A stretch of DNA of 64,000 nucleotides from Nocardia spumae (GTDB lineage: Bacteria; Actinomycetota; Actinomycetes; Mycobacteriales; Mycobacteriaceae). The notes beneath the pieces were generated by a model, which was not told the origin of the DNA, did no database searches, and saw only the letters and a list, made by a program, of their open reading frames with translations. Position 1 is the first letter of the stretch. Each line of letters starts with the position of its first letter. The stretch lies in assembly GCF_020733635.1 (NCBI RefSeq), contig NZ_JAJFZL010000001.1, positions 6,262,001 through 6,326,000 on the forward strand, in the 5' to 3' direction. A program made the translations under genes and the position numbers. This document shows positions 1 through 64,000 of this stretch, piece by piece.

Positions 1-498
1 CGTCATGAAGGCCACGTTCGCGGCGTGATACCGACCGGATCCGGTATCGGCCGCCGGTACCGGTTCGCCCGCGAAGCCCATGCGCGGCTCGACGGACTGC
101 ACCCGAATCATCGCGCGCGGCACCGGATTGCCGGCACGATCGGATAATTCGATATCGATATCGGAGGCGCCGGCCCGATGGCCGAGAGTCACGGTCACCT
201 GATGGGTGAGCGTGCCGCCGTGCAGTACCACCGTCGAATCCCGCGCGGGCCACGACCACCACGCGATCGCGCCGATCGCGGCCACCACGACCACGACCGC
301 GCCGAGTACTCGCGATATCCGGCGCGGAGCCCGCCGTCCCGCACCGCCCACCGGATCGGCCGCGAACCGCTCGGGCGGATCGATCGACCGCGAATTCTGC
401 ACGGCGGCAGCGGAATCGGTGTCCGAGGTGGCGGATGGTGGCGCCGCGCGCGGCCCGGGGGACCCGGTACCGCGCGCATCATCGGGCCCGGCGCTCAT
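1..498 (-). CDS. FixH/YtkA-like membrane-anchored protein (C-terminus beyond window)
   Basis: Reading leftward from ATG at 498, 166 codons stay open to the window edge, so the C-terminus is missing. About 60 polar residues come first, then one hydrophobic segment (residues ~63-83), then an extracytoplasmic beta-rich stretch with DRAGNPVPRAMIRV and EPRMGFAG, the pattern of FixH/YtkA-type domains found in metal-handling exported proteins. The start overlaps the stop of the upstream gene by four bases (ATGA), so the two are probably translationally coupled. Function in copper or other metal handling is inferred from the family and the Met/His-rich partner; no metal site is proven here. Confidence 0.6.
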   Translation of the reverse strand, partial: MSAGPDDARGTGSPGPRAAPPSATSDTDSAAAVQNSRSIDPPERFAADPVGGAGRRAPRRISRVLGAVVVVVAAIGAIAWWSWPARDSTVVLHGGTLTHQVTVTLGHRAGASDIDIELSDRAGNPVPRAMIRVQSVEPRMGFAGEPVPAADTGSGRYHAANVAFMT

Positions 499-2069
499 CG
501 CGGCACTCCCGCACCGACCTCGAGCAGTACCGGAATCGTGAGGACGGTGTAGTTCCGTTCGACCTGGATCCATATCCGGTACGTGCCCGGGGCCGCGAAG
601 GTGTAGGTGAACGGCACGGCGGGACCGTAGGCGGCGACGGTTTCGTCGGGAGCGCTGTCTCCGTTCACGGGCGGCATCAGCATCGCGCCATCGGTCGACA
701 TATCGCCCATTCCGGGCATCTTCGCCATATGGTCGGCCGGCATCGCCCCCATCGAGTGGGCGTGACCCCACACCGGCGCCTGCTGGACCGCGGTGCCGAG
801 ATCGTTGTCGCCGGTGAGCGGTCCGGCGACGATCATATGCCCGACCATGCCGAGCCACGGCTGGAGTTCGGCGGTCCCGCCCACGGTCGCGGTCACCGTG
901 GCCGGGGCGCCGGCCCGGGCCGTGGTGGCGCTGACCCGGATCGGAATACCGTCGACAGCCGAGGTCGCGGCGCCGTCCGGGCCGGGACGCAGCGCCGCGC
1001 CGTCCTCCCGCCGATCGCCCGCGGCGCGATCGCCGCCGATATCGAAACCGGTTGCGGCGCGCACCATCTGGACACCGCCGCCGCGACGCTCGAGTTCCAC
1101 CGACAGGGCGTAGTGCCCGGCCTCGGGAGCGCTCACGCGCAACCGATACTCGCCCGGTCCGATCCGGATCGGATGCAGATGTGCGAGTCGCCCGCTCGGA
1201 CTCACCACCAGCGCATGGATCAGGGCCTCGTCCACGACGACCAGGTCGTCGACGGGAATGCCGGTCGCCGCGTCGATCAGGTTCAGCTCCAGATCTGCGG
1301 GCGTACCGGCTCGCGGCGGAACACCGGCGACCGACACCATGACCGGCGGACGGGAGTAGTCCGACAGCTGCGGTTGCCGCGCGGCATAGGGATCGGCGGC
1401 CTCGTCCACACTCGGATCGAGCTGTATGCCGGGCTGCGGCGGTAACGGCAGCGAGGTGGAGAGCATCGCGGCGGTGAGCGCGACCGCGACACCGGCCACC
1501 ACACCCGCTCCCGGCAGCAGCGCCCACGCACTGCGCCGGGCTCGGATCGCGACCACGGCGGCCACCGGCAACAGCACGCCGGCGACCACGAAGCCGCCGT
1601 ACACGAATCGCTCCGGCGGCGTGACGATCTGCGCGGGCACCACGAACGGGATCCGCGCCGCCCGGGCGCCGTCGTCGACCGCCAGTTCCCACGGTCCCGG
1701 GCGGTCCACCCGCAGCGTCGTCGAGAACATGCCGGGCGTACCGGCCAGCTCGACCGCGCCGCGCTCGGTGGGAGCGCCGGGGGCCGGCCTGTGCGCCGAT
1801 GACGCCGCGCCGGTCGGCGTGAGCTCGAGGGCCAGCCTTCCCGCGGCGGTCCCGGCATGTGCCACCACCTCGATCCGCAGTGGGCCCGGTACCGAGGTCA
1901 CCCGCCGCAGGATCACGGTGAGCTCGCGATCACCGAGGGTCTGCGCGATCGACACGTCCCCACCCGCCGCGGGCGCGTCTGCGGTGGCGGGCCCGGCGAC
2001 GACGAGCGCGAACACCACGCACTGTCCGGCGGCGAAGAGGCGGCCGACCGCGCGCGCTGCACATCTCAC
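495..2069 (-). CDS. exported membrane protein with His/Met-rich metal-binding-like C-terminal domain
   Basis: 524 aa from a GTG start. Residues 1-30 form a signal peptide ending near ATADA. A first extracytoplasmic domain is followed by two hydrophobic segments (about residues 155-210) and then a long exported part. That part contains HLHP, the pattern LQPWLGMVGH, and a Met/His-rich stretch at about residues 430-460 (HAHSMG, DHMAKMPGMG). These features are typical of exported copper-handling proteins with YtkA-like domains; I infer periplasmic-side metal binding. It forms a two-gene unit with the overlapping downstream gene. I do not recognise a specific orthologue. Confidence 0.6.
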   Translation of the reverse strand: MRCAARAVGRLFAAGQCVVFALVVAGPATADAPAAGGDVSIAQTLGDRELTVILRRVTSVPGPLRIEVVAHAGTAAGRLALELTPTGAASSAHRPAPGAPTERGAVELAGTPGMFSTTLRVDRPGPWELAVDDGARAARIPFVVPAQIVTPPERFVYGGFVVAGVLLPVAAVVAIRARRSAWALLPGAGVVAGVAVALTAAMLSTSLPLPPQPGIQLDPSVDEAADPYAARQPQLSDYSRPPVMVSVAGVPPRAGTPADLELNLIDAATGIPVDDLVVVDEALIHALVVSPSGRLAHLHPIRIGPGEYRLRVSAPEAGHYALSVELERRGGGVQMVRAATGFDIGGDRAAGDRREDGAALRPGPDGAATSAVDGIPIRVSATTARAGAPATVTATVGGTAELQPWLGMVGHMIVAGPLTGDNDLGTAVQQAPVWGHAHSMGAMPADHMAKMPGMGDMSTDGAMLMPPVNGDSAPDETVAAYGPAVPFTYTFAAPGTYRIWIQVERNYTVLTIPVLLEVGAGVPR

Positions 2070-2222
2070 GCGCCCATCCTAGGAACCTCCCCGCACCGAA
2101 ATCGTCATCACGAGAGCGGATTCCGCATCCCCCGCACGGGTGACACCGGGTGCGGCGAATCAGGGACGATCTCCGAGACGATCCGGTTGCGCGGCGATCG
2201 GGGCCTGTCGTGGCCGTTCTAA

Positions 2223-2240
2223 CTTACTCCAGAGTAAGAT
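2223..2240 (+). promoter_or_regulatory. perfect palindrome overlapping a -10 box just before the DUF4442 gene
   Basis: CTTACTC (2223-2229) and its exact reverse complement GAGTAAG (2232-2238) are separated by CA. The right arm runs into TAAGAT (2235-2240), a good actinobacterial -10 hexamer, six bases before the ATG at 2247. This fits a leaderless mRNA whose promoter would be blocked by a dimeric repressor, probably TetR-like. The regulator is not known. Confidence 0.55.
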
Positions 2241-2246
2241 GTGCTC

Positions 2247-2723
2247 ATGGCGAAAGAGACCGCAACTTATCGCGGCTGGAAGAAGCTGCCCGACAATCGG
2301 CTCGGACATGCGCTGTTCTCGGTCGGCATGATCGCCCGGGTCCCCTACTTCGGCACCGTCGTGCCGAACGTGGTGCGACTGGAACCCGGTCTGTGCGAGG
2401 TCACCGCGCCGAAATGGTTCGGTATCCACAACCATCTGGGCACCTTCCACGCGATCGCGGCCTGCAATCTGGCCGAGGTCGCGATGGGCATGCTCAGTGA
2501 GGCGACCGTGCCGACCACGCATCGCTGGATTCCCAAGGCGATGAACGTGCAGTATCTGACCAAGGCCGAATCCGGACTCCGCGCGATCGCGAAACTGGAC
2601 GAGATTCCGGACTTCACGACGCTCACGCAGGGATTCGAACTGGTCGTCCCGGTGTCGATCTACGACAAGCACGGTGTCGAGGTCGTACACGCCGACATCA
2701 CCACCTGGGTGACTCCGAAATAG
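2247..2723 (+). CDS. DUF4442 hotdog-fold protein, putative acyl-CoA thioesterase
   Basis: 158 aa with the DUF4442 hotdog layout: a hydrophobic N-terminal segment, then KWFGIHNHLGTFHAIAACNL, where the asparagine/histidine-rich turn precedes the long central helix, and a beta-rich C-terminal half. The family is related to PaaI-type thioesterases and probably acts on fatty acyl-CoA. I chose ATG 2247 over the in-frame GTG at 2241 because a -10 box ends six bases before 2247, which suits leaderless translation. It converges with the lipase gene. Confidence 0.7.
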   Translation: MAKETATYRGWKKLPDNRLGHALFSVGMIARVPYFGTVVPNVVRLEPGLCEVTAPKWFGIHNHLGTFHAIAACNLAEVAMGMLSEATVPTTHRWIPKAMNVQYLTKAESGLRAIAKLDEIPDFTTLTQGFELVVPVSIYDKHGVEVVHADITTWVTPK

Positions 2724-2747
2724 GTCGCTCGACGCGCCGGACCCGGC

Positions 2748-3671
2748 TCAGCAGGGCGGGGGCGGCGCGGCACCGGCGATCGCACTCACGATCTGAGCCA
2801 CGGCCCGCGGATTCGACAGCAGCTCGGCGTGGCCGACCGCCAGATTCGGGCAGCCGTCCTGGATCCAGACATTGCGATCCTCACCGTTGGGATCGGACAT
2901 CAGCGCGGTTTCCGGCGGGGTGATCACCTCGTCGGTGCGGCTCGCGATCGCGGTGTAGCGGATACCGGGACTGGTTTCCCCACCGGCGTTGAGCGCCGCC
3001 AAGGTCGGCGTGCCCGGAACCTGTTCGGCGCCCGCGGGACCGTAGACCTGCGCGGCGGTCTCCTGCCCGTTCAAGCCGAGCGCACCGTAGAACGGGTACA
3101 TCGAGGGCAGGCCGGAGAAGGTCGACCCGCGATAGGGCGTACCGACGGTGACCACGCTCGCGACCACCTCCGGATGCCGCCGTACCAGCTCCCGGATCTC
3201 GTTTCCGCCGGTCGAATGCCCCACCAGGATCGCCTTCGGGGCGCCGGTCACACCCCGGACCATGGTCACGAAGGCGGACAGCTCGCTGGCCTGGGAGGCG
3301 ATATCGGCCACGCCGTACGGAACATCGCCCATCAACGCGGTCGACATCGGTCCGAGACCGGGCCACACCGGTTTCGCGGCCCCGTTCAGACCGAGGTTCG
3401 GCAGCGGCACCCGGCCGGTGTCGGCGGCGAATACGCAGTATCCGAGCCGGCGTAGTTCCGGGGCCAGCACCGCGAAGCTGGATTGCGCGTCGGTCGCTGC
3501 CCCGTGGGCCAGGACCACGGGGTAGGGCTTGTCCGAGGTCGGTCGGCAGGCGAAATCGTTCGCGCCGGGCACGGGCGGCACCTCCACCGGAAACGCTTCG
3601 GTGTGAGGGGCGACAACGGCGATCAGGGCGCACACGAAAACGGCCACCACCGAGAACCGCATCGTACTCAT
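2748..3671 (-). CDS. secreted class-2 lipase (alpha/beta hydrolase)
   Basis: 307 aa. Residues 1-27 are a signal peptide ending HTEA. The mature enzyme has the oxyanion HG near residue 56, the nucleophile elbow GHSTGG with Ser153, an acidic candidate in RTDEVITP and the catalytic His in VGHAEL, the arrangement of actinomycete extracellular lipases (Lipase_2 family). Four or more cysteines suggest disulfides typical of exported lipases. The frame stays open far upstream to 4514, but that part overlaps the lycopene cyclase gene; the signal peptide fixes the start at the ATG at 3671 or 3662. Confidence 0.8.
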   Translation of the reverse strand: MSTMRFSVVAVFVCALIAVVAPHTEAFPVEVPPVPGANDFACRPTSDKPYPVVLAHGAATDAQSSFAVLAPELRRLGYCVFAADTGRVPLPNLGLNGAAKPVWPGLGPMSTALMGDVPYGVADIASQASELSAFVTMVRGVTGAPKAILVGHSTGGNEIRELVRRHPEVVASVVTVGTPYRGSTFSGLPSMYPFYGALGLNGQETAAQVYGPAGAEQVPGTPTLAALNAGGETSPGIRYTAIASRTDEVITPPETALMSDPNGEDRNVWIQDGCPNLAVGHAELLSNPRAVAQIVSAIAGAAPPPPC

Positions 3672-3875
3672 GTCAGCCCATGGTAGACGGACAATTGAGC
3701 AACACTTTATCGGCGCAGCGGAGAGGTCCATAACGGGTGATCGGCGATTTCGCGGCAATTCGGTATCGACCCCCCTCCGGGTATATCCGTTTCGCATCAC
3801 CGCACGTCCTGGCCGCGCGGCATCCGGCGGGCGGCCGCCGCGAGAGTGTGCTGCCGGGCTGAGAGAATGAGGGCT

Positions 3876-5111
3876 ATGAGTGCGCACCATATCCGCCGCG
3901 CCGATCTCTGTGTGGTCGGCCTCGGCCCGACCGGACGGGCCGTCGCCCACCGCGCCGTGCGGGCCGGCTTCGATGTGGTTGCTGTCGATCCGCGGCCCGA
4001 GCGGCTGTGGCCGCCGACCTTCTCCTGCTGGATCGACGAACTGCCACAGTGGTTGCCGCACAGCGCGATCGCCCAGCGCATCGAGGCGCCGGTGGTCTGG
4101 ACCCGGTCGCGGCATCGGATCGAACGCCCCTACTGCGTGCTGTCCAAACCCGGCCTGCGCGAGGCGCTTCCGCTCGACGACGCCACCGTCCTCACCGGGC
4201 GGGCCACCGTCGTCGGCGCGCACCGGGTGGAGCTGCAGGACGGCAGCACCGTCGACGCGACGACCGTCGTGGACACCCGCGGACTGGCCGCTCCCGGGAC
4301 CCGGCGGACCGCCAGCGCGCACGGCATCTTCGTGGACGCCGAGACGGCGGCCCCGATGGTCGGTGACGGCGAGGGACTGCTGCTGGACTGGCGCGACGAG
4401 AACGGAGCCGGCCCCGGCGAACCACCGTCGTTCCTCTACGCGGTGCCCTTGGGCGACGGCACGGTGATCTTCGAGGAGACCAGTCTCGGCCTGCGCGGCG
4501 GTATGCCGCAGCACGAGCTACGCCGCCGCACCCTGAATCGCCTGCTGGCGCACGGCATCCGGCTGCGCGGCGACGAACCCGCCGAGGCCGCGCACTATCC
4601 GCTGGACCAGCCACCGCCCCCGATGCGCGCCGGGCTGCGGACGCGCGATCCGATTCCGTTCGGCTCCCGCGGCGGCATGATGCATCCGTGCACTGGCTAC
4701 AGCGTCGCCGATTCGCTCGCCCTCGTGGACACCCTGATCGACGCCTTGCGCACCGGCGCCGACCCGGTCGAGGCACTGTGGCCGTGGCAGGCGCGACTGG
4801 TGTACTGGATGCGGATGCGCGGGATCTACGGTCTGGGCCGGCTCACCACAGCGCAGTCGATCTCGATGTTCGAGGCCTTCTTCACCGCCTCCCCGCGGCA
4901 GCAGCGGGCGTTGCTGTCCGCGCACGACGACTACGCGGCCCTCGGCGCGGTGTTGTTCATGACGGTGTCGCGGACCTGGCCGTTCCGCTGGCGCTTCGAT
5001 CTGGTCGGCTGGACCAACCGCGACCGCTGGGTCGGCTACGACTACCCGCCCGCGGGCTCAGACGCAGTTCTCGACCCAGTGCTTCCAGAGGATGGGAGCG
5101 TAGGCGGCTAG
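3876..5111 (+). CDS. lycopene cyclase-family flavoprotein
   Basis: 411 aa. The N-terminus has a dinucleotide-binding fold (LCVVGLGPTGRAVAHRAV) and the body matches CrtL/CrtY-type lycopene beta-cyclases, including PYCVLSKPGLREAL and MMHPCTGYSVADSL near residue 270. These enzymes close the beta-ionone ring of lycopene using reduced FAD at the membrane. No other carotenoid gene (crtE, crtB, crtI) is in the window, so the substrate is inferred from family only. The last 54 bases overlap the convergent SDR gene. Start ATG 3876 was chosen with GAGAG at 3861-3865 as ribosome binding site. Confidence 0.75.
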   Translation: MSAHHIRRADLCVVGLGPTGRAVAHRAVRAGFDVVAVDPRPERLWPPTFSCWIDELPQWLPHSAIAQRIEAPVVWTRSRHRIERPYCVLSKPGLREALPLDDATVLTGRATVVGAHRVELQDGSTVDATTVVDTRGLAAPGTRRTASAHGIFVDAETAAPMVGDGEGLLLDWRDENGAGPGEPPSFLYAVPLGDGTVIFEETSLGLRGGMPQHELRRRTLNRLLAHGIRLRGDEPAEAAHYPLDQPPPPMRAGLRTRDPIPFGSRGGMMHPCTGYSVADSLALVDTLIDALRTGADPVEALWPWQARLVYWMRMRGIYGLGRLTTAQSISMFEAFFTASPRQQRALLSAHDDYAALGAVLFMTVSRTWPFRWRFDLVGWTNRDRWVGYDYPPAGSDAVLDPVLPEDGSVGG

Positions 5112-6086
5112 CGGCGGCACCCGGATATCGGTTCCGGCCAGCGCGGCGGTGGTGTTGCGGCAGTCGAACCAGCAGCCGAATTCGGTGGAGTCGAGAATGT
5201 CCTGCGGTACGCCGAGCGCGGCGACCAACCGGCCGACACCCGGCACACCACGCAGCGCCTCCAGACTCTGCTTGGGCATCACCTCGAGCAGATGTGGCGA
5301 TCCGGCCTGCTCGGCGAACAGGTTGAGCACGTCGACCGTCCCCTGCCGGCGTGGGTCGACCAGATGGTAGGTCGTACCGTCGCCGCCGGGCCGATGGGCG
5401 ATGTGGTCGATGGCACGCGCGACGAAATCGACCGGCACCACATTGGTTTCACCGAGTTTCGGGACCAGGATGGGCAGCAGCCGGGGTAGCTGGGCTGCCA
5501 TGCGCAACAGCCGGAACACGGCGTAGGGACCGGCGAGGCGATCGACGTCACCGGTACGGGAGTGGCCGATCACGATCGAGGGCCGGTAGATCCGCCAGCC
5601 GACCGCGCAGCCGTCACGCACCATCCGTTCGGCTTCGACGGCGGCGCGCTGCTCCGCGGTCGGCAGCCGCTGCCCGATATCGAACATATCCTCGGCGAAC
5701 AGCCCCTCGGCCGCACCCGCCACCTCGACGGTCGAAATGTGGTGCAATACACCGGCGTTGACCTCGGCGGCGAACTCGACCACCTGCCGGGTGCCGGCGC
5801 CGGCACAGGTGGTGTCGAATCCCCCCGCCAGATGGAAGATGTGCCCGATCGAATCGCTGTGCCGGCGTACCCATTCCGGATCGATGCCCAGGCCCGGCCG
5901 GGACAGATCACCGCGAACCGCATGCAACCGGTCACCGCCGGCCCAGCCGCGCGCGAACCGATCGAACCGATGGGCGGCATCGGCGCCGGGCCGCACCAGT
6001 ACGTGCACCTCATCGCCGCGCGCGAGCAGCGAGGGGACAAGATAGCGACCGATCCACCCAGTAGCCCCGGTTATCAGGTACGCCAT
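5058..6086 (-). CDS. extended SDR, fatty acyl-CoA reductase-like N-terminal domain, active-site motif not conserved
   Basis: 342 aa. TGATGWIGRYL at residues 7-17 is the NAD(P) glycine motif; DLSRPGLG, LAGGFD and VPVDFVARAI fit the extended SDR family close to AcrA1-like and thioester-reductase domains. It is only the SDR half: no second reductase domain follows. The HHISTVEV strand is present, but where the family has YxxxK before the FEAER-like helix this protein reads EQRAA (residues 145-149, bases 5640-5654), so both catalytic Tyr and Lys seem absent. Its 3' end overlaps the convergent cyclase gene by 54 bases. Confidence 0.7.
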   Translation of the reverse strand: MAYLITGATGWIGRYLVPSLLARGDEVHVLVRPGADAAHRFDRFARGWAGGDRLHAVRGDLSRPGLGIDPEWVRRHSDSIGHIFHLAGGFDTTCAGAGTRQVVEFAAEVNAGVLHHISTVEVAGAAEGLFAEDMFDIGQRLPTAEQRAAVEAERMVRDGCAVGWRIYRPSIVIGHSRTGDVDRLAGPYAVFRLLRMAAQLPRLLPILVPKLGETNVVPVDFVARAIDHIAHRPGGDGTTYHLVDPRRQGTVDVLNLFAEQAGSPHLLEVMPKQSLEALRGVPGVGRLVAALGVPQDILDSTEFGCWFDCRNTTAALAGTDIRVPPLAAYAPILWKHWVENCV

Positions 6087-6166
6087 GGCGTCAGCCTAAG
6101 CCGCGCCGGGGCCCGGATACGGCAACGACGCGGCTACCGAACCGGGCTCCCCATCAGGCATGACGG

Positions 6167-6961
6167 CTAGTGCGCGAAGACCGCCTTGCGCTTACCCAGC
6201 ATCGCCGCCGCGCCCTCCGCGAAATCGGGCGAGCGCAGCAATTCGGACTGCCCTTCCTTCTCCGCGGCCAGGGCCTCGTCGAGTGAGGCCAGCGCCGCGC
6301 GATTGAGAGTGCGCTTGGTGAGTTCGAGGGCGCGCCGGGGACCGTGGGCGAGCTTCGTGGCGACCGCCTCGACCTTGGCGTCGAGTTCCTCGACCGGCAG
6401 CACCCCGGCGAGCAGGCCGCGGCGGTGGGCCTCGGCGACGGGCAGGCGTTCGCCCAGCAGCGCCAGCTCCGCGGCCAGCGCACGACCGGAGGCGGCCGCC
6501 ACCAGCGCCGCGGCGCCGCCGTCGGGCATCAGGCCGATGTTGATGAACGCCTGTAGCAGATACGCTTCCTCGCTCGCGTAGGTGAAGTCGGCGGAAAGGG
6601 CCAGCGCCACACCGATTCCCGCGGCCGCGCCGCGCACCCGGGCCACCACCGGCACCGGCGCGTCGATGATGGCGCGCACCATGCGGTTGGCGCCGTCCAT
6701 CGTCATCTCCGGCGTGATGCCCCGGCTCTTCTCGGCGGCGGCGGAGGACAGATCCGCGCCGGTGCAGAAATCGCCCCCGGCACCGGTCAGCACCACGACG
6801 CGGATCGCCGGGTCCTCGGCGACCCTCAGGAAGGTGTCCCCCAGCGCGATCATGGCGTCGTAGCTGAGGGCGTTCTTACGACCGGGATTGTCGATGGTGA
6901 CCCGTAAGACGCGATCGTCGGCCACGATGGTGAGGCCGGGGGTGTGGTCGTGATCGCTCAT
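6167..6961 (-). CDS. enoyl-CoA hydratase/isomerase family protein (PaaG-like)
   Basis: 264 aa, full crotonase length. CTGADLSS and RGAAAGIGVALAL form the CoA oxyanion regions. The two glutamates of classical enoyl-CoA hydratase are replaced (Ala119 and Phe139), while QAFINIGLMPDGG carries an aspartate (Asp147) in the position used by PaaG-type and dienoyl-CoA isomerases. I therefore favour an acyl-CoA isomerase over a hydratase. It diverges from the double-TetR regulator, which probably controls it. Confidence 0.75.
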   Translation of the reverse strand: MSDHDHTPGLTIVADDRVLRVTIDNPGRKNALSYDAMIALGDTFLRVAEDPAIRVVVLTGAGGDFCTGADLSSAAAEKSRGITPEMTMDGANRMVRAIIDAPVPVVARVRGAAAGIGVALALSADFTYASEEAYLLQAFINIGLMPDGGAAALVAAASGRALAAELALLGERLPVAEAHRRGLLAGVLPVEELDAKVEAVATKLAHGPRRALELTKRTLNRAALASLDEALAAEKEGQSELLRSPDFAEGAAAMLGKRKAVFAH

Positions 6962-7008
6962 GGTTACTCCCAGGTGGGCCGCCGACGGTGGCGGCGAGAC
7001 GAGAATGA

Positions 7009-7037
7009 TGGTTAACTTTGCGAATTGTGGTTAACTT
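7009..7037. promoter_or_regulatory. two direct copies of TGGTTAACTT between crotonase and TetR genes
   Basis: TGGTTAACTT occurs at 7009-7018 and 7028-7037, 19 bases apart (about two helical turns), each containing the self-complementary GTTAAC. The sites lie in the divergent intergenic region beside a regulator with two DNA-binding domains, so they are the obvious candidate operator. Confidence 0.5.
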
Positions 7038-7106
7038 ATGTTGACTTGTCCGGCGCTGTCAACCAGCCGGCGCCGCCGACGAGCCGATATGCAGAAGGAG
7101 AGGTGT

Positions 7107-8357
7107 ATGGTCGCGGATCGCAGCGAGGCCGGGCTCGCATCCGCGCGACCGGGTAGCACCACGACGACCCGGCGTCGACCCAAGAATCGCAAGGCACAGA
7201 TCGTGCGCGTGGCCGCACGCGCCTTCAGCGAACGCGGCTACCACCCGGTCGGCGTGGACGAGATCGCCGCCGAGGTCGGCATCTCCGGTCCCGCGCTCTA
7301 CCGCCACTTCGCCAACAAGTACGCGCTGCTGGTGGCCGCCGCCGAGAACGGCGCCCAGCAACTGCTCGACGCCGCCCGCACTGCCGACGAACCCGGCCTG
7401 GATCCGAAATCGCGGCTCACGGCCCTGATCCGCGCACTGGCCGAGCACACCATCGACGTACGCCGCGAAGGCGGGCTGTACCGGTGGGAACGCCGCTACC
7501 TGGAACCCGAGGATCGCGCCCGGATCCGGGTGATCTACGACGAGTTGCAGGACGTGATCGAATCCGCGGTCGCCGCGCTGCGCCCGGAGGCACCGCCCGC
7601 CGACGTCGCACTGCTGGCGACCGGAATGCTCGGCGTGATCGGCAGCATCACCACCCATCGGACCGCGCTGTCGAATACTCGGCTCACCGACCTCATGCTC
7701 GATATGTGCTGGTCGATCCTGCACACCGAACTGCCGCCACTACCCGACGCCACGACCTCCGCCACGCCGGTGCGTGGCCTGCCGCTGAGTTCCAAACGCG
7801 AACAGCTGCTCACCGAGGCGATCCGGATCTTCGGCAGGCAGGGATACCACGAGGCCAGTATCGAGCAGATCGGCGCGGCGGTCGGGATCAACGCCTCCAG
7901 CGTCTACCGCTATTTCGCGAGTAAATCCGATCTGCTGGCCGCCGCCTTCCACCGCACCGGTGAGCGGGTCGCGATCGCGAATTCCGAAGCGCTGGCCGAG
8001 GCGACCAGCCGTTCGGATGCCGCGCTGCGCATCGCCGGCCGGTTCGCGCGACTGACCTTCGCGATGCCGGAGATCCTGCCGGTCTACTTCGCCGAGTTCT
8101 CGAATCTGCCCGCCTCCGAACAGCAGAAGCTGCGTTCGGTGCAACGGCAGAACGTGCTGGAGTGGGCCCACCTGCTCGACGACGATTCGGCCGAGGCCCG
8201 GTGCCGGGTCCACGCGGCGATCGCCCAGGTGATCGACGCGGGCCGCCGCATGCGCTTCGAGAACCGCCCGGAGAATGTAGCCCGCGTGTGCGCGTTGATG
8301 GAAGCGGTTCTGCTCGGCTGGAATTCACCGTCGGAGCAGGCGCAGCCCGCACAGTGA
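7107..8357 (+). CDS. tandem TetR/AcrR-family regulator with two HTH domains
   Basis: 416 aa. One TetR N-terminal domain lies at about residues 28-75 (GYHPVGVDEIAAEVGISGPALYRHFANK) and a second at about 228-275 (GYHEASIEQIGAAVGINASSVYRYFASK in outline), each followed by a helical ligand-type region, so this is a natural fusion of two regulators. Double-TetR proteins occur in mycobacteria and Nocardia next to fatty-acid genes. ATG 7107 was preferred because AGAAGGAGAGG (7093-7103) precedes it at correct spacing. Likely represses itself and the divergent crotonase; ligand unknown, acyl-CoA is a guess. Confidence 0.8.
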   Translation: MVADRSEAGLASARPGSTTTTRRRPKNRKAQIVRVAARAFSERGYHPVGVDEIAAEVGISGPALYRHFANKYALLVAAAENGAQQLLDAARTADEPGLDPKSRLTALIRALAEHTIDVRREGGLYRWERRYLEPEDRARIRVIYDELQDVIESAVAALRPEAPPADVALLATGMLGVIGSITTHRTALSNTRLTDLMLDMCWSILHTELPPLPDATTSATPVRGLPLSSKREQLLTEAIRIFGRQGYHEASIEQIGAAVGINASSVYRYFASKSDLLAAAFHRTGERVAIANSEALAEATSRSDAALRIAGRFARLTFAMPEILPVYFAEFSNLPASEQQKLRSVQRQNVLEWAHLLDDDSAEARCRVHAAIAQVIDAGRRMRFENRPENVARVCALMEAVLLGWNSPSEQAQPAQ

Positions 8358-8362
8358 GCCGT

Positions 8363-8386
8363 CGGCGGCGCGGGGACGCGCCGCCG
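8363..8386. terminator. hairpin between convergent TetR and ALDH-like genes
   Basis: A perfect 10-bp stem (CGGCGGCGCG with its complement) and a GGGA loop fill the 31-base gap between two converging stop codons. It could end transcripts from both sides; there is no U-tract, as is usual in high-GC actinomycetes. Confidence 0.6.
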
Positions 8387-8388
8387 GA

Positions 8389-9861
8389 TCACAGCCGGGT
8401 GTGCCGCATCCGGAAGATGGCCCGGGTCAGGCGCAGATGACGGGGATGGCGGTCGAAGCTGGACATGTCGACCGGTGTCCGGTAGCGCCGCTCCGCGATC
8501 GCCAGGGTACGGCTGAATTCACGCAGACCGGCCTCACCGTGGGTGTGCCCCTGCCCGTACTCGCCGACACCGCCGAACGGCACGGCCGGATTCGCCGCGT
8601 AGGCCATTGTCGAGTTCACCGTCACCACACCGGTTCTGATGCGTTCGGCGAAGGCGGACACTCCGCGCACGTCCCGGGTGAACACCGATACCGCCAGACC
8701 CTGATCGGCGGCATTGATGCGCTCGATGGCGTCGTCGACGTTCGCGACGCGGTTCACGATCAGCACCGGGCCGACCGCCTCGGCGGTGACCGCGTAGCTG
8801 TCCTCCGGCACATCGGTCAGCACGATCGGCTCGATATAGGGCTCGCGAATCGATTCCAGACCACCGACCACGGCCCGGCCGCCGCGGGCGATCGCATCCT
8901 TGACCTGACGTCGTACCACGTCGACCTGGGAGTCCATGATCATCGGGCCGTAGGAGGCCTTGCGATCACCACCGGGACGCAGGGAACGGGCCTGTGCGAC
9001 AACTCGTTCCAGGAAAGCGTCGTAGACGGAGTCGGCGACGTAGGCGCGCTGGATGCCGGCCGGGCTCTGCCCGGCGTTGGACATGGCGCCGAATACCGCG
9101 GCCTCGGCGGCGGTGTCGAGTTTGGCGTCGACGTGGACGATCATCGTGCCCTTACCGGCCTTCTCGACCACTACCGGCGTCAGCGTCGGCGCGCACAGTT
9201 CGATCACCTCACGGGCGCCGGCCTCGGATCCGGCATAGGCGATCTTGTCCACCCGCGCGCGGCACAGTTCGGCGCTCGTGCAGGTGGTGCCGGTGACCGA
9301 CTGCAGCACAGGCTTGTTCGGCGCGAGCGCGGCCCAACTGTCGGCCAGCCACACCCCGACGCCCGGAGTGAGCTCGCTGGGTTTGAACACCACGGCGTTG
9401 CCGGCGGCCATGGCGTAGGCGATCGACCCCATCGGGGTGAAGACCGGATTGTTCGGCGATCCGAGCACGCCCACCACGCCCAGCGGCAGGTAGCCGACCG
9501 AGGCCCGCTGATTGCGGGTCAGCCAGGTGGAAGCGAGTCTGCTTCGCCCCAGGACCTTTTCGGCATTGCGGGCCGCCCAGTTCAGATGCTCCACCGCGAG
9601 CATGATCTCGATGGCGGCGTCGACCATCGGCTTACCGGTTTCGGTGCAGACCAGTTCCGCGAGCTCACCGGCGTTGCGGGTGATGCTGCGCTTCCAATCC
9701 AGCAACCACCGTTTGCGTCCGGCGAATCCGATTGCCGCCCACCACGTCTCGGCTCCGCGGGCGGCGCGCACGACATCGGTGACCTCGGCGGCGCCCAGGA
9801 TCGGATATTCGGCGATGAACTCGCCGGTGCGTGGATCATGGGACTTCAGCATCTCGGCCAT
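8389..9861 (-). CDS. aldehyde dehydrogenase-family protein lacking the catalytic cysteine
   Basis: 490 aa, normal family length. NAD-binding and structural motifs are intact (SPNNPVFTP, AAGNAVVFKPSE, general-base Glu233 in VVEKAGK, PFGGVGEYGQG). At the active site, where the family reads GQxC, it reads N-A-G-Q-S-P: Pro267 (codon at 9061-9063) replaces the nucleophilic cysteine. It cannot use the normal thiohemiacetal chemistry and may be a pseudoenzyme or bind a ligand. ATG 9861 has GAGAGGG upstream; a TTG at 9894 is less likely. Confidence 0.8.
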   Translation of the reverse strand: MAEMLKSHDPRTGEFIAEYPILGAAEVTDVVRAARGAETWWAAIGFAGRKRWLLDWKRSITRNAGELAELVCTETGKPMVDAAIEIMLAVEHLNWAARNAEKVLGRSRLASTWLTRNQRASVGYLPLGVVGVLGSPNNPVFTPMGSIAYAMAAGNAVVFKPSELTPGVGVWLADSWAALAPNKPVLQSVTGTTCTSAELCRARVDKIAYAGSEAGAREVIELCAPTLTPVVVEKAGKGTMIVHVDAKLDTAAEAAVFGAMSNAGQSPAGIQRAYVADSVYDAFLERVVAQARSLRPGGDRKASYGPMIMDSQVDVVRRQVKDAIARGGRAVVGGLESIREPYIEPIVLTDVPEDSYAVTAEAVGPVLIVNRVANVDDAIERINAADQGLAVSVFTRDVRGVSAFAERIRTGVVTVNSTMAYAANPAVPFGGVGEYGQGHTHGEAGLREFSRTLAIAERRYRTPVDMSSFDRHPRHLRLTRAIFRMRHTRL

Positions 9862-9951
9862 TGGCCACCCTCTCGCCGGCGGAGACCTCGGCAATCGTTC
9901 GACGTGTGCACCGGCAACGGGCGGGCGACGATGCCGCGGAGGGGTCGGAGG

Positions 9952-10104
9952 ATGGATACCGCACCCCTGGTCGCCAGACTATGGCGCGGCCGCGGGACCG
10001 ACAAGGACGGCAGACATCCTACGAACCGCCCGGTCCGCGCCGAGACCAGCGATAATGGTGATCCGATCCGCTTCCACACCGAAAGTGTGATCAATGCCAC
10101 ATAA
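9952..10104 (+). CDS. possible 50-aa small protein, unknown
   Basis: A 50-codon ORF starts at ATG 9952 with GGAGGGG (9938-9944) at good spacing. Base composition by codon position is mildly coding-like (third position richest in G+C). No recognisable family. The rest of the 9862-10332 gap shows no other gene; an AT-richer patch near 10140-10180 may hold the exporter promoter. Confidence 0.25.
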   Translation: MDTAPLVARLWRGRGTDKDGRHPTNRPVRAETSDNGDPIRFHTESVINAT

Positions 10105-10332
10105 GCGGCAGCTGGGCAGCGCGCTTTTCCGGCGGCTTCGAATAAAACGACAACGACATGTTTCAGATCGCGGTAGAACATTCGGAGTATGAGCCGCGCC
10201 CGAGCCACGCGGCATCGACGGCCCCGAAGCTCGAAGAAGTAACATCGCGCCCGGTGGAAGGTATCCATCAACCGGGGCAAATTTCAGCGTTCCGGACAAT
10301 CCGGTCGCGGCCAGGCCGATAGTGGAGAGTTG

Positions 10333-11385
10333 ATGCCGAGTTTGGACGACGCAGAATCGCACACACCGCGTGCGGCTTCGGATGCCACCGCGACCAGCGC
10401 CGACACCATGGGGCATGGTCCGGGCGCCGACCCGGCCGTCGTGGTCAGCGATATCCGCAAATCCTTCGGCGAGGTCCACGCGCTGCAGGGGATCACCTTC
10501 ACCGCGGCGCGCGCGTCGGTACTGGGCATTCTCGGCCCGAACGGCGCCGGGAAGACCACCGCCGTGAAAATCCTGTCCACCCTGCTGCGGCCCGATTCCG
10601 GCAGCGCGTCGGTGGCCGGATACGACGTGGTCGCCGATGCCGCCGGGGTGCGCCGCTCGATCATGATGACCGGGCAGTACGCGGCCCTGGACGAGAACCT
10701 CTCCGGCCGGGAGAACCTGGAACTGTTCGGACGCCTGATGGGGCTGCCGAAGAAGGACGCGCGACGCCGCGCCGACACCCTGCTCGAGGAATTCGATCTG
10801 GTCGGCGCCGGCAAGCGGGCGGTGCGGCAGTACTCGGGCGGTATGCGCCGCCGCGTCGACATCGCGTGCGGACTGGTGGTGCGGCCCGAGGTGGTATTCC
10901 TCGACGAGCCGACCACCGGCCTGGATCCGCGCAGCCGCCAAGGCGTCTGGGATCTGGTCAACGCACTCAAGCAACAGGGCATCACCGTGCTGCTGACCAC
11001 GCAATACCTGGAAGAGGCCGATGTCCTCAGCGACAACATCATCGTGATCGACAAGGGCGCGGTGATCGCCGAGGGCACCGCCGATGAGCTCAAGGAGAAG
11101 ACCGGCGGCAGCTACTGCGAGGTGGTGCCGCTGGATCCGACCCGGCTGCGGGACGCGGTGACCGCGCTCGGCGAGCTGGTTCCCGAGGCACTGCGTTCGG
11201 AGTTCGACGGCGCCGCTTCCGGCGACCGTATCTCCATACCAGCGCCCGACGGTGCGAGCACCCTGGCCGAGGCCGTGCGCCGGCTCGACTCCGCGGGCCT
11301 GGAGCTGGCCGATATCGCACTGCGGCGGCCCTCTCTCGACGATGTGTTCCTGTCCATCACCGGACATGCGGGTGGCCAGCAATGA
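10333..11385 (+). CDS. DrrA-type ABC transporter ATP-binding protein
   Basis: 350 aa. Walker A GPNGAGKTT at residues 68-76, signature YSGGMRRR, Walker B VVFLDEPTTGLDP and TTQYLEEAD in place of the usual histidine loop, all as in daunorubicin-exporter-type DrrA proteins. About 35 residues precede the nucleotide-binding domain and a C-terminal DrrA extension follows it. GGAGAG at 10324-10329 supports ATG 10333. The next gene starts within its stop codon (ATGA), so these genes form an operon. Exports a lipid or hydrophobic compound by family; substrate not shown. Confidence 0.9.
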   Translation: MPSLDDAESHTPRAASDATATSADTMGHGPGADPAVVVSDIRKSFGEVHALQGITFTAARASVLGILGPNGAGKTTAVKILSTLLRPDSGSASVAGYDVVADAAGVRRSIMMTGQYAALDENLSGRENLELFGRLMGLPKKDARRRADTLLEEFDLVGAGKRAVRQYSGGMRRRVDIACGLVVRPEVVFLDEPTTGLDPRSRQGVWDLVNALKQQGITVLLTTQYLEEADVLSDNIIVIDKGAVIAEGTADELKEKTGGSYCEVVPLDPTRLRDAVTALGELVPEALRSEFDGAASGDRISIPAPDGASTLAEAVRRLDSAGLELADIALRRPSLDDVFLSITGHAGGQQ

Positions 11386-12191
11386 GCGCCCCCGCCGCCA
11401 CGCAGCACCGATTGTTCGAGCAGATGCCCGAGGCACGGATCTCCGGTTTCGCCCAGTGGCAGGCCCTGACCGGGCGGCTCGTGCGCACGATGGCGACCAA
11501 GGGCGAACTGGTCGTCGCGGTGATCACCCCGCTGGTGTTCACCGTCGGCTTCTATCTGCCGCTGCGTTTCGTGATGCAGGTCAAGGGCATCGACTACGCG
11601 CAGTTCGTGATGCCGATCATCGTGCTGCAGACGATGTCGTTCACCATGATGTCGAATGCGCAGATCGCCGCCTTCGAGGCCATGACCGGCCTGCACAGTC
11701 GCCTGCAGACCATGCCCATCGGTCCGATGGTGCCACTGACCTCGCGCATCTGCGCCGGTCTGGTCCGGTCGGTGACCTCGCTGATCGCGGCACTGGTCTT
11801 CGGTTACGTCATCGGATTCCGGTTCTCGGCCGGACTCGGGCAGGCCGTGCTGTTCTGCGTGTTCTCCCTCGCGGTCGGCACGGTGCTGGCCATCGGCGCG
11901 GACGGGCTCGGCAGTCTCACCAAGAGCCCGGAATCGCTGAGTCAGGCACTGACCCTGCCGACGCTGATCCTCGGCATGCTGTCGTGCGGATTCGTGCCGG
12001 AAGCCGGATTCCCGGAATGGATCCGGCCGTTCGCGCGCAATCAGCCGATCTCCCAGTTCTCGTTCGCCATGCGGGATATGGCCGCGGGCGGAGTCACCTG
12101 GGATGTGCTGTGGGTGCCGCTGGTGTGGTTGATCGGCCTGGCGGTGGCGTTCGTGCCGCTGGCGGTCTGGGCGAGTGCGAGGCGATCGTGA
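11382..12191 (+). CDS. ABC-2 type permease (DrrB/C-like)
   Basis: 269 aa with about six hydrophobic segments and the ABC-2 layout, including the conserved amphipathic region around RNQPISQFSFAMRDM that precedes the last membrane helix. It overlaps the ATPase gene by four bases and is itself overlapped by the next permease gene (GTGA), so the two permeases are presumably made in equal amounts and pair as a heterodimer. Confidence 0.85.
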   Translation: MSAPAATQHRLFEQMPEARISGFAQWQALTGRLVRTMATKGELVVAVITPLVFTVGFYLPLRFVMQVKGIDYAQFVMPIIVLQTMSFTMMSNAQIAAFEAMTGLHSRLQTMPIGPMVPLTSRICAGLVRSVTSLIAALVFGYVIGFRFSAGLGQAVLFCVFSLAVGTVLAIGADGLGSLTKSPESLSQALTLPTLILGMLSCGFVPEAGFPEWIRPFARNQPISQFSFAMRDMAAGGVTWDVLWVPLVWLIGLAVAFVPLAVWASARRS

Positions 12192-13051
12192 GTACGGCCA
12201 TCGAGACGACCGTGGTTCCCGCAGACACCGCCGACTGGAGCACACCCCTGCCCGACGTCCCCGCGACCTCGGAGCGGGCACTGTCGACCTGGGCGCGGCA
12301 CAGCGTGATCCAGTGCAAGCGACTGCTCATGGGCTGGGCGCGCGATCCCGCGACCACGGTTCAGACGCTGATCTATCCCGCCCTGACACTGCTGATGTTC
12401 CGCATCGTGCTCGGCGACACGATCACCTCGGCCACCGGCATGCCCAGCGTCTACGGCACGGTTCCGCTGATCACCCTCGTCGCCGCGATGTCGGGCGCGG
12501 TGGTCAGCGCACTCGGCTTCAAGACCGAGAAGCAGACCGGCCTGCTCGGCAGGTTCTGGACCATGCCGATCCACCGTGCGGCCGGACTCACCGGACGGCT
12601 ACTGGCCGAGGCGATCCGCGTCCTGATCACCACGCTGTTCGTTCTCACGGTCGGGGTCTGCATCGGCTTCCGGTTCTGGAACGGTCCCCTGGCTTCGCTG
12701 GCGATGATCTGTATCCCGGTCATGTTCGGAGTGGGCTTCGCGGTCATGGTGACCGCCCTGGCCACGGTGTCCGAGGGCGTGATGCTGGTGAACATCATCA
12801 GCATCATCAATACGCTGCTGATGTTCTTCAACTCCGGCTTCGTCCCGGTCATGGCGTATCCGACCTGGTTGCAGGATGCCGTCGAGAACCAGCCGATGAG
12901 TACCGCGATCGACGCGATGCGCGGACTGTGCTGGGACGGGCCCGTCGCCGAACCGCTGTGGAAGACGGTGGCGTGGATCCTCGGGATGATCGTGGTCTTC
13001 GGCTATCCGGCCGTGCGGGGTTATCGCCGGGCCGCGGAGACCGGAGCCTGA
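12188..13051 (+). CDS. ABC-2 type permease (DrrB/C-like), second subunit
   Basis: 287 aa from GTG 12188, which overlaps the preceding stop codon (GTGA). A cytoplasmic N-terminus of about 55 residues is followed by six membrane segments and the motif ENQPMSTAIDAMRGL before the final helix. With the two genes before it, it makes a complete three-gene exporter like mycobacterial DrrABC. The NRPS genes lie 6 kb away on the other strand, so a link to their product is only a possibility. Confidence 0.85.
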   Translation: MSTAIETTVVPADTADWSTPLPDVPATSERALSTWARHSVIQCKRLLMGWARDPATTVQTLIYPALTLLMFRIVLGDTITSATGMPSVYGTVPLITLVAAMSGAVVSALGFKTEKQTGLLGRFWTMPIHRAAGLTGRLLAEAIRVLITTLFVLTVGVCIGFRFWNGPLASLAMICIPVMFGVGFAVMVTALATVSEGVMLVNIISIINTLLMFFNSGFVPVMAYPTWLQDAVENQPMSTAIDAMRGLCWDGPVAEPLWKTVAWILGMIVVFGYPAVRGYRRAAETGA

Positions 13052-13060
13052 ACCCGGGGC

Positions 13061-13078
13061 CCTAGGACTACACCTAGG
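13061..13078. terminator. short dyad at convergent gene ends
   Basis: CCTAGG occurs twice with six bases between and, being self-complementary, can fold into a hairpin. The right copy covers the TAG stop of the MerR gene. Weak stem, no U-tract. Confidence 0.3.
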
Positions 13079-13445
13079 CCGGGCGGGCGCAGCGCCGCAA
13101 CTCACCGATGTAGGTGGCCATCGCATCACGGTTGCGGGTCAGCAGGTCGATTCGCTCGGTCAACCGGTCGCACTGCTGCTGCAGCGTGTCGATGATCCCG
13201 GGGGTGGCATCGGCGAAGTGGATATCACGCGGGTCGTCCAGGCACGGCAGGACCTGTTTGATGAGGCGGGTGGACAGCCCCGCCTCCAGCAGGCCGCGAA
13301 TGTGGACCACCTGCTCGACCAATCGCTCGTCGTAATCGCGGTATCCGTTGGCGCAGCGGCCCACCCGGATCAAACCCTGCTCCTCGTAGTAGCGCAGCAG
13401 GCGTGGTGAGGTCCGGGTCCGCGCGGACAGTTCACCGATTCGCAT
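13074..13445 (-). CDS. MerR-family transcriptional regulator
   Basis: 123 aa. MRIGELSARTRTSPRLLRYY is the canonical MerR winged-helix start, followed by EQGLIRVGRCANGYRDYDE and a C-terminal dimerisation coiled coil (residues ~80-115). No metal-binding cysteine cluster is present, so it is more likely a drug or redox-type MerR than a mercury sensor. ATG 13445 is preceded by GAGGTAGG; an upstream ATG at 13472 also has a fair ribosome site and would add nine residues. It diverges from the deacetylase gene across a strong dyad. Confidence 0.85.
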   Translation of the reverse strand: MRIGELSARTRTSPRLLRYYEEQGLIRVGRCANGYRDYDERLVEQVVHIRGLLEAGLSTRLIKQVLPCLDDPRDIHFADATPGIIDTLQQQCDRLTERIDLLTRNRDAMATYIGELRRCARPA

Positions 13446-13474
13446 ATGACCTACCTCATAACGATTACTCATTG

Positions 13475-13496
13475 ACCCTCACATCAATGTGAGGGT
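13475..13496. promoter_or_regulatory. MerR-type operator dyad
   Basis: ACCCTCACAT at 13475-13484 is matched by its exact reverse complement at 13487-13496 with CA between them, a 22-bp near-perfect dyad typical of MerR operators. TTGACC at 13472-13477 overlaps its left edge and could be the -35 of the rightward gene, as expected for MerR-activated promoters with long spacers; I could not find a convincing -10. Confidence 0.65.
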
Positions 13497-13511
13497 TCGA
13501 CCATACGTCTC

Positions 13512-14378
13512 ATGAGCACCGACATCACCCTGTACGACTACTCACCCATCACCGAACGGGAGCCGATCCACTGGCCCGACGGCAAGCGCGTGGCCTTCTA
13601 CGTCGGACTGAATATCGAGCACTTCTACGCCGATCTGCCCGGCACCGCCACCTACGAGGGCACCACCGGTCTCACTCCCGACGCCCTGAACTACGGCTGG
13701 CGCGACTACGGGCCGCGGGTGGGGATCTGGCGGCAGATCCAGCTCCTGGACAAGTACGGAATCCGAGCCAGCGCACTACTCAACTCCGATGTGGGACAAC
13801 GGTATCCGCAGATCATCGCGGCCGGGAACGAGCGCGGCTGGGCTTGGCTGGCACACGGCAGCAGCAACAGCCACCTGCACACCGGGCTGTCACTCGACGA
13901 GGAGCGGCGGGTCCTGACCGATATCGTGACGACCATCGAGCGAACCACCGGCCATCGCCCCCGGGGCTGGATGGGCCCCGGGCTGACCGAGACCTTCCAC
14001 ACTCCGCAACTGCTGTCCGAACTGGGGCTCGGCTATGTGCTCGACTGGACCAACGACGATCAGCCCTACCACCTGAATGTGCCCGGAATGCTGAGCGTGC
14101 CGTATTCGGTGGAGCTCAACGACATCGGCATCTTCGTCAGCAAGGGCCTCGCCGGCCCCGACTTCGTTCGCATGGTGCGCGACCAGGTCGATCAGCTCTC
14201 CATCGATGCCGCCGACAGTGGGCGGGTGATGGCGCTGGCGTTGCATCCGTTCGTCACCGGTCAGGCGTTCCGCCACCGCTATCTCGACGAGGCGCTCGAC
14301 TATGTCGTCAACCATCCCGCGGTCTGGGTGACGACCAGTGACGAGATCGCCGAGCACTATCAGCGGAAGATCGGGTGA
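13512..14378 (+). CDS. polysaccharide deacetylase-family protein (PuuE-like)
   Basis: 288 aa, a NodB-type barrel without a signal peptide, so cytoplasmic. NIEHFYADLP, LNSDVGQRYP, WLAHGSSNSHLHTGL and RPRGWMGPGLTET follow the pattern of PuuE/allantoinase-like deacetylases that act on small C-N substrates rather than cell-wall glycans. The start lies 16 bases from the MerR dyad, so the gene is probably the MerR target. Substrate unknown. Confidence 0.75.
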   Translation: MSTDITLYDYSPITEREPIHWPDGKRVAFYVGLNIEHFYADLPGTATYEGTTGLTPDALNYGWRDYGPRVGIWRQIQLLDKYGIRASALLNSDVGQRYPQIIAAGNERGWAWLAHGSSNSHLHTGLSLDEERRVLTDIVTTIERTTGHRPRGWMGPGLTETFHTPQLLSELGLGYVLDWTNDDQPYHLNVPGMLSVPYSVELNDIGIFVSKGLAGPDFVRMVRDQVDQLSIDAADSGRVMALALHPFVTGQAFRHRYLDEALDYVVNHPAVWVTTSDEIAEHYQRKIG

Positions 14379-14490
14379 ACTCAGGCCGATTACGATGAGC
14401 AGCAGGTGAACTGGCAGTTCGGGGCGTTTGTCCAGGTTTGGGAATAGCTTACGTTCGACGCGAACCGGTTGGAACGATTCGGGATGCGAA

Positions 14491-14943
14491 ATGAACAACG
14501 CTGTACGGACCGCGCGAGTGGTCACCACCGCTGATGCCGCCGAGGTCATGGGACCGCACGCCCAGCACCTGATTCCCTGTATCACCGAGGAGACCTGCGG
14601 TGCCCGGGCCATCTCGGCGGGCATGGTCGATATGCCGCCCGGAAAGGTCGCGCTGGCCCACTATCACGACCACAGCGAAACGATTGTGATCTGCCTGAGC
14701 GGCCGCGCCGCGACACTCGTCGGTCCGGACCTGACCCCGCATATCCACGGTCCCGGCGAATTCCTCTACATTCCACCGGGTGTCGTGCACGTCGCGGTCA
14801 ATCTCAGCGAGACGGAGCCGCTGAGCGCGCTGGATATTCGCACCGATCCGAAGTTCAGCGAGGATCTGATCCTGCTGCCGGAATTCGATGCGGCCGCCAC
14901 CGAAATCGCGGAGCGCCTACGCCGCGAAACGGCGAACGCATGA
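14491..14943 (+). CDS. cupin-domain protein
   Basis: 150 aa with both cupin motifs intact: HYHDHSETIVICLSG (metal ligands H-x-H-xxx-E) and GPGEFLYIPPGVVHVAVN (third histidine). It is a single-domain metal-binding cupin; activity cannot be named. The ATG follows a purine-rich GGGATGCGAA. Its stop codon overlaps the start of a possible small gene (ATGA). Confidence 0.8.
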   Translation: MNNAVRTARVVTTADAAEVMGPHAQHLIPCITEETCGARAISAGMVDMPPGKVALAHYHDHSETIVICLSGRAATLVGPDLTPHIHGPGEFLYIPPGVVHVAVNLSETEPLSALDIRTDPKFSEDLILLPEFDAAATEIAERLRRETANA

Positions 14944-15116
14944 CCCTCGAACTCACACTCCCGTCGCGTGTCACACTGCCCGGCGGCCCTGTCGACGACG
15001 TCTCCGCGGCGCCGGCGCGGCACCCCGCCGCGATGCGACCGGGCTTCGACGAGGTACCACCGGGCGATATCGATCGCGGCATTCAACGATCGGCGGCGGT
15101 ATGCCCGACCTCATGA
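14940..15116 (+). CDS. possible 58-aa small protein coupled to the cupin gene
   Basis: The ATG at 14940 overlaps the cupin stop (ATGA) and 58 codons follow, ending 15 bases inside the next gene. Third-position G+C is high and the second position lower, as in real genes here. The product begins MTLELTLPSRVTLPGG and has no recognisable domain. Confidence 0.4.
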   Translation: MTLELTLPSRVTLPGGPVDDVSAAPARHPAAMRPGFDEVPPGDIDRGIQRSAAVCPTS

Positions 15117-15511
15117 CGATCGTCGGGGTGTGGGAGGTCCATATCGATGATGCGCCGTTTCCTCATCACGTCATGACCTTCCACGCCGACGGCACCATGT
15201 CGCAGAGCAATCCGGATCAGGGCAATCGGACCAGCAGCGACAGTACCGGGATGGGAAACTGGCACGCCGACGGTGACACCGTCTCCGGAGCATTCCTGGA
15301 ATTCACCGTGGCGCGCGAGGATCCGGTGAGCGCCGAGCTGCCGCGCACCGTGCAGAAGGGCATCGTGCGGTTCACGATGACCGTTCGCGGCGACGAATTC
15401 ATCGGAACCGCCAGTGCCACATTCCACGATCTCGACGGCACCCTGCGCAGCGGCCCGATGGATAGCCCCCTGCGCGGGAACCGATTCCGGATCGGGCTGC
15501 CGGAGCACTAG
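15101..15511 (+). CDS. hypothetical protein with lipocalin-like start
   Basis: 136 aa from ATG 15101. The start MTIVGVWEVHI followed by TFHADGTMSQSNPD and alternating short strands (ENRF-type ending GNRFRIGLPEH) suggest a small calycin/lipocalin-like beta-barrel often annotated only as hypothetical. It overlaps the small ORF before it and likely belongs to the cupin operon. Ligand or reaction unknown. Confidence 0.6.
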   Translation: MPDLMTIVGVWEVHIDDAPFPHHVMTFHADGTMSQSNPDQGNRTSSDSTGMGNWHADGDTVSGAFLEFTVAREDPVSAELPRTVQKGIVRFTMTVRGDEFIGTASATFHDLDGTLRSGPMDSPLRGNRFRIGLPEH

Positions 15512-15630
15512 CGGACTCCGGCATCCGGACTGAGAGCGGTCACAACCGGAGTGCGGCCCCCATCAGGCGCGCCCGAGAGCGCGGAAGCATTCGTATCAGC
15601 CCGAACCACACTGGGTTCCAGATGATCCGG

Positions 15631-15672
15631 CTCTCACGCACGCACCGAACGCTCTCACGCACGCACCGAACG
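15631..15672. repeat. 21-bp perfect tandem duplication
   Basis: A 21-base unit beginning CTCTCACGCACG at 15631 is repeated exactly at 15652-15672, in the intergenic stretch before the 15771 gene. Only two copies; probably a slippage product. Confidence 0.85.
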
Positions 15673-15770
15673 GGAGCCCGGTTCCCGGACTCGGCGGGCC
15701 AGGACTCTGGCGTGGTCGACGAAACCGCGAACGCCCCGTCCGTGTCGGATGTGGTGGATACGGTAGGCAG

Positions 15771-16352
15771 ATGGCCGACTGTGTGGGGGCATGCAATCTG
15801 TACAGCGACGAGTTGCCGCCGAGCGGCACCGGGATCTGGCGGGGGGAACTGCTCGACAGTCGATCTCCCGACGTCCCACCGACACTCACGTGGTCGCTCC
15901 GCTTTTCGTGGCCGCAGGACGGATCGTTGGACGTGCACATCGAAGGAATTCCCGCGAACGTGGCTTCCTGGCGTGACATGGAAGGCGTCGCGGCCGAATG
16001 CACCGAGGTCGGCGAGCCGATCAGCGCCTGGGTGTACGACGGTTGTCACTTCGAGTTCGAGTACGCGCGCATCCGGATTCTTCGTCAGATCGGCACCTGG
16101 GCAAGGTTTTCCGTCGAGCTGGCCGAATGCGATGAGAGCTTCGAAGTCACACTGGCGAATGGGGGGACATTCGAGACCGACCGGATCGACACCACGGTGG
16201 ATGCCGAATTCGAGGGCATCTTCGTGCCATCGGAGGCATCCGGTGAACTGGCGAAATACACCGACACCACCGGATTCGTACTCGACGCCCAGGCCGGCTT
16301 CTACCGGATAGTCGACCCGGACACCGATCAGTTCCCGGTCGTTGTCGACTAG
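15771..16352 (+). CDS. hypothetical protein, unknown family
   Basis: 193 aa, acidic, without signal peptide or membrane segment. GIWRGELLDSRSPDVPP and a series of predicted strands (TLTWSLRFSWP, SLDVHIEGIPA, ARFSVELAECDESFEVTLA) suggest a beta-sandwich. Start ATG 15771 follows GGTAGG. Codon use is slightly less GC-biased than neighbours and the gene lies beside a tandem repeat and a broken gene, so this may be a recently acquired segment. Confidence 0.5.
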   Translation: MADCVGACNLYSDELPPSGTGIWRGELLDSRSPDVPPTLTWSLRFSWPQDGSLDVHIEGIPANVASWRDMEGVAAECTEVGEPISAWVYDGCHFEFEYARIRILRQIGTWARFSVELAECDESFEVTLANGGTFETDRIDTTVDAEFEGIFVPSEASGELAKYTDTTGFVLDAQAGFYRIVDPDTDQFPVVVD

Positions 16353-16394
16353 ATCGACGCCAGGTTCGGTACGGCGGGGCGCGCCGCGGCGAGA

Positions 16395-16811
16395 TCAGAT
16401 ATCGGTGAGATCGATCTTCACCGCGAAGGGCGCGGCCACCGCGATTGTGCCGGTATACAAATCACCGGTGCGATACGTCCTGGTCGCAGGGTCCAGAACA
16501 TAGGTGTAGATCAGCGGAACCCCCGTTGCGGCCTGCTCGACCCGCCAATAGAAGGCGATACCGGCCTTCGCATACTGATCGACTTTGACGATGCGGTCGG
16601 TCGTCTCCGATCCGGGCGGGTCCTATCCGCGAGCGACGATCCGCACACTGCCACCGACTTCACTTTCGCCGGAGATGACGAGTACGGCCCCCGGGACAGC
16701 CAAGGTCGCTTGGACGCGCCCATTTCGGCCGGGGTCGATGGTGTGCCGGTCCGGATCCCGGTTTCGCCAGGACGTTGTGGTGCGCCACCACTTTCGCGGG
16801 CTCACCAGCAC
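16395..16811 (-). pseudogene. decayed Uma2-family (DUF820) nuclease gene
   Basis: Read on the minus strand, bases ~16610 to 16395 encode PPGSETTDRIVKVDQYAK, AGIAFYWRVE, then ending PFAVKIDLTDI: the C-terminal half of Uma2 proteins (SPGSExTDRxxKxxxYAxAGIxxYWxVE). The same frame is interrupted by TAG at 16623-16625, just before that motif. Upstream, recognisable pieces such as AKVVAHHNVLAK lie in a different frame, so a frameshift is likely too. The N-terminal third of the gene is missing. Uma2 proteins belong to the PD-(D/E)XK nuclease superfamily and are common in actinomycetes. Confidence 0.7.
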
Positions 16812-16842
16812 CGCGAACAGAATCCCCGCCCACCGCCGCCGG

Positions 16843-18093
16843 TCAACCCCCGGTGACGGTCAGGTAGATCAGCAGGAGGTTCAGCGCGGTGATGATAGCG
16901 GCGATCGCCCATGCCGCCACGGTTGTCATGCGGTGATTCGCGGCCTCCCCCATCAGGATTCGATCGCCGGTGAAGCGGACCAGGGGGATCAGGGCGAAGG
17001 GGATGCCGAAGGACAGCACCACCTGGGAGGCGATCAGGGCCTGGGTGGGGTCGACTCCGGCGGCCAGGATCAGCAGGGCGGGGATGAGGGTGACCACGCG
17101 GCGGATCAGGAGGGGGATCTTGCGGCGCAGCAGGCCGTCCATGATCATCGCGCCGGCGTAGGCGCCGACCGAGGTGGACGCCAGACCGGAGGCCAGCAGG
17201 CCGACGGCGAGCAGCAGCGCCGCCCAGGGGCCCAGCGTCTCGCGCACCGCGGCGTGCGCGGATTCGATCGAGTCGATATCGCCGCGACCGCCCAGGGTGG
17301 CCGCCGCCATCAGCAACATGGCCAGATTCACCGCGCCGGCGATCACCATCGCGCAGCCGACGTCCACACGGGTGGCACGCAACAAGCGGGTGCGCCGCGG
17401 CCCCGGTTCGGTGCGGCCGTGCCGATCGCGGGTGAGAGCGGAGTGCAGGTAGATGGCGTGCGGCATGACGGTCGCACCGATCATCGCGGCGGCCAGTAGC
17501 ACGCTGTCCGCGCCGTCGAACCGCGGCACCAGACCACCCGCCACACCCGACGGTGACGGCGGGGAGATCACCACCCCGGCCAGGAAGCCGATCGCGATCA
17601 CCGCGAGCAGGCCGATGATCACCCGCTCGAACGGCTGCTGTCCGCGCCGGTTCTGCACGGCCAGCAGGCCCATCGACACCACCCCGGTGATCAGCCCACC
17701 GAGCAGCAGCGGCAACCCGAACAGCAGATGCAGTGCGATCGCCCCGCCGACGACCTCGGCGAGATCGGTGGCCATCGCGGTCAGTTCGGCCTGCACCCAG
17801 TAGGCCAGCCGCACCGGACGCCCGGACCGCTCGCGCACGATCTGCGGCAACGAGCGGCCGGTGACCACGCCCAGTTTCGCCGACAGATACTGCACCAGCG
17901 CGGCCATCACATTCGCCATCACGACCACCCACACCAGCAGATAGCCGTATCGGGCGCCGGCGCTGATGTTGGAGGCGACATTGCCTGGGTCGACATAGGC
18001 GATCGCCGCCACGAAGGCCGGGCCCAGCAACACCGCGATCGAACGCCACCGCCGACGGACGGTCTGCGGCGATTCGACCGTAATCGTGTTCAT
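16843..18093 (-). CDS. mntH: NRAMP-family divalent metal transporter (MntH-like)
   Basis: 416 aa with about eleven membrane helices. The two NRAMP signature helices are intact: helix 1 AYVDPGNVASNISAGA with DPGN, and helix 6 MIGATVMPHAIYLHSAL with MPH, the metal-coordinating residues for proton-driven Mn2+/Fe2+ uptake. Start ATG 18093 has no ribosome site but lies seven bases after a good -10 (TAAACT), so the mRNA is probably leaderless. The AT-rich upstream region could hold an MntR or IdeR site; I could not match a known box. Confidence 0.9.
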   Translation of the reverse strand: MNTITVESPQTVRRRWRSIAVLLGPAFVAAIAYVDPGNVASNISAGARYGYLLVWVVVMANVMAALVQYLSAKLGVVTGRSLPQIVRERSGRPVRLAYWVQAELTAMATDLAEVVGGAIALHLLFGLPLLLGGLITGVVSMGLLAVQNRRGQQPFERVIIGLLAVIAIGFLAGVVISPPSPSGVAGGLVPRFDGADSVLLAAAMIGATVMPHAIYLHSALTRDRHGRTEPGPRRTRLLRATRVDVGCAMVIAGAVNLAMLLMAAATLGGRGDIDSIESAHAAVRETLGPWAALLLAVGLLASGLASTSVGAYAGAMIMDGLLRRKIPLLIRRVVTLIPALLILAAGVDPTQALIASQVVLSFGIPFALIPLVRFTGDRILMGEAANHRMTTVAAWAIAAIITALNLLLIYLTVTGG

Positions 18094-18100
18094 GAAAAAT

Positions 18101-18106
18101 AGTTTA
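18101..18106 (-). promoter_or_regulatory. -10 box of mntH
   Basis: TAAACT on the minus strand ends seven bases before the mntH ATG, the spacing of a leaderless transcript. The flanking 30 bases are unusually AT-rich for this genome. Confidence 0.5.
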
Positions 18107-18149
18107 CGGGTGACCGAACTTTTTAGTGCGCCAAGGCGCCGGAAATGGC

Positions 18150-18187
18150 GAATCCGCCCCGCTCGCGAGGGCGAGCGGGGCGGATTC
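18150..18187. terminator. strong hairpin downstream of the esterase gene
   Basis: Seventeen bases (18150-18166) pair perfectly with 18171-18187 around a GAGG loop, 20 bases past the esterase stop and upstream of mntH. It is the strongest hairpin in the window and should isolate the two genes. Confidence 0.8.
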
Positions 18188-18206
18188 GATGGATCGCGGG
18201 CAGCTG

Positions 18207-19286
18207 TCAGATGCCCAGACCGCGGGCCAGCACCGGCCACGAGTCGATGAAGTCGTCGTGCCAGTAGCCCCACGAGTGAGTGCCCGAGTTACGGAAGTTG
18301 TAGGTGGCGGGGATGTTCAGCGAATCCAGCTTGGTCTGCAGGTTGTGGCTGCAGTAGTTGGTCGCGGCCTCGATGACGCCACCGACGACGAGCTGGTTAC
18401 CCAGGCCGTAGGCACCGGGCAGGGTGTAAGGGCCGTTGAGGGTGTCCCACTGGCCGGGCAGTCCGTTACCGGAGGAGATGTAGAGGTTTGCCCCACGCAA
18501 CTGGTCGGCGTTGATGACCGGATCGTTGGTCTGCCACGCCGGGTTGTTGTCGTCACCGTAGAGGTTGCGCACATCGCCGCCGCCCCAGGTGTTGACCGTC
18601 AGCTTCACCGCTTCGCGACCCACATCGGTGCTGGTCTCCGCGCAACCGGAGTAGGCGGCGACCGACTTGTACAGTCCGGGCTTGGCGATCGCGAGGTTGA
18701 GCACCGAGGTGCCGGAGGTGGACAGGCCCGCGATGGCGTTGACGCCGTTGGTGCCCAGGGCGCCGTCGATCAGCGGGGGCAGTTCCTCGGTGAAGAAGGT
18801 CTTCCACTTGTTGCGGCCCAGCGTGGGATCGTCCTGCAGCCAGTCGGTGTAGTAGCTCCACTTACCACCGATCGGCTGCACGACGTTGACGTTCTTGTCG
18901 CTGAGGAAGCCGTTGACGATATCGGTCTTCTTCTGCCAGGAGGCGTCGTCCTCACCGCCGCCGGCCCCGTTGAGCAGGTACAGCGTCGGGCGCGGCACCG
19001 AGGCGTCGGCCGGGCGCTGCACATCGACGGGGAAGGTGCGGTTCATCGCCGTGGAGTGGACATACAGCCGGATGCTGCGGTTGTCCTTGTAGGTGGCCTT
19101 CTCGATGCGTGATCCGTCGGGCGACTGCGGGTCGGCCAACAGGGACTTCGACGCGATGACCGGGTCGTCCGCCGAGGCGGAGGTTGCGCCGACTCCGGCC
19201 ACGACGCCTGTCAGAACCCCGGTGGCCGCGAGCACGGCGGCAGCCCGTAGACCACTACGCCGCAAGTGTCGACGAATCAATTTCAC
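18207..19286 (-). CDS. secreted mycolyltransferase/antigen-85-like esterase
   Basis: 359 aa. Residues ~1-39 form a signal peptide ending ATSASA. TLYLLNGAGG is the antigen-85 oxyanion region, GLSTSG carries the nucleophilic serine, and GTHSWGYWHDD near the C-terminus holds the catalytic histidine; these are hallmarks of corynebacterial and nocardial mycolyl-transferring esterases that move mycolates onto trehalose or arabinogalactan outside the membrane. GTG 19286 lies one base after GAAGG; TTG 19280 is better spaced and may be the real start. A paralogue begins at 63643. It follows the NRPS genes on the same strand. Confidence 0.8.
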   Translation of the reverse strand: MKLIRRHLRRSGLRAAAVLAATGVLTGVVAGVGATSASADDPVIASKSLLADPQSPDGSRIEKATYKDNRSIRLYVHSTAMNRTFPVDVQRPADASVPRPTLYLLNGAGGGEDDASWQKKTDIVNGFLSDKNVNVVQPIGGKWSYYTDWLQDDPTLGRNKWKTFFTEELPPLIDGALGTNGVNAIAGLSTSGTSVLNLAIAKPGLYKSVAAYSGCAETSTDVGREAVKLTVNTWGGGDVRNLYGDDNNPAWQTNDPVINADQLRGANLYISSGNGLPGQWDTLNGPYTLPGAYGLGNQLVVGGVIEAATNYCSHNLQTKLDSLNIPATYNFRNSGTHSWGYWHDDFIDSWPVLARGLGI

Positions 19287-19352
19287 ACCTTCGCTATCTG
19301 CTCGACATTCGATTTCAGCTTTACCCGGCGACTCCCGGTGAGACGCCCGGAG

Positions 19353-19374
19353 GGGTCGAGATCACGCTCGACCC
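19353..19374. terminator. hairpin after the second NRPS gene
   Basis: GGGTCGAG (19353-19360) pairs exactly with CTCGACCC (19367-19374) around six bases, about 55 bases past the NRPS stop and before the esterase start. Confidence 0.45.
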
Positions 19375-19428
19375 TACGGCCTGTCTAGTCGTCCGGCGAG
19401 ACCATTCCGTTACGTCCGCGCCGCACTA

Positions 19429-22400
19429 TCATGCCGGACCCGCCTCTCGCGCGCCGGGACCGCCCCGCCGCCCGAGCAACTTTGCCAGCCGCGGGCCCAC
19501 CTCCGACAGTCCCTCCGGCGACATCATCAGACTGTGTTCGGCTTCGACCCGATACTCGACCACGTCGCCGTCGACGTACTTGCGCCAGTCACCGACATCG
19601 GTGGCGTTGTCGGACGCGGTGAAGTAGTCGATCCGGCCGCGGAAGACCCCCGGCCGATGCTCGGTGGTCAACTCCGCGGACTGTACCGCGCTGCGGTAGA
19701 TCCGGTGCACCCGTTGCGGAGTCAGTGCGCCCATATCCGGTCCGAACGCGTCGCACAGCTGCTGCACCGCATCCTCGTTCAGATCGCGGATATCGCTGTC
19801 GCCCTCGCCGATCAGGCCCTCGGCGCCGATCCCGATCTCCGCCAGCGCCTCGCGCATGGTGCTGCGGAAATGCGCGATATCCATCTCGGCACGACTGTCG
19901 AACATGATCAGCGCTTCGACCCGCTCGCCATCGTCCTGCAACGCGGTCGCGACCGCGTGGGCCAGGACACCGCCCAGCGACCAGCCCAGGAATCGGTACG
20001 GGCCGTGCGGCTGCACCTCCCGGATCCGCTCCAGGTATCCGGCGGCCATCTCCCGCAGCGACCGCGGCAGATAGTCGTCCTCGGACAGGGCCGGAGACTG
20101 CAGGCCGAAGATCGGGCGGTCCGGGATGAACCGCGTCAAACCCGCGTAACACCAGGACAATCCGTACATCGGATGGAAGCAGAACACCGGCTCACCGGCG
20201 CCCTCGGCGCGGATCGGCAACAGGACGCCGAGTGCTTCCTCGGCTGCCGGGTCGTAGTCGTGCTCCGCGTCCAGCGCCGCATCGATCCGCGCGGCCATCG
20301 CGGCGACGGTGGCTCCCGCGAAGAACCACTGCACCCGGACATCGATGCCGGTCAGTTCCCGCAACCGGCTGATCGCCCGGGTGGCGACCAGCGAATTTCC
20401 GCCGAGATCGAAGAAATCGTCGTCCGCGCCGACCCGGCCCACCTCGAGCACCTCGGCGAAGACCTCCGCCACCGCCTGCTCGATCGCGGTGGCGGGTTCC
20501 CGATAGGGACGACCGGACAGCTTGGGCACCGGCAGTGCCTTGCGGTCGAGTTTGCCGCTGGCATTGAGCGGCAGCTCCGTGAGAACCACCAGGGTGGCCG
20601 GAATCATGTAGGAGGGCAGCGATTCCCGCGCGTGCGCGAGCAGCTCCGCCTCGTCCACCGCACCGTCCGTGGGAACGAGGTAGCCGACCAGCCGGTCGCC
20701 GGAGCCGGCCCGGACCAGCGTGACCACCGCGTGCCGCACCGCCGGATGCCCGGCCAGCACCGCCTCGATCTCCCCCAGCTCGATACGCTGACCGCGCAAT
20801 TTCACCTGGAAATCGCTGCGGCCCAGGTACTCGAGGGCGACCGCGCCGCCGGGCTGTGCGCGCCAGCGCACGATATCGCCGGTGCGATAGAGCCGTTCAC
20901 CACCCGCGTGCGCGACGAACCGTTCCGCGGTCAGCGGCGCGGCGTTGACGTAGCCGCGGGCGAGCTGCACCCCGGCCACGTACAGCTCGCCGGGCGCGCC
21001 GGGAGGGACCGGGCGCAGATGGCGATCCAGGACGTGCACCCGGGTGTTGGCCACCGGGGTACCGATCGGCACCGCGTGGTCCACCTCGCCGGAGACCGGC
21101 CAGGCCGTGACCACGGTCGCCTCGGCGGGGCCGTACCAGTTCACCAGATCGGTGCCGGTGAACGTCGCCTGGAACTGCCGCACCGTATCGGCCGTGAGCG
21201 CCTCACCGGCGGCGAAGACACGACGGAGCGACGGATACCCCTGCCCCACGGCCGGATTGGCGGCCGGATCCAGGAAGGCGTCCAGCATCGACGGCACGAA
21301 GTGCACGGTGCTGACCGACCGGTTCTCGATCAGCCGCGACAGATATCCCGGATCCCGATGCCCGTCCGGTTCGGCGATGGCGATCGCCGCACCGGTGTGC
21401 AACGGCCAGAACAGTTCCCAGGTCGAGATGTCGAAGGTGATCGGGGTCTTGTGCAACACCACATCGGCGGTGTCGTGCGGATACGTCCGCTGCGCCCAGC
21501 GGAACTGGTTCGCCATCTGACGATGGGTGATCACCACACCCTTCGGGCGTCCCGTCGAACCCGAGGTGTGGATGACATAGGCCACCGAATCCGGGTGCAC
21601 CACCGGGAAATGCACGACCGCAAGGGTTTCCGCTGCCGCGAACGGCGCCGCGATATCGATCACCGGCACCGGCGCCGCGGTCTCGAAGCCGTCACGGCCG
21701 GTGGTCAGCACACAGCTGGGCCGGGTGTTGGCGAGGACGAACTCGTTGCGGTCGGCGGGATGATCGGGATCCACCGGTACGTATCCGGCGCCGGCCCGCA
21801 GCACGGCGTAGATGCCCACCACCAGGTCGACCGAACGTCGCATCGCCACGGCCACCAGCGATTCCGGTCCGACACCGCGCCGCACCAGTTCGCGGGCCAG
21901 ATCCCGGGACCGGTAGTCCAGGTCGCGATAGGTCAGCACCGTGTCCCCGAAATACAGCGCCGGTGCCTGCGGGGTGCGGGCCAGCTGTGCGTCGAACAGC
22001 GTCAGCAGGGTGGCCTCGTCGAGCAGCTGCCGATCCTCGGTGGCATTGCGCGCGGCGAGTTCCGCCGGTTCGCCGGCGAGCAGGGCGTCGACCTCCGCGA
22101 TCCGCGCGTGCGGGGTGCGGACGAAACGTTCGATCAGGCTCCGCAACCGCCGCGCGAGCGCCTGCGCCTCCGATTCGCCGAAGACCTCGCGCAGGTATTT
22201 CAGCGAGATCCGCAGCTGATCGTCGAGTACCACCATGACCGTCACCGGGTAGTGGGTGCCCGTGACCGAGTCGACGCCATCGACCCGCATGCCGTCGATC
22301 GAACCGAGAGCGGCCAGGCCCTTCTCGTCGACCGGGAACGATTCGAACACCACGAGGGTGTCGAACAACCCCTCCACGCCGACAGCCCGCTGGATCTCGC

Positions 22401-25400
22401 TCAGGCCCAGATAGTGGAAGTCCAGCAACTCGGCCTGCTCGGCCTGCAGACGTTCCAGCAGTCCGGTCAGGGTGTCGCCGGCGGTCAGGCGAACTCGGAC
22501 CGGGATGGTGTTGAGGAACAGGCCCACCATGGTCTCGACACCGGACAGCTCCGGCGGACGACCGGAGACCGTCGCACCGAAGACGACATCGTCGCGGTCG
22601 GTGCTGCGGCCGATCAGCAGACCCCACGCCGCCTGCACCACGGTATTGACGGTCACGCCCAGCGCGGCCGCCAGCCGGGCCAGCTCCGCGGTCTCGGCGG
22701 CCGGCAGCGCGAAGTCGGCTTCCCCTGTCCCGGCGGAGATCTCACGTCCCGGAGCCGCCGGCACCAGCGGCGTCGGTTCGCTCACCCCGGCCAGGGCCCG
22801 CTGCCACCGGGTCCGGGCGGCGTCGACGTCCTGTGCGGCCAGCCAGCGCAGATAGTCGCCGTAGGAACGCACCGCCGGCAACTGCCGCGAGCGCGGGCCC
22901 AGGGCGTAGACCGTCAGCACCTCCTGCATGACCAGCGGAATGGACCAGCCGTCGACCAGGATGTGATGGCTGGTCACCAGCAGGCGGTAGTCCTCGCGAC
23001 CGGTACGGATCAAGGCGAACCGCAACAGCGGGGCCTGCCCCATCTCGAAGCGGTCGGCGTAGTCCTGTGCGCGGATCCGGTCGAGTTCGGCTGCCACCCG
23101 CTCCGGCGGCAGCTGCCCGAGGTCGATATCGCGCCACGGCACGTCCACCCGGTCCAGGACCACCTGCACCGGGTTGCCCGCACCGTCGCCGGTGAACGCG
23201 ACCCGCAAGTTGTCGTGCCGGTTCAGCACGGCCTGCGCCGCCTCGCGCAGGCGCCGCCCGTCCACCGCGCCGCTGAGCGACACCGTGAACTGCATCAGGT
23301 AGACGTCGGTGGAGGATTCGGCGAGCAGGGCGTGGAACAGCATGCCCGACTGCAGCGGGGTCACCGGCCAGATATCGGCCAGCTCCGGGTACCGCCGATG
23401 CAACCGGCCGATATCGGTCTGGTTCACATCCACCAAGCCGAAGTCGGAGACGGTGAAGCCACCCACACCCTGATGAGTGCCGTGCTCGGCGAGACCGCCC
23501 AGCGCCCGCACCCACTGCTGGGCGAATTCCTTGACCTCGTCGGCGGTGAAAACGGTGGCGGCGTAATCGAATCGGGCCAGCAGGCCGTCCTCGGCGGCGT
23601 CGACGGTGATATCCAGCAGCAGATCCCCGGCCGGGGTGTCCGGATGCGGGCGCGCGGGACGCAGATCGCGATACCGGAATGCGGTGCGGCCCTGCGCCAT
23701 CGCGGCCAGGACCGGCTCGGTCTCGGCGTTCAGATAGCGCAGCAGGCCGTATCCCACTCCGGCTTCCGGCACGGACCGGACCAGTTCCTTGATCTGCGCG
23801 ATCGCGGCACCGGCCGCGTCGGCGCCGATCAGCGCCTGCTCGACATCGATGCCGTCGAGCCCGACGACCAGCGGATAGGTCCCGGTGAAACCGCCCACGG
23901 TGCCCTCGGATTCGAGCCCGGTGGCGGTGCGGCCGTCGGTGGACAGCTGCACCACCGGACCCACGGCCTCGGCCACGATGCCGCGAGTCGACGGCTCCGC
24001 GGCCATGGCCAGCGCGGTCAGCAGCACATCCTCGATCGTCGCGTGATAGGCCTGTGCCACGGCGTCGACCGCGGCCGCACCCTCGGCGGTGAGTACCAGT
24101 GAGACCCGGCCGCGATCGGACAGGTCGGCGTCCTCGATCGGGATCTCGGCCGGCGCCTGCGCCAGATGGTCCTGCCACCAGCTCAATTGGGCGACGGTGG
24201 CATCGTCGGCGGCCAGTGCGGCGAGCATCTTGCCGACACCGACCGGACCGGCATGGTCGGCGGCGGGGGCCGAATGGCCACCGGCCCAGGCGTGTGACAG
24301 TTCGTCGACCACGATCCGCCAGGACGTGTCGTCGACGATCAGGCCGTTGGCCACCGCTACCAGACTCGTTGCGACATCGGATGATTCATCCGGATCGGTC
24401 GGGGTGATCAGTCCGAACGCGATGGCGCGCCCGGCCTCGGCATCCAGATCCGCGGACAGCGACCGCACCACGATCTCGGTGGCGTCGTCACTGGGTACGA
24501 ACCGCCGCAGCGGCACCGCGACCGGCTCCTCGGGCACCACGAGGACGTTCTCCTCGCGATCGAGACGAGCCGACAGCATCGGATGCCGTTGCAGCAGTGC
24601 GGCGATCGCGGCATCGATTCCCTCGGCATCGCTACCGGCCGGAATATCGATGGCGATCGCACGTCGTGCACAGCCGGAGGGGTCGAGCCGGAGCAATCGC
24701 AGTGCGGGCGGCAACAGCGGCATGGCACCGAACCGCTCGTCGGCCTGCACCGGTGTGACGGTCGCCAGCGCCGCCAGCGCCTCGACCGAACGCGCCGAGA
24801 AAACATCGCGCGGCAGGAAGTTCACACCGCGTTCGCGCGCCCGGGTGACCACCTGCAGCGAGACGATGCTGTCACCGCCGAGCGCGAAGAAGTCGTCGTC
24901 CAGGCCGACCCGCTCGATGCCGAGCACCGCGCCGATCACCTCGGCCACCACGCGTTCGGCGACCGTCACCGGAGCGCGATACCGCTTGACCTCCAACACC
25001 GGATCGGGCAGTGCGGCACGGTCCAGTTTGCCGTTGACGGTCAGCGGCAGCGCCTCCAGCGGCACGAACGCGGCCGGAACCATATAGGACGGCAGCGCGG
25101 CCTCGAGCGCCGACTTCACCCGCGCCACATCGAGTTCGCGGTCGGCCGACACCAGATACGCCACCAGCCGGTGCCCGTTGCGGCCGTCGGGCTTGGCGAC
25201 GACCACGGCCTGCGCCAGCTGCGGCAAACGCAGCAGGGTCGCCTCGATCTCGCCCAGTTCGATCCGGAAACCGCGGACCTTCACCTGGAAGTCGGTGCGG
25301 CCCCGATACTCCAGCTCCCCGTGGGCGTTCCAGGCCGCCAGGTCACCGGTGCGATACATCCGGGTGCCCTTGCCGAACGGATCGGCGACGAACCGGTCGG

Positions 25401-28400
25401 CGGTCAGATCCGCGCGGCCGAAGTAACCGCGCGCCAACTGCGCACCGGCCAGATACAGCTCGCCCGCGACGCCCACCGGAACCGGATGCAGCCGCGAATC
25501 CAGCACGTATACCCGGCTGTTCCACACCGGAACGCCGATCGGCACCGAGATCTCGTCCCGATCGGAGACCCGGTGATCGGTGATCGACACCGCGGCCTCG
25601 GTCGGGCCGTACAGGTTGAACAACGCCACGCCGGGATGGACCGTCGCGAACCGTCGCGCCACCGCGGCGGGCAGCGCCTCACCGATCGCCAGCACCCGTC
25701 GCAGCGAGGTCTCCCCGGCCGCCGGTCGCGAAGTCGTTCCGGACGCGGCGGATTCGGTGTCGGTCAGCAGTGCGTCGAGCATCGACGGCACCACGTGCAG
25801 GGTGGTCACCCGCTCGCGCTCGATGAGTTCGTTCAGATACGCCGGGTCCCGGTGGCCGTCGGGCGCGGCGATCACCAGGCGTCCGCCCGACACCGCGGCG
25901 GACCAGAATTCCCATACCGACAGGTCGAAGGTGGACGCCGTCTTCAGCAGTACCGCGTCGTCGGCGCCGAGGCCGAATTCCACTCGCTTCCACAGCAGTT
26001 GGTTCACGATCGCGGCATGGGACACGGCGACGCCCTTGGGGCGGCCGGTCGAACCGGAGGTGAAAATGACATAGGCGGTGTGCTGCGAGCGCAGCGGGGC
26101 GAGGCGGTCCGCGTCGGTGACGGGCGCGTCGGAGACCTCGGCGTCGTCGAGTTCGTCGATGCGCACGATCGCGGCGCTCGCGGCGGCCGAGCGCGACGCC
26201 GGCATGGAGTCCGAGCGGCCACGCCAATCACGCACCACCGCGGCGGATTCCGCGAGCTCCGCCGGACCCGACCAGGGCAGCTCACCGAGGTCGGAGGTGG
26301 TCAGCACACAGACGGGTGCCGCGGCGTCGAGAATGTAGCCGATACGTTCGGCGGGCTGATCCGGATCCAGCGGCACATACGCGCCGCCGGCCCGGGCGAC
26401 CGCGTACATCGCCACCACCAGATCCACCCCGCGCCGCAGCGCCAGACCCACCCGGTCCTCGGGACCGACACCGAGCGAGATCAGTGTCCTGGCGAGACGA
26501 TCGACGCGACGGCCGAGTTCTGCGTAGTCGATCTCGTGCCCGTCGGCGACCAGGGCCACCGCCTGCGGATTCGCGGCCACCGTGCGGGCCAGCAGATCCG
26601 GCAGCGTCGCGGCCTTGTCGATCGCCCGGTCCGGACCACGGCCGACACCGGCGAGGTGCCGACCTTCCGGAGCGGTCAGGATGTCGATATCGCCGACCGG
26701 CCGGGCCGCGTCGGCCACCACCGCGGCGAGCAGTAGTGCCAGCCGCTCGGTGATCGCGGTCGCGGTCGGAGCGTCGAAGAGGTCGGTCGCGTAGGTCAGG
26801 AAACCACCGATACCGGCCGCGCTGCCGTCCTCGTCGTAACTGTCGGACACGATCAGGTGCAGGTCGAATTGCGAGACGTCGAGATCGGCGTCGACGCCGG
26901 CGACGCTCAGACCCGGCAACTCCAATTGGGTGCGGGCCACGTTCTGGAACGACATGCCGACCTGGAAGATCGGGTGGTGAGCGGTCGACCGCGGCGGGTT
27001 GAGGATTTCGACCAGCCGCTCGAACGGAATATCGGCGTGCGCGAAGGCCTGCAGATCGGTTTCGCGCTGGCGCGCCAGCAGTTCGGTGAACGCCTCGCCG
27101 GGATCGACCCGGGTCCGGAAGACCACGGTGTTGACGAACATGCCGATCAGATCGTCGAGTTCGGCCTCACCGCGTCCGGCGACCGGACTGCCGATGGCGA
27201 TGTCGTCGCTGCCCGACAGGCGTGCCAGCAGCACCGCGAACGCGGAATGCACGACCATGAACAGGGTGGCGCCGTGTGCCCGGGCCAATTCCACCAGCCC
27301 GGCATGGATATCGGGACCGATGCGAACGTCCACCCGGGCGCCGGCCAGATTCGCCACCGGCGGACGCGGGCGATCGGTCGGCAGTTCCAGCATGTCCGGC
27401 AGTCCGGCCAGCTGCCGCTGCCAGTAGGAGATCTGCTGGGCGGCCACCGAATCGGGGTTCGTTTCGTCGCCGAGGACAGCGCGCTGCCACACCGCGAAAT
27501 CGGCGTACTGCACCGGCAGCGGGGCCCACTCCGGAGCCTGTCCCGACGTCCGGGCGGCATAGGCGGTCATCACATCGCGCACCAGCGGGCCCATCGACGA
27601 GGCGTCGGCGGCGATGTGGTGGACCACGACCGCGAGCACGTACTCGCGCCGCGAACCGGGGCCGAGATCGGTGATCTCGAGCAGCCGTACCCGCAGCGGG
27701 ACCTCACCGGTGACATCGAACGGTGTCGCGGCCAGCCGGTGGACGACCTCGGTGATCACGCTGGCCGGCGTGGATTCCGGTGTGATCCCCAAGCGGGTGT
27801 CGGCAGGTAGCACCACCTGTACCGGACCGTCGGCCGTCTCGGGATAGATCGTCCGCAGCACCTCGTGCCGCGCGATCACATCGTCGAGGGCGGCACCCAG
27901 CGCCGCCACATCCAGACTGCCGGTCAGCCGCAGCGCGAACGGCAGATTGTAGGCGGCGGAACCGGTTTCGCCGGCCCGCTCATCGGCGTGATCGAAGCGG
28001 TTCAGGAACCACATCCGCCGCTGGGCCAGCGACAGCGGCAGCACCTCGGGCCGCTCGATCGAACCGAGTTCGACGCCCCGGCGACCGTGGGTCTGTGAAT
28101 CCACACTCGCGGCGAGACCGGTCACGGTCGGCGATTCGAACAGCGCGCGCACCGGTACCCGGCTGTCGATGGCGGCGCCCAGGCGGGCCACCACCTGAGT
28201 CGCGATCAGCGAATTCCCGCCGAGTGCGAAGAAGCCGTCGTCGGCCCCGACCCGCTCGATGCCCAGTACCGCACCGAAGACCTCGGCCACGATCTCCTCG
28301 ACCGGGGTACTCGGCGCACGAAATTCGCGGGTGCCGAAGGTGGGCTCCGGCAGCGCCTTACGATCCAGCTTGCCGCTGGCGTTCAGCGGCAGCGCGTCGA

Positions 28401-31400
28401 GAACCGTGACGACCGCCGGCACCATATAGGCCGGAAGTGCCTGTGCCACACCGTTGCGCACGCGCTGCGCGTCCAGAGTCGTCCCCGGGGCCGCGACCGC
28501 ATAGGCCACCAATTGATCACCCAGATCCGATCCCAGCACCACCGCGACCGCCTGGCTCACACCGGGCAGCGCCAGCAGAGCGGTCTCGATCTCGCCCAGC
28601 TCGATGCGCTGACCACGGAACTTCACCTGGAAGTCGGTGCGGCCGATGTAATCCAGCCGGCCGCGCTCGTCGCCGCCGGCGTCGTACCAGCGCACCAGAT
28701 CACCCGTCCGGTACATCCGCGCACCCTCGGCGAAGGGGTCGGCCACGAAGCGGTCCGCGGTCAGATCAGGGCGGCGCACATAACCGCGGGCCAGCTGCAC
28801 GCCGGCCAGATACAGCTCTCCGGGCACCCCGGGCGGGACCGGGCGCAGCCGGCCGTCCAGGACGTAGACCTGGGAGTTCCACTGCGGCAGGCCGATCGGG
28901 ACACTCGGTCGTTCCTCCTCGACCGGCCAATAGGTCACCGAGACCGCGGCCTCGGTCGGCCCGTACAGATTGTGGATGCGCGCGTCACTGACCGCGCGCA
29001 CGGCATCGACAGTCTCCGGCGGCAGGGCCTCGCCGATGACGAAGATGTCGGCCAGGCTGGGGCAGCTGCCGGCCGCGATCTGAGTGGCGAAGACGGTCAG
29101 CATCGACGGGACGAAGTCGGTCACGGTCACCGATTGCGCCGCAATGGTTTCCGCGATGTAGAGCGGATCGCGATGGCCGTCGTGGGTGGCCAGCACCAAG
29201 CGGGCGCCCGCCCGCAGCGGCATGAAATAGCCCCACAGCGAGACATCGAAGGTGGTCGCCGTCTTCTGCAGGTAGACGTCGTCACTGCCCAGCGGATAGG
29301 CGGCCAGCATCCACTCGATCTGATTGTGGATCGCGGCATGCGACACCGCCACACCCTTGGGCCGCCCGGTGGAACCGGAGGTGAAGATCACGTAGGCCGG
29401 ATGTTCGGGACGCAGTGGTGCGGCCAGCTCGTCACGTCGTACCGGGGACGCGTCGAATCCGCTCAGATCCATGGTGTCCAGGCGCAGCAGCGGAACGTTC
29501 GTCGGAACCGGGACCGCGTCGACGCGGGTGGTCACCACGCAAACCGGTTGTGCGGTCTCGAGGATGTGCGCGATGCGTTCGACCGGATGATCGGGATCCA
29601 GCGGCACATAGGCGCCACCGGCCGCGATGATCGCGTACATGCCGACCACCAGGTCCAGCGAGCGGCGAATCGCCAAGCCCACCAGCGCCTCCGGGCCGAC
29701 ACCGCGGGCGATCAGCAGGCGGGCCAGCTGGTTGACCTGGGCGTCGAATTCCGCGTAGGTCAGTTCGGTGCCCTCGTAGCGGACCGCGACCGCGTCCGGA
29801 TAGCGCTGTGCGATACGGCGATAGCCGTCGAGCAGTAGTTCCGGCTCGACGGTGTGGGCGGTGTCGTTCCAGGCGTGCAGGATCCGGGTGAGTTCGGCGG
29901 GATCCAGCAGCTCGATCTCGCCGACGGGCCGGGTGGAATCCGCGCCCGCCGTATCCAGGATGCGGACCAGCCGATCGGCGAAACCGGCCACGGTCGCCTC
30001 GTCGAACAACTCCACCGCGTAGGTGAACATCGCCGACAGTCCGGCCGGCGCATCCGCCTCCTGACGCGGCACCACGGTCAGCTGGAGGTCGAATTTCGCG
30101 ATGGCGCCGTCGAATTCGACCGCGTCGACGGACAGGCCGGGCAGCCGCAGCCGCGGGGTCTCCATGTTCTGGAAGAACAGCGCCACCTGGAACAGCGGGT
30201 GGTGGGCCTGCGAGCGGACCGGATCCAGCACCTCGACCAGGCGCTCGAACGGCAATTCGGCATGCGAGAACGCGCCCAGATCCGTCTGTTTCACCGCGGC
30301 CAGCAGCTGATCGAAGCTGTCCGCGGCGTCCACGGATGTGCGCAGCGCCAGCGTATTGACGAACATGCCGACCAACGCGTCGAGTTCGGCCTCGCCACGC
30401 CCGGCGACCGGGGTGCCGATGACGATGTCGTCGGTACCGCTCAGCCGCGCCAGCAGGACGGCGAAGGCCGCGTGTACCACCATGAACAGCGAGGTCCCGG
30501 TCCGCTGCGCGAGTTCCTCGAGCGCGGCGTGCGTATTCGCGTCCAGTTCGAAGGTGTACTGCGCACCGGCGCCGGAGGCGACCGGCGGCCGCGGCCGGTC
30601 GAACGGCAGATCGAGACGGTCGGCGCTGCCCGCCAGCGCAGTGCGCCAGTACTCGATCTGCCCCGCGGCGATCGAATCCGGATCGCTCTCGTCGCCCAGT
30701 ACCTGGCGCTGCCACAGCGCGTAGTCGGCGTACTGCACGGTCAGCGGAGTCCAGCGTGGCCGCGCGTGGTTGCGGCGAGCCAGGAACGCCGAGACCAGGT
30801 CGCGCATGAACGGCGCGATCGAGGCGCCGTCGGCCGCGATGTGATGGACGACGACCGCGACGACATGGTCGGTGGGACCCACCTGGGCGATCGCGACCCG
30901 CAGCGGAACCTGCACCGCGACATCGAATCCGGTGAGCAGTTCGGCGGCCAGCCAGCCCTCGAGATCGGACTCGGCCACCGGCTGCGGTGTCATATCCGGA
31001 ATCGCCTCCGCCGCGGGCACCACGACCTGATGGCCGGTGCCGTCGGTGGCCGGATAGACCGTGCGCAGCGATTCGTGGCGCTCGATGACATCGCCGACCG
31101 CGGCCTGCAGGGCGGCCACGTTCAGAGCGCCGCTGAGCCGGAACGCGAAGGGAATGTTGTTGGCGGCCGAGTCCGGATCGAACTGGTTGAGGAACCACAT
31201 CCGCTGCTGCGCCAGCGACAGCGGGATCCGGTCGGGGCGCGGCATCGGCGCCAGCGGCAGCCGTCCGCCCTCCCCCTTGAGCGGCTCGAGCCGGAGCGCC
31301 AGGTCCGCGACCGTCGGCGCCTCGAACAGCAGCCGCGCCGGGACGCGCGCCGAAATGGCCGCGCCCAGCCGGGCCGCCACCCGGGTGGCGATCAGCGAAT

Positions 31401-33096
31401 TGCCGCCCAGTTCGAAGAAGTCGTCGTCGGCGCCCACCTCCGTGCCCGGGTCGAGCAGGTCGGTGAAGACCGTCGCGACCATCTCCTCGAGCGCGTTCGC
31501 GGGCGCCCGGAATTCCCGTGCGGCCAGCACCGGTTCGGGCAGGGCCGCCCGATCGAGCTTGCCCACCGGCGTCAGCGGGATCTCGTCGAGCAGCATGAGC
31601 GTCGTCGGCACCATATGCGCCGGCAGACTGTGCCCGGCGTATTCGATCAGGGTGTCGGGATCGGCCGCCTGCCCCGGCGCCGCGTGCACGTAGGAAACCA
31701 GAATCGTGGCGCCGCTGGGCAATTCGTGCCCGACCGTGACCGCGAAATCGACCGTGTCGTGCCCGGCCAGCACCGCGTCGATCTCACCGAGCTCGATCCG
31801 GAACCCGCGGATCTTGACCTGGAAATCGTTGCGCCCCACATATTCCAGCTCACCGGCGGCGGTCCAGCGGACCAGATCACCCGTGCGGTACAGGCGGGAG
31901 CCGTCGGCCTCGAACGGATTCGCGACGAACCGGGCGGCGGTCAAACCGGGGCGCCGATGGTAACCGCGCGCCACCTGCGCACCCTTGATGTACAGCTCAC
32001 CCACGGCGCCGCGGGGCACCTGGGCGAGGTGTTCGTCGAGCACATATTCGGTGATCGCGCGGATCGGGCCGCCGATGGTGACCGTCTCCCCCGGCACCAG
32101 CGGCGCACTGATATTGGTCATGATGGTGGTCTCGGTGGGGCCGTAGCCGTTGAAGAACTCGCGGGTCTCACCGTCGCCGAGCGGAAGTACCCAGCGGCGC
32201 ACCAGCTCCGCCGGACAGGCCTCGCCACCGGCCACGACCACCCGCAACTCGTCCAGCCCGGCCGGATCCACCGAGGCCAGCGCCGCCGGGGTCACGAAGG
32301 CATGGGTAACCCCTTCGCGGCGCAGCAGATTCGCCAGTTCGTCACCACCGAGCACCGTCGGCGCGGCCACCACCATCGTCGCCGCACCGCCCAGTGCCAG
32401 CAGCAGCTCGAGTACCGAGGCGTCGAAGGACGGGGAGGCGAAATGCAACGTGCGCGAATCGCTTCCGACCCGGTAGCGCTCGCGCTGTTCGTCGCAGAAG
32501 CTCGACAGTCCGGCCTGGGTGACGACCACACCCTTGGGTTTGCCCGTCGAACCGGAGGTGTAGATCACGTAGCCGGGATGTTCGGCGCGCAACGGGCGCA
32601 GGCGATCGGCGTAGGTGACCGGATCGCCCGGGAATTCGGCGAGCGCGGTCGCGAAGTCGGCGGTGTCGATGGTGAGCCATTCCACCGAATCCGGGAGGCC
32701 GTCGCGCACCTGCGCGACGGTGAGCCCCAGTTTCGCACCGGAATCGGTGACCATGTGGTCGACCCGGTCGGCGGGATAGTTGGGATCCACGGGGACGAAA
32801 CCGGCGCCGGTCTTGGCGATCGCCCATACCGCCAGCACCGATTCGACCGAGCGCGGAATTCCGACCGCGACCAGATCCTCGGGACCGAGCCCGCGCGCGA
32901 TCAGCAATCGGGCCAGGCGGGTGGATCGCTCATCCAGTTCGGCGTAACCGATCTCGGCGATCGTGGTGGTGGCGTCGGCGAAGACCAGTGCGGTGCCGGT
33001 GGGATCGGCCTCCACCGCGGTGGCCATCAACTGCGGCAGCGTGGTGACGCGAGGACGGCGGGTCCGAGCCGGGCGAGTCCGGGCGGGCCGGGTCAT
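19429..33096 (-). CDS. non-ribosomal peptide synthetase, A-PCP-C-A-PCP-C-A-PCP-E-C-A-PCP-TE
   Basis: 4555 aa. Domains by residue: A 30-520, PCP 535-605 (Ser567), C 620-1060 (HHIAADG 751), A 1085-1585, PCP (Ser1629), C 1680-2130 (HHIAADA 1826, final Gly changed), A 2160-2700, PCP of the GGDS type (Ser2743), E 2785-3220, C 3225-3665 (HHILVDG 3377), A 3690-4190, PCP (Ser4235), TE 4295-4550 with GWSLGG (Ser4373), Asp4400 and His4521. It takes a peptide from the first NRPS, adds four residues and releases it. Hand-derived substrate codes (first nine positions) are DALFVGGIM, DVWDFILVS, DLWHLILVS and DIWHFAWVV; none matches an amino acid I can name safely. The protein starts directly with an A domain, so its partner C domain is on the first NRPS. 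Confidence 0.9.
23437..24744 (-). other. epimerisation domain with lost catalytic residues
   Basis: This is residues ~2785-3220 of the second NRPS, between a GGDS-type PCP and a C domain, where an epimerase is expected. The HHxxxDG motif reads NGLIVDD (residues 2917-2923, bases 24328-24348), the EGHGRE motif is degraded to a region around STDGRT, and the N-terminal motif is also poor (LLPPALR). The later motif is kept ([10 protein letters not shown]). The domain probably no longer epimerises residue 5. Confidence 0.75.
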
Positions 33097-33182
33097 GCCT
33101 TCCCGCCCAGCACGTACTTGCCGCTGACCATCCGCCGAACCACGTATCTCATCCTGCCTGTCGTCGCCGCAAACGCCCGCAC
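33093..33182 (-). CDS. possible 29-codon ORF coupling the two NRPS genes
   Basis: GTG 33182 follows GAGAAAGGTGG at good spacing. The ORF ends with TGA overlapping the NRPS start (ATGA), the arrangement of translational coupling. The peptide ends [12 protein letters not shown] and third-position G+C is high. It could be a leader that controls how much of the second NRPS is made, or a tiny protein of its own. No family recognised. Confidence 0.35.
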
Positions 33183-33253
33183 GGCGCCACCTTTCTCCAT
33201 CGATCCCGGCCGCACCGCTCGTTACTTACCACGCGAGCGCCTATCCGGTTACC

Positions 33254-34087
33254 TCAGCGAAGCACATCGCCGGGCAACACGACCACCTCGGCGGAGCCGA
33301 ACCCCGCCGCGGGCGCCGGTCCCCGGTCCAGCAGCACCGCCCGCAGATCCTCGAGCGGACCGGGATCCAGCCCCGCCAGCCCGGCCGGATCGGTGAACAG
33401 GTGGGTGACCCACTCATCGGCCAGTACCTGAGTACTCACCTCGTCCGCCAGCACCATCGAGGCGCCCGCGACACCGGCGGCCACCACCTCGAGCAGCGCC
33501 GCCACCCCGTCGGTGCCGCCCCGGCGGAAGGTCCGGGACTCGAAGGTCAGGTCGGTGCGGGCCCGCAACCGGTCCACCGCCTCGGCGAGCTGGTCGTAGC
33601 GCAGCGCGCCGGATGCGGCGGTGAAGGCCGGATCGTCACCGCGCAGTGCGCGGATCCGGTTGGCGTAGGTCACCGGCCGCGCCGACTCGCTCGCGATCTC
33701 CGCCGACACCGCCGGATCGTCGAGCAGCAGCCACTCGATACCGGCCGGACCGGGTTGCGGCCGGACGGCCGACGCGGTGATCCCGATCTTGATCTCCGGC
33801 CCCGAGGGCAGTGCCTCGGCATCGGCCACCGGCACCAGCGCGCCGCCGGCCTTGACAATCGCCCAGGTCGCGACCGTCGCCTCGATCCCGCGATCGAGCC
33901 GGACCGCGACACCGGTACCCGGCCCACATCCGCGGCCGATCAGCACCCGTGCCAGCCGCGAGGAACGGGCATCGAGTTCCTGATAGGAGACGGCCTCTTC
34001 CTCCCAGGTCAGCGCGGGCCCCTCGGGGTCGTCCTCGACCGCCGCGGCCAGCGCCTGAGCCAGGGCGGTACCGATCGTCGAGCCGGT
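33254..34087 (-). other. truncated, degenerate adenylation domain ending the first NRPS
   Basis: After the last C domain the protein continues with an A-domain N-terminus (SYQELDARSSRLARVLIGRG) but the ATP-binding core TSGSTG is replaced by AASGAL, the substrate pocket is not recognisable, and the chain stops at residue 2441, before the A5-A10 motifs. It resembles the first 300 residues of the A domain that opens the next NRPS. It may serve as a docking region for that protein. Confidence 0.8.
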
Positions 34088-37000
34088 CTCGACCGGCTCG
34101 GGACGGGCCGCCGCGGCGAGATCGGTCTCGGTGCCGTCGTGCAGATCGATCGCGTTCAGCAGGATCTGCGGATCGGCCGCGACCGCGGCGAGCACCCGCT
34201 CGAAGCGGTCGCCGAGCGTGCGCATCGTCTCCGGATCGAACAGATCCCGGGCGTAGGTGAACATGGCGATCAGCTCGGCCGGGGCACCGTCGGCGTCGTG
34301 CTGCGGTTCGACGGTGACCTGCAGATCGAATTTCGCCGCCACCGCATCGGTGTCGAGTGCCGCGATGCGCAGGCCGGGCAGCTCCAGGCTGGGGCGCTCG
34401 GTGTTCTGGAACGACAACACCACCGTGAACAGGCTCTGTGCCCCGCTGCGGCCGGGAGCGACCACCTCGGCGACCCGTTCGAACGGGATATCGGAATGGG
34501 CGAAGGCCGCCAGATCCGTTTCCCGGGCCGTCTCGACCAGGGTGTCGAAGGTGTCACCGGTGTCCACCCCGGTGCGCAGCGTCAGTGTGTTGACGAACAT
34601 GCCGACCAGATCGTCGAGCGCTCGCTCGCCGCGGCCGGCGATCGGCGTGCCGATGACCACATCCGCCGATCCGGACTGCCGGGCCAGCAATGCCGCCAGC
34701 GCGGCGTGCACCACCATGAACAGCGACGAATTGTGTTCGCGCGCGATCCGGATCAGGCCCTCGTGCACCTGCGCCGGCACCGTGAAGCCGATCGCCTCAC
34801 CCCGCATGGACGCCACCGCCGGTCGCGGATGATCCGGAATCAGCAGCGGCGAACCCGAGACGCCCGCCAGCCGCTCGCGCCAGAAATCCAGCTGCGCGGC
34901 CGCGATCGAGGCCGGATCGTCGTCGGTGCCGATCACCGACCGCTGCCAGACGGCGAAGTCGGCGTACTGCACTTCCAGTGGCGCCCAGCCGGGTTCGTGC
35001 CCTCCGCTGCGTGCGACATAGGCGGTCACGAGATCGCGCGCCAACGGCGCCAGCGACGAGCCGTCACCGGCGATGTGGTGCAGCACCAGCGCCAGCAGGT
35101 GGTCGGAGCCGTTGCGCAGCAGCAGCGCCCGAACCGGAACCTCCTGTGTGACATCGAATCCGGCGGCGAGCAGTGCCGTGATCCGTCCGATCGGATCGGC
35201 GTCCGACTCGACCGCCAGCCCCTCCGGCAGCGCCTGGCGCACCGAGAGGATCTCCTGATATGGCGCCTCGTCCGGGCCACCGACCGGGTAGCGGGTGCGC
35301 AGGACCTCGTGCCGCTCCAGCACATCGACGACCGCCTGCCGCAGCGCCTCGAGGTCGAGGGCGCCGGTGAGCTGGATCGCCAGCGGGATGTTGTAGGCCG
35401 GGGATTCGGGGTCGAGCTGGTTGATCACCCACATCCGCTGCTGCGCCAGCGACAACGGGATGCGCTCACCGCGCACGGCCGGTTCCAGCCGGGGCCGGGC
35501 CGAACCCGCGGCCCCCGGCACCACCCGGGCCGCCAGGCCCGCGACGGTCGAGGCCTCGAACAGTTCGCGGACAACGAGATTCGAGTCCAGCGCCTCGTTG
35601 ATCCGCGCGACCGCACGGGTCGCCAGCAGCGAGTTACCGCCCAGCGCGAAGAAGTCGTCGTCGAGACCGACCGCGACCTGATCGGCCGGACCACCGCCGG
35701 CGAGCAGTGCTGCGTACACATCCGCCACGGCCTGTTCGATCGGGGTGCGCGGTGCGCGGAACTCCGCGGCGCTGCGCACGGACGGTTCCGGGAGCGCCCG
35801 CCGATCCAGTTTGCCGTTCGGGGTCAGCGGCAGCGCGTCCAGCACCACCAGCGCGTCGGGGACCATATATCCGGTCAGGAAGCCGGCCACCTCGTCGCGC
35901 ACCGCGATCGGATCCAGCTCGGCCCCCGCCTCGGCCACGACGTAACCGATCAGGCGCTCACCGGTGTGCTCACCGCTGCGGACCAGCGCGACGGCCTGCG
36001 CGACACCGGTGCAGCGCAGCAGCGCCGCCTCGATCTCGCCGAGTTCGATCCGGAAGCCGCGCAGCTGCACCTGCTGGTCGCTGCGCCCGGCGTATTCGAG
36101 GGCGGCCTCGCCGTCGAATCCGGCCCAGCGGCCGATATCGCCGGAACGGTACATCCGGGAACCGGCCGGACCGTACGGATTGGCCACGAAACGGGCCGCG
36201 GTCAGCGCCGGGCGGCCCAGATATCCACGCGAAAGCTGTTGGCCGGCAATGTACATCTCACCGCCCACACCGACCGGCGCCGGATGCAGGCGATCGTCGA
36301 GCACATAGGTTTCCAGCCCCGGCAGCGCCCGGCCGATGACGCTGGCCGGATGATCGGCCAGTCCGCGGTCGACGGCCAGGAACGATACGTGCACGGTGGT
36401 CTCGGTGATGCCGTACATGTTCACCAGCTGCGGCTCGGACGCACCGTGCCGGTCGTACCAGCGGGCGAGCTGGCGCAGATCCAGCGCTTCACCACCGAAG
36501 ACGATGTAGCGCAGGGCGAACTTGCCGGCGTCGTTGTGCGCGGCCCGATCGGCCTCGGCGAGCTGATAGAACGCCGACGGCGTCTGGTTGAGCACCGTGA
36601 CCTGCTCGCGAATCAGCAACTCGCGAAACAGTTCCGGCGAACGCGACGTCAGATGATCGACGACCACGACGGCGCCGCCGTTGGCCAGCGCGCACCACAG
36701 CTCCCACACCGAGAAGTCGAAGGCGAAGGAGTGGAACAGCGTCCACACATCGGTCTCGTCGAAATCGAACAACAGCTGGGTGTTGGCGAACAGCTCGAGC
36801 ACATTGTGATGGGTGACGCCCACCCCCTTGGGCACACCGGTGGAGCCCGAGGTATAGATGACGTAGGCCAGATCCGCCGGCCGCAGCGGGGCGAGGCGAT
36901 CGGCATCGGTGACGGCGGCGCCGTCGAAATCACCGGCCTCCTCCAGCAGTACGGTGGCGATTCCGGTGGCCGGCACCGCATCCCGCTGTTCGGCGGTGGT

Positions 37001-40000
37001 CAGCACACAGGCCGGTGCGGCGTCGGTGAGCATGAACTCCAGCCGCTGGGCCGGATAACCGGTATCGATCGGAAGGTAGGCGGCGCCGGCGATCAGCACA
37101 CCCAGCAGCGCCACCGGCAGCTCCTCGGTCCGCGGCACCGCCACTGCCACCAGGGTTTCCGGACCGACCCCGTGCGCGATCAGCGCGCGGGCGACCCGGT
37201 TGGCCCGCTCGTGCAGCTCGCCGAAGGTCAGTGCGATGTCACCGAACCGGATCGCATGCGCACCGGGACGGCGCTGCGCCTGGGAGGCGATCAGGTCCAC
37301 CAGGGTCACCGGCGGTACCGGCACCCCGGCGGTGTTCCAGTCGTGCAGCACCAGTTCGCGCTCGCCCGGAGCCAGCACATCGATATCGCCGACGACCGCG
37401 GTCGAATCCGATGCCACCGCGCGCAGGATCCGGCGGAAGCGATCGACGAAGTCACGGACCGTCGCCTCGTCGAACAGGTCGGTCGCATAGGTGAACGCCG
37501 ACGAGATGCCCTGCGGCACACCACGTTCGTCCACGGCCTCGGCCATGGTGAGCTGGAGGTCGAATTTGGCCGGCTCGGAACCGAGTTCGACCCCCGAGAC
37601 CGCCAGTCCGGGCAGCTCCAGCGCGGTGCGCGCCATGTTCTGGAAGGTCAGCATCACCTGGAAGATCGGATGGCGCGCGGTCGAGCGCACCGGATCCAGG
37701 ATCTCCACCAGCCGCTCGAAGGGCACGTCGGCATGTCCGAAGGCCGCCACGTCGGTGGCCCGCGCCGCCGCCACCAGCTGATCGAACGGCTGCGCCGGGT
37801 CGATCTCGGTACGCAGCACGAGCGTATTGACGAACATGCCGATCAGCTCGTCGAGCGCCGCGTCACCGCGACCGGCCACCGGCGTGCCGATGACGATGTC
37901 CCGGGTGCCCGACATCCGGGCCAGCAGTGCCGCGAAGGCCGCGTGCACGACCATGAACAGCGTCGAATTGTTCTCGTGCGCGATGCGATTCAGTGAAGCG
38001 TGCAGGTGCGCGTCGAGTTCGAAGTCGACCGTGGCGCCGGCATTGGTGGCCACCGCCGGGCGCGGGCGGTCGGCGGGCAGCTCCAGCTGCTCCGGCACCG
38101 CCGCCAGCTGCTGCCGCCAGTACTCGATCTGCTCCGCCAGCACCGACTCCGGATCGTCGTCGGCGCCGAGGGCTTCCCGCTGCCACAGCGTGTAATCGGC
38201 GTACTGCACCGCCAGCGGCGCCCAGTCGGGTTCCGCGCCGCCCGCGCGCCGCAGATACGCCGTCATCAGGTCGCGGGTCAGCGGACCCATCGAGAAGCCG
38301 TCACCGGCGATGTGGTGCACGACGCAGACGAGGACGTGTTCGGTCTCACCGAGCCGGATCACCCGCAGCCGCACCGGCGGCGCGGCCGTCACATCGAAAC
38401 CGCCGGAGACGGTTTCGATGACCAGGCCCGCGATCTCGGATTCGGTCGCGGTCACGACCGGCATCTCGGGGACCGCCCGGGGATCGGAGATCGGCAGGAT
38501 GCGCTGATAGCCCTCACCGTCGAGTTCAGGGTAGACGGTGCGCAGCACCTCGTGGCGCGCTGCCAGATCCTCGACCGCCGCCTCCAGGGCGGGCAGTTCG
38601 AGCCGACCGGACAGTCGCACCACGACCGGGATGTTGTTCACCGCGCCCGCGGGATCGAAGCGGTTGAGGAACCACATCCGTTGCTGCGCATACGACAACG
38701 GGATGCGGTCCGGCCGCGGCATCGGCCGCAGCTGTGTTCCCGCGCCCGCGTGCCGCTCGACCTGTTCGGCGAAGGCGGCCACCGAGGAGGTCTCGAACAG
38801 CAGCTGCACCGGCACCCGCACGCCCAGGGCCGATCCGATGCGGGCGGCGGCCTGCGCCGCGAGCAGCGAGTTGCCACCCAATTCGAAGAAGTCGTCGTCG
38901 GCGCCGACCCGGCCCGGCTGATCGTCCACCCCCGGCACCAGCAACGTCGCGAACACGTCGGCGACGATCTCCTCCACCGGGGTGGAGGGAGCGCGGAATT
39001 CTCTCGAGGCGAAGCTCGGTTCGGGCAGCCGGGGCCGGTCCAGTTTGCCGATCGGGGTCAGCGGGATCTCGTCCAGCACCATGATCACGGCCGGAATCAT
39101 GTACGCGGGCAGGGACTTCAACAGGAAGTCCTCGAGTTCTTTGGTCTCGACCGTCGCATCGGGCCGCGGCAGCACATACGACACCAGGCCGGTCGCGCCC
39201 GAGGGCAGCGGTTTGCCCAGCGTCGCCGCGAAATCGATATCGGGATGCGCGGTGAGGGCGTTGTCGATCTCGCCGAGTTCGATTCGGAAACCGCGCACTT
39301 TGACCTGGAAATCGGAGCGGCCGAGATATTCGATCGTGCCGGAGGTCGTGCGGCGCACCAGATCACCCGTGCGGTACAGCCGCTGCCCGGCGCTGTCGGC
39401 GAACGGGCTGGCCACGAAGCGCTCGGAGGTGAGTGCCGGACGGTTCAGATAGCCCTGCGCCAGCGCGGGGCCCGCGAGATACAGCTCACCGACCACGCCC
39501 TCGGGTACCGGCCGCAACCGCGAATCCAGCACGAACGCACCGATTCCCGGCAGCGGCGCGCCGATCGTGATCAGCTCGCCCGGCACCAGCGGCGCGCCGG
39601 TGGTCGCGACGATCGTCGCCTCGGTCGGACCGTACTCGTTGTAGAACCGCCGCCCGTCACGCGCCCAGCGCGCCACCAGCTCCGGTCCGAACCGGTCGCC
39701 GATGACGGCGACGACCTCGAGATCGGGCAGATTCTCCGACTCCACCGACTCGAGTGCGCCGGGGGTGATGATCATGTGGGTGACCTGCGCGCGACGGAGC
39801 AGATCGGCCAATTCGAATCCGCCGAAAACATCCGGCGGCGAGACCACCAGCGTCGCGCCCGAGGAGAAGGTGAGCATGAGCTCCAGGACCGAGACGTCGA
39901 AACTCGGCGAGCACACGTGCATCACCCGGGAATCGCCGTCCACACCCCAGCGCTCGCGTTCGGCCGCGACCAGACTGCCCAGACCGGCATGGGTGACCAC

Positions 40001-40579
40001 GACGCCCTTGGGCCTGCCGGTGGATCCGGAGGTGTAGATGACGTAGGCGGGATGCTGCTCGGTGGGCTGACGCACCCGGTCGGTGTAGGAGATCGGATGC
40101 GACGGACGCGCCGCGATCCGGTCGGCGACCACCGCGTCGTCGAGTTCGAGCCAGTACACCTCGGTGCCCAGTCCGGTGCGATACCGCCCGGTGGTCAGGC
40201 CCAGCACCGCATCGGAATCGGTGACGATATGGCCGATGCGCTCGGGCGGGTAGGTGGGATCGACCGGCACATAGGCCGCACCGGTCTTCGCGATGGCCCA
40301 GACCGACAGCACCGACTCGATCGACCGGCCGATACCGATGGCGACCACGTCACCGGCGCCGATACCGCGCGCGATCAGTTCCCGGGCGAGCCGGGAGGAC
40401 GCCTCGTCGAGCTCGCGATAGGTGAGTTGCCGCGCGTCCGCCTCCACACCGGTCGGATCGGACCGGATCGCCACGGAGTCGGCGGCGGACTCCACCGCCG
40501 CGGTCAGCAGCTGGCCGAAAAGCGGGCTGCCCGACCGGCGGCGGCGACCTCCACGAGCGGAACGGCGGGCGGTATCCAT
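33254..40579 (-). CDS. non-ribosomal peptide synthetase, A-PCP-C-A(Thr)-PCP-C-truncated A
   Basis: 2441 aa. Domains by residue: A 21-520, PCP 530-612 (Ser571), C 625-1060 (HHIAGDG 755), A 1090-1600, PCP 1610-1685 (Ser1650), C 1705-2130 (HHIAGDG 1834), and a partial A domain 2165-2441. It begins with A-PCP, so chain start is an amino acid, not a fatty acid. The second A domain reads D-F-W-N-V-G-M-V-H, almost the threonine code; the first reads DVLIAIEIV and is unassigned. ATG 40579 lies 11 bases after GAGAGGTG; an in-frame ATG at 40651 overlaps the promoter. It is followed after 157 bases by the second NRPS gene. Confidence 0.9.
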   Translation of the reverse strand: MDTARRSARGGRRRRSGSPLFGQLLTAAVESAADSVAIRSDPTGVEADARQLTYRELDEASSRLARELIARGIGAGDVVAIGIGRSIESVLSVWAIAKTGAAYVPVDPTYPPERIGHIVTDSDAVLGLTTGRYRTGLGTEVYWLELDDAVVADRIAARPSHPISYTDRVRQPTEQHPAYVIYTSGSTGRPKGVVVTHAGLGSLVAAERERWGVDGDSRVMHVCSPSFDVSVLELMLTFSSGATLVVSPPDVFGGFELADLLRRAQVTHMIITPGALESVESENLPDLEVVAVIGDRFGPELVARWARDGRRFYNEYGPTEATIVATTGAPLVPGELITIGAPLPGIGAFVLDSRLRPVPEGVVGELYLAGPALAQGYLNRPALTSERFVASPFADSAGQRLYRTGDLVRRTTSGTIEYLGRSDFQVKVRGFRIELGEIDNALTAHPDIDFAATLGKPLPSGATGLVSYVLPRPDATVETKELEDFLLKSLPAYMIPAVIMVLDEIPLTPIGKLDRPRLPEPSFASREFRAPSTPVEEIVADVFATLLVPGVDDQPGRVGADDDFFELGGNSLLAAQAAARIGSALGVRVPVQLLFETSSVAAFAEQVERHAGAGTQLRPMPRPDRIPLSYAQQRMWFLNRFDPAGAVNNIPVVVRLSGRLELPALEAAVEDLAARHEVLRTVYPELDGEGYQRILPISDPRAVPEMPVVTATESEIAGLVIETVSGGFDVTAAPPVRLRVIRLGETEHVLVCVVHHIAGDGFSMGPLTRDLMTAYLRRAGGAEPDWAPLAVQYADYTLWQREALGADDDPESVLAEQIEYWRQQLAAVPEQLELPADRPRPAVATNAGATVDFELDAHLHASLNRIAHENNSTLFMVVHAAFAALLARMSGTRDIVIGTPVAGRGDAALDELIGMFVNTLVLRTEIDPAQPFDQLVAAARATDVAAFGHADVPFERLVEILDPVRSTARHPIFQVMLTFQNMARTALELPGLAVSGVELGSEPAKFDLQLTMAEAVDERGVPQGISSAFTYATDLFDEATVRDFVDRFRRILRAVASDSTAVVGDIDVLAPGERELVLHDWNTAGVPVPPVTLVDLIASQAQRRPGAHAIRFGDIALTFGELHERANRVARALIAHGVGPETLVAVAVPRTEELPVALLGVLIAGAAYLPIDTGYPAQRLEFMLTDAAPACVLTTAEQRDAVPATGIATVLLEEAGDFDGAAVTDADRLAPLRPADLAYVIYTSGSTGVPKGVGVTHHNVLELFANTQLLFDFDETDVWTLFHSFAFDFSVWELWCALANGGAVVVVDHLTSRSPELFRELLIREQVTVLNQTPSAFYQLAEADRAAHNDAGKFALRYIVFGGEALDLRQLARWYDRHGASEPQLVNMYGITETTVHVSFLAVDRGLADHPASVIGRALPGLETYVLDDRLHPAPVGVGGEMYIAGQQLSRGYLGRPALTAARFVANPYGPAGSRMYRSGDIGRWAGFDGEAALEYAGRSDQQVQLRGFRIELGEIEAALLRCTGVAQAVALVRSGEHTGERLIGYVVAEAGAELDPIAVRDEVAGFLTGYMVPDALVVLDALPLTPNGKLDRRALPEPSVRSAAEFRAPRTPIEQAVADVYAALLAGGGPADQVAVGLDDDFFALGGNSLLATRAVARINEALDSNLVVRELFEASTVAGLAARVVPGAAGSARPRLEPAVRGERIPLSLAQQRMWVINQLDPESPAYNIPLAIQLTGALDLEALRQAVVDVLERHEVLRTRYPVGGPDEAPYQEILSVRQALPEGLAVESDADPIGRITALLAAGFDVTQEVPVRALLLRNGSDHLLALVLHHIAGDGSSLAPLARDLVTAYVARSGGHEPGWAPLEVQYADFAVWQRSVIGTDDDPASIAAAQLDFWRERLAGVSGSPLLIPDHPRPAVASMRGEAIGFTVPAQVHEGLIRIAREHNSSLFMVVHAALAALLARQSGSADVVIGTPIAGRGERALDDLVGMFVNTLTLRTGVDTGDTFDTLVETARETDLAAFAHSDIPFERVAEVVAPGRSGAQSLFTVVLSFQNTERPSLELPGLRIAALDTDAVAAKFDLQVTVEPQHDADGAPAELIAMFTYARDLFDPETMRTLGDRFERVLAAVAADPQILLNAIDLHDGTETDLAAAARPEPVETGSTIGTALAQALAAAVEDDPEGPALTWEEEAVSYQELDARSSRLARVLIGRGCGPGTGVAVRLDRGIEATVATWAIVKAGGALVPVADAEALPSGPEIKIGITASAVRPQPGPAGIEWLLLDDPAVSAEIASESARPVTYANRIRALRGDDPAFTAASGALRYDQLAEAVDRLRARTDLTFESRTFRRGGTDGVAALLEVVAAGVAGASMVLADEVSTQVLADEWVTHLFTDPAGLAGLDPGPLEDLRAVLLDRGPAPAAGFGSAEVVVLPGDVLR

Positions 40580-40646
40580 TCGAGTGTCTTCACCTCTCGC
40601 ATACAGCAGGTCCGCACGTCGAACACCCCCTCGCGCGGTCCGAGCA

Positions 40647-40652
40647 ATCATA
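40647..40652 (-). promoter_or_regulatory. candidate -10 box of the NRPS operon
   Basis: TATGAT on the minus strand lies about 68 bases before the first NRPS start, in the 205-base gap (40580-40784) after the regulator gene. It is in the most AT-rich patch of that gap; no clear -35. Confidence 0.4.
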
Positions 40653-40784
40653 TAAGGACGGGCAAGTACGGCGGGGTGCGCCGGATCGAACTGGCCGATC
40701 CGCCGGTACTCCTAGTGCTCATCGCTGCCAGGGGGCCTCGGTGTTGCGGGTTCGGCCGCCTTCAGTGGCCCTCGTCACAGCATG

Positions 40785-41762
40785 TCACAGCCAGCCCCGG
40801 CGAATAGCCTGCACGCCAGCTTGGAAGCGGGTGCTCGCCCCGAGGCGTTCCAGCAGGCTCGCGGTCCGGCGCACCACCGTGCGGCGCGACATGCCCAGCC
40901 GGCGGGCGATGGTGTCGTCGGTGGCGCCCAGCCCCATCAGGGTCAGGATCGCGCGGTCGCGTTCGTCGAGCGGCTGGCCCGGATTCACCGAGATCGGCGC
41001 CGCCAGCGACCACAGCACCTCGAAGGTGTGGACGATCACGTCCAGAGTCGGGCAGGCCGCGATCCGCAGGCCCATCGGATCACCGCGGCGTTCGTCGTGA
41101 TGCAGCATCAGCGCCGCGCGATCGTCGTCGGCGATGATCACCTTCAGCGGCGGATCGGGCAGCGTGCGCGCCTGCGCCCCCGAACTGTTGGCCGCCAGCG
41201 CGTACCGCAGCCGATCCGGATCCTGGTAGATGGTGTCGTGATACAGCGTCTGGTACCGCACACCCGACGACATCCGGCTCGACCGTAGTTCGAACATGCG
41301 CTCGGCGCGCTCGCCGTCGCACAGGTAGGGCCCGCGATCGATCATGCGGATCCGGGAGCGCGCGGCGCGTTGCAGATCCTCGAATTCGGCGAGAACCTCG
41401 CGGGCCTCGTACATCGGCACCACGGTGCCGTCCCCGCGCTCGGTGCGCCGCACCGAGCGGAAGGTCTCCCCCAGCTGGGCCGCCGCGGCGTGCATGCGCG
41501 CGGTCTCGACCTGCCGCCGCCGGGATTCGGCCTCCGACAATGCCTCCGGCGCGTGCGCGTCCCAGCGAACCGCCCCGTCGGCGTCGATGCGGACGACGGC
41601 CTGCATATCGCTGAGCTCGTCGAGTGCGGCCGCGACATCCTCGCGGGAACACTCCAGATACTGCGCCAGTTCGAGCACGCTGGATCGGGGATGCTGCACC
41701 AGCGCGGTATAGGTGCGACCGTGCAGGGATTCGGCGTCGAACAACTCGTATAAACCAGTCAA
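40785..41762 (-). CDS. transcriptional regulator with C-terminal LuxR-type HTH
   Basis: 325 aa. The N-terminal ~70 residues resemble a TrmB-like winged helix (RTYTALVQHPRSSVLELAQYL), the middle is an effector-type region, and residues ~260-325 are a LuxR/GerE helix-turn-helix (MGLGATDDTIARRLGMSRRT). Such proteins often sit beside NRPS and PKS clusters in actinomycetes. TTG 41762 has a GGGGGG ribosome site; an in-frame GTG at 41834 would overlap the peptidase gene. Same strand and just upstream of the NRPS operon, so its likely controller. Confidence 0.75.
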   Translation of the reverse strand: MTGLYELFDAESLHGRTYTALVQHPRSSVLELAQYLECSREDVAAALDELSDMQAVVRIDADGAVRWDAHAPEALSEAESRRRQVETARMHAAAAQLGETFRSVRRTERGDGTVVPMYEAREVLAEFEDLQRAARSRIRMIDRGPYLCDGERAERMFELRSSRMSSGVRYQTLYHDTIYQDPDRLRYALAANSSGAQARTLPDPPLKVIIADDDRAALMLHHDERRGDPMGLRIAACPTLDVIVHTFEVLWSLAAPISVNPGQPLDERDRAILTLMGLGATDDTIARRLGMSRRTVVRRTASLLERLGASTRFQAGVQAIRRGWL

Positions 41763-41815
41763 TGTGTCAGCCCCCCACGGCCGGTCGAGCCGAGCCGCCG
41801 GTGACAGCGCGGGCG

Positions 41816-42688
41816 CTATTCGCCTGCCCCCCACGACTGCTGGGACAAAACGACGCCCTTACTGGCGAGATACGGCGTCGGATCGATCTTGATGTCGTTG
41901 GGATCCCAGATCTCCAGATGCAGGTGCGGACCGGTGGAGTTACCGCGATTGCCGACGGTGGCGATCACATCGCCGGCGTTCACGCGCTGACCGACGTGGG
42001 TCAGAATGTCGTTGACGTGGCCGTAGACGGCGGTGGTGCCGTCGTCCTGTTTGACCCGCACCCACAGTCCGAAGCCCGAGGCGGGTCCGGCGTCGATGAC
42101 CGTGCCGTTCTCCACCGAATGAATGGGCGTGCCGATCGAGTCGGCGAAGTCCACGCCGTAATGCATGGCACCCCAACGGGACCCGAATCCGGAACTGACC
42201 ACTCCGGCCACCGGGCGTACGGCCTGGCCGGGAGCCAGCTGCTGCTGAATACCCTTGAGCACTTCCTCCGCCTGGGACAGCGGGCCGGCGACCTCGGGCG
42301 GCAGATTCTGCAGGCCGAACGGTGCGGGCGCGGGCGCGGCGATCGGCTGGGCCTGCGGCGCCGGCGCCGGGGCCTCGGCCCGGGCGGGCGCGGCCGCGGT
42401 CTGCTGTTCGGCCTCGTGCGCCGGCTCGGCGGCCGACTTCAGTGCGACCGGGTCGGGAGTGTCGTTGTGGCCACCGGGCAGCAGGGGCGCGGCGTGCGCG
42501 AGCTGGGTGGCGGTGCCGATCAGCGCGCCGGTGGCGACGGCGGCGCTGGCCGCCAGCTTCATCCGGTCCGCGGTGCGGGGGTGGGCACGATGGCTGGCCG
42601 GACGCGCGGCGGTGCCGTCACCGGTGGAGAAATCACCGAGCAGGTCCTGAACGGATACGGAACTGGATGTCTCACGGTGCTGCGGCAA
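41816..42688 (-). CDS. M23-family (LytM) peptidoglycan endopeptidase
   Basis: 290 aa from TTG 42688, with AGGA seven bases upstream. A short cytoplasmic part and hydrophobic segment (residues ~43-66, ending QLAHA) export it; an Ala/Pro-rich linker follows. The LytM domain keeps the zinc ligands: HYGVDFA (H-xxx-D) and HLHLE, plus GYGH-like YGHVND. These enzymes cut peptide cross-links of the cell wall, or act as activators when ligands are lost; here ligands are complete. The upstream gap 42689-42919 holds no gene. Confidence 0.85.
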   Translation of the reverse strand: MPQHRETSSSVSVQDLLGDFSTGDGTAARPASHRAHPRTADRMKLAASAAVATGALIGTATQLAHAAPLLPGGHNDTPDPVALKSAAEPAHEAEQQTAAAPARAEAPAPAPQAQPIAAPAPAPFGLQNLPPEVAGPLSQAEEVLKGIQQQLAPGQAVRPVAGVVSSGFGSRWGAMHYGVDFADSIGTPIHSVENGTVIDAGPASGFGLWVRVKQDDGTTAVYGHVNDILTHVGQRVNAGDVIATVGNRGNSTGPHLHLEIWDPNDIKIDPTPYLASKGVVLSQQSWGAGE

Positions 42689-42919
42689 GGGTCGTCCTAG
42701 CGTCGATCAACTCGGCGGCGACGCCTGGTCGAGACCCCTGTCCGGTCGCGAGATTCCGCGAAACCCGTCTTTCGGTAACGATTCGGCATCTGTTGTGACG
42801 GAAACTGTACTCCGTCGTGACCTTTTCGCAACCTGCTCGACAGAATTCGCAGGTGAGGGCCGAATCCCGTTGCGGGCGGCGCCGTTACCCCCGGAGCGGC
42901 CGCGGTCCAGACTGAGGAG

Positions 42920-43963
42920 GTGATCCTCGACAACCTGCGCACCCCGATCGTGCTGGCGCCGATGGCCGGCGGTCCGTCCACTCCGGAACTGGCCGCGGCC
43001 GTCGGCAACGCGGGCGGGCTGGGATTCCTGGCCGCCGGATATCTGAGCGCCGCCGACACCGCGACCCGGATCACCGCACTCCGCGAGCTGAGCGAGGCGC
43101 CGTTCGGGGTGAACCTCTTCGTCCCGGGCGCACCCACCCCGCCGGAGCACTTCGCGCCCTATCTCGATCGACTGGGCCGCAACTTCCCGCTCGGCGCCGC
43201 GCGCTTCGACACCGACGACTGGGACGCGAAGCTGGATCTGCTGACCACCGACCCGGTCGCGGTGATCAGCTGCACCTTCGGCTGCCCGTCGGATACCGAT
43301 ATCGAGCGCCTGCACGCGGCCGGCTCCGAGGTGTGGGTCACGGTGACCTCGGAGGCCGAGGCCCGGCTCGCGGTGGAGACCGGAGCCGATGCGCTCATCG
43401 CCCAGGGCGCCGAGGCCGGCGGCCATCGCGGCGGTTTCGCCGATCACCCCGACGACGACGCCACCGATCCGCTCACCACCCTCGCCCTGTTGCAACTGCT
43501 GCGCTCCGCTGTCGACGCGCCGATCGTCGCGGCCGGCGGGATCGCCACCGGCGCCGGGATCGCCGGGGTCCTGGCCGCCGGTGCCGCGGCCGCGCAACTC
43601 GGCACCGCCTTCCTGCGCTGCGCGGAGGCCGGCACCTCCGCACTGCACCGGGACGCGCTCGAGATCGATGCGCCGACGATGCTGACCCGCGCGTTCAGCG
43701 GCCGCCGGGCCCGCGGCCTGCGCAACCGGTTCATCCTCGACAACCCCGACGCACCGGCGGCCTACCCCGAAATCCATTACGCCACCGGTCCGTTGCGCGC
43801 CGAGGCGCGCACGGCCGGCAACGCCGACGCGGTGAACCTCTGGGCCGGTCAGGTACACACCCTGACCGCACCGATACCGGCCGCCGACCTGGTCCGCACG
43901 CTGTCGGAAGAGACGAAAGCCGCTCTGCAATCGGCACTTTCACGGCCAATCCGGCCTTGTTGA
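42920..43963 (+). CDS. nitronate monooxygenase (2-nitropropane dioxygenase family)
   Basis: 347 aa TIM-barrel flavoenzyme. APMAGGPS at the first strand, the catalytic-histidine motif GAEAGGHRGGF, and the FMN phosphate-binding AAGGIATG and LGTAFLRC motifs are all present. These enzymes oxidise alkyl nitronates with FMN and oxygen. The GTG start at 42920 directly abuts GAGGAG, an unusually close ribosome site. Diverges from the M23 gene. Confidence 0.85.
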   Translation: MILDNLRTPIVLAPMAGGPSTPELAAAVGNAGGLGFLAAGYLSAADTATRITALRELSEAPFGVNLFVPGAPTPPEHFAPYLDRLGRNFPLGAARFDTDDWDAKLDLLTTDPVAVISCTFGCPSDTDIERLHAAGSEVWVTVTSEAEARLAVETGADALIAQGAEAGGHRGGFADHPDDDATDPLTTLALLQLLRSAVDAPIVAAGGIATGAGIAGVLAAGAAAAQLGTAFLRCAEAGTSALHRDALEIDAPTMLTRAFSGRRARGLRNRFILDNPDAPAAYPEIHYATGPLRAEARTAGNADAVNLWAGQVHTLTAPIPAADLVRTLSEETKAALQSALSRPIRPC

Positions 43964-43977
43964 CAATGTTTTTCGTT

Positions 43978-43983
43978 TAGACT
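43978..43983 (+). promoter_or_regulatory. -10 box before the SCO5389-family gene
   Basis: TAGACT lies about 50 bases before ATG 44034 in a T-rich patch that starts at the stop of the preceding gene; TTGTTG (43957-43962) is a possible -35 at slightly short spacing. Confidence 0.45.
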
Positions 43984-44033
43984 CGAAGGGCACCATTCGC
44001 CATCGACTCCTACCCCGTCACGAGGAGAGCGTT

Positions 44034-44426
44034 ATGTCATTGGATGTCCCAGCCGCATTGCTCGAACGCGCCGAGAGCGGTCCGGTCAGCGACGAGGAAT
44101 TCGTCGAATGCGTCCGCACCTCCCTGCCCTACGCCTACGAGGTCGTCAGCCGCGTGGCCGACGATTTGCGTTCCGGCACCGCAGAGTTCGCGGACAACCA
44201 GGTTCCCCCGCCGGATGAGACGGCCCGCGGCCAACTGCTGCGCGCCATGGCGTCGGACTCCATTCGCGGCAGTCTGGAGCGGCACTTCGGCATCAAGCTG
44301 GCGTTCCAGAACTGTCACCGGGTCGCGGCCTTCCCGCTGTCGGCCGTCGGTGGCGACACCTACTCCACCTTCATCTCCACCCGCGCACAACTGCTCAATC
44401 AGAGCCCGGAACTGCGCAACTGCTGA
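44034..44426 (+). CDS. SCO5389-family protein
   Basis: 130 aa that matches, from memory, the actinomycete-conserved SCO5389 family along its whole length (CVRTSLPYAYE, FADNQVPPPDE, RGQLLRAMASD, HFGIKLAFQNCHRVAAFP, QLLNQSPELRNC). Function is unknown; the family is cytoplasmic and nearly always of this size. CGAGGAGAGC gives a strong ribosome site. Transcribed from its own promoter. Confidence 0.85.
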   Translation: MSLDVPAALLERAESGPVSDEEFVECVRTSLPYAYEVVSRVADDLRSGTAEFADNQVPPPDETARGQLLRAMASDSIRGSLERHFGIKLAFQNCHRVAAFPLSAVGGDTYSTFISTRAQLLNQSPELRNC

Positions 44427-44432
44427 GGTATT

Positions 44433-44468
44433 CGTTTCCGGCGCCGGTCGTTTCCGGCGCCGGAAACG
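44433..44468. terminator. bidirectional hairpin between SCO5389-family and fadD genes
   Basis: CGTTTCCGGCGCC (44433-44445) pairs perfectly with 44456-44468 over 13 bp. It sits 7 bases after one stop and 7 before the other convergent stop. Confidence 0.75.
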
Positions 44469-44474
44469 GCCCCG

Positions 44475-46130
44475 CTACAGTTCGCGCAGCCGTCGTTTGA
44501 GCACCTTCCCGGTCGGATTCCGCGGGAGTTCGTCGAGGAAGACGATGTCGCGCGGCACCTTGTAGCGCGCGAGATTCGACTTCACGTGCGCCTCGAGTTC
44601 TTCCGCGCCAACCGTTTCGGCGGCCACATCCAGGTTCCCCGCGCCACCATCGGAATCGGCCGCACGAACGACGAAGGCGACCAGGCGCGCGCCGTATTCC
44701 GCGTCGGGTACCCCGATCACCGCCGCCTCGCGGACCGCGGGATGCGCGTTCAGCAACTCCTCGACCTCCCCGGGGAAGACGTTCTCCCCGCCGGAGACGA
44801 TCATGTCGTCATCGCGGCCGTCGATGAAAAGCCTTCCCGCCGAATCGAAGTGGCCGACATCGCCGGTGGACATCATCCCCCGGATCAGTTCCTTGCCGCC
44901 GCCACCGGTGTAACCGTCGAAGGGGATCGCGTTGCGGACGAAGATGCGGCCGGACGTCCCCGACGGAACTTCCGCCCCCTCCTCGTCGAGGATGCGCACC
45001 ACCGCACCGGCCACCGGCGAGCCCACGCAGCCCGGTTCGGCGGCCAGATCCCGTGGTGTGGCGATGGTGGCGTAGGCGACCTCGGTGGACCCGTAGAGGT
45101 TGTAGACCACCGGACCGAAGGCCGCGGTCACCCTGCGGCACAGATCGGCGCCCAGCTGGGAGCCCGCGACGAAGATGATCCGCAGCGCCGACAGATCACG
45201 TCCGGCCAGCGCATCCGGGCCCAGTTCGACGATCCGTGCCAGCATCACCGGCACCGCGATCAGCGTGGTCGCCCCGTGCTCGGCCATGCTGTCGACGACG
45301 CGCCGCGGGTCGAAGCGCCGCCGGATCACCAGCGTGGAGCCGAATCCGATGGCCAGCAACGACATCGCGAAACCCAGCGTATGGAACAGCGGAGCCGGAC
45401 ATTCGGTGACCTCGCGCGTCCGGAACGGCACCTTGCTCAGCAGCGCGCCGATCGGCTCCAGCGACCGCGGTTCCGAACGCGGTGCCCCCTTGGGCGTTCC
45501 GGAGGTACCGCTGGTCAGCAGAACGATCTTGGCACCGGAACACGAGATCGGCGGCGCGGCAGGCGATCCCGCCGTAATCAGTGATTCCAGACTGCTGGTG
45601 TGCCGGGTGTGCGACCAGGCCCGGTACGCGCCGCGCCGCGGACTCATATCACCGAGGATGGCTTCGTACTCCTCGTCGTACACGAGCAGGTCGGTGCCCT
45701 CACGCGCCGCCACATCACGCAGCTGCGGTCCGGCGAAATCGGTGTTCAGCAAGATGATTCGGGCTCCGCACTTGGCGGCGGCGAAGACCGCGTCGAGCAG
45801 GCCGCGATGGTTGCGGGCCAGGATCGCCACGCCCTCGCCGGTGCGCAGACCGCGCTTGCGCCATTCGTTGGCCAGCCGATTGGACCGGTCGTCGAGGTCG
45901 CGATAGCTCAGCGGCCCGAGTTCATCGATCAGCGCCGGGCGATCGCCGTAGCGCGCGGCCGCGAGCCGCAGCAATGCCGGCAGGGCGCCGTGCCGCAGCA
46001 ACGCCGCGCCCGCCGACAGTAGTGTGCACGGCGATTCGATGCCGACGAGCCCGCTGCCGACGCACAGCCGCAGATACTCCAATTCGGTCCACACCCGCGT
46101 ACTCGCGGTCCGCAGCAGGTCCACCGTCAT
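44475..46130 (-). CDS. fatty acyl-CoA/AMP ligase (FadD-type)
   Basis: 551 aa adenylate-forming enzyme. ATP motif LTSGTSGTPKG, aromatic-pocket motif YNLYGSTE, hinge TGDVGHFDSAGRLFIDGR, gating region SGGENVFPGEVE and catalytic lysine PTGKVLKR are all present. It activates a carboxylic acid as acyl-AMP and loads CoA. Its N-terminal ~60 residues before the core resemble mycobacterial FadD2/FadD12. Probably cytoplasmic or membrane-associated; chain length unknown. Confidence 0.85.
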   Translation of the reverse strand: MTVDLLRTASTRVWTELEYLRLCVGSGLVGIESPCTLLSAGAALLRHGALPALLRLAAARYGDRPALIDELGPLSYRDLDDRSNRLANEWRKRGLRTGEGVAILARNHRGLLDAVFAAAKCGARIILLNTDFAGPQLRDVAAREGTDLLVYDEEYEAILGDMSPRRGAYRAWSHTRHTSSLESLITAGSPAAPPISCSGAKIVLLTSGTSGTPKGAPRSEPRSLEPIGALLSKVPFRTREVTECPAPLFHTLGFAMSLLAIGFGSTLVIRRRFDPRRVVDSMAEHGATTLIAVPVMLARIVELGPDALAGRDLSALRIIFVAGSQLGADLCRRVTAAFGPVVYNLYGSTEVAYATIATPRDLAAEPGCVGSPVAGAVVRILDEEGAEVPSGTSGRIFVRNAIPFDGYTGGGGKELIRGMMSTGDVGHFDSAGRLFIDGRDDDMIVSGGENVFPGEVEELLNAHPAVREAAVIGVPDAEYGARLVAFVVRAADSDGGAGNLDVAAETVGAEELEAHVKSNLARYKVPRDIVFLDELPRNPTGKVLKRRLREL

Positions 46131-46196
46131 ACTCGAATCCCCGTACCGTTCATCTCGTCCGGGGGCTACGGTACGTCCACCCCGGGCGTCGCGCCC

Positions 46197-46682
46197 CTAT
46201 TTTCCGTGCGCGCGCAACTGGTAGAGGCCACGGGTCTCGGCCACCACCACTCCCTCGGCGTCGGTGACCGTCGCCGTCAGGGTGAAATCGGCCTTCCCAT
46301 TGGCCTCGGCATCGGCGAGCACCCGCGCGATCTCCTCATCCGACAGCGAAGCCTGGGCGCGCACATCGGTTTTCGCCGGTTTACGGAAGAAGATCTGCAG
46401 ATCCTTCACCAGCGGGTAGTACTTGGCGCTGTCGAAGGTCGCGATGGGAATGGCGCCACCCAGAATCTCCGCGACGGTGAACAGCACACCGGCGTACATG
46501 ACGCCGAAGTGATTGCCGTTGCCCTCGATCGGCACGGTGGTGGCGGCGAATCCGGGACGGACCTCCAGCGCCTTCACCCCCATCTTGTGCGCGATCGGGA
46601 TGGTGAACTCCAGCGCACCGTTCACCATGTCCGCGAACGCGGGGGTCTCGTTGTTCGTCTCGGCGTTGTTCGTCTCGGCCAT
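46197..46682 (-). CDS. hotdog-fold thioesterase (DUF4442/YiiD-like)
   Basis: 161 aa. GNGNHFGVMYAGVLFTVAEILGG is, in outline, the asparagine/histidine turn and central helix of the hotdog fold, then DLQIFFRKPA and a beta-rich end. Likely an acyl-CoA thioesterase acting with the two ligase genes beside it. ATG 46682 has GGAAAGGG at good spacing. The first dozen codons contain a near-perfect 15-base tandem duplication (46651-46680) giving AETNN twice. Confidence 0.7.
   Translation of the reverse strand: MAETNNAETNNETPAFADMVNGALEFTIPIAHKMGVKALEVRPGFAATTVPIEGNGNHFGVMYAGVLFTVAEILGGAIPIATFDSAKYYPLVKDLQIFFRKPAKTDVRAQASLSDEEIARVLADAEANGKADFTLTATVTDAEGVVVAETRGLYQLRAHGK
46651..46680. repeat. 15-bp tandem duplication inside the thioesterase N-terminus
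   Basis: TTGTTCGTCTCGGCG and TTGTTCGTCTCGGCC are adjacent and differ by one base, keeping the reading frame. They encode a repeated AETNN in a disordered tail. Confidence 0.85.
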
Positions 46683-46732
46683 CGCCAACCCTTTCCTGCA
46701 CGTCGCAGGGCACCGATCGGGTACCCCGCCTC

Positions 46733-46738
46733 AGCCTA
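46733..46738 (-). promoter_or_regulatory. -10 box of the thioesterase gene
   Basis: TAGGCT on the minus strand lies 50 bases before the ATG; TTGGCA 19 bases further upstream could be a -35. Confidence 0.4.
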
Positions 46739-46843
46739 CGACATGTTGTTGACGTCATGCCAACAGCCTCCGGCCGACGGTGCACGAGACCTGTCCGGGT
46801 GCGCGGCGATATCCCGCGGGATCCGCGATGCGGCACCGGAGCG

Positions 46844-46876
46844 GCGGCGTCCCACCGAATCCGATCGGGACGCCGC
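46844..46876. terminator. hairpin downstream of the fadD-like gene
   Basis: GCGGCGTCCC (46844-46853) pairs perfectly with GGGACGCCGC (46867-46876), starting six bases past the ligase stop codon. Confidence 0.7.
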
Positions 46877-46882
46877 ATCGCT

Positions 46883-48517
46883 TCACAACGTGGTGACCGT
46901 CAGCTCACCGTCGGCGTAGCGGGCCCGCAGCCGCTTCTTGTCGAATTTGCCCACACTGGTCTTGGGCACCTCGTCGATGAAGGTCCAGTGCTCGGGCAGC
47001 TGCCATTTGGCGAACTTGTCCGCGAGGAAGTCGCGCAATTCGGTCGGCTCCGCGCTGGCGCCGTCCTTGAGCACGATGGCGACCAGCGGCCGCTCGTCCC
47101 ACTTCTCGTCCGGCACCCCGATGACCGAGGCCTCCGCGACCGCGGGGTGACCCATGATCGCGTTCTCCAGATCGACCGAGGAGATCCACTCGCCACCGGA
47201 TTTGATGACGTCCTTGGACCGGTCGACCAGCGTCAGATAACCGTCCGGGGTGATCTTGCCGACGTCACCGGTGCGCAACCAGCCGTCGTCGAACTTGTCC
47301 GGGTCGACCGAGGCGCCCTCCGGCGAGTAGTAGGCCCCGGTGATCCAGGGCCCGCGCACCTCGAGCTCACCCACGGCCTCGCCGTCGTTCGGCAGCACGG
47401 CGCCGTCGTCGCCGACCAGCCGGGCCTGCACCAGGGCGGGGAATCGACCCTGGGTGTAGCGATACTCCCACTCCTGCTCACCCGAGACACCCCTCGGCGG
47501 ATGAGCGACACTGCCCAGCGGGGACGTCTCGGTCATCCCCCAGGCGTGCAACAGTCGCACGCCGTGCTTCTCCTGGAAGGCGCGCATCATCGCGGGCGGC
47601 AGCGCGGACCCGCCGACGACCACCTCACGCAGATGGGAGATGTCCTGCGGCTGGGCGTCGAGCTGGGCCAGCACGCCACCCCAGATGGTCGGCACCGCGG
47701 CGGCGAAGGTCGGCTTCACCTCGGCCATCATCGCCAGCAGCGGAGCGGGCTGCAGGAATCGGTCCGGCATGAGCACGCTCGCACCCGACATCATGGCCGC
47801 GTACGGCAGGCCCCAGGCATTGGCATGGAACAGCGGCACGATGGCCAGCACCAGATCGTCGGAGGTGAAACCCATACTGGCGTTGGTGAGCACCTGCATG
47901 GCGTGCAGCACGTTGGAGCGGTGCGAGTAGACCACGCCCTTGGGGTCACCGGTGGTGCCCGACGTGTAGCACATCCCCGCCGCGGAACGTTCGTCGACAA
48001 TCGGGAAATCGTAGGTATCGGGCTGCGCCGCAAGCAGTTCGGTGTACGAGTGCACCTGCACCCCGGCGGGCGCGGTGAGTTCGGCGGCATCACCGTTGGC
48101 GACGATGACGTGGCGCACGGTCTTCAGGGTCGGCAGATAGTTCGCGAACATCGGCAGCAGCGAGCCGTCGACGATCACCACCTGATCCTCGGCGTGATTG
48201 GCCACATAGGTGACCTGCTCGGGGAACAGCCGCAGATTCAGCGCGTGCAGTACCGCGCCCATCGCGGGTATGGCGGCGTAGGCCACCATATGTTCGTTGT
48301 TGTTCCACATGAAGGTGGCGACCCGGTCGCCGACCCCGATCCCCAGTCCGCGCAGCGCATTCGCCAGCCGCGCCGAATCCGCACCCAACTCCCGGTAGGT
48401 CATGGTGCGCACACCGTCACCCGTCCAGGTCGACACCGTCGCGTCGCCATGGAACGTCGACGCGTAGCGCAGCAGCGTCGCCAGCGACAGTTGATCGTCC
48501 TGCATCGTGCTCAACAT
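46883..48517 (-). CDS. fatty-acid-CoA ligase (medium/long-chain FadD type)
   Basis: 544 aa. [19 protein letters not shown] is the ATP-binding motif, followed by [37 protein letters not shown] and the catalytic lysine in [13 protein letters not shown]. The WISSVDLE gate and overall plan match AlkK-like and mycobacterial FadD ligases. I chose [10 protein letters not shown] (48517) because family members commonly start this way; the frame is open to 48553. Diverges from the monooxygenase gene. Confidence 0.85.
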
Positions 48518-48674
48518 CAGTACCCGCACTCCTTCACCGGTGAAGAACATCACACCTGCCGCGAGGATAGCCGAAACCGGACGTAGCGAATATCGGCCCG
48601 ACCCGACCGATCCGATTGGCCGGAAATGTTGATCGAATGGCCGATGATCTCTCGGCGCGGATTCGCCCGCGCCT

Positions 48675-48680
48675 TAGGCT
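48675..48680 (+). promoter_or_regulatory. -10 box for a leaderless monooxygenase mRNA
   Basis: TAGGCT ends six bases before ATG 48687 and no ribosome site precedes that ATG, so transcription probably begins at the start codon. Confidence 0.55.
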
Positions 48681-48686
48681 TCGGCT

Positions 48687-50156
48687 ATGACAGCCACGCC
48701 ATCGATCCTCATCATCGGCGCCGGATTCGCCGGCCTCGGCATGGCGCTGGAACTGCAGCGCGCCGGTATCGACAACTTCACCATCGTCGAGAAGGCCGCT
48801 GATCTCGGTGGCGTCTGGCGGGAGAACACCTACCCCGGCGCGGCCTGCGATGTCCCGTCACCGCTGTACTCGTGGTCGTTCGAGCCGAAATCCGATTGGC
48901 CACGCCGTTTTTCGCAGCAGCGCGATATCCACGCCTATATGCGCTCGGTGGCGGAGAAATACGATCTCCCACGCAAGATCCGGTTCGGCATCGAGGTCAC
49001 CGACGCGGAATTCGATACCGCCCAGGGCACATGGCAGGTACGCGCCGCGGACGGGCAGACCCTCACCGCAGATGTACTGATTCCGGCCGTGGGCCAGCTC
49101 TCCCGGCCCGCGATGCCCACCATTCCGGGTATCGACAGCTTCGCCGGACCCGCCTTCCACTCGGCCGAATGGGATCACGCCGTCGATCTCACCGGTAAGC
49201 GGGTGGCGTGCATCGGCACGGGAGCCAGTGCGATCCAATATATTCCGGCGATTCAGCCCACGGTCTCCCATCTCACACTGTTTCAACGCTCGGCGGCCTG
49301 GGTGCTGCCGAAGTTCGATACCGAATACACCGGGCTGCACCACTCGTTGTTCAAGTACCTCCCGCCGAGCCGCTGGGCCGAGCGCTTCGCCATCTGGACC
49401 TTCTTCGAGGTGATGGCACTGGCGCTGACCGATATGCCGTGGATCAAGGGGCCGGTGATCGCGATCGCCGACCGGCATCGCGCCGAGGCCGTCGCCGATC
49501 CGGAACTGCGGGCCAAGCTGACTCCCGACTACGCCGCCGGCTGCAAGCGCGGCCTGTTCTCCAACGAGTACTTCCCCGCCCTCGCCCAGCCGAACGTGAG
49601 TGTGGAGACCACGGCGATCGAGGCGATCACCGAGACCGGAATCCGCACCACCGACGGCGTCGAGCACGAGGTCGACGTGATCGTCTACGGCACCGGATTC
49701 AAGGGCACCGAATTCCTCGCGCCGATGAACATCTACGGACTCGGCGGCCGCAAACTGTCCGACGAGTGGGCGGCCGAGGGCGCTCGTGCCTACCTCGGCA
49801 TGTCGGTACCGGATTTCCCGAATCTGTTCATGATGTACGGACCCAACACCAATGTCGGCTCGGGATCGATCATCTACATGCTCGAAAGCCAGGCCCGCTA
49901 CATCCGGCAGGTGGTGCAGTACCTGTCCACCAGGTCCGGGCACTTCGTCTCGGCCCGGCCCGCCGTCGAGCAGTCCTGGGACGACTGGTTGCAGAAGCGT
50001 CTGGCCGACACCCCGTGGAACTTCTGCTCCAGCTGGTACCGCAACGCCTCCGGCCGCATCACCAACAACTGGCCGGGTGCGACACTGCTGTTCCGGTGGA
50101 AGACGAAGCGTTTCGATCCCGCCGACTACACCGAGCGGATCGCCGGCGACGCCTGA
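48687..50156 (+). CDS. flavin-containing (Baeyer-Villiger-type) monooxygenase
   Basis: 489 aa. FAD site IIGAGFAGLGM at residues ~8-18, NADPH site CIGTGASAIQ near 180, and the BVMO fingerprint FAGPAFHSAEWDH between them. These enzymes insert oxygen next to ketones or oxidise heteroatoms; EthA-like relatives are common in mycobacteria. Substrate cannot be told. Leaderless start; convergent with the M28 gene nine bases away. Confidence 0.85.
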   Translation: MTATPSILIIGAGFAGLGMALELQRAGIDNFTIVEKAADLGGVWRENTYPGAACDVPSPLYSWSFEPKSDWPRRFSQQRDIHAYMRSVAEKYDLPRKIRFGIEVTDAEFDTAQGTWQVRAADGQTLTADVLIPAVGQLSRPAMPTIPGIDSFAGPAFHSAEWDHAVDLTGKRVACIGTGASAIQYIPAIQPTVSHLTLFQRSAAWVLPKFDTEYTGLHHSLFKYLPPSRWAERFAIWTFFEVMALALTDMPWIKGPVIAIADRHRAEAVADPELRAKLTPDYAAGCKRGLFSNEYFPALAQPNVSVETTAIEAITETGIRTTDGVEHEVDVIVYGTGFKGTEFLAPMNIYGLGGRKLSDEWAAEGARAYLGMSVPDFPNLFMMYGPNTNVGSGSIIYMLESQARYIRQVVQYLSTRSGHFVSARPAVEQSWDDWLQKRLADTPWNFCSSWYRNASGRITNNWPGATLLFRWKTKRFDPADYTERIAGDA

Positions 50157-50165
50157 TTCCCGTAC

Positions 50166-52403
50166 TCACAACCGCACGGTGGTGAAGACCGCCGCCACAC
50201 TGTCCTGACGGTAGAAGATATCCGCGGGAGCCGCGGCGATACCCGCATCCGGCAGCCAGTCGTAGTCGAGGACCCGCACGGCCAGCGGGCCGGGTGGGGC
50301 GGTCAGCTCCACCTCGATCCCGTCGGGCCCGGGTGCGTAGAAGCGGAATCCCTGTGCCGGCACCGGGGTGATGTCGCGACCTGCCACCCGCAGCGTCCGG
50401 ACCGCGCCGGGGTAGCGCAGACCGAGCGAGGTGGCGCCGCGGGTCGAGCGCAGTCGCAGGCGCACGGTGCGCCGGCCGGCCTCGGTGCGATCGGACAGCA
50501 CCTCGGCCGTGGGAGCCGACAACTGCCGCACCGGCGCGGGACCGCTGGACTCGGCGCGCGGCCACAGCTCCCCGAAGACCCCGGCCGGTGGTGTGGCCCG
50601 GACGAAACCGTCGGTCCACCGCCCCGGCGCCGATGCGGAAATCCACAGCGCCTCCTGACGATCGGCGTCGAGTGCGTAGGACAGCTGCGTGGTCAGCGGA
50701 TGCCGGTCGTCGAAACGGTCGACCGCCAGGCCGACCGCGGCGAGCGCCACTGTCAGCACCACCGCCGTCGCCGGAACCACCGCCGCGCGACTGCTCGGCC
50801 AGGCGTGGGCGAGGGTGAGCGTGAACAGCAGGCCCGGCACCGTCACCACCGGCACGGTGAGCAGCGCGGCCGTCGAGAGTCCGGTCTGCACCGCCGTGAA
50901 CGCGGTGCCGCCGAGCAGTACCGCCGCGGGAACGAGGAACAGGGTCAGCAGCGGCAGCCGCCACGGGTCCGGCACCGCGAACGTCAGCGCGGTACCGAGC
51001 GCCGCCGCGCAGGCGGGCAGCACCACCATCACCGCGCCGGCAGGCGTCAGCACGGTGACGACCGCACCGATCAGAGCCACCGCCACCAGCACTCCGGCCG
51101 CGGTCGCCGGCTGCCCGAACCATCGCCGGGACAACGCATACCACGCAGCCAGTACCGCGACGCACAACAGCAGGATCGCGGCCTGGTACCACCCGGGCCG
51201 ATACGGGTCGGCCAGCAGACTCCGATACTCCGGGCGGATCAGTTCGATCATCCGCCACAGCCCGGAGACCACGCCCATCGCGACCGGAATCGAGACCAGC
51301 GCGAACACCGCCGCACCGGCCCCGCGCCAGATCGTCACCTCGCCGCCGCGGCGCATCCGCCGGACCACCCAGGCCACCAACGCCACGGTCGCGACCGCGA
51401 GTACGACCACCACCCACAGCGGCAACACCAGCAGCATCCCGAACGGCAGGCCGGAATAGGCGCGGTTGCGCGCACCCGCCTCGGCACGCAGATCGCCGGC
51501 GCCGAAGTCCCGCGCCGAGGCCAGCGTATTGTCCCCGAACTGCTGCACCGTCGCCGGATCGACCTGATCCGGATCGTCGAAAGGGTTGTGGTAGTACGCG
51601 TTACGTCCGGCGAATGCCCAGTCCAGCACCCGCATACCCGCGCCGTCCAGGACGACGAAATCGGTGGTGCTGGTGGTCTGCTCCCCGGCCAGTGTGGTCG
51701 ACAGGGAATCGGTGTTCGGATGCGGATTCGTGGCCACCGTGCGGATCAGCGCGCCGTCGGGATGGCTGATCCGCCACAGCAGCGGCGGGCCGCCGGCACC
51801 GCGGGCCTCGTGATTGATCACCACCCCGCCCCGCGGATCGGCCGCTCCCGACGCCGCGAACGCCTCGGCTCCGAGCAGGCCGACCTCTTCACCGTCGGTG
51901 AACAGCACCACCAGATCGTTACGCGGCGCGACCCCGCCCGCCCGCAGCGCCCGGACCGTCTCGAGGACCGTCGCGACACCGACGCCATCGTCATTGGCGC
52001 CGGGCCCGGTCGGGACCGAATCATAGTGTGCGACAAGGTAGACGGTTCCGGTGGCAGCGGTTCCGGGCCAGCGCGCGACGATATTTCCGACAGTGCCGAG
52101 CGGCGGCACCTCCCCGTGCAGATCCACCGGGTACCTGCCCACGCCGGATCGAATTTCGGTGTCCAGGCCCAGATCTCGCAATCGCGTGACGAGCCGGTCA
52201 CGGACCCGGTCGTGTTCGGCACTGCCCACCGGATGTGGCCGCGCCGCGATCTCCCGGACCGTGTCCAGCGCTCGTTCCGCGCTGAACTCCCCCGCGGGCG
52301 CCGAGGCATCGCGATAGTCGTGCGGTTGTTGTTCCCAGGCGGTGGCGACGGCCACCACGACCAGGAAGACGAAAGCCAGCACACCGGACAGTCGACGCCC
52401 CAT
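50166..52403 (-). CDS. M28-family membrane metallopeptidase
   Basis: 745 aa. A signal anchor (residues ~5-23) leads into an M28 peptidase domain with zinc ligands HYDSVPTGPGANDDG and DGEEVGLLG, then about eight membrane helices (residues ~330-600) and a C-terminal exported beta domain. This plan matches Fxna/ERMP1-like aminopeptidases, with the catalytic part outside the membrane. ATG 52403 starts the signal sequence; the ribosome site is weak (GCGGGA). Target peptides unknown. Confidence 0.85.
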   Translation of the reverse strand: MGRRLSGVLAFVFLVVVAVATAWEQQPHDYRDASAPAGEFSAERALDTVREIAARPHPVGSAEHDRVRDRLVTRLRDLGLDTEIRSGVGRYPVDLHGEVPPLGTVGNIVARWPGTAATGTVYLVAHYDSVPTGPGANDDGVGVATVLETVRALRAGGVAPRNDLVVLFTDGEEVGLLGAEAFAASGAADPRGGVVINHEARGAGGPPLLWRISHPDGALIRTVATNPHPNTDSLSTTLAGEQTTSTTDFVVLDGAGMRVLDWAFAGRNAYYHNPFDDPDQVDPATVQQFGDNTLASARDFGAGDLRAEAGARNRAYSGLPFGMLLVLPLWVVVVLAVATVALVAWVVRRMRRGGEVTIWRGAGAAVFALVSIPVAMGVVSGLWRMIELIRPEYRSLLADPYRPGWYQAAILLLCVAVLAAWYALSRRWFGQPATAAGVLVAVALIGAVVTVLTPAGAVMVVLPACAAALGTALTFAVPDPWRLPLLTLFLVPAAVLLGGTAFTAVQTGLSTAALLTVPVVTVPGLLFTLTLAHAWPSSRAAVVPATAVVLTVALAAVGLAVDRFDDRHPLTTQLSYALDADRQEALWISASAPGRWTDGFVRATPPAGVFGELWPRAESSGPAPVRQLSAPTAEVLSDRTEAGRRTVRLRLRSTRGATSLGLRYPGAVRTLRVAGRDITPVPAQGFRFYAPGPDGIEVELTAPPGPLAVRVLDYDWLPDAGIAAAPADIFYRQDSVAAVFTTVRL

Positions 52404-52543
52404 TCCCGCGATGGTACCGGCCGGAAGGATCCCCGGAATCGGACAACGCGCCGAAGTTCGCGAGACCCGCGTCACGGCAACGGTTTCGATCGAACCGAGT
52501 ACAACCCTGGCCCACCCGCCCCGGCCGATTAGTGTCGGAGGCG

Positions 52544-53479
52544 ATGACTATCTCGGTTCCGATCGGAGTATCCGTCTGGCCGCGCCCCGACGTCGCCAAC
52601 GACGTCGGCGAGGTGATCGGCCTCGCCACGGCGGCGGCGCGGGCAGGGGTGCGGTCGGTGTGGTTCGGGCAGAAGTTCGATCTCGACGCCTTGACCCTCG
52701 CGGCGGTCGTCGGACACGCGGTGCCCGATATCGAGGTCGGCACCTCGGTGGTTCCGATCAACCCACGCCATCCGCTGGTGGTCGCCTCACAGGCACAGAC
52801 CGCACAGGCCGCCACCGGTGGCCGCTTCCGCCTCGGACTCGGATTGGGCGCTCCCGCACTGGAATCGACGGCCTTCGGAATATACGAGGACAAACCGGTC
52901 CGGCGGCTGCGCGAATATCTGGTCGCGCTGCGCCGGGCCATCGAGGACGGCGCCGTCGACGTGGCCGGTGAACGGGTCCACGCTCGGCCGCCGCTACCGA
53001 CGAGAGTGCGCGGTGGCGGCGATATCCCGCTCCTGGTGGCCGCGATGGGACCGCAAGCCCTGCGTGCGAGCGGGGAACTGGCCGACGGTGTGCTGCCGTT
53101 CCTGGCCGGCCCGCGCACGGTGGAATCACATATCGTGCCCGCCCTCGAACGCGCCCGCCCGGCACATCCGGTGCGACCCGCCCAGGTGATCGCGGGTGTG
53201 GTCGCGGTGGTCACCGATCGCGCCGAGCAGGTGCGCGCGACCGCGGCCCGGGCGTTGTCGTTCTACGAGCAATTCGATTCCTACCGCGCGATCCTCGATC
53301 GCGAAGGGGTGCCGCACGCGATCGACGTGGCGTTGATCGGCGACGAGGACCACGTCGCCCGTGGCCTGCGCGCCTATGTCGAAGCGGGAGCCACCGAGTT
53401 GCTGATCCACCAGTCCGATCTGGGCGGTCCCGACGACCAGGCGCGCACCTGGAAACTGCTGAGCGAACTCGCCGCGTGA
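52544..53479 (+). CDS. LLM-class F420-dependent oxidoreductase
   Basis: 311 aa luciferase-like barrel. VWFGQKFDLDALTLAAVVG, TSVVPINPRHPLVVASQAQT, FRLGLGLGAP and LVAAMGPQALR are typical of F420-binding LLM proteins such as methylenetetrahydromethanopterin-reductase-like enzymes in mycobacteria. ATG 52544 has GGAGG only two bases away, but TAGTGT eight bases upstream could make the mRNA leaderless; GTG 52532 is the alternative start. Stop codon abuts the stop of the next gene. Confidence 0.8.
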   Translation: MTISVPIGVSVWPRPDVANDVGEVIGLATAAARAGVRSVWFGQKFDLDALTLAAVVGHAVPDIEVGTSVVPINPRHPLVVASQAQTAQAATGGRFRLGLGLGAPALESTAFGIYEDKPVRRLREYLVALRRAIEDGAVDVAGERVHARPPLPTRVRGGGDIPLLVAAMGPQALRASGELADGVLPFLAGPRTVESHIVPALERARPAHPVRPAQVIAGVVAVVTDRAEQVRATAARALSFYEQFDSYRAILDREGVPHAIDVALIGDEDHVARGLRAYVEAGATELLIHQSDLGGPDDQARTWKLLSELAA

Positions 53480-54331
53480 TCAGTCGCGCGGGCGGGCGAT
53501 GATGATCGGGCATTCGACACTGTGCATCAGCGCCTGGCTGGTCGACCCCAGCGTCATCCCCGGAAATCCGCCCTTGCCGTGACTGCCCACCACGACCAGC
53601 TGGGCATTCGCCGATTCGGCGAGGATGCGCCGCACCGGCCGGTCCTCGACCACGACGCGCCGCACCGACACCGGTTCGTCGGGGTCCTCGTGCACGGTGA
53701 GCGCCGCGTCGACCAGCCGATTGCCCTCTTCCTGCAGCGCCGCCGGTGACGGATAGCCGCCGAAGCGCTGCCAGGTGTGCACGATGGTCAGATCGGCGCG
53801 GCGCCGGCGCGCCTCGGTCATCGCGATCGCGAGAGCGTCCGCGCTGCACGGGGAATCGTCGTATCCCACGAGCACCGAGCGCTCCGAGCCGATCAGCGCA
53901 TCCGACGGCACCACCGCCACCGGGCCCCGGGCGTGGCGGACGAGTGCGGTACTCACCGAGCCGAGCAGGCTGCGCTGATATGCCCCGAGCCCGCGCGCGC
54001 CGACCACCACCAGCCGGGCATGCTCCGCGCGGCCGAGCAGGGCGGGAATGATCGGCGCGTCGACGACCGCCGTGCTGATCTCGATCGTGGGCGCGGTGGC
54101 GGCGGCGACCCGCGCGGCCGACGCGACCGCGTGCCGCGCCTGGTCGGCCATGCGGGCGTGATAGTCCTGAATGCCGTCCTCACCGCTGTGCTCGTCCGGG
54201 ATCGGCGGCACCGCGGAGATGACCTCGAGTGGAACCTTGTGCAGCGCCGCGTCATCGGCGGCCCAGCGCGCGGCCTGTACCGAATCGTCGGAACTGTCGA
54301 CCCCCACCACCACCGGCGCCTTGGTAACCAT
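53480..54331 (-). CDS. universal stress protein with two Usp domains
   Basis: 283 aa, a tandem Usp protein. Each half ends with an ATP-binding G-2x-G-9x-G-S motif: VGARGLGAYQRSLLGSVS near residue 130 and VGSHGKGGFPGMTLGSTS near 265. Such proteins bind ATP and slow growth under hypoxia in mycobacteria, often within the DosR regulon. ATG 54331 follows GGTGGG. It diverges from an Acg-type gene, another DosR-type family, but I found no convincing DosR box between them. Confidence 0.85.
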   Translation of the reverse strand: MVTKAPVVVGVDSSDDSVQAARWAADDAALHKVPLEVISAVPPIPDEHSGEDGIQDYHARMADQARHAVASAARVAAATAPTIEISTAVVDAPIIPALLGRAEHARLVVVGARGLGAYQRSLLGSVSTALVRHARGPVAVVPSDALIGSERSVLVGYDDSPCSADALAIAMTEARRRRADLTIVHTWQRFGGYPSPAALQEEGNRLVDAALTVHEDPDEPVSVRRVVVEDRPVRRILAESANAQLVVVGSHGKGGFPGMTLGSTSQALMHSVECPIIIARPRD

Positions 54332-54544
54332 CGAACGTCCCACCTTCTTCAGCTGCGGTTCACGAGCGGTACTTCGGCGAAGACGCCCCCACCCTACCGG
54401 CCGGGGCCGGGTGTCCGGACCGGGCGCGGGATACGGGCCCGCCGGTAGCCGGGAATCCGGACTGCGCGGTCATGCTGGTCGATAGCTGCGATACTGGGGG
54501 CGTGTGACCCGTGCAGCCGACGAATCATCGCTCTGGGAGGCATC

Positions 54545-55525
54545 ATGCGAAACCTTCCCGACCGCTCGACCATCATCGCGGCACTGCAGCTGGCCGCCCG
54601 CGCCCCTTCCGTGCACAACACCCAACCGTGGCGCTGGGATTTCGACGGCCTTCGCCTGCATCTGTCCAGCGATTCCGAGCGGCAGCTGACGATGGCCGAC
54701 CCGAGCGGGCGGCAGGAGGTCATCAGTTGCGGAGCCATGCTGGCGCACGCCCGCGTGGCGTTCGCCGCACAAGGATATCCGCTCACCGTGCGGTACGAAC
54801 CGGAGGAGAGCCGCCACGAACTGCTCGCCGTCGCCGAATTCGACACGCCCCGCCCACCATCCGATCGCGAGCGCGCTCTGGCCGCCGCCATCCGCGAGCG
54901 GCGCAGCGACCGATTGCCGATGGCGCCGACGGATCGCCCGGAGCTGATCGACCAGGTGTGCGAGGTGTCCGGTGATACCCGCGTCCGAGCGGACGCGATC
55001 ACCGACGACGTGCGTCCGCGACTCGCCGCCGCATCCCGCCGGACCGCCGCCCTGCATCAGTTCGATACGCCGTATCAGAACGAACTACGCTGGTGGACGG
55101 GTCAATTCGACCTGGCCGAGGGAATACCGCCGGCCGCCCTCGCCACCGCGGGCGAGGCCGCTCTGGTCGACGTGGGCCGCGACTTCCCCATCCCGCCCGG
55201 GCCGGCACATCGCGACGAGGCCCCCGACCGCGCCGCCCTCGTCGCTCTCAGTACCGCCGGCAACACCACGAACGAATGGCTGGCCACCGGCGAGGCCCTG
55301 TCCACGGCCCTGCTGTCGGCCACCGCCGCCGGCCTGGCCACCTGCCCGCTCACCCACATCACCGAGATCCCCGCCGCCATCCGCGCGATCAGCGCCCTGC
55401 TCCCCGACCCCACTCGCATTCCTCAGGTCCTGATCCGCCTCGGCACGGCACCCCACGACTACGTGGCGCCGCCCACGCCGCGCCGCCCACCCGCCGATTT
55501 CCTGACCTTCATCGGCGCCAACTGA
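54545..55525 (+). CDS. Acg-family FMN-binding nitroreductase-like protein
   Basis: 326 aa. LQLAARAPSVHNTQPWRW is the hallmark FMN-site start of Acg/Rv2032-type proteins, a divergent nitroreductase group whose members keep FMN but have a closed active site. AGLATCPLTHITEIPAAIR near the C-terminus matches the family. GGGAGG five bases before ATG 54545. The adjacent Usp gene is a partner type typical of dormancy regulons. Confidence 0.8.
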   Translation: MRNLPDRSTIIAALQLAARAPSVHNTQPWRWDFDGLRLHLSSDSERQLTMADPSGRQEVISCGAMLAHARVAFAAQGYPLTVRYEPEESRHELLAVAEFDTPRPPSDRERALAAAIRERRSDRLPMAPTDRPELIDQVCEVSGDTRVRADAITDDVRPRLAAASRRTAALHQFDTPYQNELRWWTGQFDLAEGIPPAALATAGEAALVDVGRDFPIPPGPAHRDEAPDRAALVALSTAGNTTNEWLATGEALSTALLSATAAGLATCPLTHITEIPAAIRAISALLPDPTRIPQVLIRLGTAPHDYVAPPTPRRPPADFLTFIGAN

Positions 55526-55540
55526 CACCCGCTCGCGGCC

Positions 55541-56614
55541 TCAGCCGCCTACGGTGCCGGTGTCGATCCAGTGGTCGATCCTCCGGAACGTGTCTGCCGC
55601 GTTGCGATGCAGCGGCAGATTGTGAGCAGCGTCCGGCACCACCAGGACATCGAGGGCGGCTGCTCCGGTGTAGTACGGGGCCTCGTTCGCGCGAATCGTT
55701 TCGGCGCTGTGGCAACTGACGAAGAGATTGCAGAAGATATCGTCTTCGGCGCCCATGGCGACCAGAACGGGGGCGGTGATCGCCCGGCTCGGATTGGCGG
55801 CCGCGGGAGTCAGCAACAACTGTGACGACTCCGCCACCTCCCCTACCGTCGCCAGATCCTTGGTGCGTTCGTCGTTGGCGACTATCGCCGAATCGGTGGC
55901 CGCGAGATCGTAGAACGCGCTGCCGCGCTGCCCCGGCCGGGTGGTGAGAAAACCGGGGTCGTTCAGAATGCCTTGCCATTTCGGGTCGTACATCGCCGGA
56001 TACAACGCGGCATAGAAACCGGTGGAGTTCAATCCGACCCCGGGCAGATGAATCACTCCGGTGAGAACCACCCGTTCGAGATCGTGCCAGCGCGACGCCT
56101 CGTCGATCAAGGTCACCGAGCCGAGCGAATGACCGACGGCGTTGACCGTGCGGTACCCGTTGCCGTGCAGCCAGCCGATCAGCTGGTGCAGTACGAAGGC
56201 GTCGGTCGACACATTCTGCCGGTCACTACCGGTGCGGGTGCTGGCGCCGGTGCCCAGCCGGTCGAAATTCAATGTCGCCCGTCCGGCCGCCACCGTATTC
56301 GCCACGTAGGAGTACTCGGCCGGCATGGCGGTGGGATCCCAGTACTCCCGGTTGTACGTCGCACCGGCCACCAGAATGTCCACCTCCGGCGCCGCGGACC
56401 GGTTCGGAGGCGTGCACAGGGTCGCGGCGACAGTATTGTCGGGCGGCGAATCCGGGACGATCGCCACCGGTATCGATATTTCCTGACATCCGCCCGATCC
56501 CGGCGCGGCGACAGCGACGGGCGCGAACCCCAGCGCGACCACTCCGCAGACAGCGGCCGCGGTTACCCACACCCGCCCGGCAATTACCGAACTCCCCCGA
56601 AATATTTCACGCAT
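55541..56614 (-). CDS. secreted alpha/beta hydrolase
   Basis: 357 aa. Residues 1-36 are a signal peptide ending APVAVAA. The nucleophile is in VGHSLGSV (Ser near 163), the acid in MGAEDDIF and the histidine in DAAHNLPLH, giving a full triad. The intervening cap is rich in aromatics. Probably an exported esterase or lipase. The 252 bases upstream to the tRNA contain no gene. Confidence 0.8.
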   Translation of the reverse strand: MREIFRGSSVIAGRVWVTAAAVCGVVALGFAPVAVAAPGSGGCQEISIPVAIVPDSPPDNTVAATLCTPPNRSAAPEVDILVAGATYNREYWDPTAMPAEYSYVANTVAAGRATLNFDRLGTGASTRTGSDRQNVSTDAFVLHQLIGWLHGNGYRTVNAVGHSLGSVTLIDEASRWHDLERVVLTGVIHLPGVGLNSTGFYAALYPAMYDPKWQGILNDPGFLTTRPGQRGSAFYDLAATDSAIVANDERTKDLATVGEVAESSQLLLTPAAANPSRAITAPVLVAMGAEDDIFCNLFVSCHSAETIRANEAPYYTGAAALDVLVVPDAAHNLPLHRNAADTFRRIDHWIDTGTVGG

Positions 56615-56830
56615 TCTTCACCTTTATCCAGCAATAACGCTGCCGGTACATCCGGTTCGCACTGGATTTCGCCGATCGTATGCCGCCGGTGAATTCGGGC
56701 ATTCCCAGCGAATGGAAATCGCGGTGAATCCGCGGCCGCGGCGCCGCACCGGCGGCGCCGGCACCCCCTGCCAACGGTGGCCCCCGGGGCGTATCCGTCC
56801 CACGATGCGGCCCGCCGCGCCGGGGCACGC

Positions 56831-56836
56831 TAAACT
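56831..56836 (+). promoter_or_regulatory. -10 box for tRNA-Arg
   Basis: TAAACT lies 30 bases before the tRNA 5' end in a GC-rich context, the expected position for a short processed leader. Confidence 0.5.
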
Positions 56837-56866
56837 GGCCCCGCCGATCGCCGCGAAGGCGAGACC

Positions 56867-56942
56867 GCCCTCGTAGCTCAGGGGATAGAGCACCGCTCTC
56901 CTAAAGCGGGTGTCGCAGGTTCGAATCCTGCCGAGGGCACCA
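56867..56942 (+). tRNA. tRNA-Arg (anticodon CCT)
   Basis: 76 bases including encoded CCA. The acceptor stem GCCCTCG pairs with CGAGGGC, the D arm is GCTC/GAGC, the anticodon stem CCGCT/AGCGG holds the loop CTCCTAA (anticodon CCT at 56900-56902, reading AGG), and the T arm GCAGG/CCTGC encloses TTCGAAT. All stems are perfect. tRNA-Arg genes are common integration sites; I saw no repeated 3' end that would mark an attachment site. Confidence 0.97.
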
Positions 56943-56966
56943 ACCTGCGACGATATTTCCGCAGGT
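56943..56966 (+). terminator. hairpin immediately after the tRNA
   Basis: ACCTGCG (56943-56949) pairs exactly with CGCAGGT (56960-56966) right behind the CCA end. Confidence 0.45.
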
Positions 56967-57095
56967 CAAACGAATACATTGCAGATCCAGGATCATCGCG
57001 ACCAAGGAACTCCCTGGTCGAACACGGTCCCTTCCAGTGCCCGTAGGGCACATGGAACAAGGGAACGCAGAGGCCTGCACCTTCGGTTTCGGTGA

Positions 57096-57335
57096 CCACC
57101 CGACCACCGAGACCGAAGCCATCCGCCGATCAACCTGGGCACAGCGGATCTCGCCCGTATCCACCGCAGACAGCGCGAGAACACGCCCCAGCTCCCTGCG
57201 ATCGAACGAGTCGGGTTGGCCAACACCATCTTCCGCGGCCACCTTCGCGACATCACCGCTGAAATCGGTCGGCGGTCGCAACACACACCATCCTCCCTCA
57301 GGAAGGACCAGCTACCAGACGATTTCCGGCTGTAG
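57096..57335 (+). pseudogene. coding remnant of unknown gene downstream of the tRNA
   Basis: Between stops at 57093 and 57333 one frame stays open for 79 codons without a usable start. Its G+C by codon position is strongly coding-like (roughly 63, 45 and 77 percent by hand count over 50 codons) and it reads ...TADLARIHRRQRENTPQLP and ...FRGHLRDITAEIGRRS. It looks like the 3' part of a lost gene, perhaps left by an element that once used the tRNA. Family not recognised. The rest of 56967-57654 holds only the two promoter motifs listed. Confidence 0.45.
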
Positions 57336-57388
57336 TGGCGCATTTCGAGGACAGATTCGGGCGAACCTCACGGAACTTTTCTGGTGAG

Positions 57389-57418
57389 ACCAAACCGCGG
57401 CCGAACGCCTCGCGAAGT
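57389..57418 (+). promoter_or_regulatory. SigK-type promoter motif, copy 1
   Basis: ACCAAACCG (57389-57397), 15 bases, then CGAAGT (57413-57418). Same layout as copies 2-4. It would start transcription near 57425, some 230 bases before the fasciclin gene. Confidence 0.55.
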
Positions 57419-57568
57419 CCTGGTGGCGCCCATCGGATGCGTGCCCGGGGCGACTTCGGCCGCCCGCAGTTCGGACACCGTCGGCCGAGATCCACATCTG
57501 TACAACTCCTCGGCCGACGGTGAACGCTGCCCGCTTCGATTCATCCGCGAAATCCCTTGCGGCGCAGG

Positions 57569-57598
57569 ACCAAACCGCTCATCCGGGCGGATCGAACT
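57569..57598 (+). promoter_or_regulatory. SigK-type promoter motif, copy 2 (fasciclin gene)
   Basis: ACCAAACCG (57569-57577), 15 bases, then CGAACT (57593-57598). Predicted start near 57605 leaves a ~50-base leader with the ribosome site AAGGA before the fasciclin ATG. Confidence 0.65.
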
Positions 57599-57654
57599 CG
57601 GAGTTGTCCTCTCTTCTCGCGGCCGTCGGGCCACCTCTCACGAAGGAACGAATG

Positions 57655-58296
57655 ATGAATCTGGTGCAGCGTTCGATGGCGTCGGTAATCGCGCTGGCAG
57701 CGGTGACCGCGGGTCTGACGGCGTGTTCGAATGACGATTCCAGCGGTTCGAGCACGTCCATGCCTGCCACATCGATGTCGAGTACCCCGAACGCCTCCGC
57801 CACCGCGGATCTCGTCGGCCCCGGCTGCAAGCAGTACGCGCAACAGGTGCCCAGCGGCGCCGGGTCGGTCGAGGGAATGGCACAGGATCCCGTCGCCGTC
57901 GCGGCCTCGCACAATCCGATGCTCACCACTCTGACCGCGGCGGTATCCGGACAGGTGAACCCCCAGGTCAACCTTGTCGATACCTTGAACGGCGGACAGT
58001 TCACGGTATTCGCGCCTGTGGACTCGGCGTTCGCGAAGATCCCCGCGGCCACCATGGATTCGCTGAAGACCGACTCGGCGACGCTCAACAAGATCCTCAC
58101 CTATCACGTGGTGGCGGGCCGGATCTCCCCCGATCGGATCGCCGGCACACACAAGACCGTCCAGGGCGCCGAGGTAACCGTGACCCGCGACGGTGACGCC
58201 ATCAAGGTCGGCGACGCCTCGGTGATCTGCGGCGGCGTGCAGACCGCCAACGCGACGGTGTACATGATCGACACCGTGCTGATGCCGCCTGCCTGA
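57655..58296 (+). CDS. fasciclin-domain lipoprotein (MPT83/MPT70-like)
   Basis: 213 aa. A lipoprotein signal ends in LTAC (Cys24), then a Ser/Thr-rich linker, then one FAS1 domain with [19 protein letters not shown] and [10 protein letters not shown]. In M. tuberculosis the homologous MPT70/MPT83 are the main SigK targets, matching the sigma gene next door. ATG 57655 is seven bases from AAGGA; ATG 57652 is possible. Anchored outside the membrane; role in adhesion or envelope sensing is inferred. Confidence 0.9.
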
Positions 58297-58340
58297 TCTC
58301 CCCGCGCGTACGCGATTCACCGCCCGATCCGCGTGCGCGA

Positions 58341-58365
58341 CGAACCGAAACCCGTCGGCGCCGAA
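58341..58365 (+). promoter_or_regulatory. possible variant SigK-type promoter before the first sigma gene
   Basis: CGAACCG (58341-58347) and CGAA (58362-58365) are 14 bases apart, one less than in the main copies. About 80 bases before the sigma gene. Confidence 0.35.
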
Positions 58366-58445
58366 GCCCACGACCACGAACCATCGGAGCTCACGGACCC
58401 GTTGCGTCCGAACCGGTTCCACGAATAACGGCAGGTGCGAACACG

Positions 58446-59072
58446 ATGAACGAACTTCTCGACCAGCGGCAGCCGGCTCCGGGCGTATCGCCCGCCACAG
58501 ATCGGCAGGACAGCGGGGTGCAACACCGGCTCGCCGAGTTGCTCGTCGCGGTGAGCAACGGTGACCGGGACGCGTTCACCGCGTTCTACCGGATGACCGA
58601 TCAGCGGGTCTTCGGACTCGCGTTGTGGATGACCCGCAATGCTGCCATGGCCGAGGAAGTCGCTCAGGAGGTCTACCTCCAGGTGTGGTCTCTCGCCGGG
58701 CGCTACAACCCGGGAATGTCCACTCCCATCGGCTGGGTGCTGATGCTCACCCATCGTCGCGTCGTCGACCGTATACGTTCCGAACAGGCGGCTTCCGGTC
58801 GCGAATCGGTGTACGGCGCCGTGCACCGGGGCCGCGACCACGACGTGGTGTTCGAAACGGTCGAACAGCGACACGACGAGCGGGCGGTCCAGCGTTGCCT
58901 GACACTGCTGACTCCGCTGCAACGCGAATGCATCGTGCTCGCCTACTACGGCGGACTCACCTATCCACAGGTGGCGGCACGGTTGGGAGCCCCGGTGCCG
59001 ACCGTGAAATCACGCGTTCGGGAAGGGTTCAAACGCATGGCCGGAGCTCTGAACGGGAGCGTCTGCCCATGA
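58446..59072 (+). CDS. sigK: ECF sigma factor, SigK-like (copy 1)
   Basis: 208 aa with region 2 (FYRMTDQRVFGLALWMTRN, EEVAQEVYLQVW) and region 4 (LTPLQRECIVLAYYGGLTY, GAPVPTVKSRVREGFKRM). The HRRVVDRIRSEQA linker and neighbouring fasciclin and RskA genes point to SigK rather than other ECF groups. Its stop overlaps the anti-sigma start (ATGA). Presumably held inactive at the membrane by that protein. Confidence 0.85.
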   Translation: MNELLDQRQPAPGVSPATDRQDSGVQHRLAELLVAVSNGDRDAFTAFYRMTDQRVFGLALWMTRNAAMAEEVAQEVYLQVWSLAGRYNPGMSTPIGWVLMLTHRRVVDRIRSEQAASGRESVYGAVHRGRDHDVVFETVEQRHDERAVQRCLTLLTPLQRECIVLAYYGGLTYPQVAARLGAPVPTVKSRVREGFKRMAGALNGSVCP

Positions 59073-59809
59073 GCGGTTCGGAGTCATCGGAGCTGGATCT
59101 ACTCGGACTCGCCGAGCAGTACGCGCTGGATGCTCTGACAACGGTGCAGCGCGGCATGGTCGAGGACCGGCGCGAGCGATCGGACCGGTTCGCCGCGGCC
59201 GAGTTCGATGCCGCGGTCGCGGCGGTCCACGAGGTTCTCGCCCAGCTGAGCGTCGTGACCGCCTGCTCACCACCACACGGTATGGAGAATCGGATTCTGC
59301 ACGCGCTGGACAACAGCGCGTGCACCGGGCGCTCAGTGACGGCAGGCCACCGGGCGTGGTGGCCGCCGCCGCGACGAGACCTGGTACTGGTGACCGCGAC
59401 AGCGGTACTGGCGCTGGGCGGGTTGGTGGCAGTGACCGCACAGCACTTCGCCGGCCGTGACAGCCCACCGGCGATCACGGCCATGGCAATCGACGCCCAA
59501 CCCGATCTGGTCGTCAGGACGGTGCCGGCGGCGGACGGCGGACGGGTGGAGGTCCACAGCTCGGCAGGTCTGTCCGAACTCGCGGTATCGGTCGCCGGAC
59601 TACTCCCGCCGGGACCGGACCGGTCGTATCAGATCTGGCTGAGTTCGGCGGACGGAACCACCGACTCACTGGCCGTTTTCGACTCACCGCCGGCCTCGAC
59701 GGTGGTGGCCGGATTTCGCTCCGCGGACACGATCGCTGTGACGGTGGAACCGGCTGGTGGCTCGCCAAGGCCGACGACGAAACCGATCGCGAGCATCGAC
59801 CTGAGCTGA
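59069..59809 (+). CDS. rskA: anti-sigma factor, RskA-like (copy 1)
   Basis: 246 aa. The N-terminal sigma-binding part (LLGLAEQYALDALTTVQRG) lacks a zinc HxxxCxxC motif, as in RskA. One membrane helix (about residues 108-132) is followed by an extracytoplasmic beta domain ending AGGSPRPTTKPIASIDL. RskA releases SigK after regulated proteolysis. Overlaps the sigma stop by four bases and is followed by the oxidoreductase 37 bases later. Confidence 0.85.
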   Translation: MSGSESSELDLLGLAEQYALDALTTVQRGMVEDRRERSDRFAAAEFDAAVAAVHEVLAQLSVVTACSPPHGMENRILHALDNSACTGRSVTAGHRAWWPPPRRDLVLVTATAVLALGGLVAVTAQHFAGRDSPPAITAMAIDAQPDLVVRTVPAADGGRVEVHSSAGLSELAVSVAGLLPPGPDRSYQIWLSSADGTTDSLAVFDSPPASTVVAGFRSADTIAVTVEPAGGSPRPTTKPIASIDLS

Positions 59810-59846
59810 TCCAGCAGCTCGTCCACCTGAGACGGAAGTACTGATC

Positions 59847-61409
59847 ATGACCGCGTCACACGGCACATCCGCTGTGCCGGAGGGGAATACGCGACGGCAG
59901 CGGATCGGCGCGATGCGGGCCGCCGTCGCGGGTGCGCTCGCCGCCGCGACGGTGCTCGCCGTCGGGCATCTGGTCGCCGTAGTCGTCGCCCCGGCCTCCT
60001 CGCCGTTCTTCGCGCTCGGCGCCATGATGGTGGACCACACACCACACGAGTGGAAAGACGCCGCAATCCGCCGCTTCGGCAGCCACGACAAGGATGTGTT
60101 GTTCGCGTCGATGGCGGTGGTGATGATCGTCGGCGCGGCCTGCGCCGGTCTGCTGGAACGCCGTCGCCCCCTGGGCAGCGGTCTCCTACTGGGCCTCGGC
60201 GGTTTCACTCTGTGGGCCGCGCTCACACGCCCCTCCGCCACACCGATGTTCGCGATCCCCACGATCGCCGGGATCCTGTCGGGTGTGGTCGCCTTGCGGC
60301 TGTTGACCATCGCAGCTCCCACCTCACGTTCATCCACCGGTAATGCTATGTCGCGCAGGCGATTCCTCGGCACGGCGGCCGCCGTCGCGGCAGTGGCCGC
60401 CGGTAGTGCCGCCGCGGCTCGCCTACTCGCACACCAGTTGCGGGACGTGGCGGCCGACAGGGCCAGGTTTCCGCTGCCTCGGCCGCGACTGACCGCGCCC
60501 GCGGTGCCCACACAGCCGCGGGTCCGCGGTCTCAGCGCGTTCATCACGCCCAATGACGCCTTCTACCGTGTCGACACCGCCTTGCAGCCGCCCGCACTCA
60601 CACGCGCCGACTGGCGGCTACGGATTCACGGAATGGTCGGCCGCATGGTCGAATTCGATTTCGATCGGCTGGCCAGGCACACGCCTATCGAACGGATCAT
60701 GACGATGACATGCGTATCCAACGAGGTCGGCGGGAACCTCGCGGGCACCGCACGCTGGCTCGGATATCCACTGTCGGAGTTGCTCGCCGAGGCCGGGCCC
60801 GAACCCGGCGCGGATATGGTGTTGTCCCGCAGCGTCGACGGGTTCACCGCGGGAACGCCGTTGTCCGCGATTCTGGATGGCCGTGACGCGATGCTCGCGA
60901 TCGGCATGAACGGCGAGCCGCTGCCCATCGAGCACGGCTACCCCGCGCGGCTGATCGTTCCCGGACTCTACGGTTATGTGTCGGCGACCAAATGGGTCGT
61001 GGACCTGGAGGTCACCCGCTTCGATCGGGCGAGGGCCTACTGGACCGATCGCGGTTGGTCGGACCGGGCGCCGATCAAGACCGCCGCGCGCATCGATGTG
61101 CCAGCCGCCTTCGCGTCGGTGCCGGCGGGGCGGGTGACGGTGGCCGGTGTGGCATGGGCGCAGCGCAGCGGTATCGCGACGGTCGAGGTGCAGGTCGACG
61201 ATCAGCCGTGGCGACTCGCGGAAACCGCCCCGCAGTATTCGCTGGACACCTGGCGGCAGTGGACCTGGTCCTGGGATGCGACACCCGGAACACACACACT
61301 CCGCGTGCGCGCGACCGACGGCGAGGGACGGACACAGACCGAACGGCGTGCCGCTCCCTTTCCGGACGGCGCCACCGGCTGGCACAGTCGCGTCATCACA
61401 GTTTCCTGA
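59847..61409 (+). CDS. membrane-anchored molybdopterin-dependent oxidoreductase (sulfite-oxidase family)
   Basis: 520 aa. About four membrane helices (residues ~28-155) are followed by a Tat-like segment SRRRFLGTAAAVAA near residue 170, then a sulfite-oxidase-type Moco domain with the ligand cysteine in MTCVSNEVGG (Cys289), and a C-terminal Mo-co dimerisation domain (VAGVAWAQRSGIATVEVQVD). The catalytic part should be outside the membrane. Probably in one operon with the sigma and anti-sigma genes, hence part of the envelope response; may repair oxidised methionines or oxidise sulfur compounds (inference). Confidence 0.85.
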   Translation: MTASHGTSAVPEGNTRRQRIGAMRAAVAGALAAATVLAVGHLVAVVVAPASSPFFALGAMMVDHTPHEWKDAAIRRFGSHDKDVLFASMAVVMIVGAACAGLLERRRPLGSGLLLGLGGFTLWAALTRPSATPMFAIPTIAGILSGVVALRLLTIAAPTSRSSTGNAMSRRRFLGTAAAVAAVAAGSAAAARLLAHQLRDVAADRARFPLPRPRLTAPAVPTQPRVRGLSAFITPNDAFYRVDTALQPPALTRADWRLRIHGMVGRMVEFDFDRLARHTPIERIMTMTCVSNEVGGNLAGTARWLGYPLSELLAEAGPEPGADMVLSRSVDGFTAGTPLSAILDGRDAMLAIGMNGEPLPIEHGYPARLIVPGLYGYVSATKWVVDLEVTRFDRARAYWTDRGWSDRAPIKTAARIDVPAAFASVPAGRVTVAGVAWAQRSGIATVEVQVDDQPWRLAETAPQYSLDTWRQWTWSWDATPGTHTLRVRATDGEGRTQTERRAAPFPDGATGWHSRVITVS

Positions 61410-61438
61410 CCAAACCGAGGCGCGCCGCACGTCGAAGC
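61409..61438 (+). promoter_or_regulatory. SigK-type promoter motif, copy 3
   Basis: ACCAAACCG (61409-61417) starts on the last base of the oxidoreductase stop; 15 bases later CGAAGC (61433-61438). The predicted start falls at ATG 61445 of a small ORF; the second sigma gene lies 350 bases further on. Confidence 0.6.
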
Positions 61439-61444
61439 ACGGTT

Positions 61445-61558
61445 ATGCACCCAATCCACCGTCCGTCGCCACACCCCGTGCCCGCCGCCGCGGACCGCAC
61501 ACCACGCGGCGGGCTTGCCGTGGCGTGCGGCGTCCGGCGCGGAGTGAGATCACGGTGA
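61445..61558 (+). CDS. possible leaderless 37-aa ORF
   Basis: ATG 61445 lies six bases after the -10 of promoter copy 3, where transcription should begin. The peptide starts MHPIHRPSPHPVPAAA and is Pro/Arg rich. It may be a leader of the second sigma operon. The remaining stretch 61559-61798 shows only an in-frame upstream extension of the sigma ORF (from ATG 61580, with AGGAG). Confidence 0.3.
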   Translation: MHPIHRPSPHPVPAAADRTPRGGLAVACGVRRGVRSR

Positions 61559-61798
61559 TCGATACAGGAGATATCGGCAATGCACCGTCACGCCCGTTTC
61601 CCGCCGGGCGCCCTCGCCCGCGAATCGAGGCCGTCCGCGCGTCCACTCCCCCGCAGAGCGGCGGGTACGGTTCACCGAGCACAACCATCGCTGCGGTCAA
61701 TGTCGTCCGCACGCGTGGCAGATCGTCGCACCGGTAATCGATTGTGGCCGGCATCCGAATTGCCATCGGGATACGCCCATACAGGAAGACACAGTGCT

Positions 61799-62461
61799 AT
61801 GGCGGATGAACACGCTGAGTCGCCCGGGGCGACCGATCACGTCGGGGTGCGTGTCGAGGAGCTCGATGCCTGCTCGATACATCGGGCGCAGCCGGACCCG
61901 GAAGCGGCACGACAGCTCGCCGAGCAGCTGCGAGGCATCGCGGACGGCGACCGGCTCGCCTTCACCCAGTTCTACCGATCCACCAACCACCGCGTCTACG
62001 GCTTGGCACTGCGCATTCTGCGGCGGCCGGCCGCCGCGGAGGAGATCGCGCAGGACATCTATCTCTACGTGTGGAACGAGGCGGAGCGGTACGACTCTCG
62101 CCTCGCCAGTCCGATCGGATGGCTCATGATGCTCACCCATCGGCGCGCCGTCGACCGCGTTCGCGTCGAATCCTCCTCCACCACACGTGATCTCGCGTTC
62201 GGCCACCGCAATCTGGGCCGCGATCACGATATCGTCGCCGAGACGGTGACCCAGCGGTCGGAGGAACGCGCGGTCGTCGAATGCCTCGCCACGCTCACCG
62301 AGACACAACGCGAGACCGTGGCCCTGGCCTACTACGGCGGGCGCACCTATTCCGAAGTGGCCGAACACCTCGACATACCGCTCAACACCGTGAAAACCCG
62401 CATTCGCGACGGTTTCAAGCGGCTGCGCAACTGCCTGGCGGGATCGGTGAGCGATGCCTGA
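61799..62461 (+). CDS. ECF sigma factor, SigK-like (copy 2)
   Basis: 220 aa, clearly paralogous to the first sigma: FYRSTNHRVYGLALRILRR, EEIAQDIYLYVWNEAERYD, PIGWLMMLTHRRAVDRVRVE and LALAYYGGRTYSEVA-type region 4 with NTVKTRIRDGFKRL. The N-terminus is about 12 residues longer. ATG 61799 follows AGGAAG; a longer form from ATG 61580 would be 293 aa, too long for the family. Overlaps its anti-sigma gene by eight bases. Confidence 0.8.
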   Translation: MADEHAESPGATDHVGVRVEELDACSIHRAQPDPEAARQLAEQLRGIADGDRLAFTQFYRSTNHRVYGLALRILRRPAAAEEIAQDIYLYVWNEAERYDSRLASPIGWLMMLTHRRAVDRVRVESSSTTRDLAFGHRNLGRDHDIVAETVTQRSEERAVVECLATLTETQRETVALAYYGGRTYSEVAEHLDIPLNTVKTRIRDGFKRLRNCLAGSVSDA

Positions 62462-63224
62462 CACCGATCCGCACAGCGAACTGCTCGAGCTCGCACACCT
62501 CTACGCGCTCGATGCCCTGTCCGAGCGGGACCGAGCCACCGTCGAGCGTCTGCTCGACACCACCGCTCCTGATCTCGCGGCGGCATTTCGCACCGAGGTG
62601 TACGGGCTGCACGAGACGCTGGCACTCATGACCGTGGTCGACAGCGTGCCCGCGCCGGCGTCCCTCGAGGCGACTCTGCGGCACGCACTCGACGCCCGCG
62701 GCGCGAAGCCGGTCGAGGAAGGCGTTTCGCCGGACCGGGAGGTGGCATCCGTGCACAGCATCCGGTCCCGGCGGCTGCGCGATCCGCGATGGCTGGCCGC
62801 CGCGGCGGCCGCCGTGATCGTCGTCGCGGGAGCCGCGGCGGGAATCGCCGGATACAGCACTAGATCCCACGACACCGGCGCCGTCACCGCACAACAGGTC
62901 ATCGACCACTCGGACGCCCGCGAACAGACGGTTCCCGTCGAAGGCGGCGGCACGATCACCGTCAACGCATCACGCGAACTCGACGCGGCCGTCGTGTCGT
63001 TCGCCACCGTCCAGGCCCCGCCGACCGACCACACCTACCAGCTGTGGCTGATTTCGGCTGCGGGCCAGATTCGTTCGGCCGGTGTTCTGGACGCACTGCC
63101 GACCGAACAGGCCCCGGCCCTCGTGCGCTACGGGGACGCGGGCACGCTGGCGGTGTCGATCGAGCCGGCGGGCGGCTCACCCCAGCCGACCACCCAGCCG
63201 ATCGTCGGCGTACCGCTCACCTGA
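62454..63224 (+). CDS. anti-sigma factor, RskA-like (copy 2)
   Basis: 256 aa. Same plan as copy 1: N-terminal LLELAHLYALDALSERDRA, one membrane helix (about residues 118-138), and a homologous extracytoplasmic domain (YQLWLISAAGQ, AGGSPQPTTQPIVGV). The start overlaps the sigma stop in ATGCCTGA. The two pairs look like a duplication that has diverged. Confidence 0.85.
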   Translation: MPDTDPHSELLELAHLYALDALSERDRATVERLLDTTAPDLAAAFRTEVYGLHETLALMTVVDSVPAPASLEATLRHALDARGAKPVEEGVSPDREVASVHSIRSRRLRDPRWLAAAAAAVIVVAGAAAGIAGYSTRSHDTGAVTAQQVIDHSDAREQTVPVEGGGTITVNASRELDAAVVSFATVQAPPTDHTYQLWLISAAGQIRSAGVLDALPTEQAPALVRYGDAGTLAVSIEPAGGSPQPTTQPIVGVPLT

Positions 63225-63245
63225 GTTCGCACATTCCGAAGCGCT

Positions 63246-63275
63246 ACCAAACCGGTCGCCGGGGCTGACCGAAAT
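63246..63275 (+). promoter_or_regulatory. SigK-type promoter motif, copy 4 (cold-shock gene)
   Basis: ACCAAACCG (63246-63254), 15 bases, then CGAAAT (63270-63275). The predicted start near 63282 is 24 bases before the cold-shock gene ATG and upstream of its ribosome site. Confidence 0.65.
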
Positions 63276-63305
63276 CCCTTCGAAGTCGAGGAAGGGACGG
63301 CCACC

Positions 63306-63518
63306 ATGGCAGGGATGCACGGCACGGTGAAGTGGTTCAACCGGGAGGTGGACTTCGGGTTCATCGCTCCCGATGACGGAGGTCCGGACCTGCTGGTCGA
63401 GACCGCGGACGTGGTCGCCGAGCCACCCGGCCGGCAACTGCGGGAAGGCCAAGCGGTCGATTTCGACATCACGATCGGATCGAAGGGACCGCAGGCTCGG
63501 AAGGTGTACTGCCGCTGA
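63306..63518 (+). CDS. small cold-shock-domain protein with altered RNA-binding motifs
   Basis: 70 aa. MHGTVKWFNREVDFGFIAPDDGGPD aligns, in outline, to the cold-shock start, but RNP1 KGFGFI reads VDFGFI and RNP2 (usually VFVHxS) reads LLVETADV, losing an aromatic and the histidine. The C-terminal strand GPQARKVYCR is normal. It may bind RNA weakly or have another role. GAAGGGACGG is the ribosome site. Preceded by SigK-type promoter copy 4. Confidence 0.8.
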   Translation: MAGMHGTVKWFNREVDFGFIAPDDGGPDLLVETADVVAEPPGRQLREGQAVDFDITIGSKGPQARKVYCR

Positions 63519-63563
63519 GCCCGAGTCGAACCCCTCGCGATGTGCCGCTCCGGTCCACGATCG

Positions 63564-63589
63564 AACCGGGGTACGGCACGGCGTGAATC
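63564..63589 (+). promoter_or_regulatory. SigK-type promoter motif, divergent copy (terminal esterase)
   Basis: AACCG (63564-63568), 15 bases, then TGAATC (63584-63589). Spacing equals the other copies but both hexamers differ slightly. Predicted start about 50 bases before the esterase gene. Confidence 0.4.
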
Positions 63590-63642
63590 TTTGCGTGTCA
63601 TCGGACAGTGACCGACAGCGGATGAGCGAAAGAGGTCCAACA

Positions 63643-64000
63643 GTGCGAGTATCACGAACGGCGGTGACCGCCCGGCTCCTCGCCGGTGCGCTGGCCGCCA
63701 CCGCTCTGGTCGCCACGGCAGGCGTGGCCGGCGCCGCCCCCGAGACGGCCGGGGTCGTCTCCGTGGAGCAGGTGGGCGACAGACAGCAGAAAGTCATGGT
63801 GTTCTCGCCGAGCATGCACCGGGCGATCCCGGTCCAGGTCGTCCGCGCGGCGGACACGAGCGCCCCACGTCCCACGGTGTATCTGCTCAACGGGTCGCAA
63901 GGCGGGCCCAACGAGAGCGGCTGGGATGCCGAGACCGACGCGGTGAACTTCCTGCGCGGCAAGGACGTCAACGTCGTGAACCCGGTCGACGGCGCCAGCT
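63643..64000 (+). CDS. antigen-85-like secreted esterase (cut by window edge)
   Basis: The first 119 codons are inside the window. A signal peptide ends GVAGAA, then TVYLLNGSQGG (oxyanion region) and KDVNVVNPVDGAS, close to the esterase at 18207-19286. AGAGG at 63631-63635 supports GTG 63643; ATG 63622 is in frame. Its active site lies beyond the window. Confidence 0.75.
   Translation, partial: MRVSRTAVTARLLAGALAATALVATAGVAGAAPETAGVVSVEQVGDRQQKVMVFSPSMHRAIPVQVVRAADTSAPRPTVYLLNGSQGGPNESGWDAETDAVNFLRGKDVNVVNPVDGAS

Follow-up and report, generated by a model that had tools for sequence, protein, structure and literature searches.

What is the motif ACCAAACCG-N15-CGAA, which recurs in a gene cluster of Nocardia spumae, and what does each of its copies transcribe? 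The cluster lies near the end of a 64,000-nucleotide stretch of the genome (the window, contig NZ_JAJFZL010000001.1), and its features are listed below by position in the window. On sequence comparison, the motifs resemble the signal to which SigK-family sigma factors respond, in a form specific to the genus, and the first copy appears to give rise to a folded RNA that has not been described before.

56927..57083, +, direct repeat from the 3′ end of a tRNA-Arg (diverged copy 8.09 kb downstream, outside the window)
57389..57416, +, P1, predicted class A SigK-type promoter, ACCAAACCG-N15-CGAA, 30.4 bits, heading the structured RNA
57417..57526, +, candidate structured RNA, three hairpins, ~110 nt (folding score and covariation)
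57569..57596, +, P2, predicted class A promoter, 20.9 bits, fasciclin start 55 nt on
57652..58296, +, fasciclin-domain gene, MPT83-like (PF02469)
58446..59072, +, SigK1, ECF sigma factor of the SigK family
59069..59809, +, RskA1, full-length anti-sigma-K (PF22618, PF10099)
59847..61409, +, molybdopterin oxidoreductase (PF00174)
61409..61436, +, P3, predicted class A promoter ahead of SigK2, 16.0 bits, the weakest of the four
61799..62461, +, SigK2 (start uncertain, frame open from an ATG at 61580)
62454..63224, +, RskA2, full-length anti-sigma-K (PF22618, PF10099)
63246..63273, +, P4, predicted class A promoter, 32.3 bits, cold-shock gene 32 nt on
63306..63518, +, cold-shock-domain protein (PF00313)
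63564..63589, +, AACCG-N15-TGAA, proposed earlier as a fifth copy, unsupported as a class A site
63643..64000, +, mycolyltransferase of the Ag85/Cmt1 family (ORF continues to 64665, past the window end)

A scan of 22 loci, covering the surroundings of related islands and a putative empty site, found no tRNA.

The motif copies in the window and the genome

A preliminary description of this DNA had reported four exact copies of ACCAAACCG, each with CGAA 15 bases on. They are indeed present on the + strand at 57389, 57569, 61409, and 63246, and no exact copy arose in 100 shuffles of the window. ACCAAACCG alone occurs four times in the 64 kb (0.25 expected), at the same four sites. The genome-wide scan proposed in that description showed that the motif is not common: the 7.07 Mb genome has four exact copies, all within this cluster, four additional places with one mismatch, and no copy of the reversed pattern. 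Three of the one-mismatch places are inside long ORFs of the ORF table, and the fourth (L008) is outside the listed ORFs, with none listed downstream on its strand. When a weight matrix built from 45 sites of other genomes, the window sites left out, was run over the window, the sites above 6 bits were those at 63246 (32.3), 57389 (30.4), 57569 (20.9), and 61409 (16.0). Since the top score over 20 Markov-1 copies of the window was 15.7, the score at 61409 by itself is only marginally above chance. A chance origin of the set as a whole is ruled out by the shuffles, the genome scan, the counts in other Nocardia genomes, the weight matrix, and the fixed spacing.

The copies lie outside the main genes in general, as had been claimed, except that the 61409 site shares the last base of the stop codon of the molybdopterin-oxidoreductase gene. 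Of the three copies said to stand at a sensible distance from a start codon, only two proved close: CGAA is 55 nt from the start at 57569 and 32 nt at 63246, while the distance is 235 nt at 57389 and, with two candidate starts, 143 or 362 nt at 61409. The looser fifth copy at 63564 scores below 6 bits and was rejected as a promoter, and the terminal "esterase" that it was said to precede is actually an Ag85/Cmt1-type mycolyltransferase. For the rest of the suggested regulon (the fasciclin gene, the second sigma/anti-sigma pair, and the cold-shock gene), comparison is supportive: genes of these families also bear the motif in other Nocardia genomes.

Conservation of the motif in Nocardia

Among 98 Nocardia genomes, 42 have the exact motif, at 54 places altogether; the reversed pattern has two. 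Fifty of the exact places lie in genomes other than the own one, and the DNA of 30 of these was examined. Of 31 exact sites read in relatives, 26 lie ahead of an orthologue of one of four genes (mycolyltransferase, fasciclin, SigK, or cold-shock), and all 26 are oriented towards their target. Among the remaining five, one heads an amine-oxidase operon, one heads the RNA plus an amine-oxidase gene, and two (L013 and L025) have no explained target. In relatives, a class A site also heads the operon amine oxidase-DUF1365-CMAS-DUF1295-sigK2-rskA2, which is the gene order of the M. tuberculosis sigK locus. The sites in relatives share descent in part. The position of 63564 roughly matches that at which many orthologous genes bear a class A site.

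SigK and RskA proteins

The own genome encodes five SigK-like sigma factors. SigK2 (241.6 bits) and SigK3 (241.5 bits) exceed the cut-off of 226 for PRK09646 (NF007228); SigK1 scores slightly under it at 218.4 bits, and this is still its best family. RskA1 and RskA2, encoded next to their sigma factors, both have the N-terminal PF22618 and the C-terminal PF10099 domains. SigK2 keeps both cysteines, 133 and 183. In SigK1, the Cys133 equivalent is kept (C151) and Ala201 takes the place of Cys183. The Cys133 equivalent is the VTEC cysteine, not that of QRxC, according to an alignment with the solved structure and a primer of PMC7509140. The core SigK of the genome (G000:C1:6048975) has a cysteine at neither place and a short RskA frame behind it.

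The -35 alleles and their reading

The canonical -35 element of SigK promoters is CCATCC. It is absent from the four motif copies, which have CCAAACC. The earlier suggestion of a SigK-type promoter is therefore supported in part, with a -35 element other than the canonical one; in the same genome, this element is CCCATCC at SigK3 and CCAATCC at the core SigK. I defined class A as CCAAACC, class B as CCCATCC, and class C as CCAATCC, each 16 nt from CGAA. When upstream regions were retrieved via the protein rather than the motif (146 regions), 38 distinct A, 38 B, and 19 C sites were seen at N16 and none of the three classes at N10-15 or N17-22. A CGAA -10 element, a C-rich -35 element, and the fixed spacing, which together mark SigK-dependent promoters, were found at all 38 of these class A sites. 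When motif-fetched loci are included, the counts are A 51, B 39, and C 20, biased for class A because L010-L039 were fetched via the motif; three control words gave 0 at N16 in this larger count. At -35 positions 3-5, agreement within the main site types is 86-100% among sites preselected for A/C, A, and A/T at these positions, and mean agreement in the spacers is 41-49% (65% for the KN clade).

The four motifs are very probably SigK-family (ECF) promoters whose -35 element is derived. CCAAACC-N16-CGAA is kept at fixed spacing upstream of one set of gene families across many Nocardia species, and in other SigK operons CCCATCC or CCAATCC takes the place of CCAAACC. It is very improbable that the motif is instead the operator of an ordinary transcription factor, given the fixed spacing, the orientation of the 26 sites, the retention of CGAA at the -10 position, and a location common to the canonical SigK -35 elements of related operons.

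Which SigK-family sigma reads which allele? The -35 element in the SigK operons of the genus varies by sigma clade. The third SigK of the own genome (G000:C1:499437) bears CCCATCC with the same spacing as class A, and its core SigK has CCAATCC upstream. In other genera, CCCATCC also occurs at 14 of 20 SigK loci, and it is probably the ancestral form. In the 1.5 kb upstream of the 103 genes of the SigK tree, class A was seen at 21, class B at 37, neither at 44, and both at none, with one unscored. The A rows fall only in K1 (16) and K2 (5, one of which, L042, has a site belonging to the upstream SigK1), and the B rows only outside K1/K2. This distribution, class C at 18 of 19 KN loci, and a tree in which K1+K2 as a single clade is not rejected (p-AU 0.446) favor insulated circuits in one cell, in which K1/K2 read CCAAACC, K3 and the core SigK read CCCATCC, and KN reads CCAATCC. 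I consider this somewhat doubtful, as sigma and promoter share descent, which confounds the association, and the allele varies among the core SigK loci (14 B, 2 C, 2 CCGATCC, and 2 with none). The Fisher values for genome sets are approximate, as the sets were assigned by hand from the SigK tree and a few genomes that it does not show (G008, G071, and G084, for example) were placed manually; all of these values are confounded by relatedness. Moreover, 20 genomes have a class A site before the mycolyltransferase gene and no detected SigK1/SigK2-clade gene. Thus, the link between sigma and allele is not strict, and the preliminary proposal of a recognition site for the local sigma stands only insofar as the motif behaves, by comparison, as a SigK-family signal.

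The same 20 genomes, in which the K3 sigK operons have class B wherever a site is visible, speak for a degenerate -35 element, CC[AC]A[AT]CC, read by SigK-family sigmas in general, with the three alleles reflecting promoter strength or history rather than different sigmas. The tuberculosis mpt70 site, as presented in part of PMC7509140, was counted in favor, as was region 4.2, where no clean single-residue difference separates the clades. A simple recognition-helix switch (GF versus AL) was ruled out, since most class A sigmas carry GL. I give this reading nearly even chances; against it, the alleles are near-fixed at each locus despite diverging spacers, and the fourth combination, CCCAACC, a single change away from A as well as from B, turned up at N16 one time among 164 upstream regions.

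If the four motifs are SigK-type promoters, RNA polymerase would start just past CGAA once RskA1 or RskA2 releases its sigma. P1 would then yield the structured RNA, P2 the fasciclin-SigK1-RskA1-oxidoreductase transcript, and P3 the SigK2-RskA2 transcript, so that P2 and P3 would place both sigma/anti-sigma pairs under positive autoregulation. P4 would drive the cold-shock gene and perhaps, by read-through, the mycolyltransferase gene.

A candidate structured RNA after the first copy

The first copy is more than a spare fasciclin promoter: it heads a candidate RNA of ~110 nt with three hairpins (~57425-57445, ~57448-57465, and 57476-57522) that is conserved in related species. The folding z is -5.95 for 57465-57535. 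In the minimum-energy fold of the window's own sequence, hairpins 1 and 2 are not both present, and single-sequence folding is modest in five relatives (best z -1.8 to -2.6). On the same alignment that yielded the consensus structure, both partners have changed in 13 of 22 pairs (0 in 500 shuffles), and pairing is 90.9% in register versus at most 45.8% when slid. Thirteen members are known from 12 Nocardia genomes. The genome-wide searches ran with the stricter filters of Infernal, and G040 is the sole independent hit, as the model was trained on sequences picked for lying after class A sites. Two further candidates were dropped: G042 (E 0.0036), which is without a class A promoter, and L146 (27 bits), which overlaps a cold-shock promoter. 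Rfam gave no match at the gathering score, only sub-threshold microRNA matches. The SigK2 leader gave no support for a special hairpin at 61480-61560 (z -0.06).

Is it a small RNA or a leader? The RNA may end near hairpin 3 as a small RNA, or it may be a leader that use of P2 could bypass. In five of the 13 members (the window, N. jejuensis, G092, G049, and G040), a SigK-type promoter, CCNANC[CT]-N16-CGAA, lies within 50 nt after the RNA, which suggests that the RNA may stand alone. The downstream genes also vary (fasciclin, SigK1, or amine oxidase, of which the G049 gene may be broken, as it matches in two reading frames). Both points weigh against a purely cis-acting role as leader (attenuator) for the fasciclin/SigK1 operon. 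At the other eight members, the 260 nt downstream of the RNA showed no such site, and the gene there would depend on the same promoter. I rate the leader-only reading as somewhat less likely than not. I tentatively propose that P1 is the promoter of a new small RNA giving the Nocardia SigK regulon a post-transcriptional arm and, jointly, that SigK paralogues have split their recognition of the -35 element one base at a time (CCCATCC to CCAATCC to CCAAACC). If so, the RNA would be made alongside SigK1/SigK2, and the C-rich loop of most members could pair with ribosome-binding sites.

Relation to known systems

The 6C-type small RNAs of actinobacteria have stable GC stems and a C-rich loop. The RNA described here shares the stems and, in most members, such a loop (CCCCGA) but differs in having three hairpins, no Rfam match, and, in the window, a loop that is not C-rich. 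Within open-licence papers, PMC7509140 and PMC4821874 among them, I met no description in print of the RNA or of the CCAAACC form.

The SigK-RskA system is known from Mycobacterium and other genera as an mpt83-sigK-rskA cassette (PMC7509140; Veyrier 2008 as cited there), and M. smegmatis is reported to be without the sigK-rskA pair (PMC7509140). The island shares with it the fasciclin-sigK-rskA order, the RskA domains, a SigK site before the fasciclin gene, and the CGAA -10 element, as found here at canonical SigK loci. It differs in having CCAAACC rather than CCCATCC, two linked SigK/RskA pairs, and a cold-shock gene and a mycolyltransferase gene as apparent targets. A core Nocardia SigK with a truncated RskA is also described in part of PMC7509140, and the own genome has one too; in contrast, RskA1 and RskA2 are full length, and both cysteines are present in SigK2 and the first only in SigK1.

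The signal starting the SigK cascade is still unknown according to the discussion of PMC7509140, and a candidate SigK-dependent RNA output would offer a new handle on what the SigK system does. The three alleles may form a natural -35 series, at constant -10 element and spacing, among the paralogous ECF sigma factors of one genus, which would allow the co-evolution of sigma factor and promoter to be measured directly.

The motif and the genes of the SigK cluster

The preliminary description reported four exact copies of ACCAAACCG-N15-CGAA in the window. All four were recovered (57389, 57569, 61409 and 63246), and 100 shuffles of the window contained none. In the whole genome (7,066,968 bases), the exact motif lies only at these four places, and a scan allowing one mismatch added four further places elsewhere; thus, the motif is not common genome-wide. 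The terminal gene of the cluster had been called an esterase, a label that is now refined: its nearest relatives are Cmt1 and the antigen 85 mycolyltransferases.

Genes of the window cluster (identified with Pfam) and related genes elsewhere in the same genome (G000)
Window cluster: fasciclin protein
Window 58446-59072: SigK1
Window cluster: RskA1, full-length
Window cluster: molybdopterin oxidoreductase
Window cluster: SigK2
Window cluster: RskA2, full-length
Window cluster: cold-shock protein
G000:C1:499437: SigK3, a SigK-like sigma
6048975: core SigK, a SigK-like sigma
4186721: distant SigK-like sigma
G000:C1:2812857-2813804 (L226): second mycolyltransferase copy, 82% identical

At E <= 1e-30, this genome has five SigK-like sigmas, among which core SigK scores highest against the SigK profile (277.5 bits). 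Core SigK has neither cysteine, and a short RskA-like frame comes after it, in agreement with the account of Nocardia in PMC7509140. SigK1 lacks the equivalent of Cys183 despite a full-length RskA, and has another cysteine at residue 207. The SigK2 frame stays open upstream (61580-61798) as far as an ATG at 61580 that has a ribosome-binding-site-like stretch, so SigK2 may have a long N-terminal extension.

A tRNA-Arg (CCT) gene precedes the cluster, and about 155 bases from its end recur, diverged, 8.09 kb downstream. Thus, the cluster may be an island with the direct repeat as its possible boundary. The repeat (window 56927-57083 and L009:8117-8273) begins in the tRNA-Arg 3′ end, brackets the SigK cluster and contains a palindrome; its copies are 79-86% alike in ungapped blocks.

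Three -35 alleles at one spacing

The window motif carries the -35 allele CCAAACC (class A). Word-pair searches revealed CCCATCCG-N15-CGAA upstream of 11 of 14 motif-less fasciclin orthologues, a pattern also found upstream of SigK3, and ACCAATCCG-N15-CGAA upstream of 18 of 19 loci of the KN clade. By these searches, class B (CCCATCC), class C (CCAATCC) and class A differ by single steps at a common distance to CGAA. A survey of 164 distinct upstream regions gave 51 A, 39 B, 20 C and one CCCAACC at N16, with no A, B or C at any other spacing from 10 to 22. Without the own genome and the loci fetched by motif (146 regions), the counts were 38, 38, 19 and 1, and A, B and C again occurred at no spacing but N16.

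Among 20 core SigK loci, 14 have class B, two class C, two CCGATCC and two no site. Class B is probably ancestral and class A a Nocardia derivative, because 20 SigK loci fetched from five other genera have mostly B (14; C 1, CCGATCC 1, none 4) and never A. When -35 positions 3-5 were left free, mycolyltransferase sites read AAA 25, AAT 2, GAA 1 and CAA 1 (23, 2, 1 and 1 among the 29 protein-fetched orthologues, two loci being site-less). SigK1-clade sites read AAA 16, AAT 1 and off-pattern 2; K3 sites CAT 39, other 15 and AAA 0; KN sites AAT in 14/14. At sites of the main types, these positions agree at 86-100%, far above the spacers (average 41-49%; KN 65%), which suggests that the alleles are under selection.

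Distribution and targets of class A

Across the 98 Nocardia genomes, there are 54 places with the exact motif, spread over 42 genomes (four in the own genome); a reversed-pattern control gave two. Of 151 genomes of the family, three contain the strict class A pattern, and all three are Nocardia; among 141 genomes from 30 other genera, none does. Outside the own genome there are 50 places, and DNA fetched for 30 of them gave 31 sites, as one locus has two. They precede a mycolyltransferase orthologue (17), fasciclin (6), SigK (2), a cold-shock gene (1) or none of these (5). In the last group, class A heads an amine-oxidase operon (L010), a candidate structured RNA and then an amine-oxidase gene (L029), or the RNA close to a contig end (L032, genome G092). 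L013 (G043) and L025 (G089) have exact class A motifs with no recognised target downstream; a core-type SigK is the only SigK found in these two genomes.

The mycolyltransferase is found mostly together with K1, K2 or K3 sigmas: 37 of 38 genomes with the gene have one, versus 21 of 60 without it (relatedness not removed). A weight-matrix scan of the window found no good class A site for its own mycolyltransferase; transcription running on from the cold-shock promoter may serve this gene. Judged by eye, nothing more than a decayed class A-like stretch lies upstream of the second copy, which lacks a clear start; this copy may be decaying.

In a tree of 103 SigK proteins, class A is confined to the K1 clade (16 rows A, 3 none) and the K2 clade (5 A, 10 none, 1 too short), and class B lies exclusively outside them. 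For G011, G024, G067 and G070, four K2 rows with no site nearby, a class A promoter stands 4-6 kb upstream, at the head of the operon. A single K1+K2 clade was not rejected (p-AU 0.446), and the two co-occur in 11 of the 98 genomes (K1 in 16, K2 in 15). Back-to-back class A pairs occur at 5 of 13 mapped loci in five genomes (six loci counting the G050 duplicate), one facing fasciclin or K1 and the other K2 or an amine oxidase-DUF1365-CMAS-DUF1295-sigK2-rskA2 operon. This gene order is reportedly that of the M. tuberculosis sigK locus. According to PMC7509140, M. tuberculosis sigK is autoregulated via the Rv0449c promoter. Among fetched loci, 20 of the 27 genomes with class A before the mycolyltransferase have no detected K1 or K2; there, either another SigK reads class A or the -35 is read loosely.

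A candidate structured RNA after the first motif

The stretch between the first two motifs of the window holds a hairpin whose stem has 14 bp (z -5.95). Relatives have hairpins of different sequence at the equivalent place, with modest single-sequence folding scores (best z -1.8 to -2.6). Twelve stretches, aligned by sequence alone, gave a consensus of three hairpins and 22 pairs, hairpin 2 supplying just three. Both sides change in 13 of the 22 pairs (shuffled mean 6.7; 0 of 500 shuffles as high), and 90.9% of cells are paired, versus 26.9-45.8% with partners slid. Rfam gave no match to the RNA. The covariance model made 13 matches in 12 of the 98 genomes, 11 being alignment members; a new match in G040 likewise follows a class A promoter. 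The G042 match, without such a promoter, was rejected as probably due to chance. Adding G225, from outside the 98-genome sample, brings the total to 13 members, spread over 12 genomes. Of 201 genomes of the family, three had a match to the model, and all three are Nocardia.

Among the 13 members, five (window, N. jejuensis, G092, G049, G040) have another SigK-type site within 50 nt past the RNA end, which argues for the RNA as a separate transcript. The other eight have none within 260 nt after the RNA, so the putative class A promoter of the RNA must serve the gene too. In L028/L159 (N. jejuensis) and L032, the RNA lies between two tandem SigK-type promoters, the first of class A and the second of class C; this layout is that of the window, except for the class of the second promoter.

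The comparisons show the motif, its spacing and conservation, the -35 alleles and the covariation in the RNA. If the motif sites act as promoters, a SigK, released through RskA proteolysis, would most likely bring RNA polymerase to them. Its action would then most likely amplify both sigma/anti-sigma pairs and turn on the envelope genes, the cold-shock protein and the RNA, which may have a role in this response.
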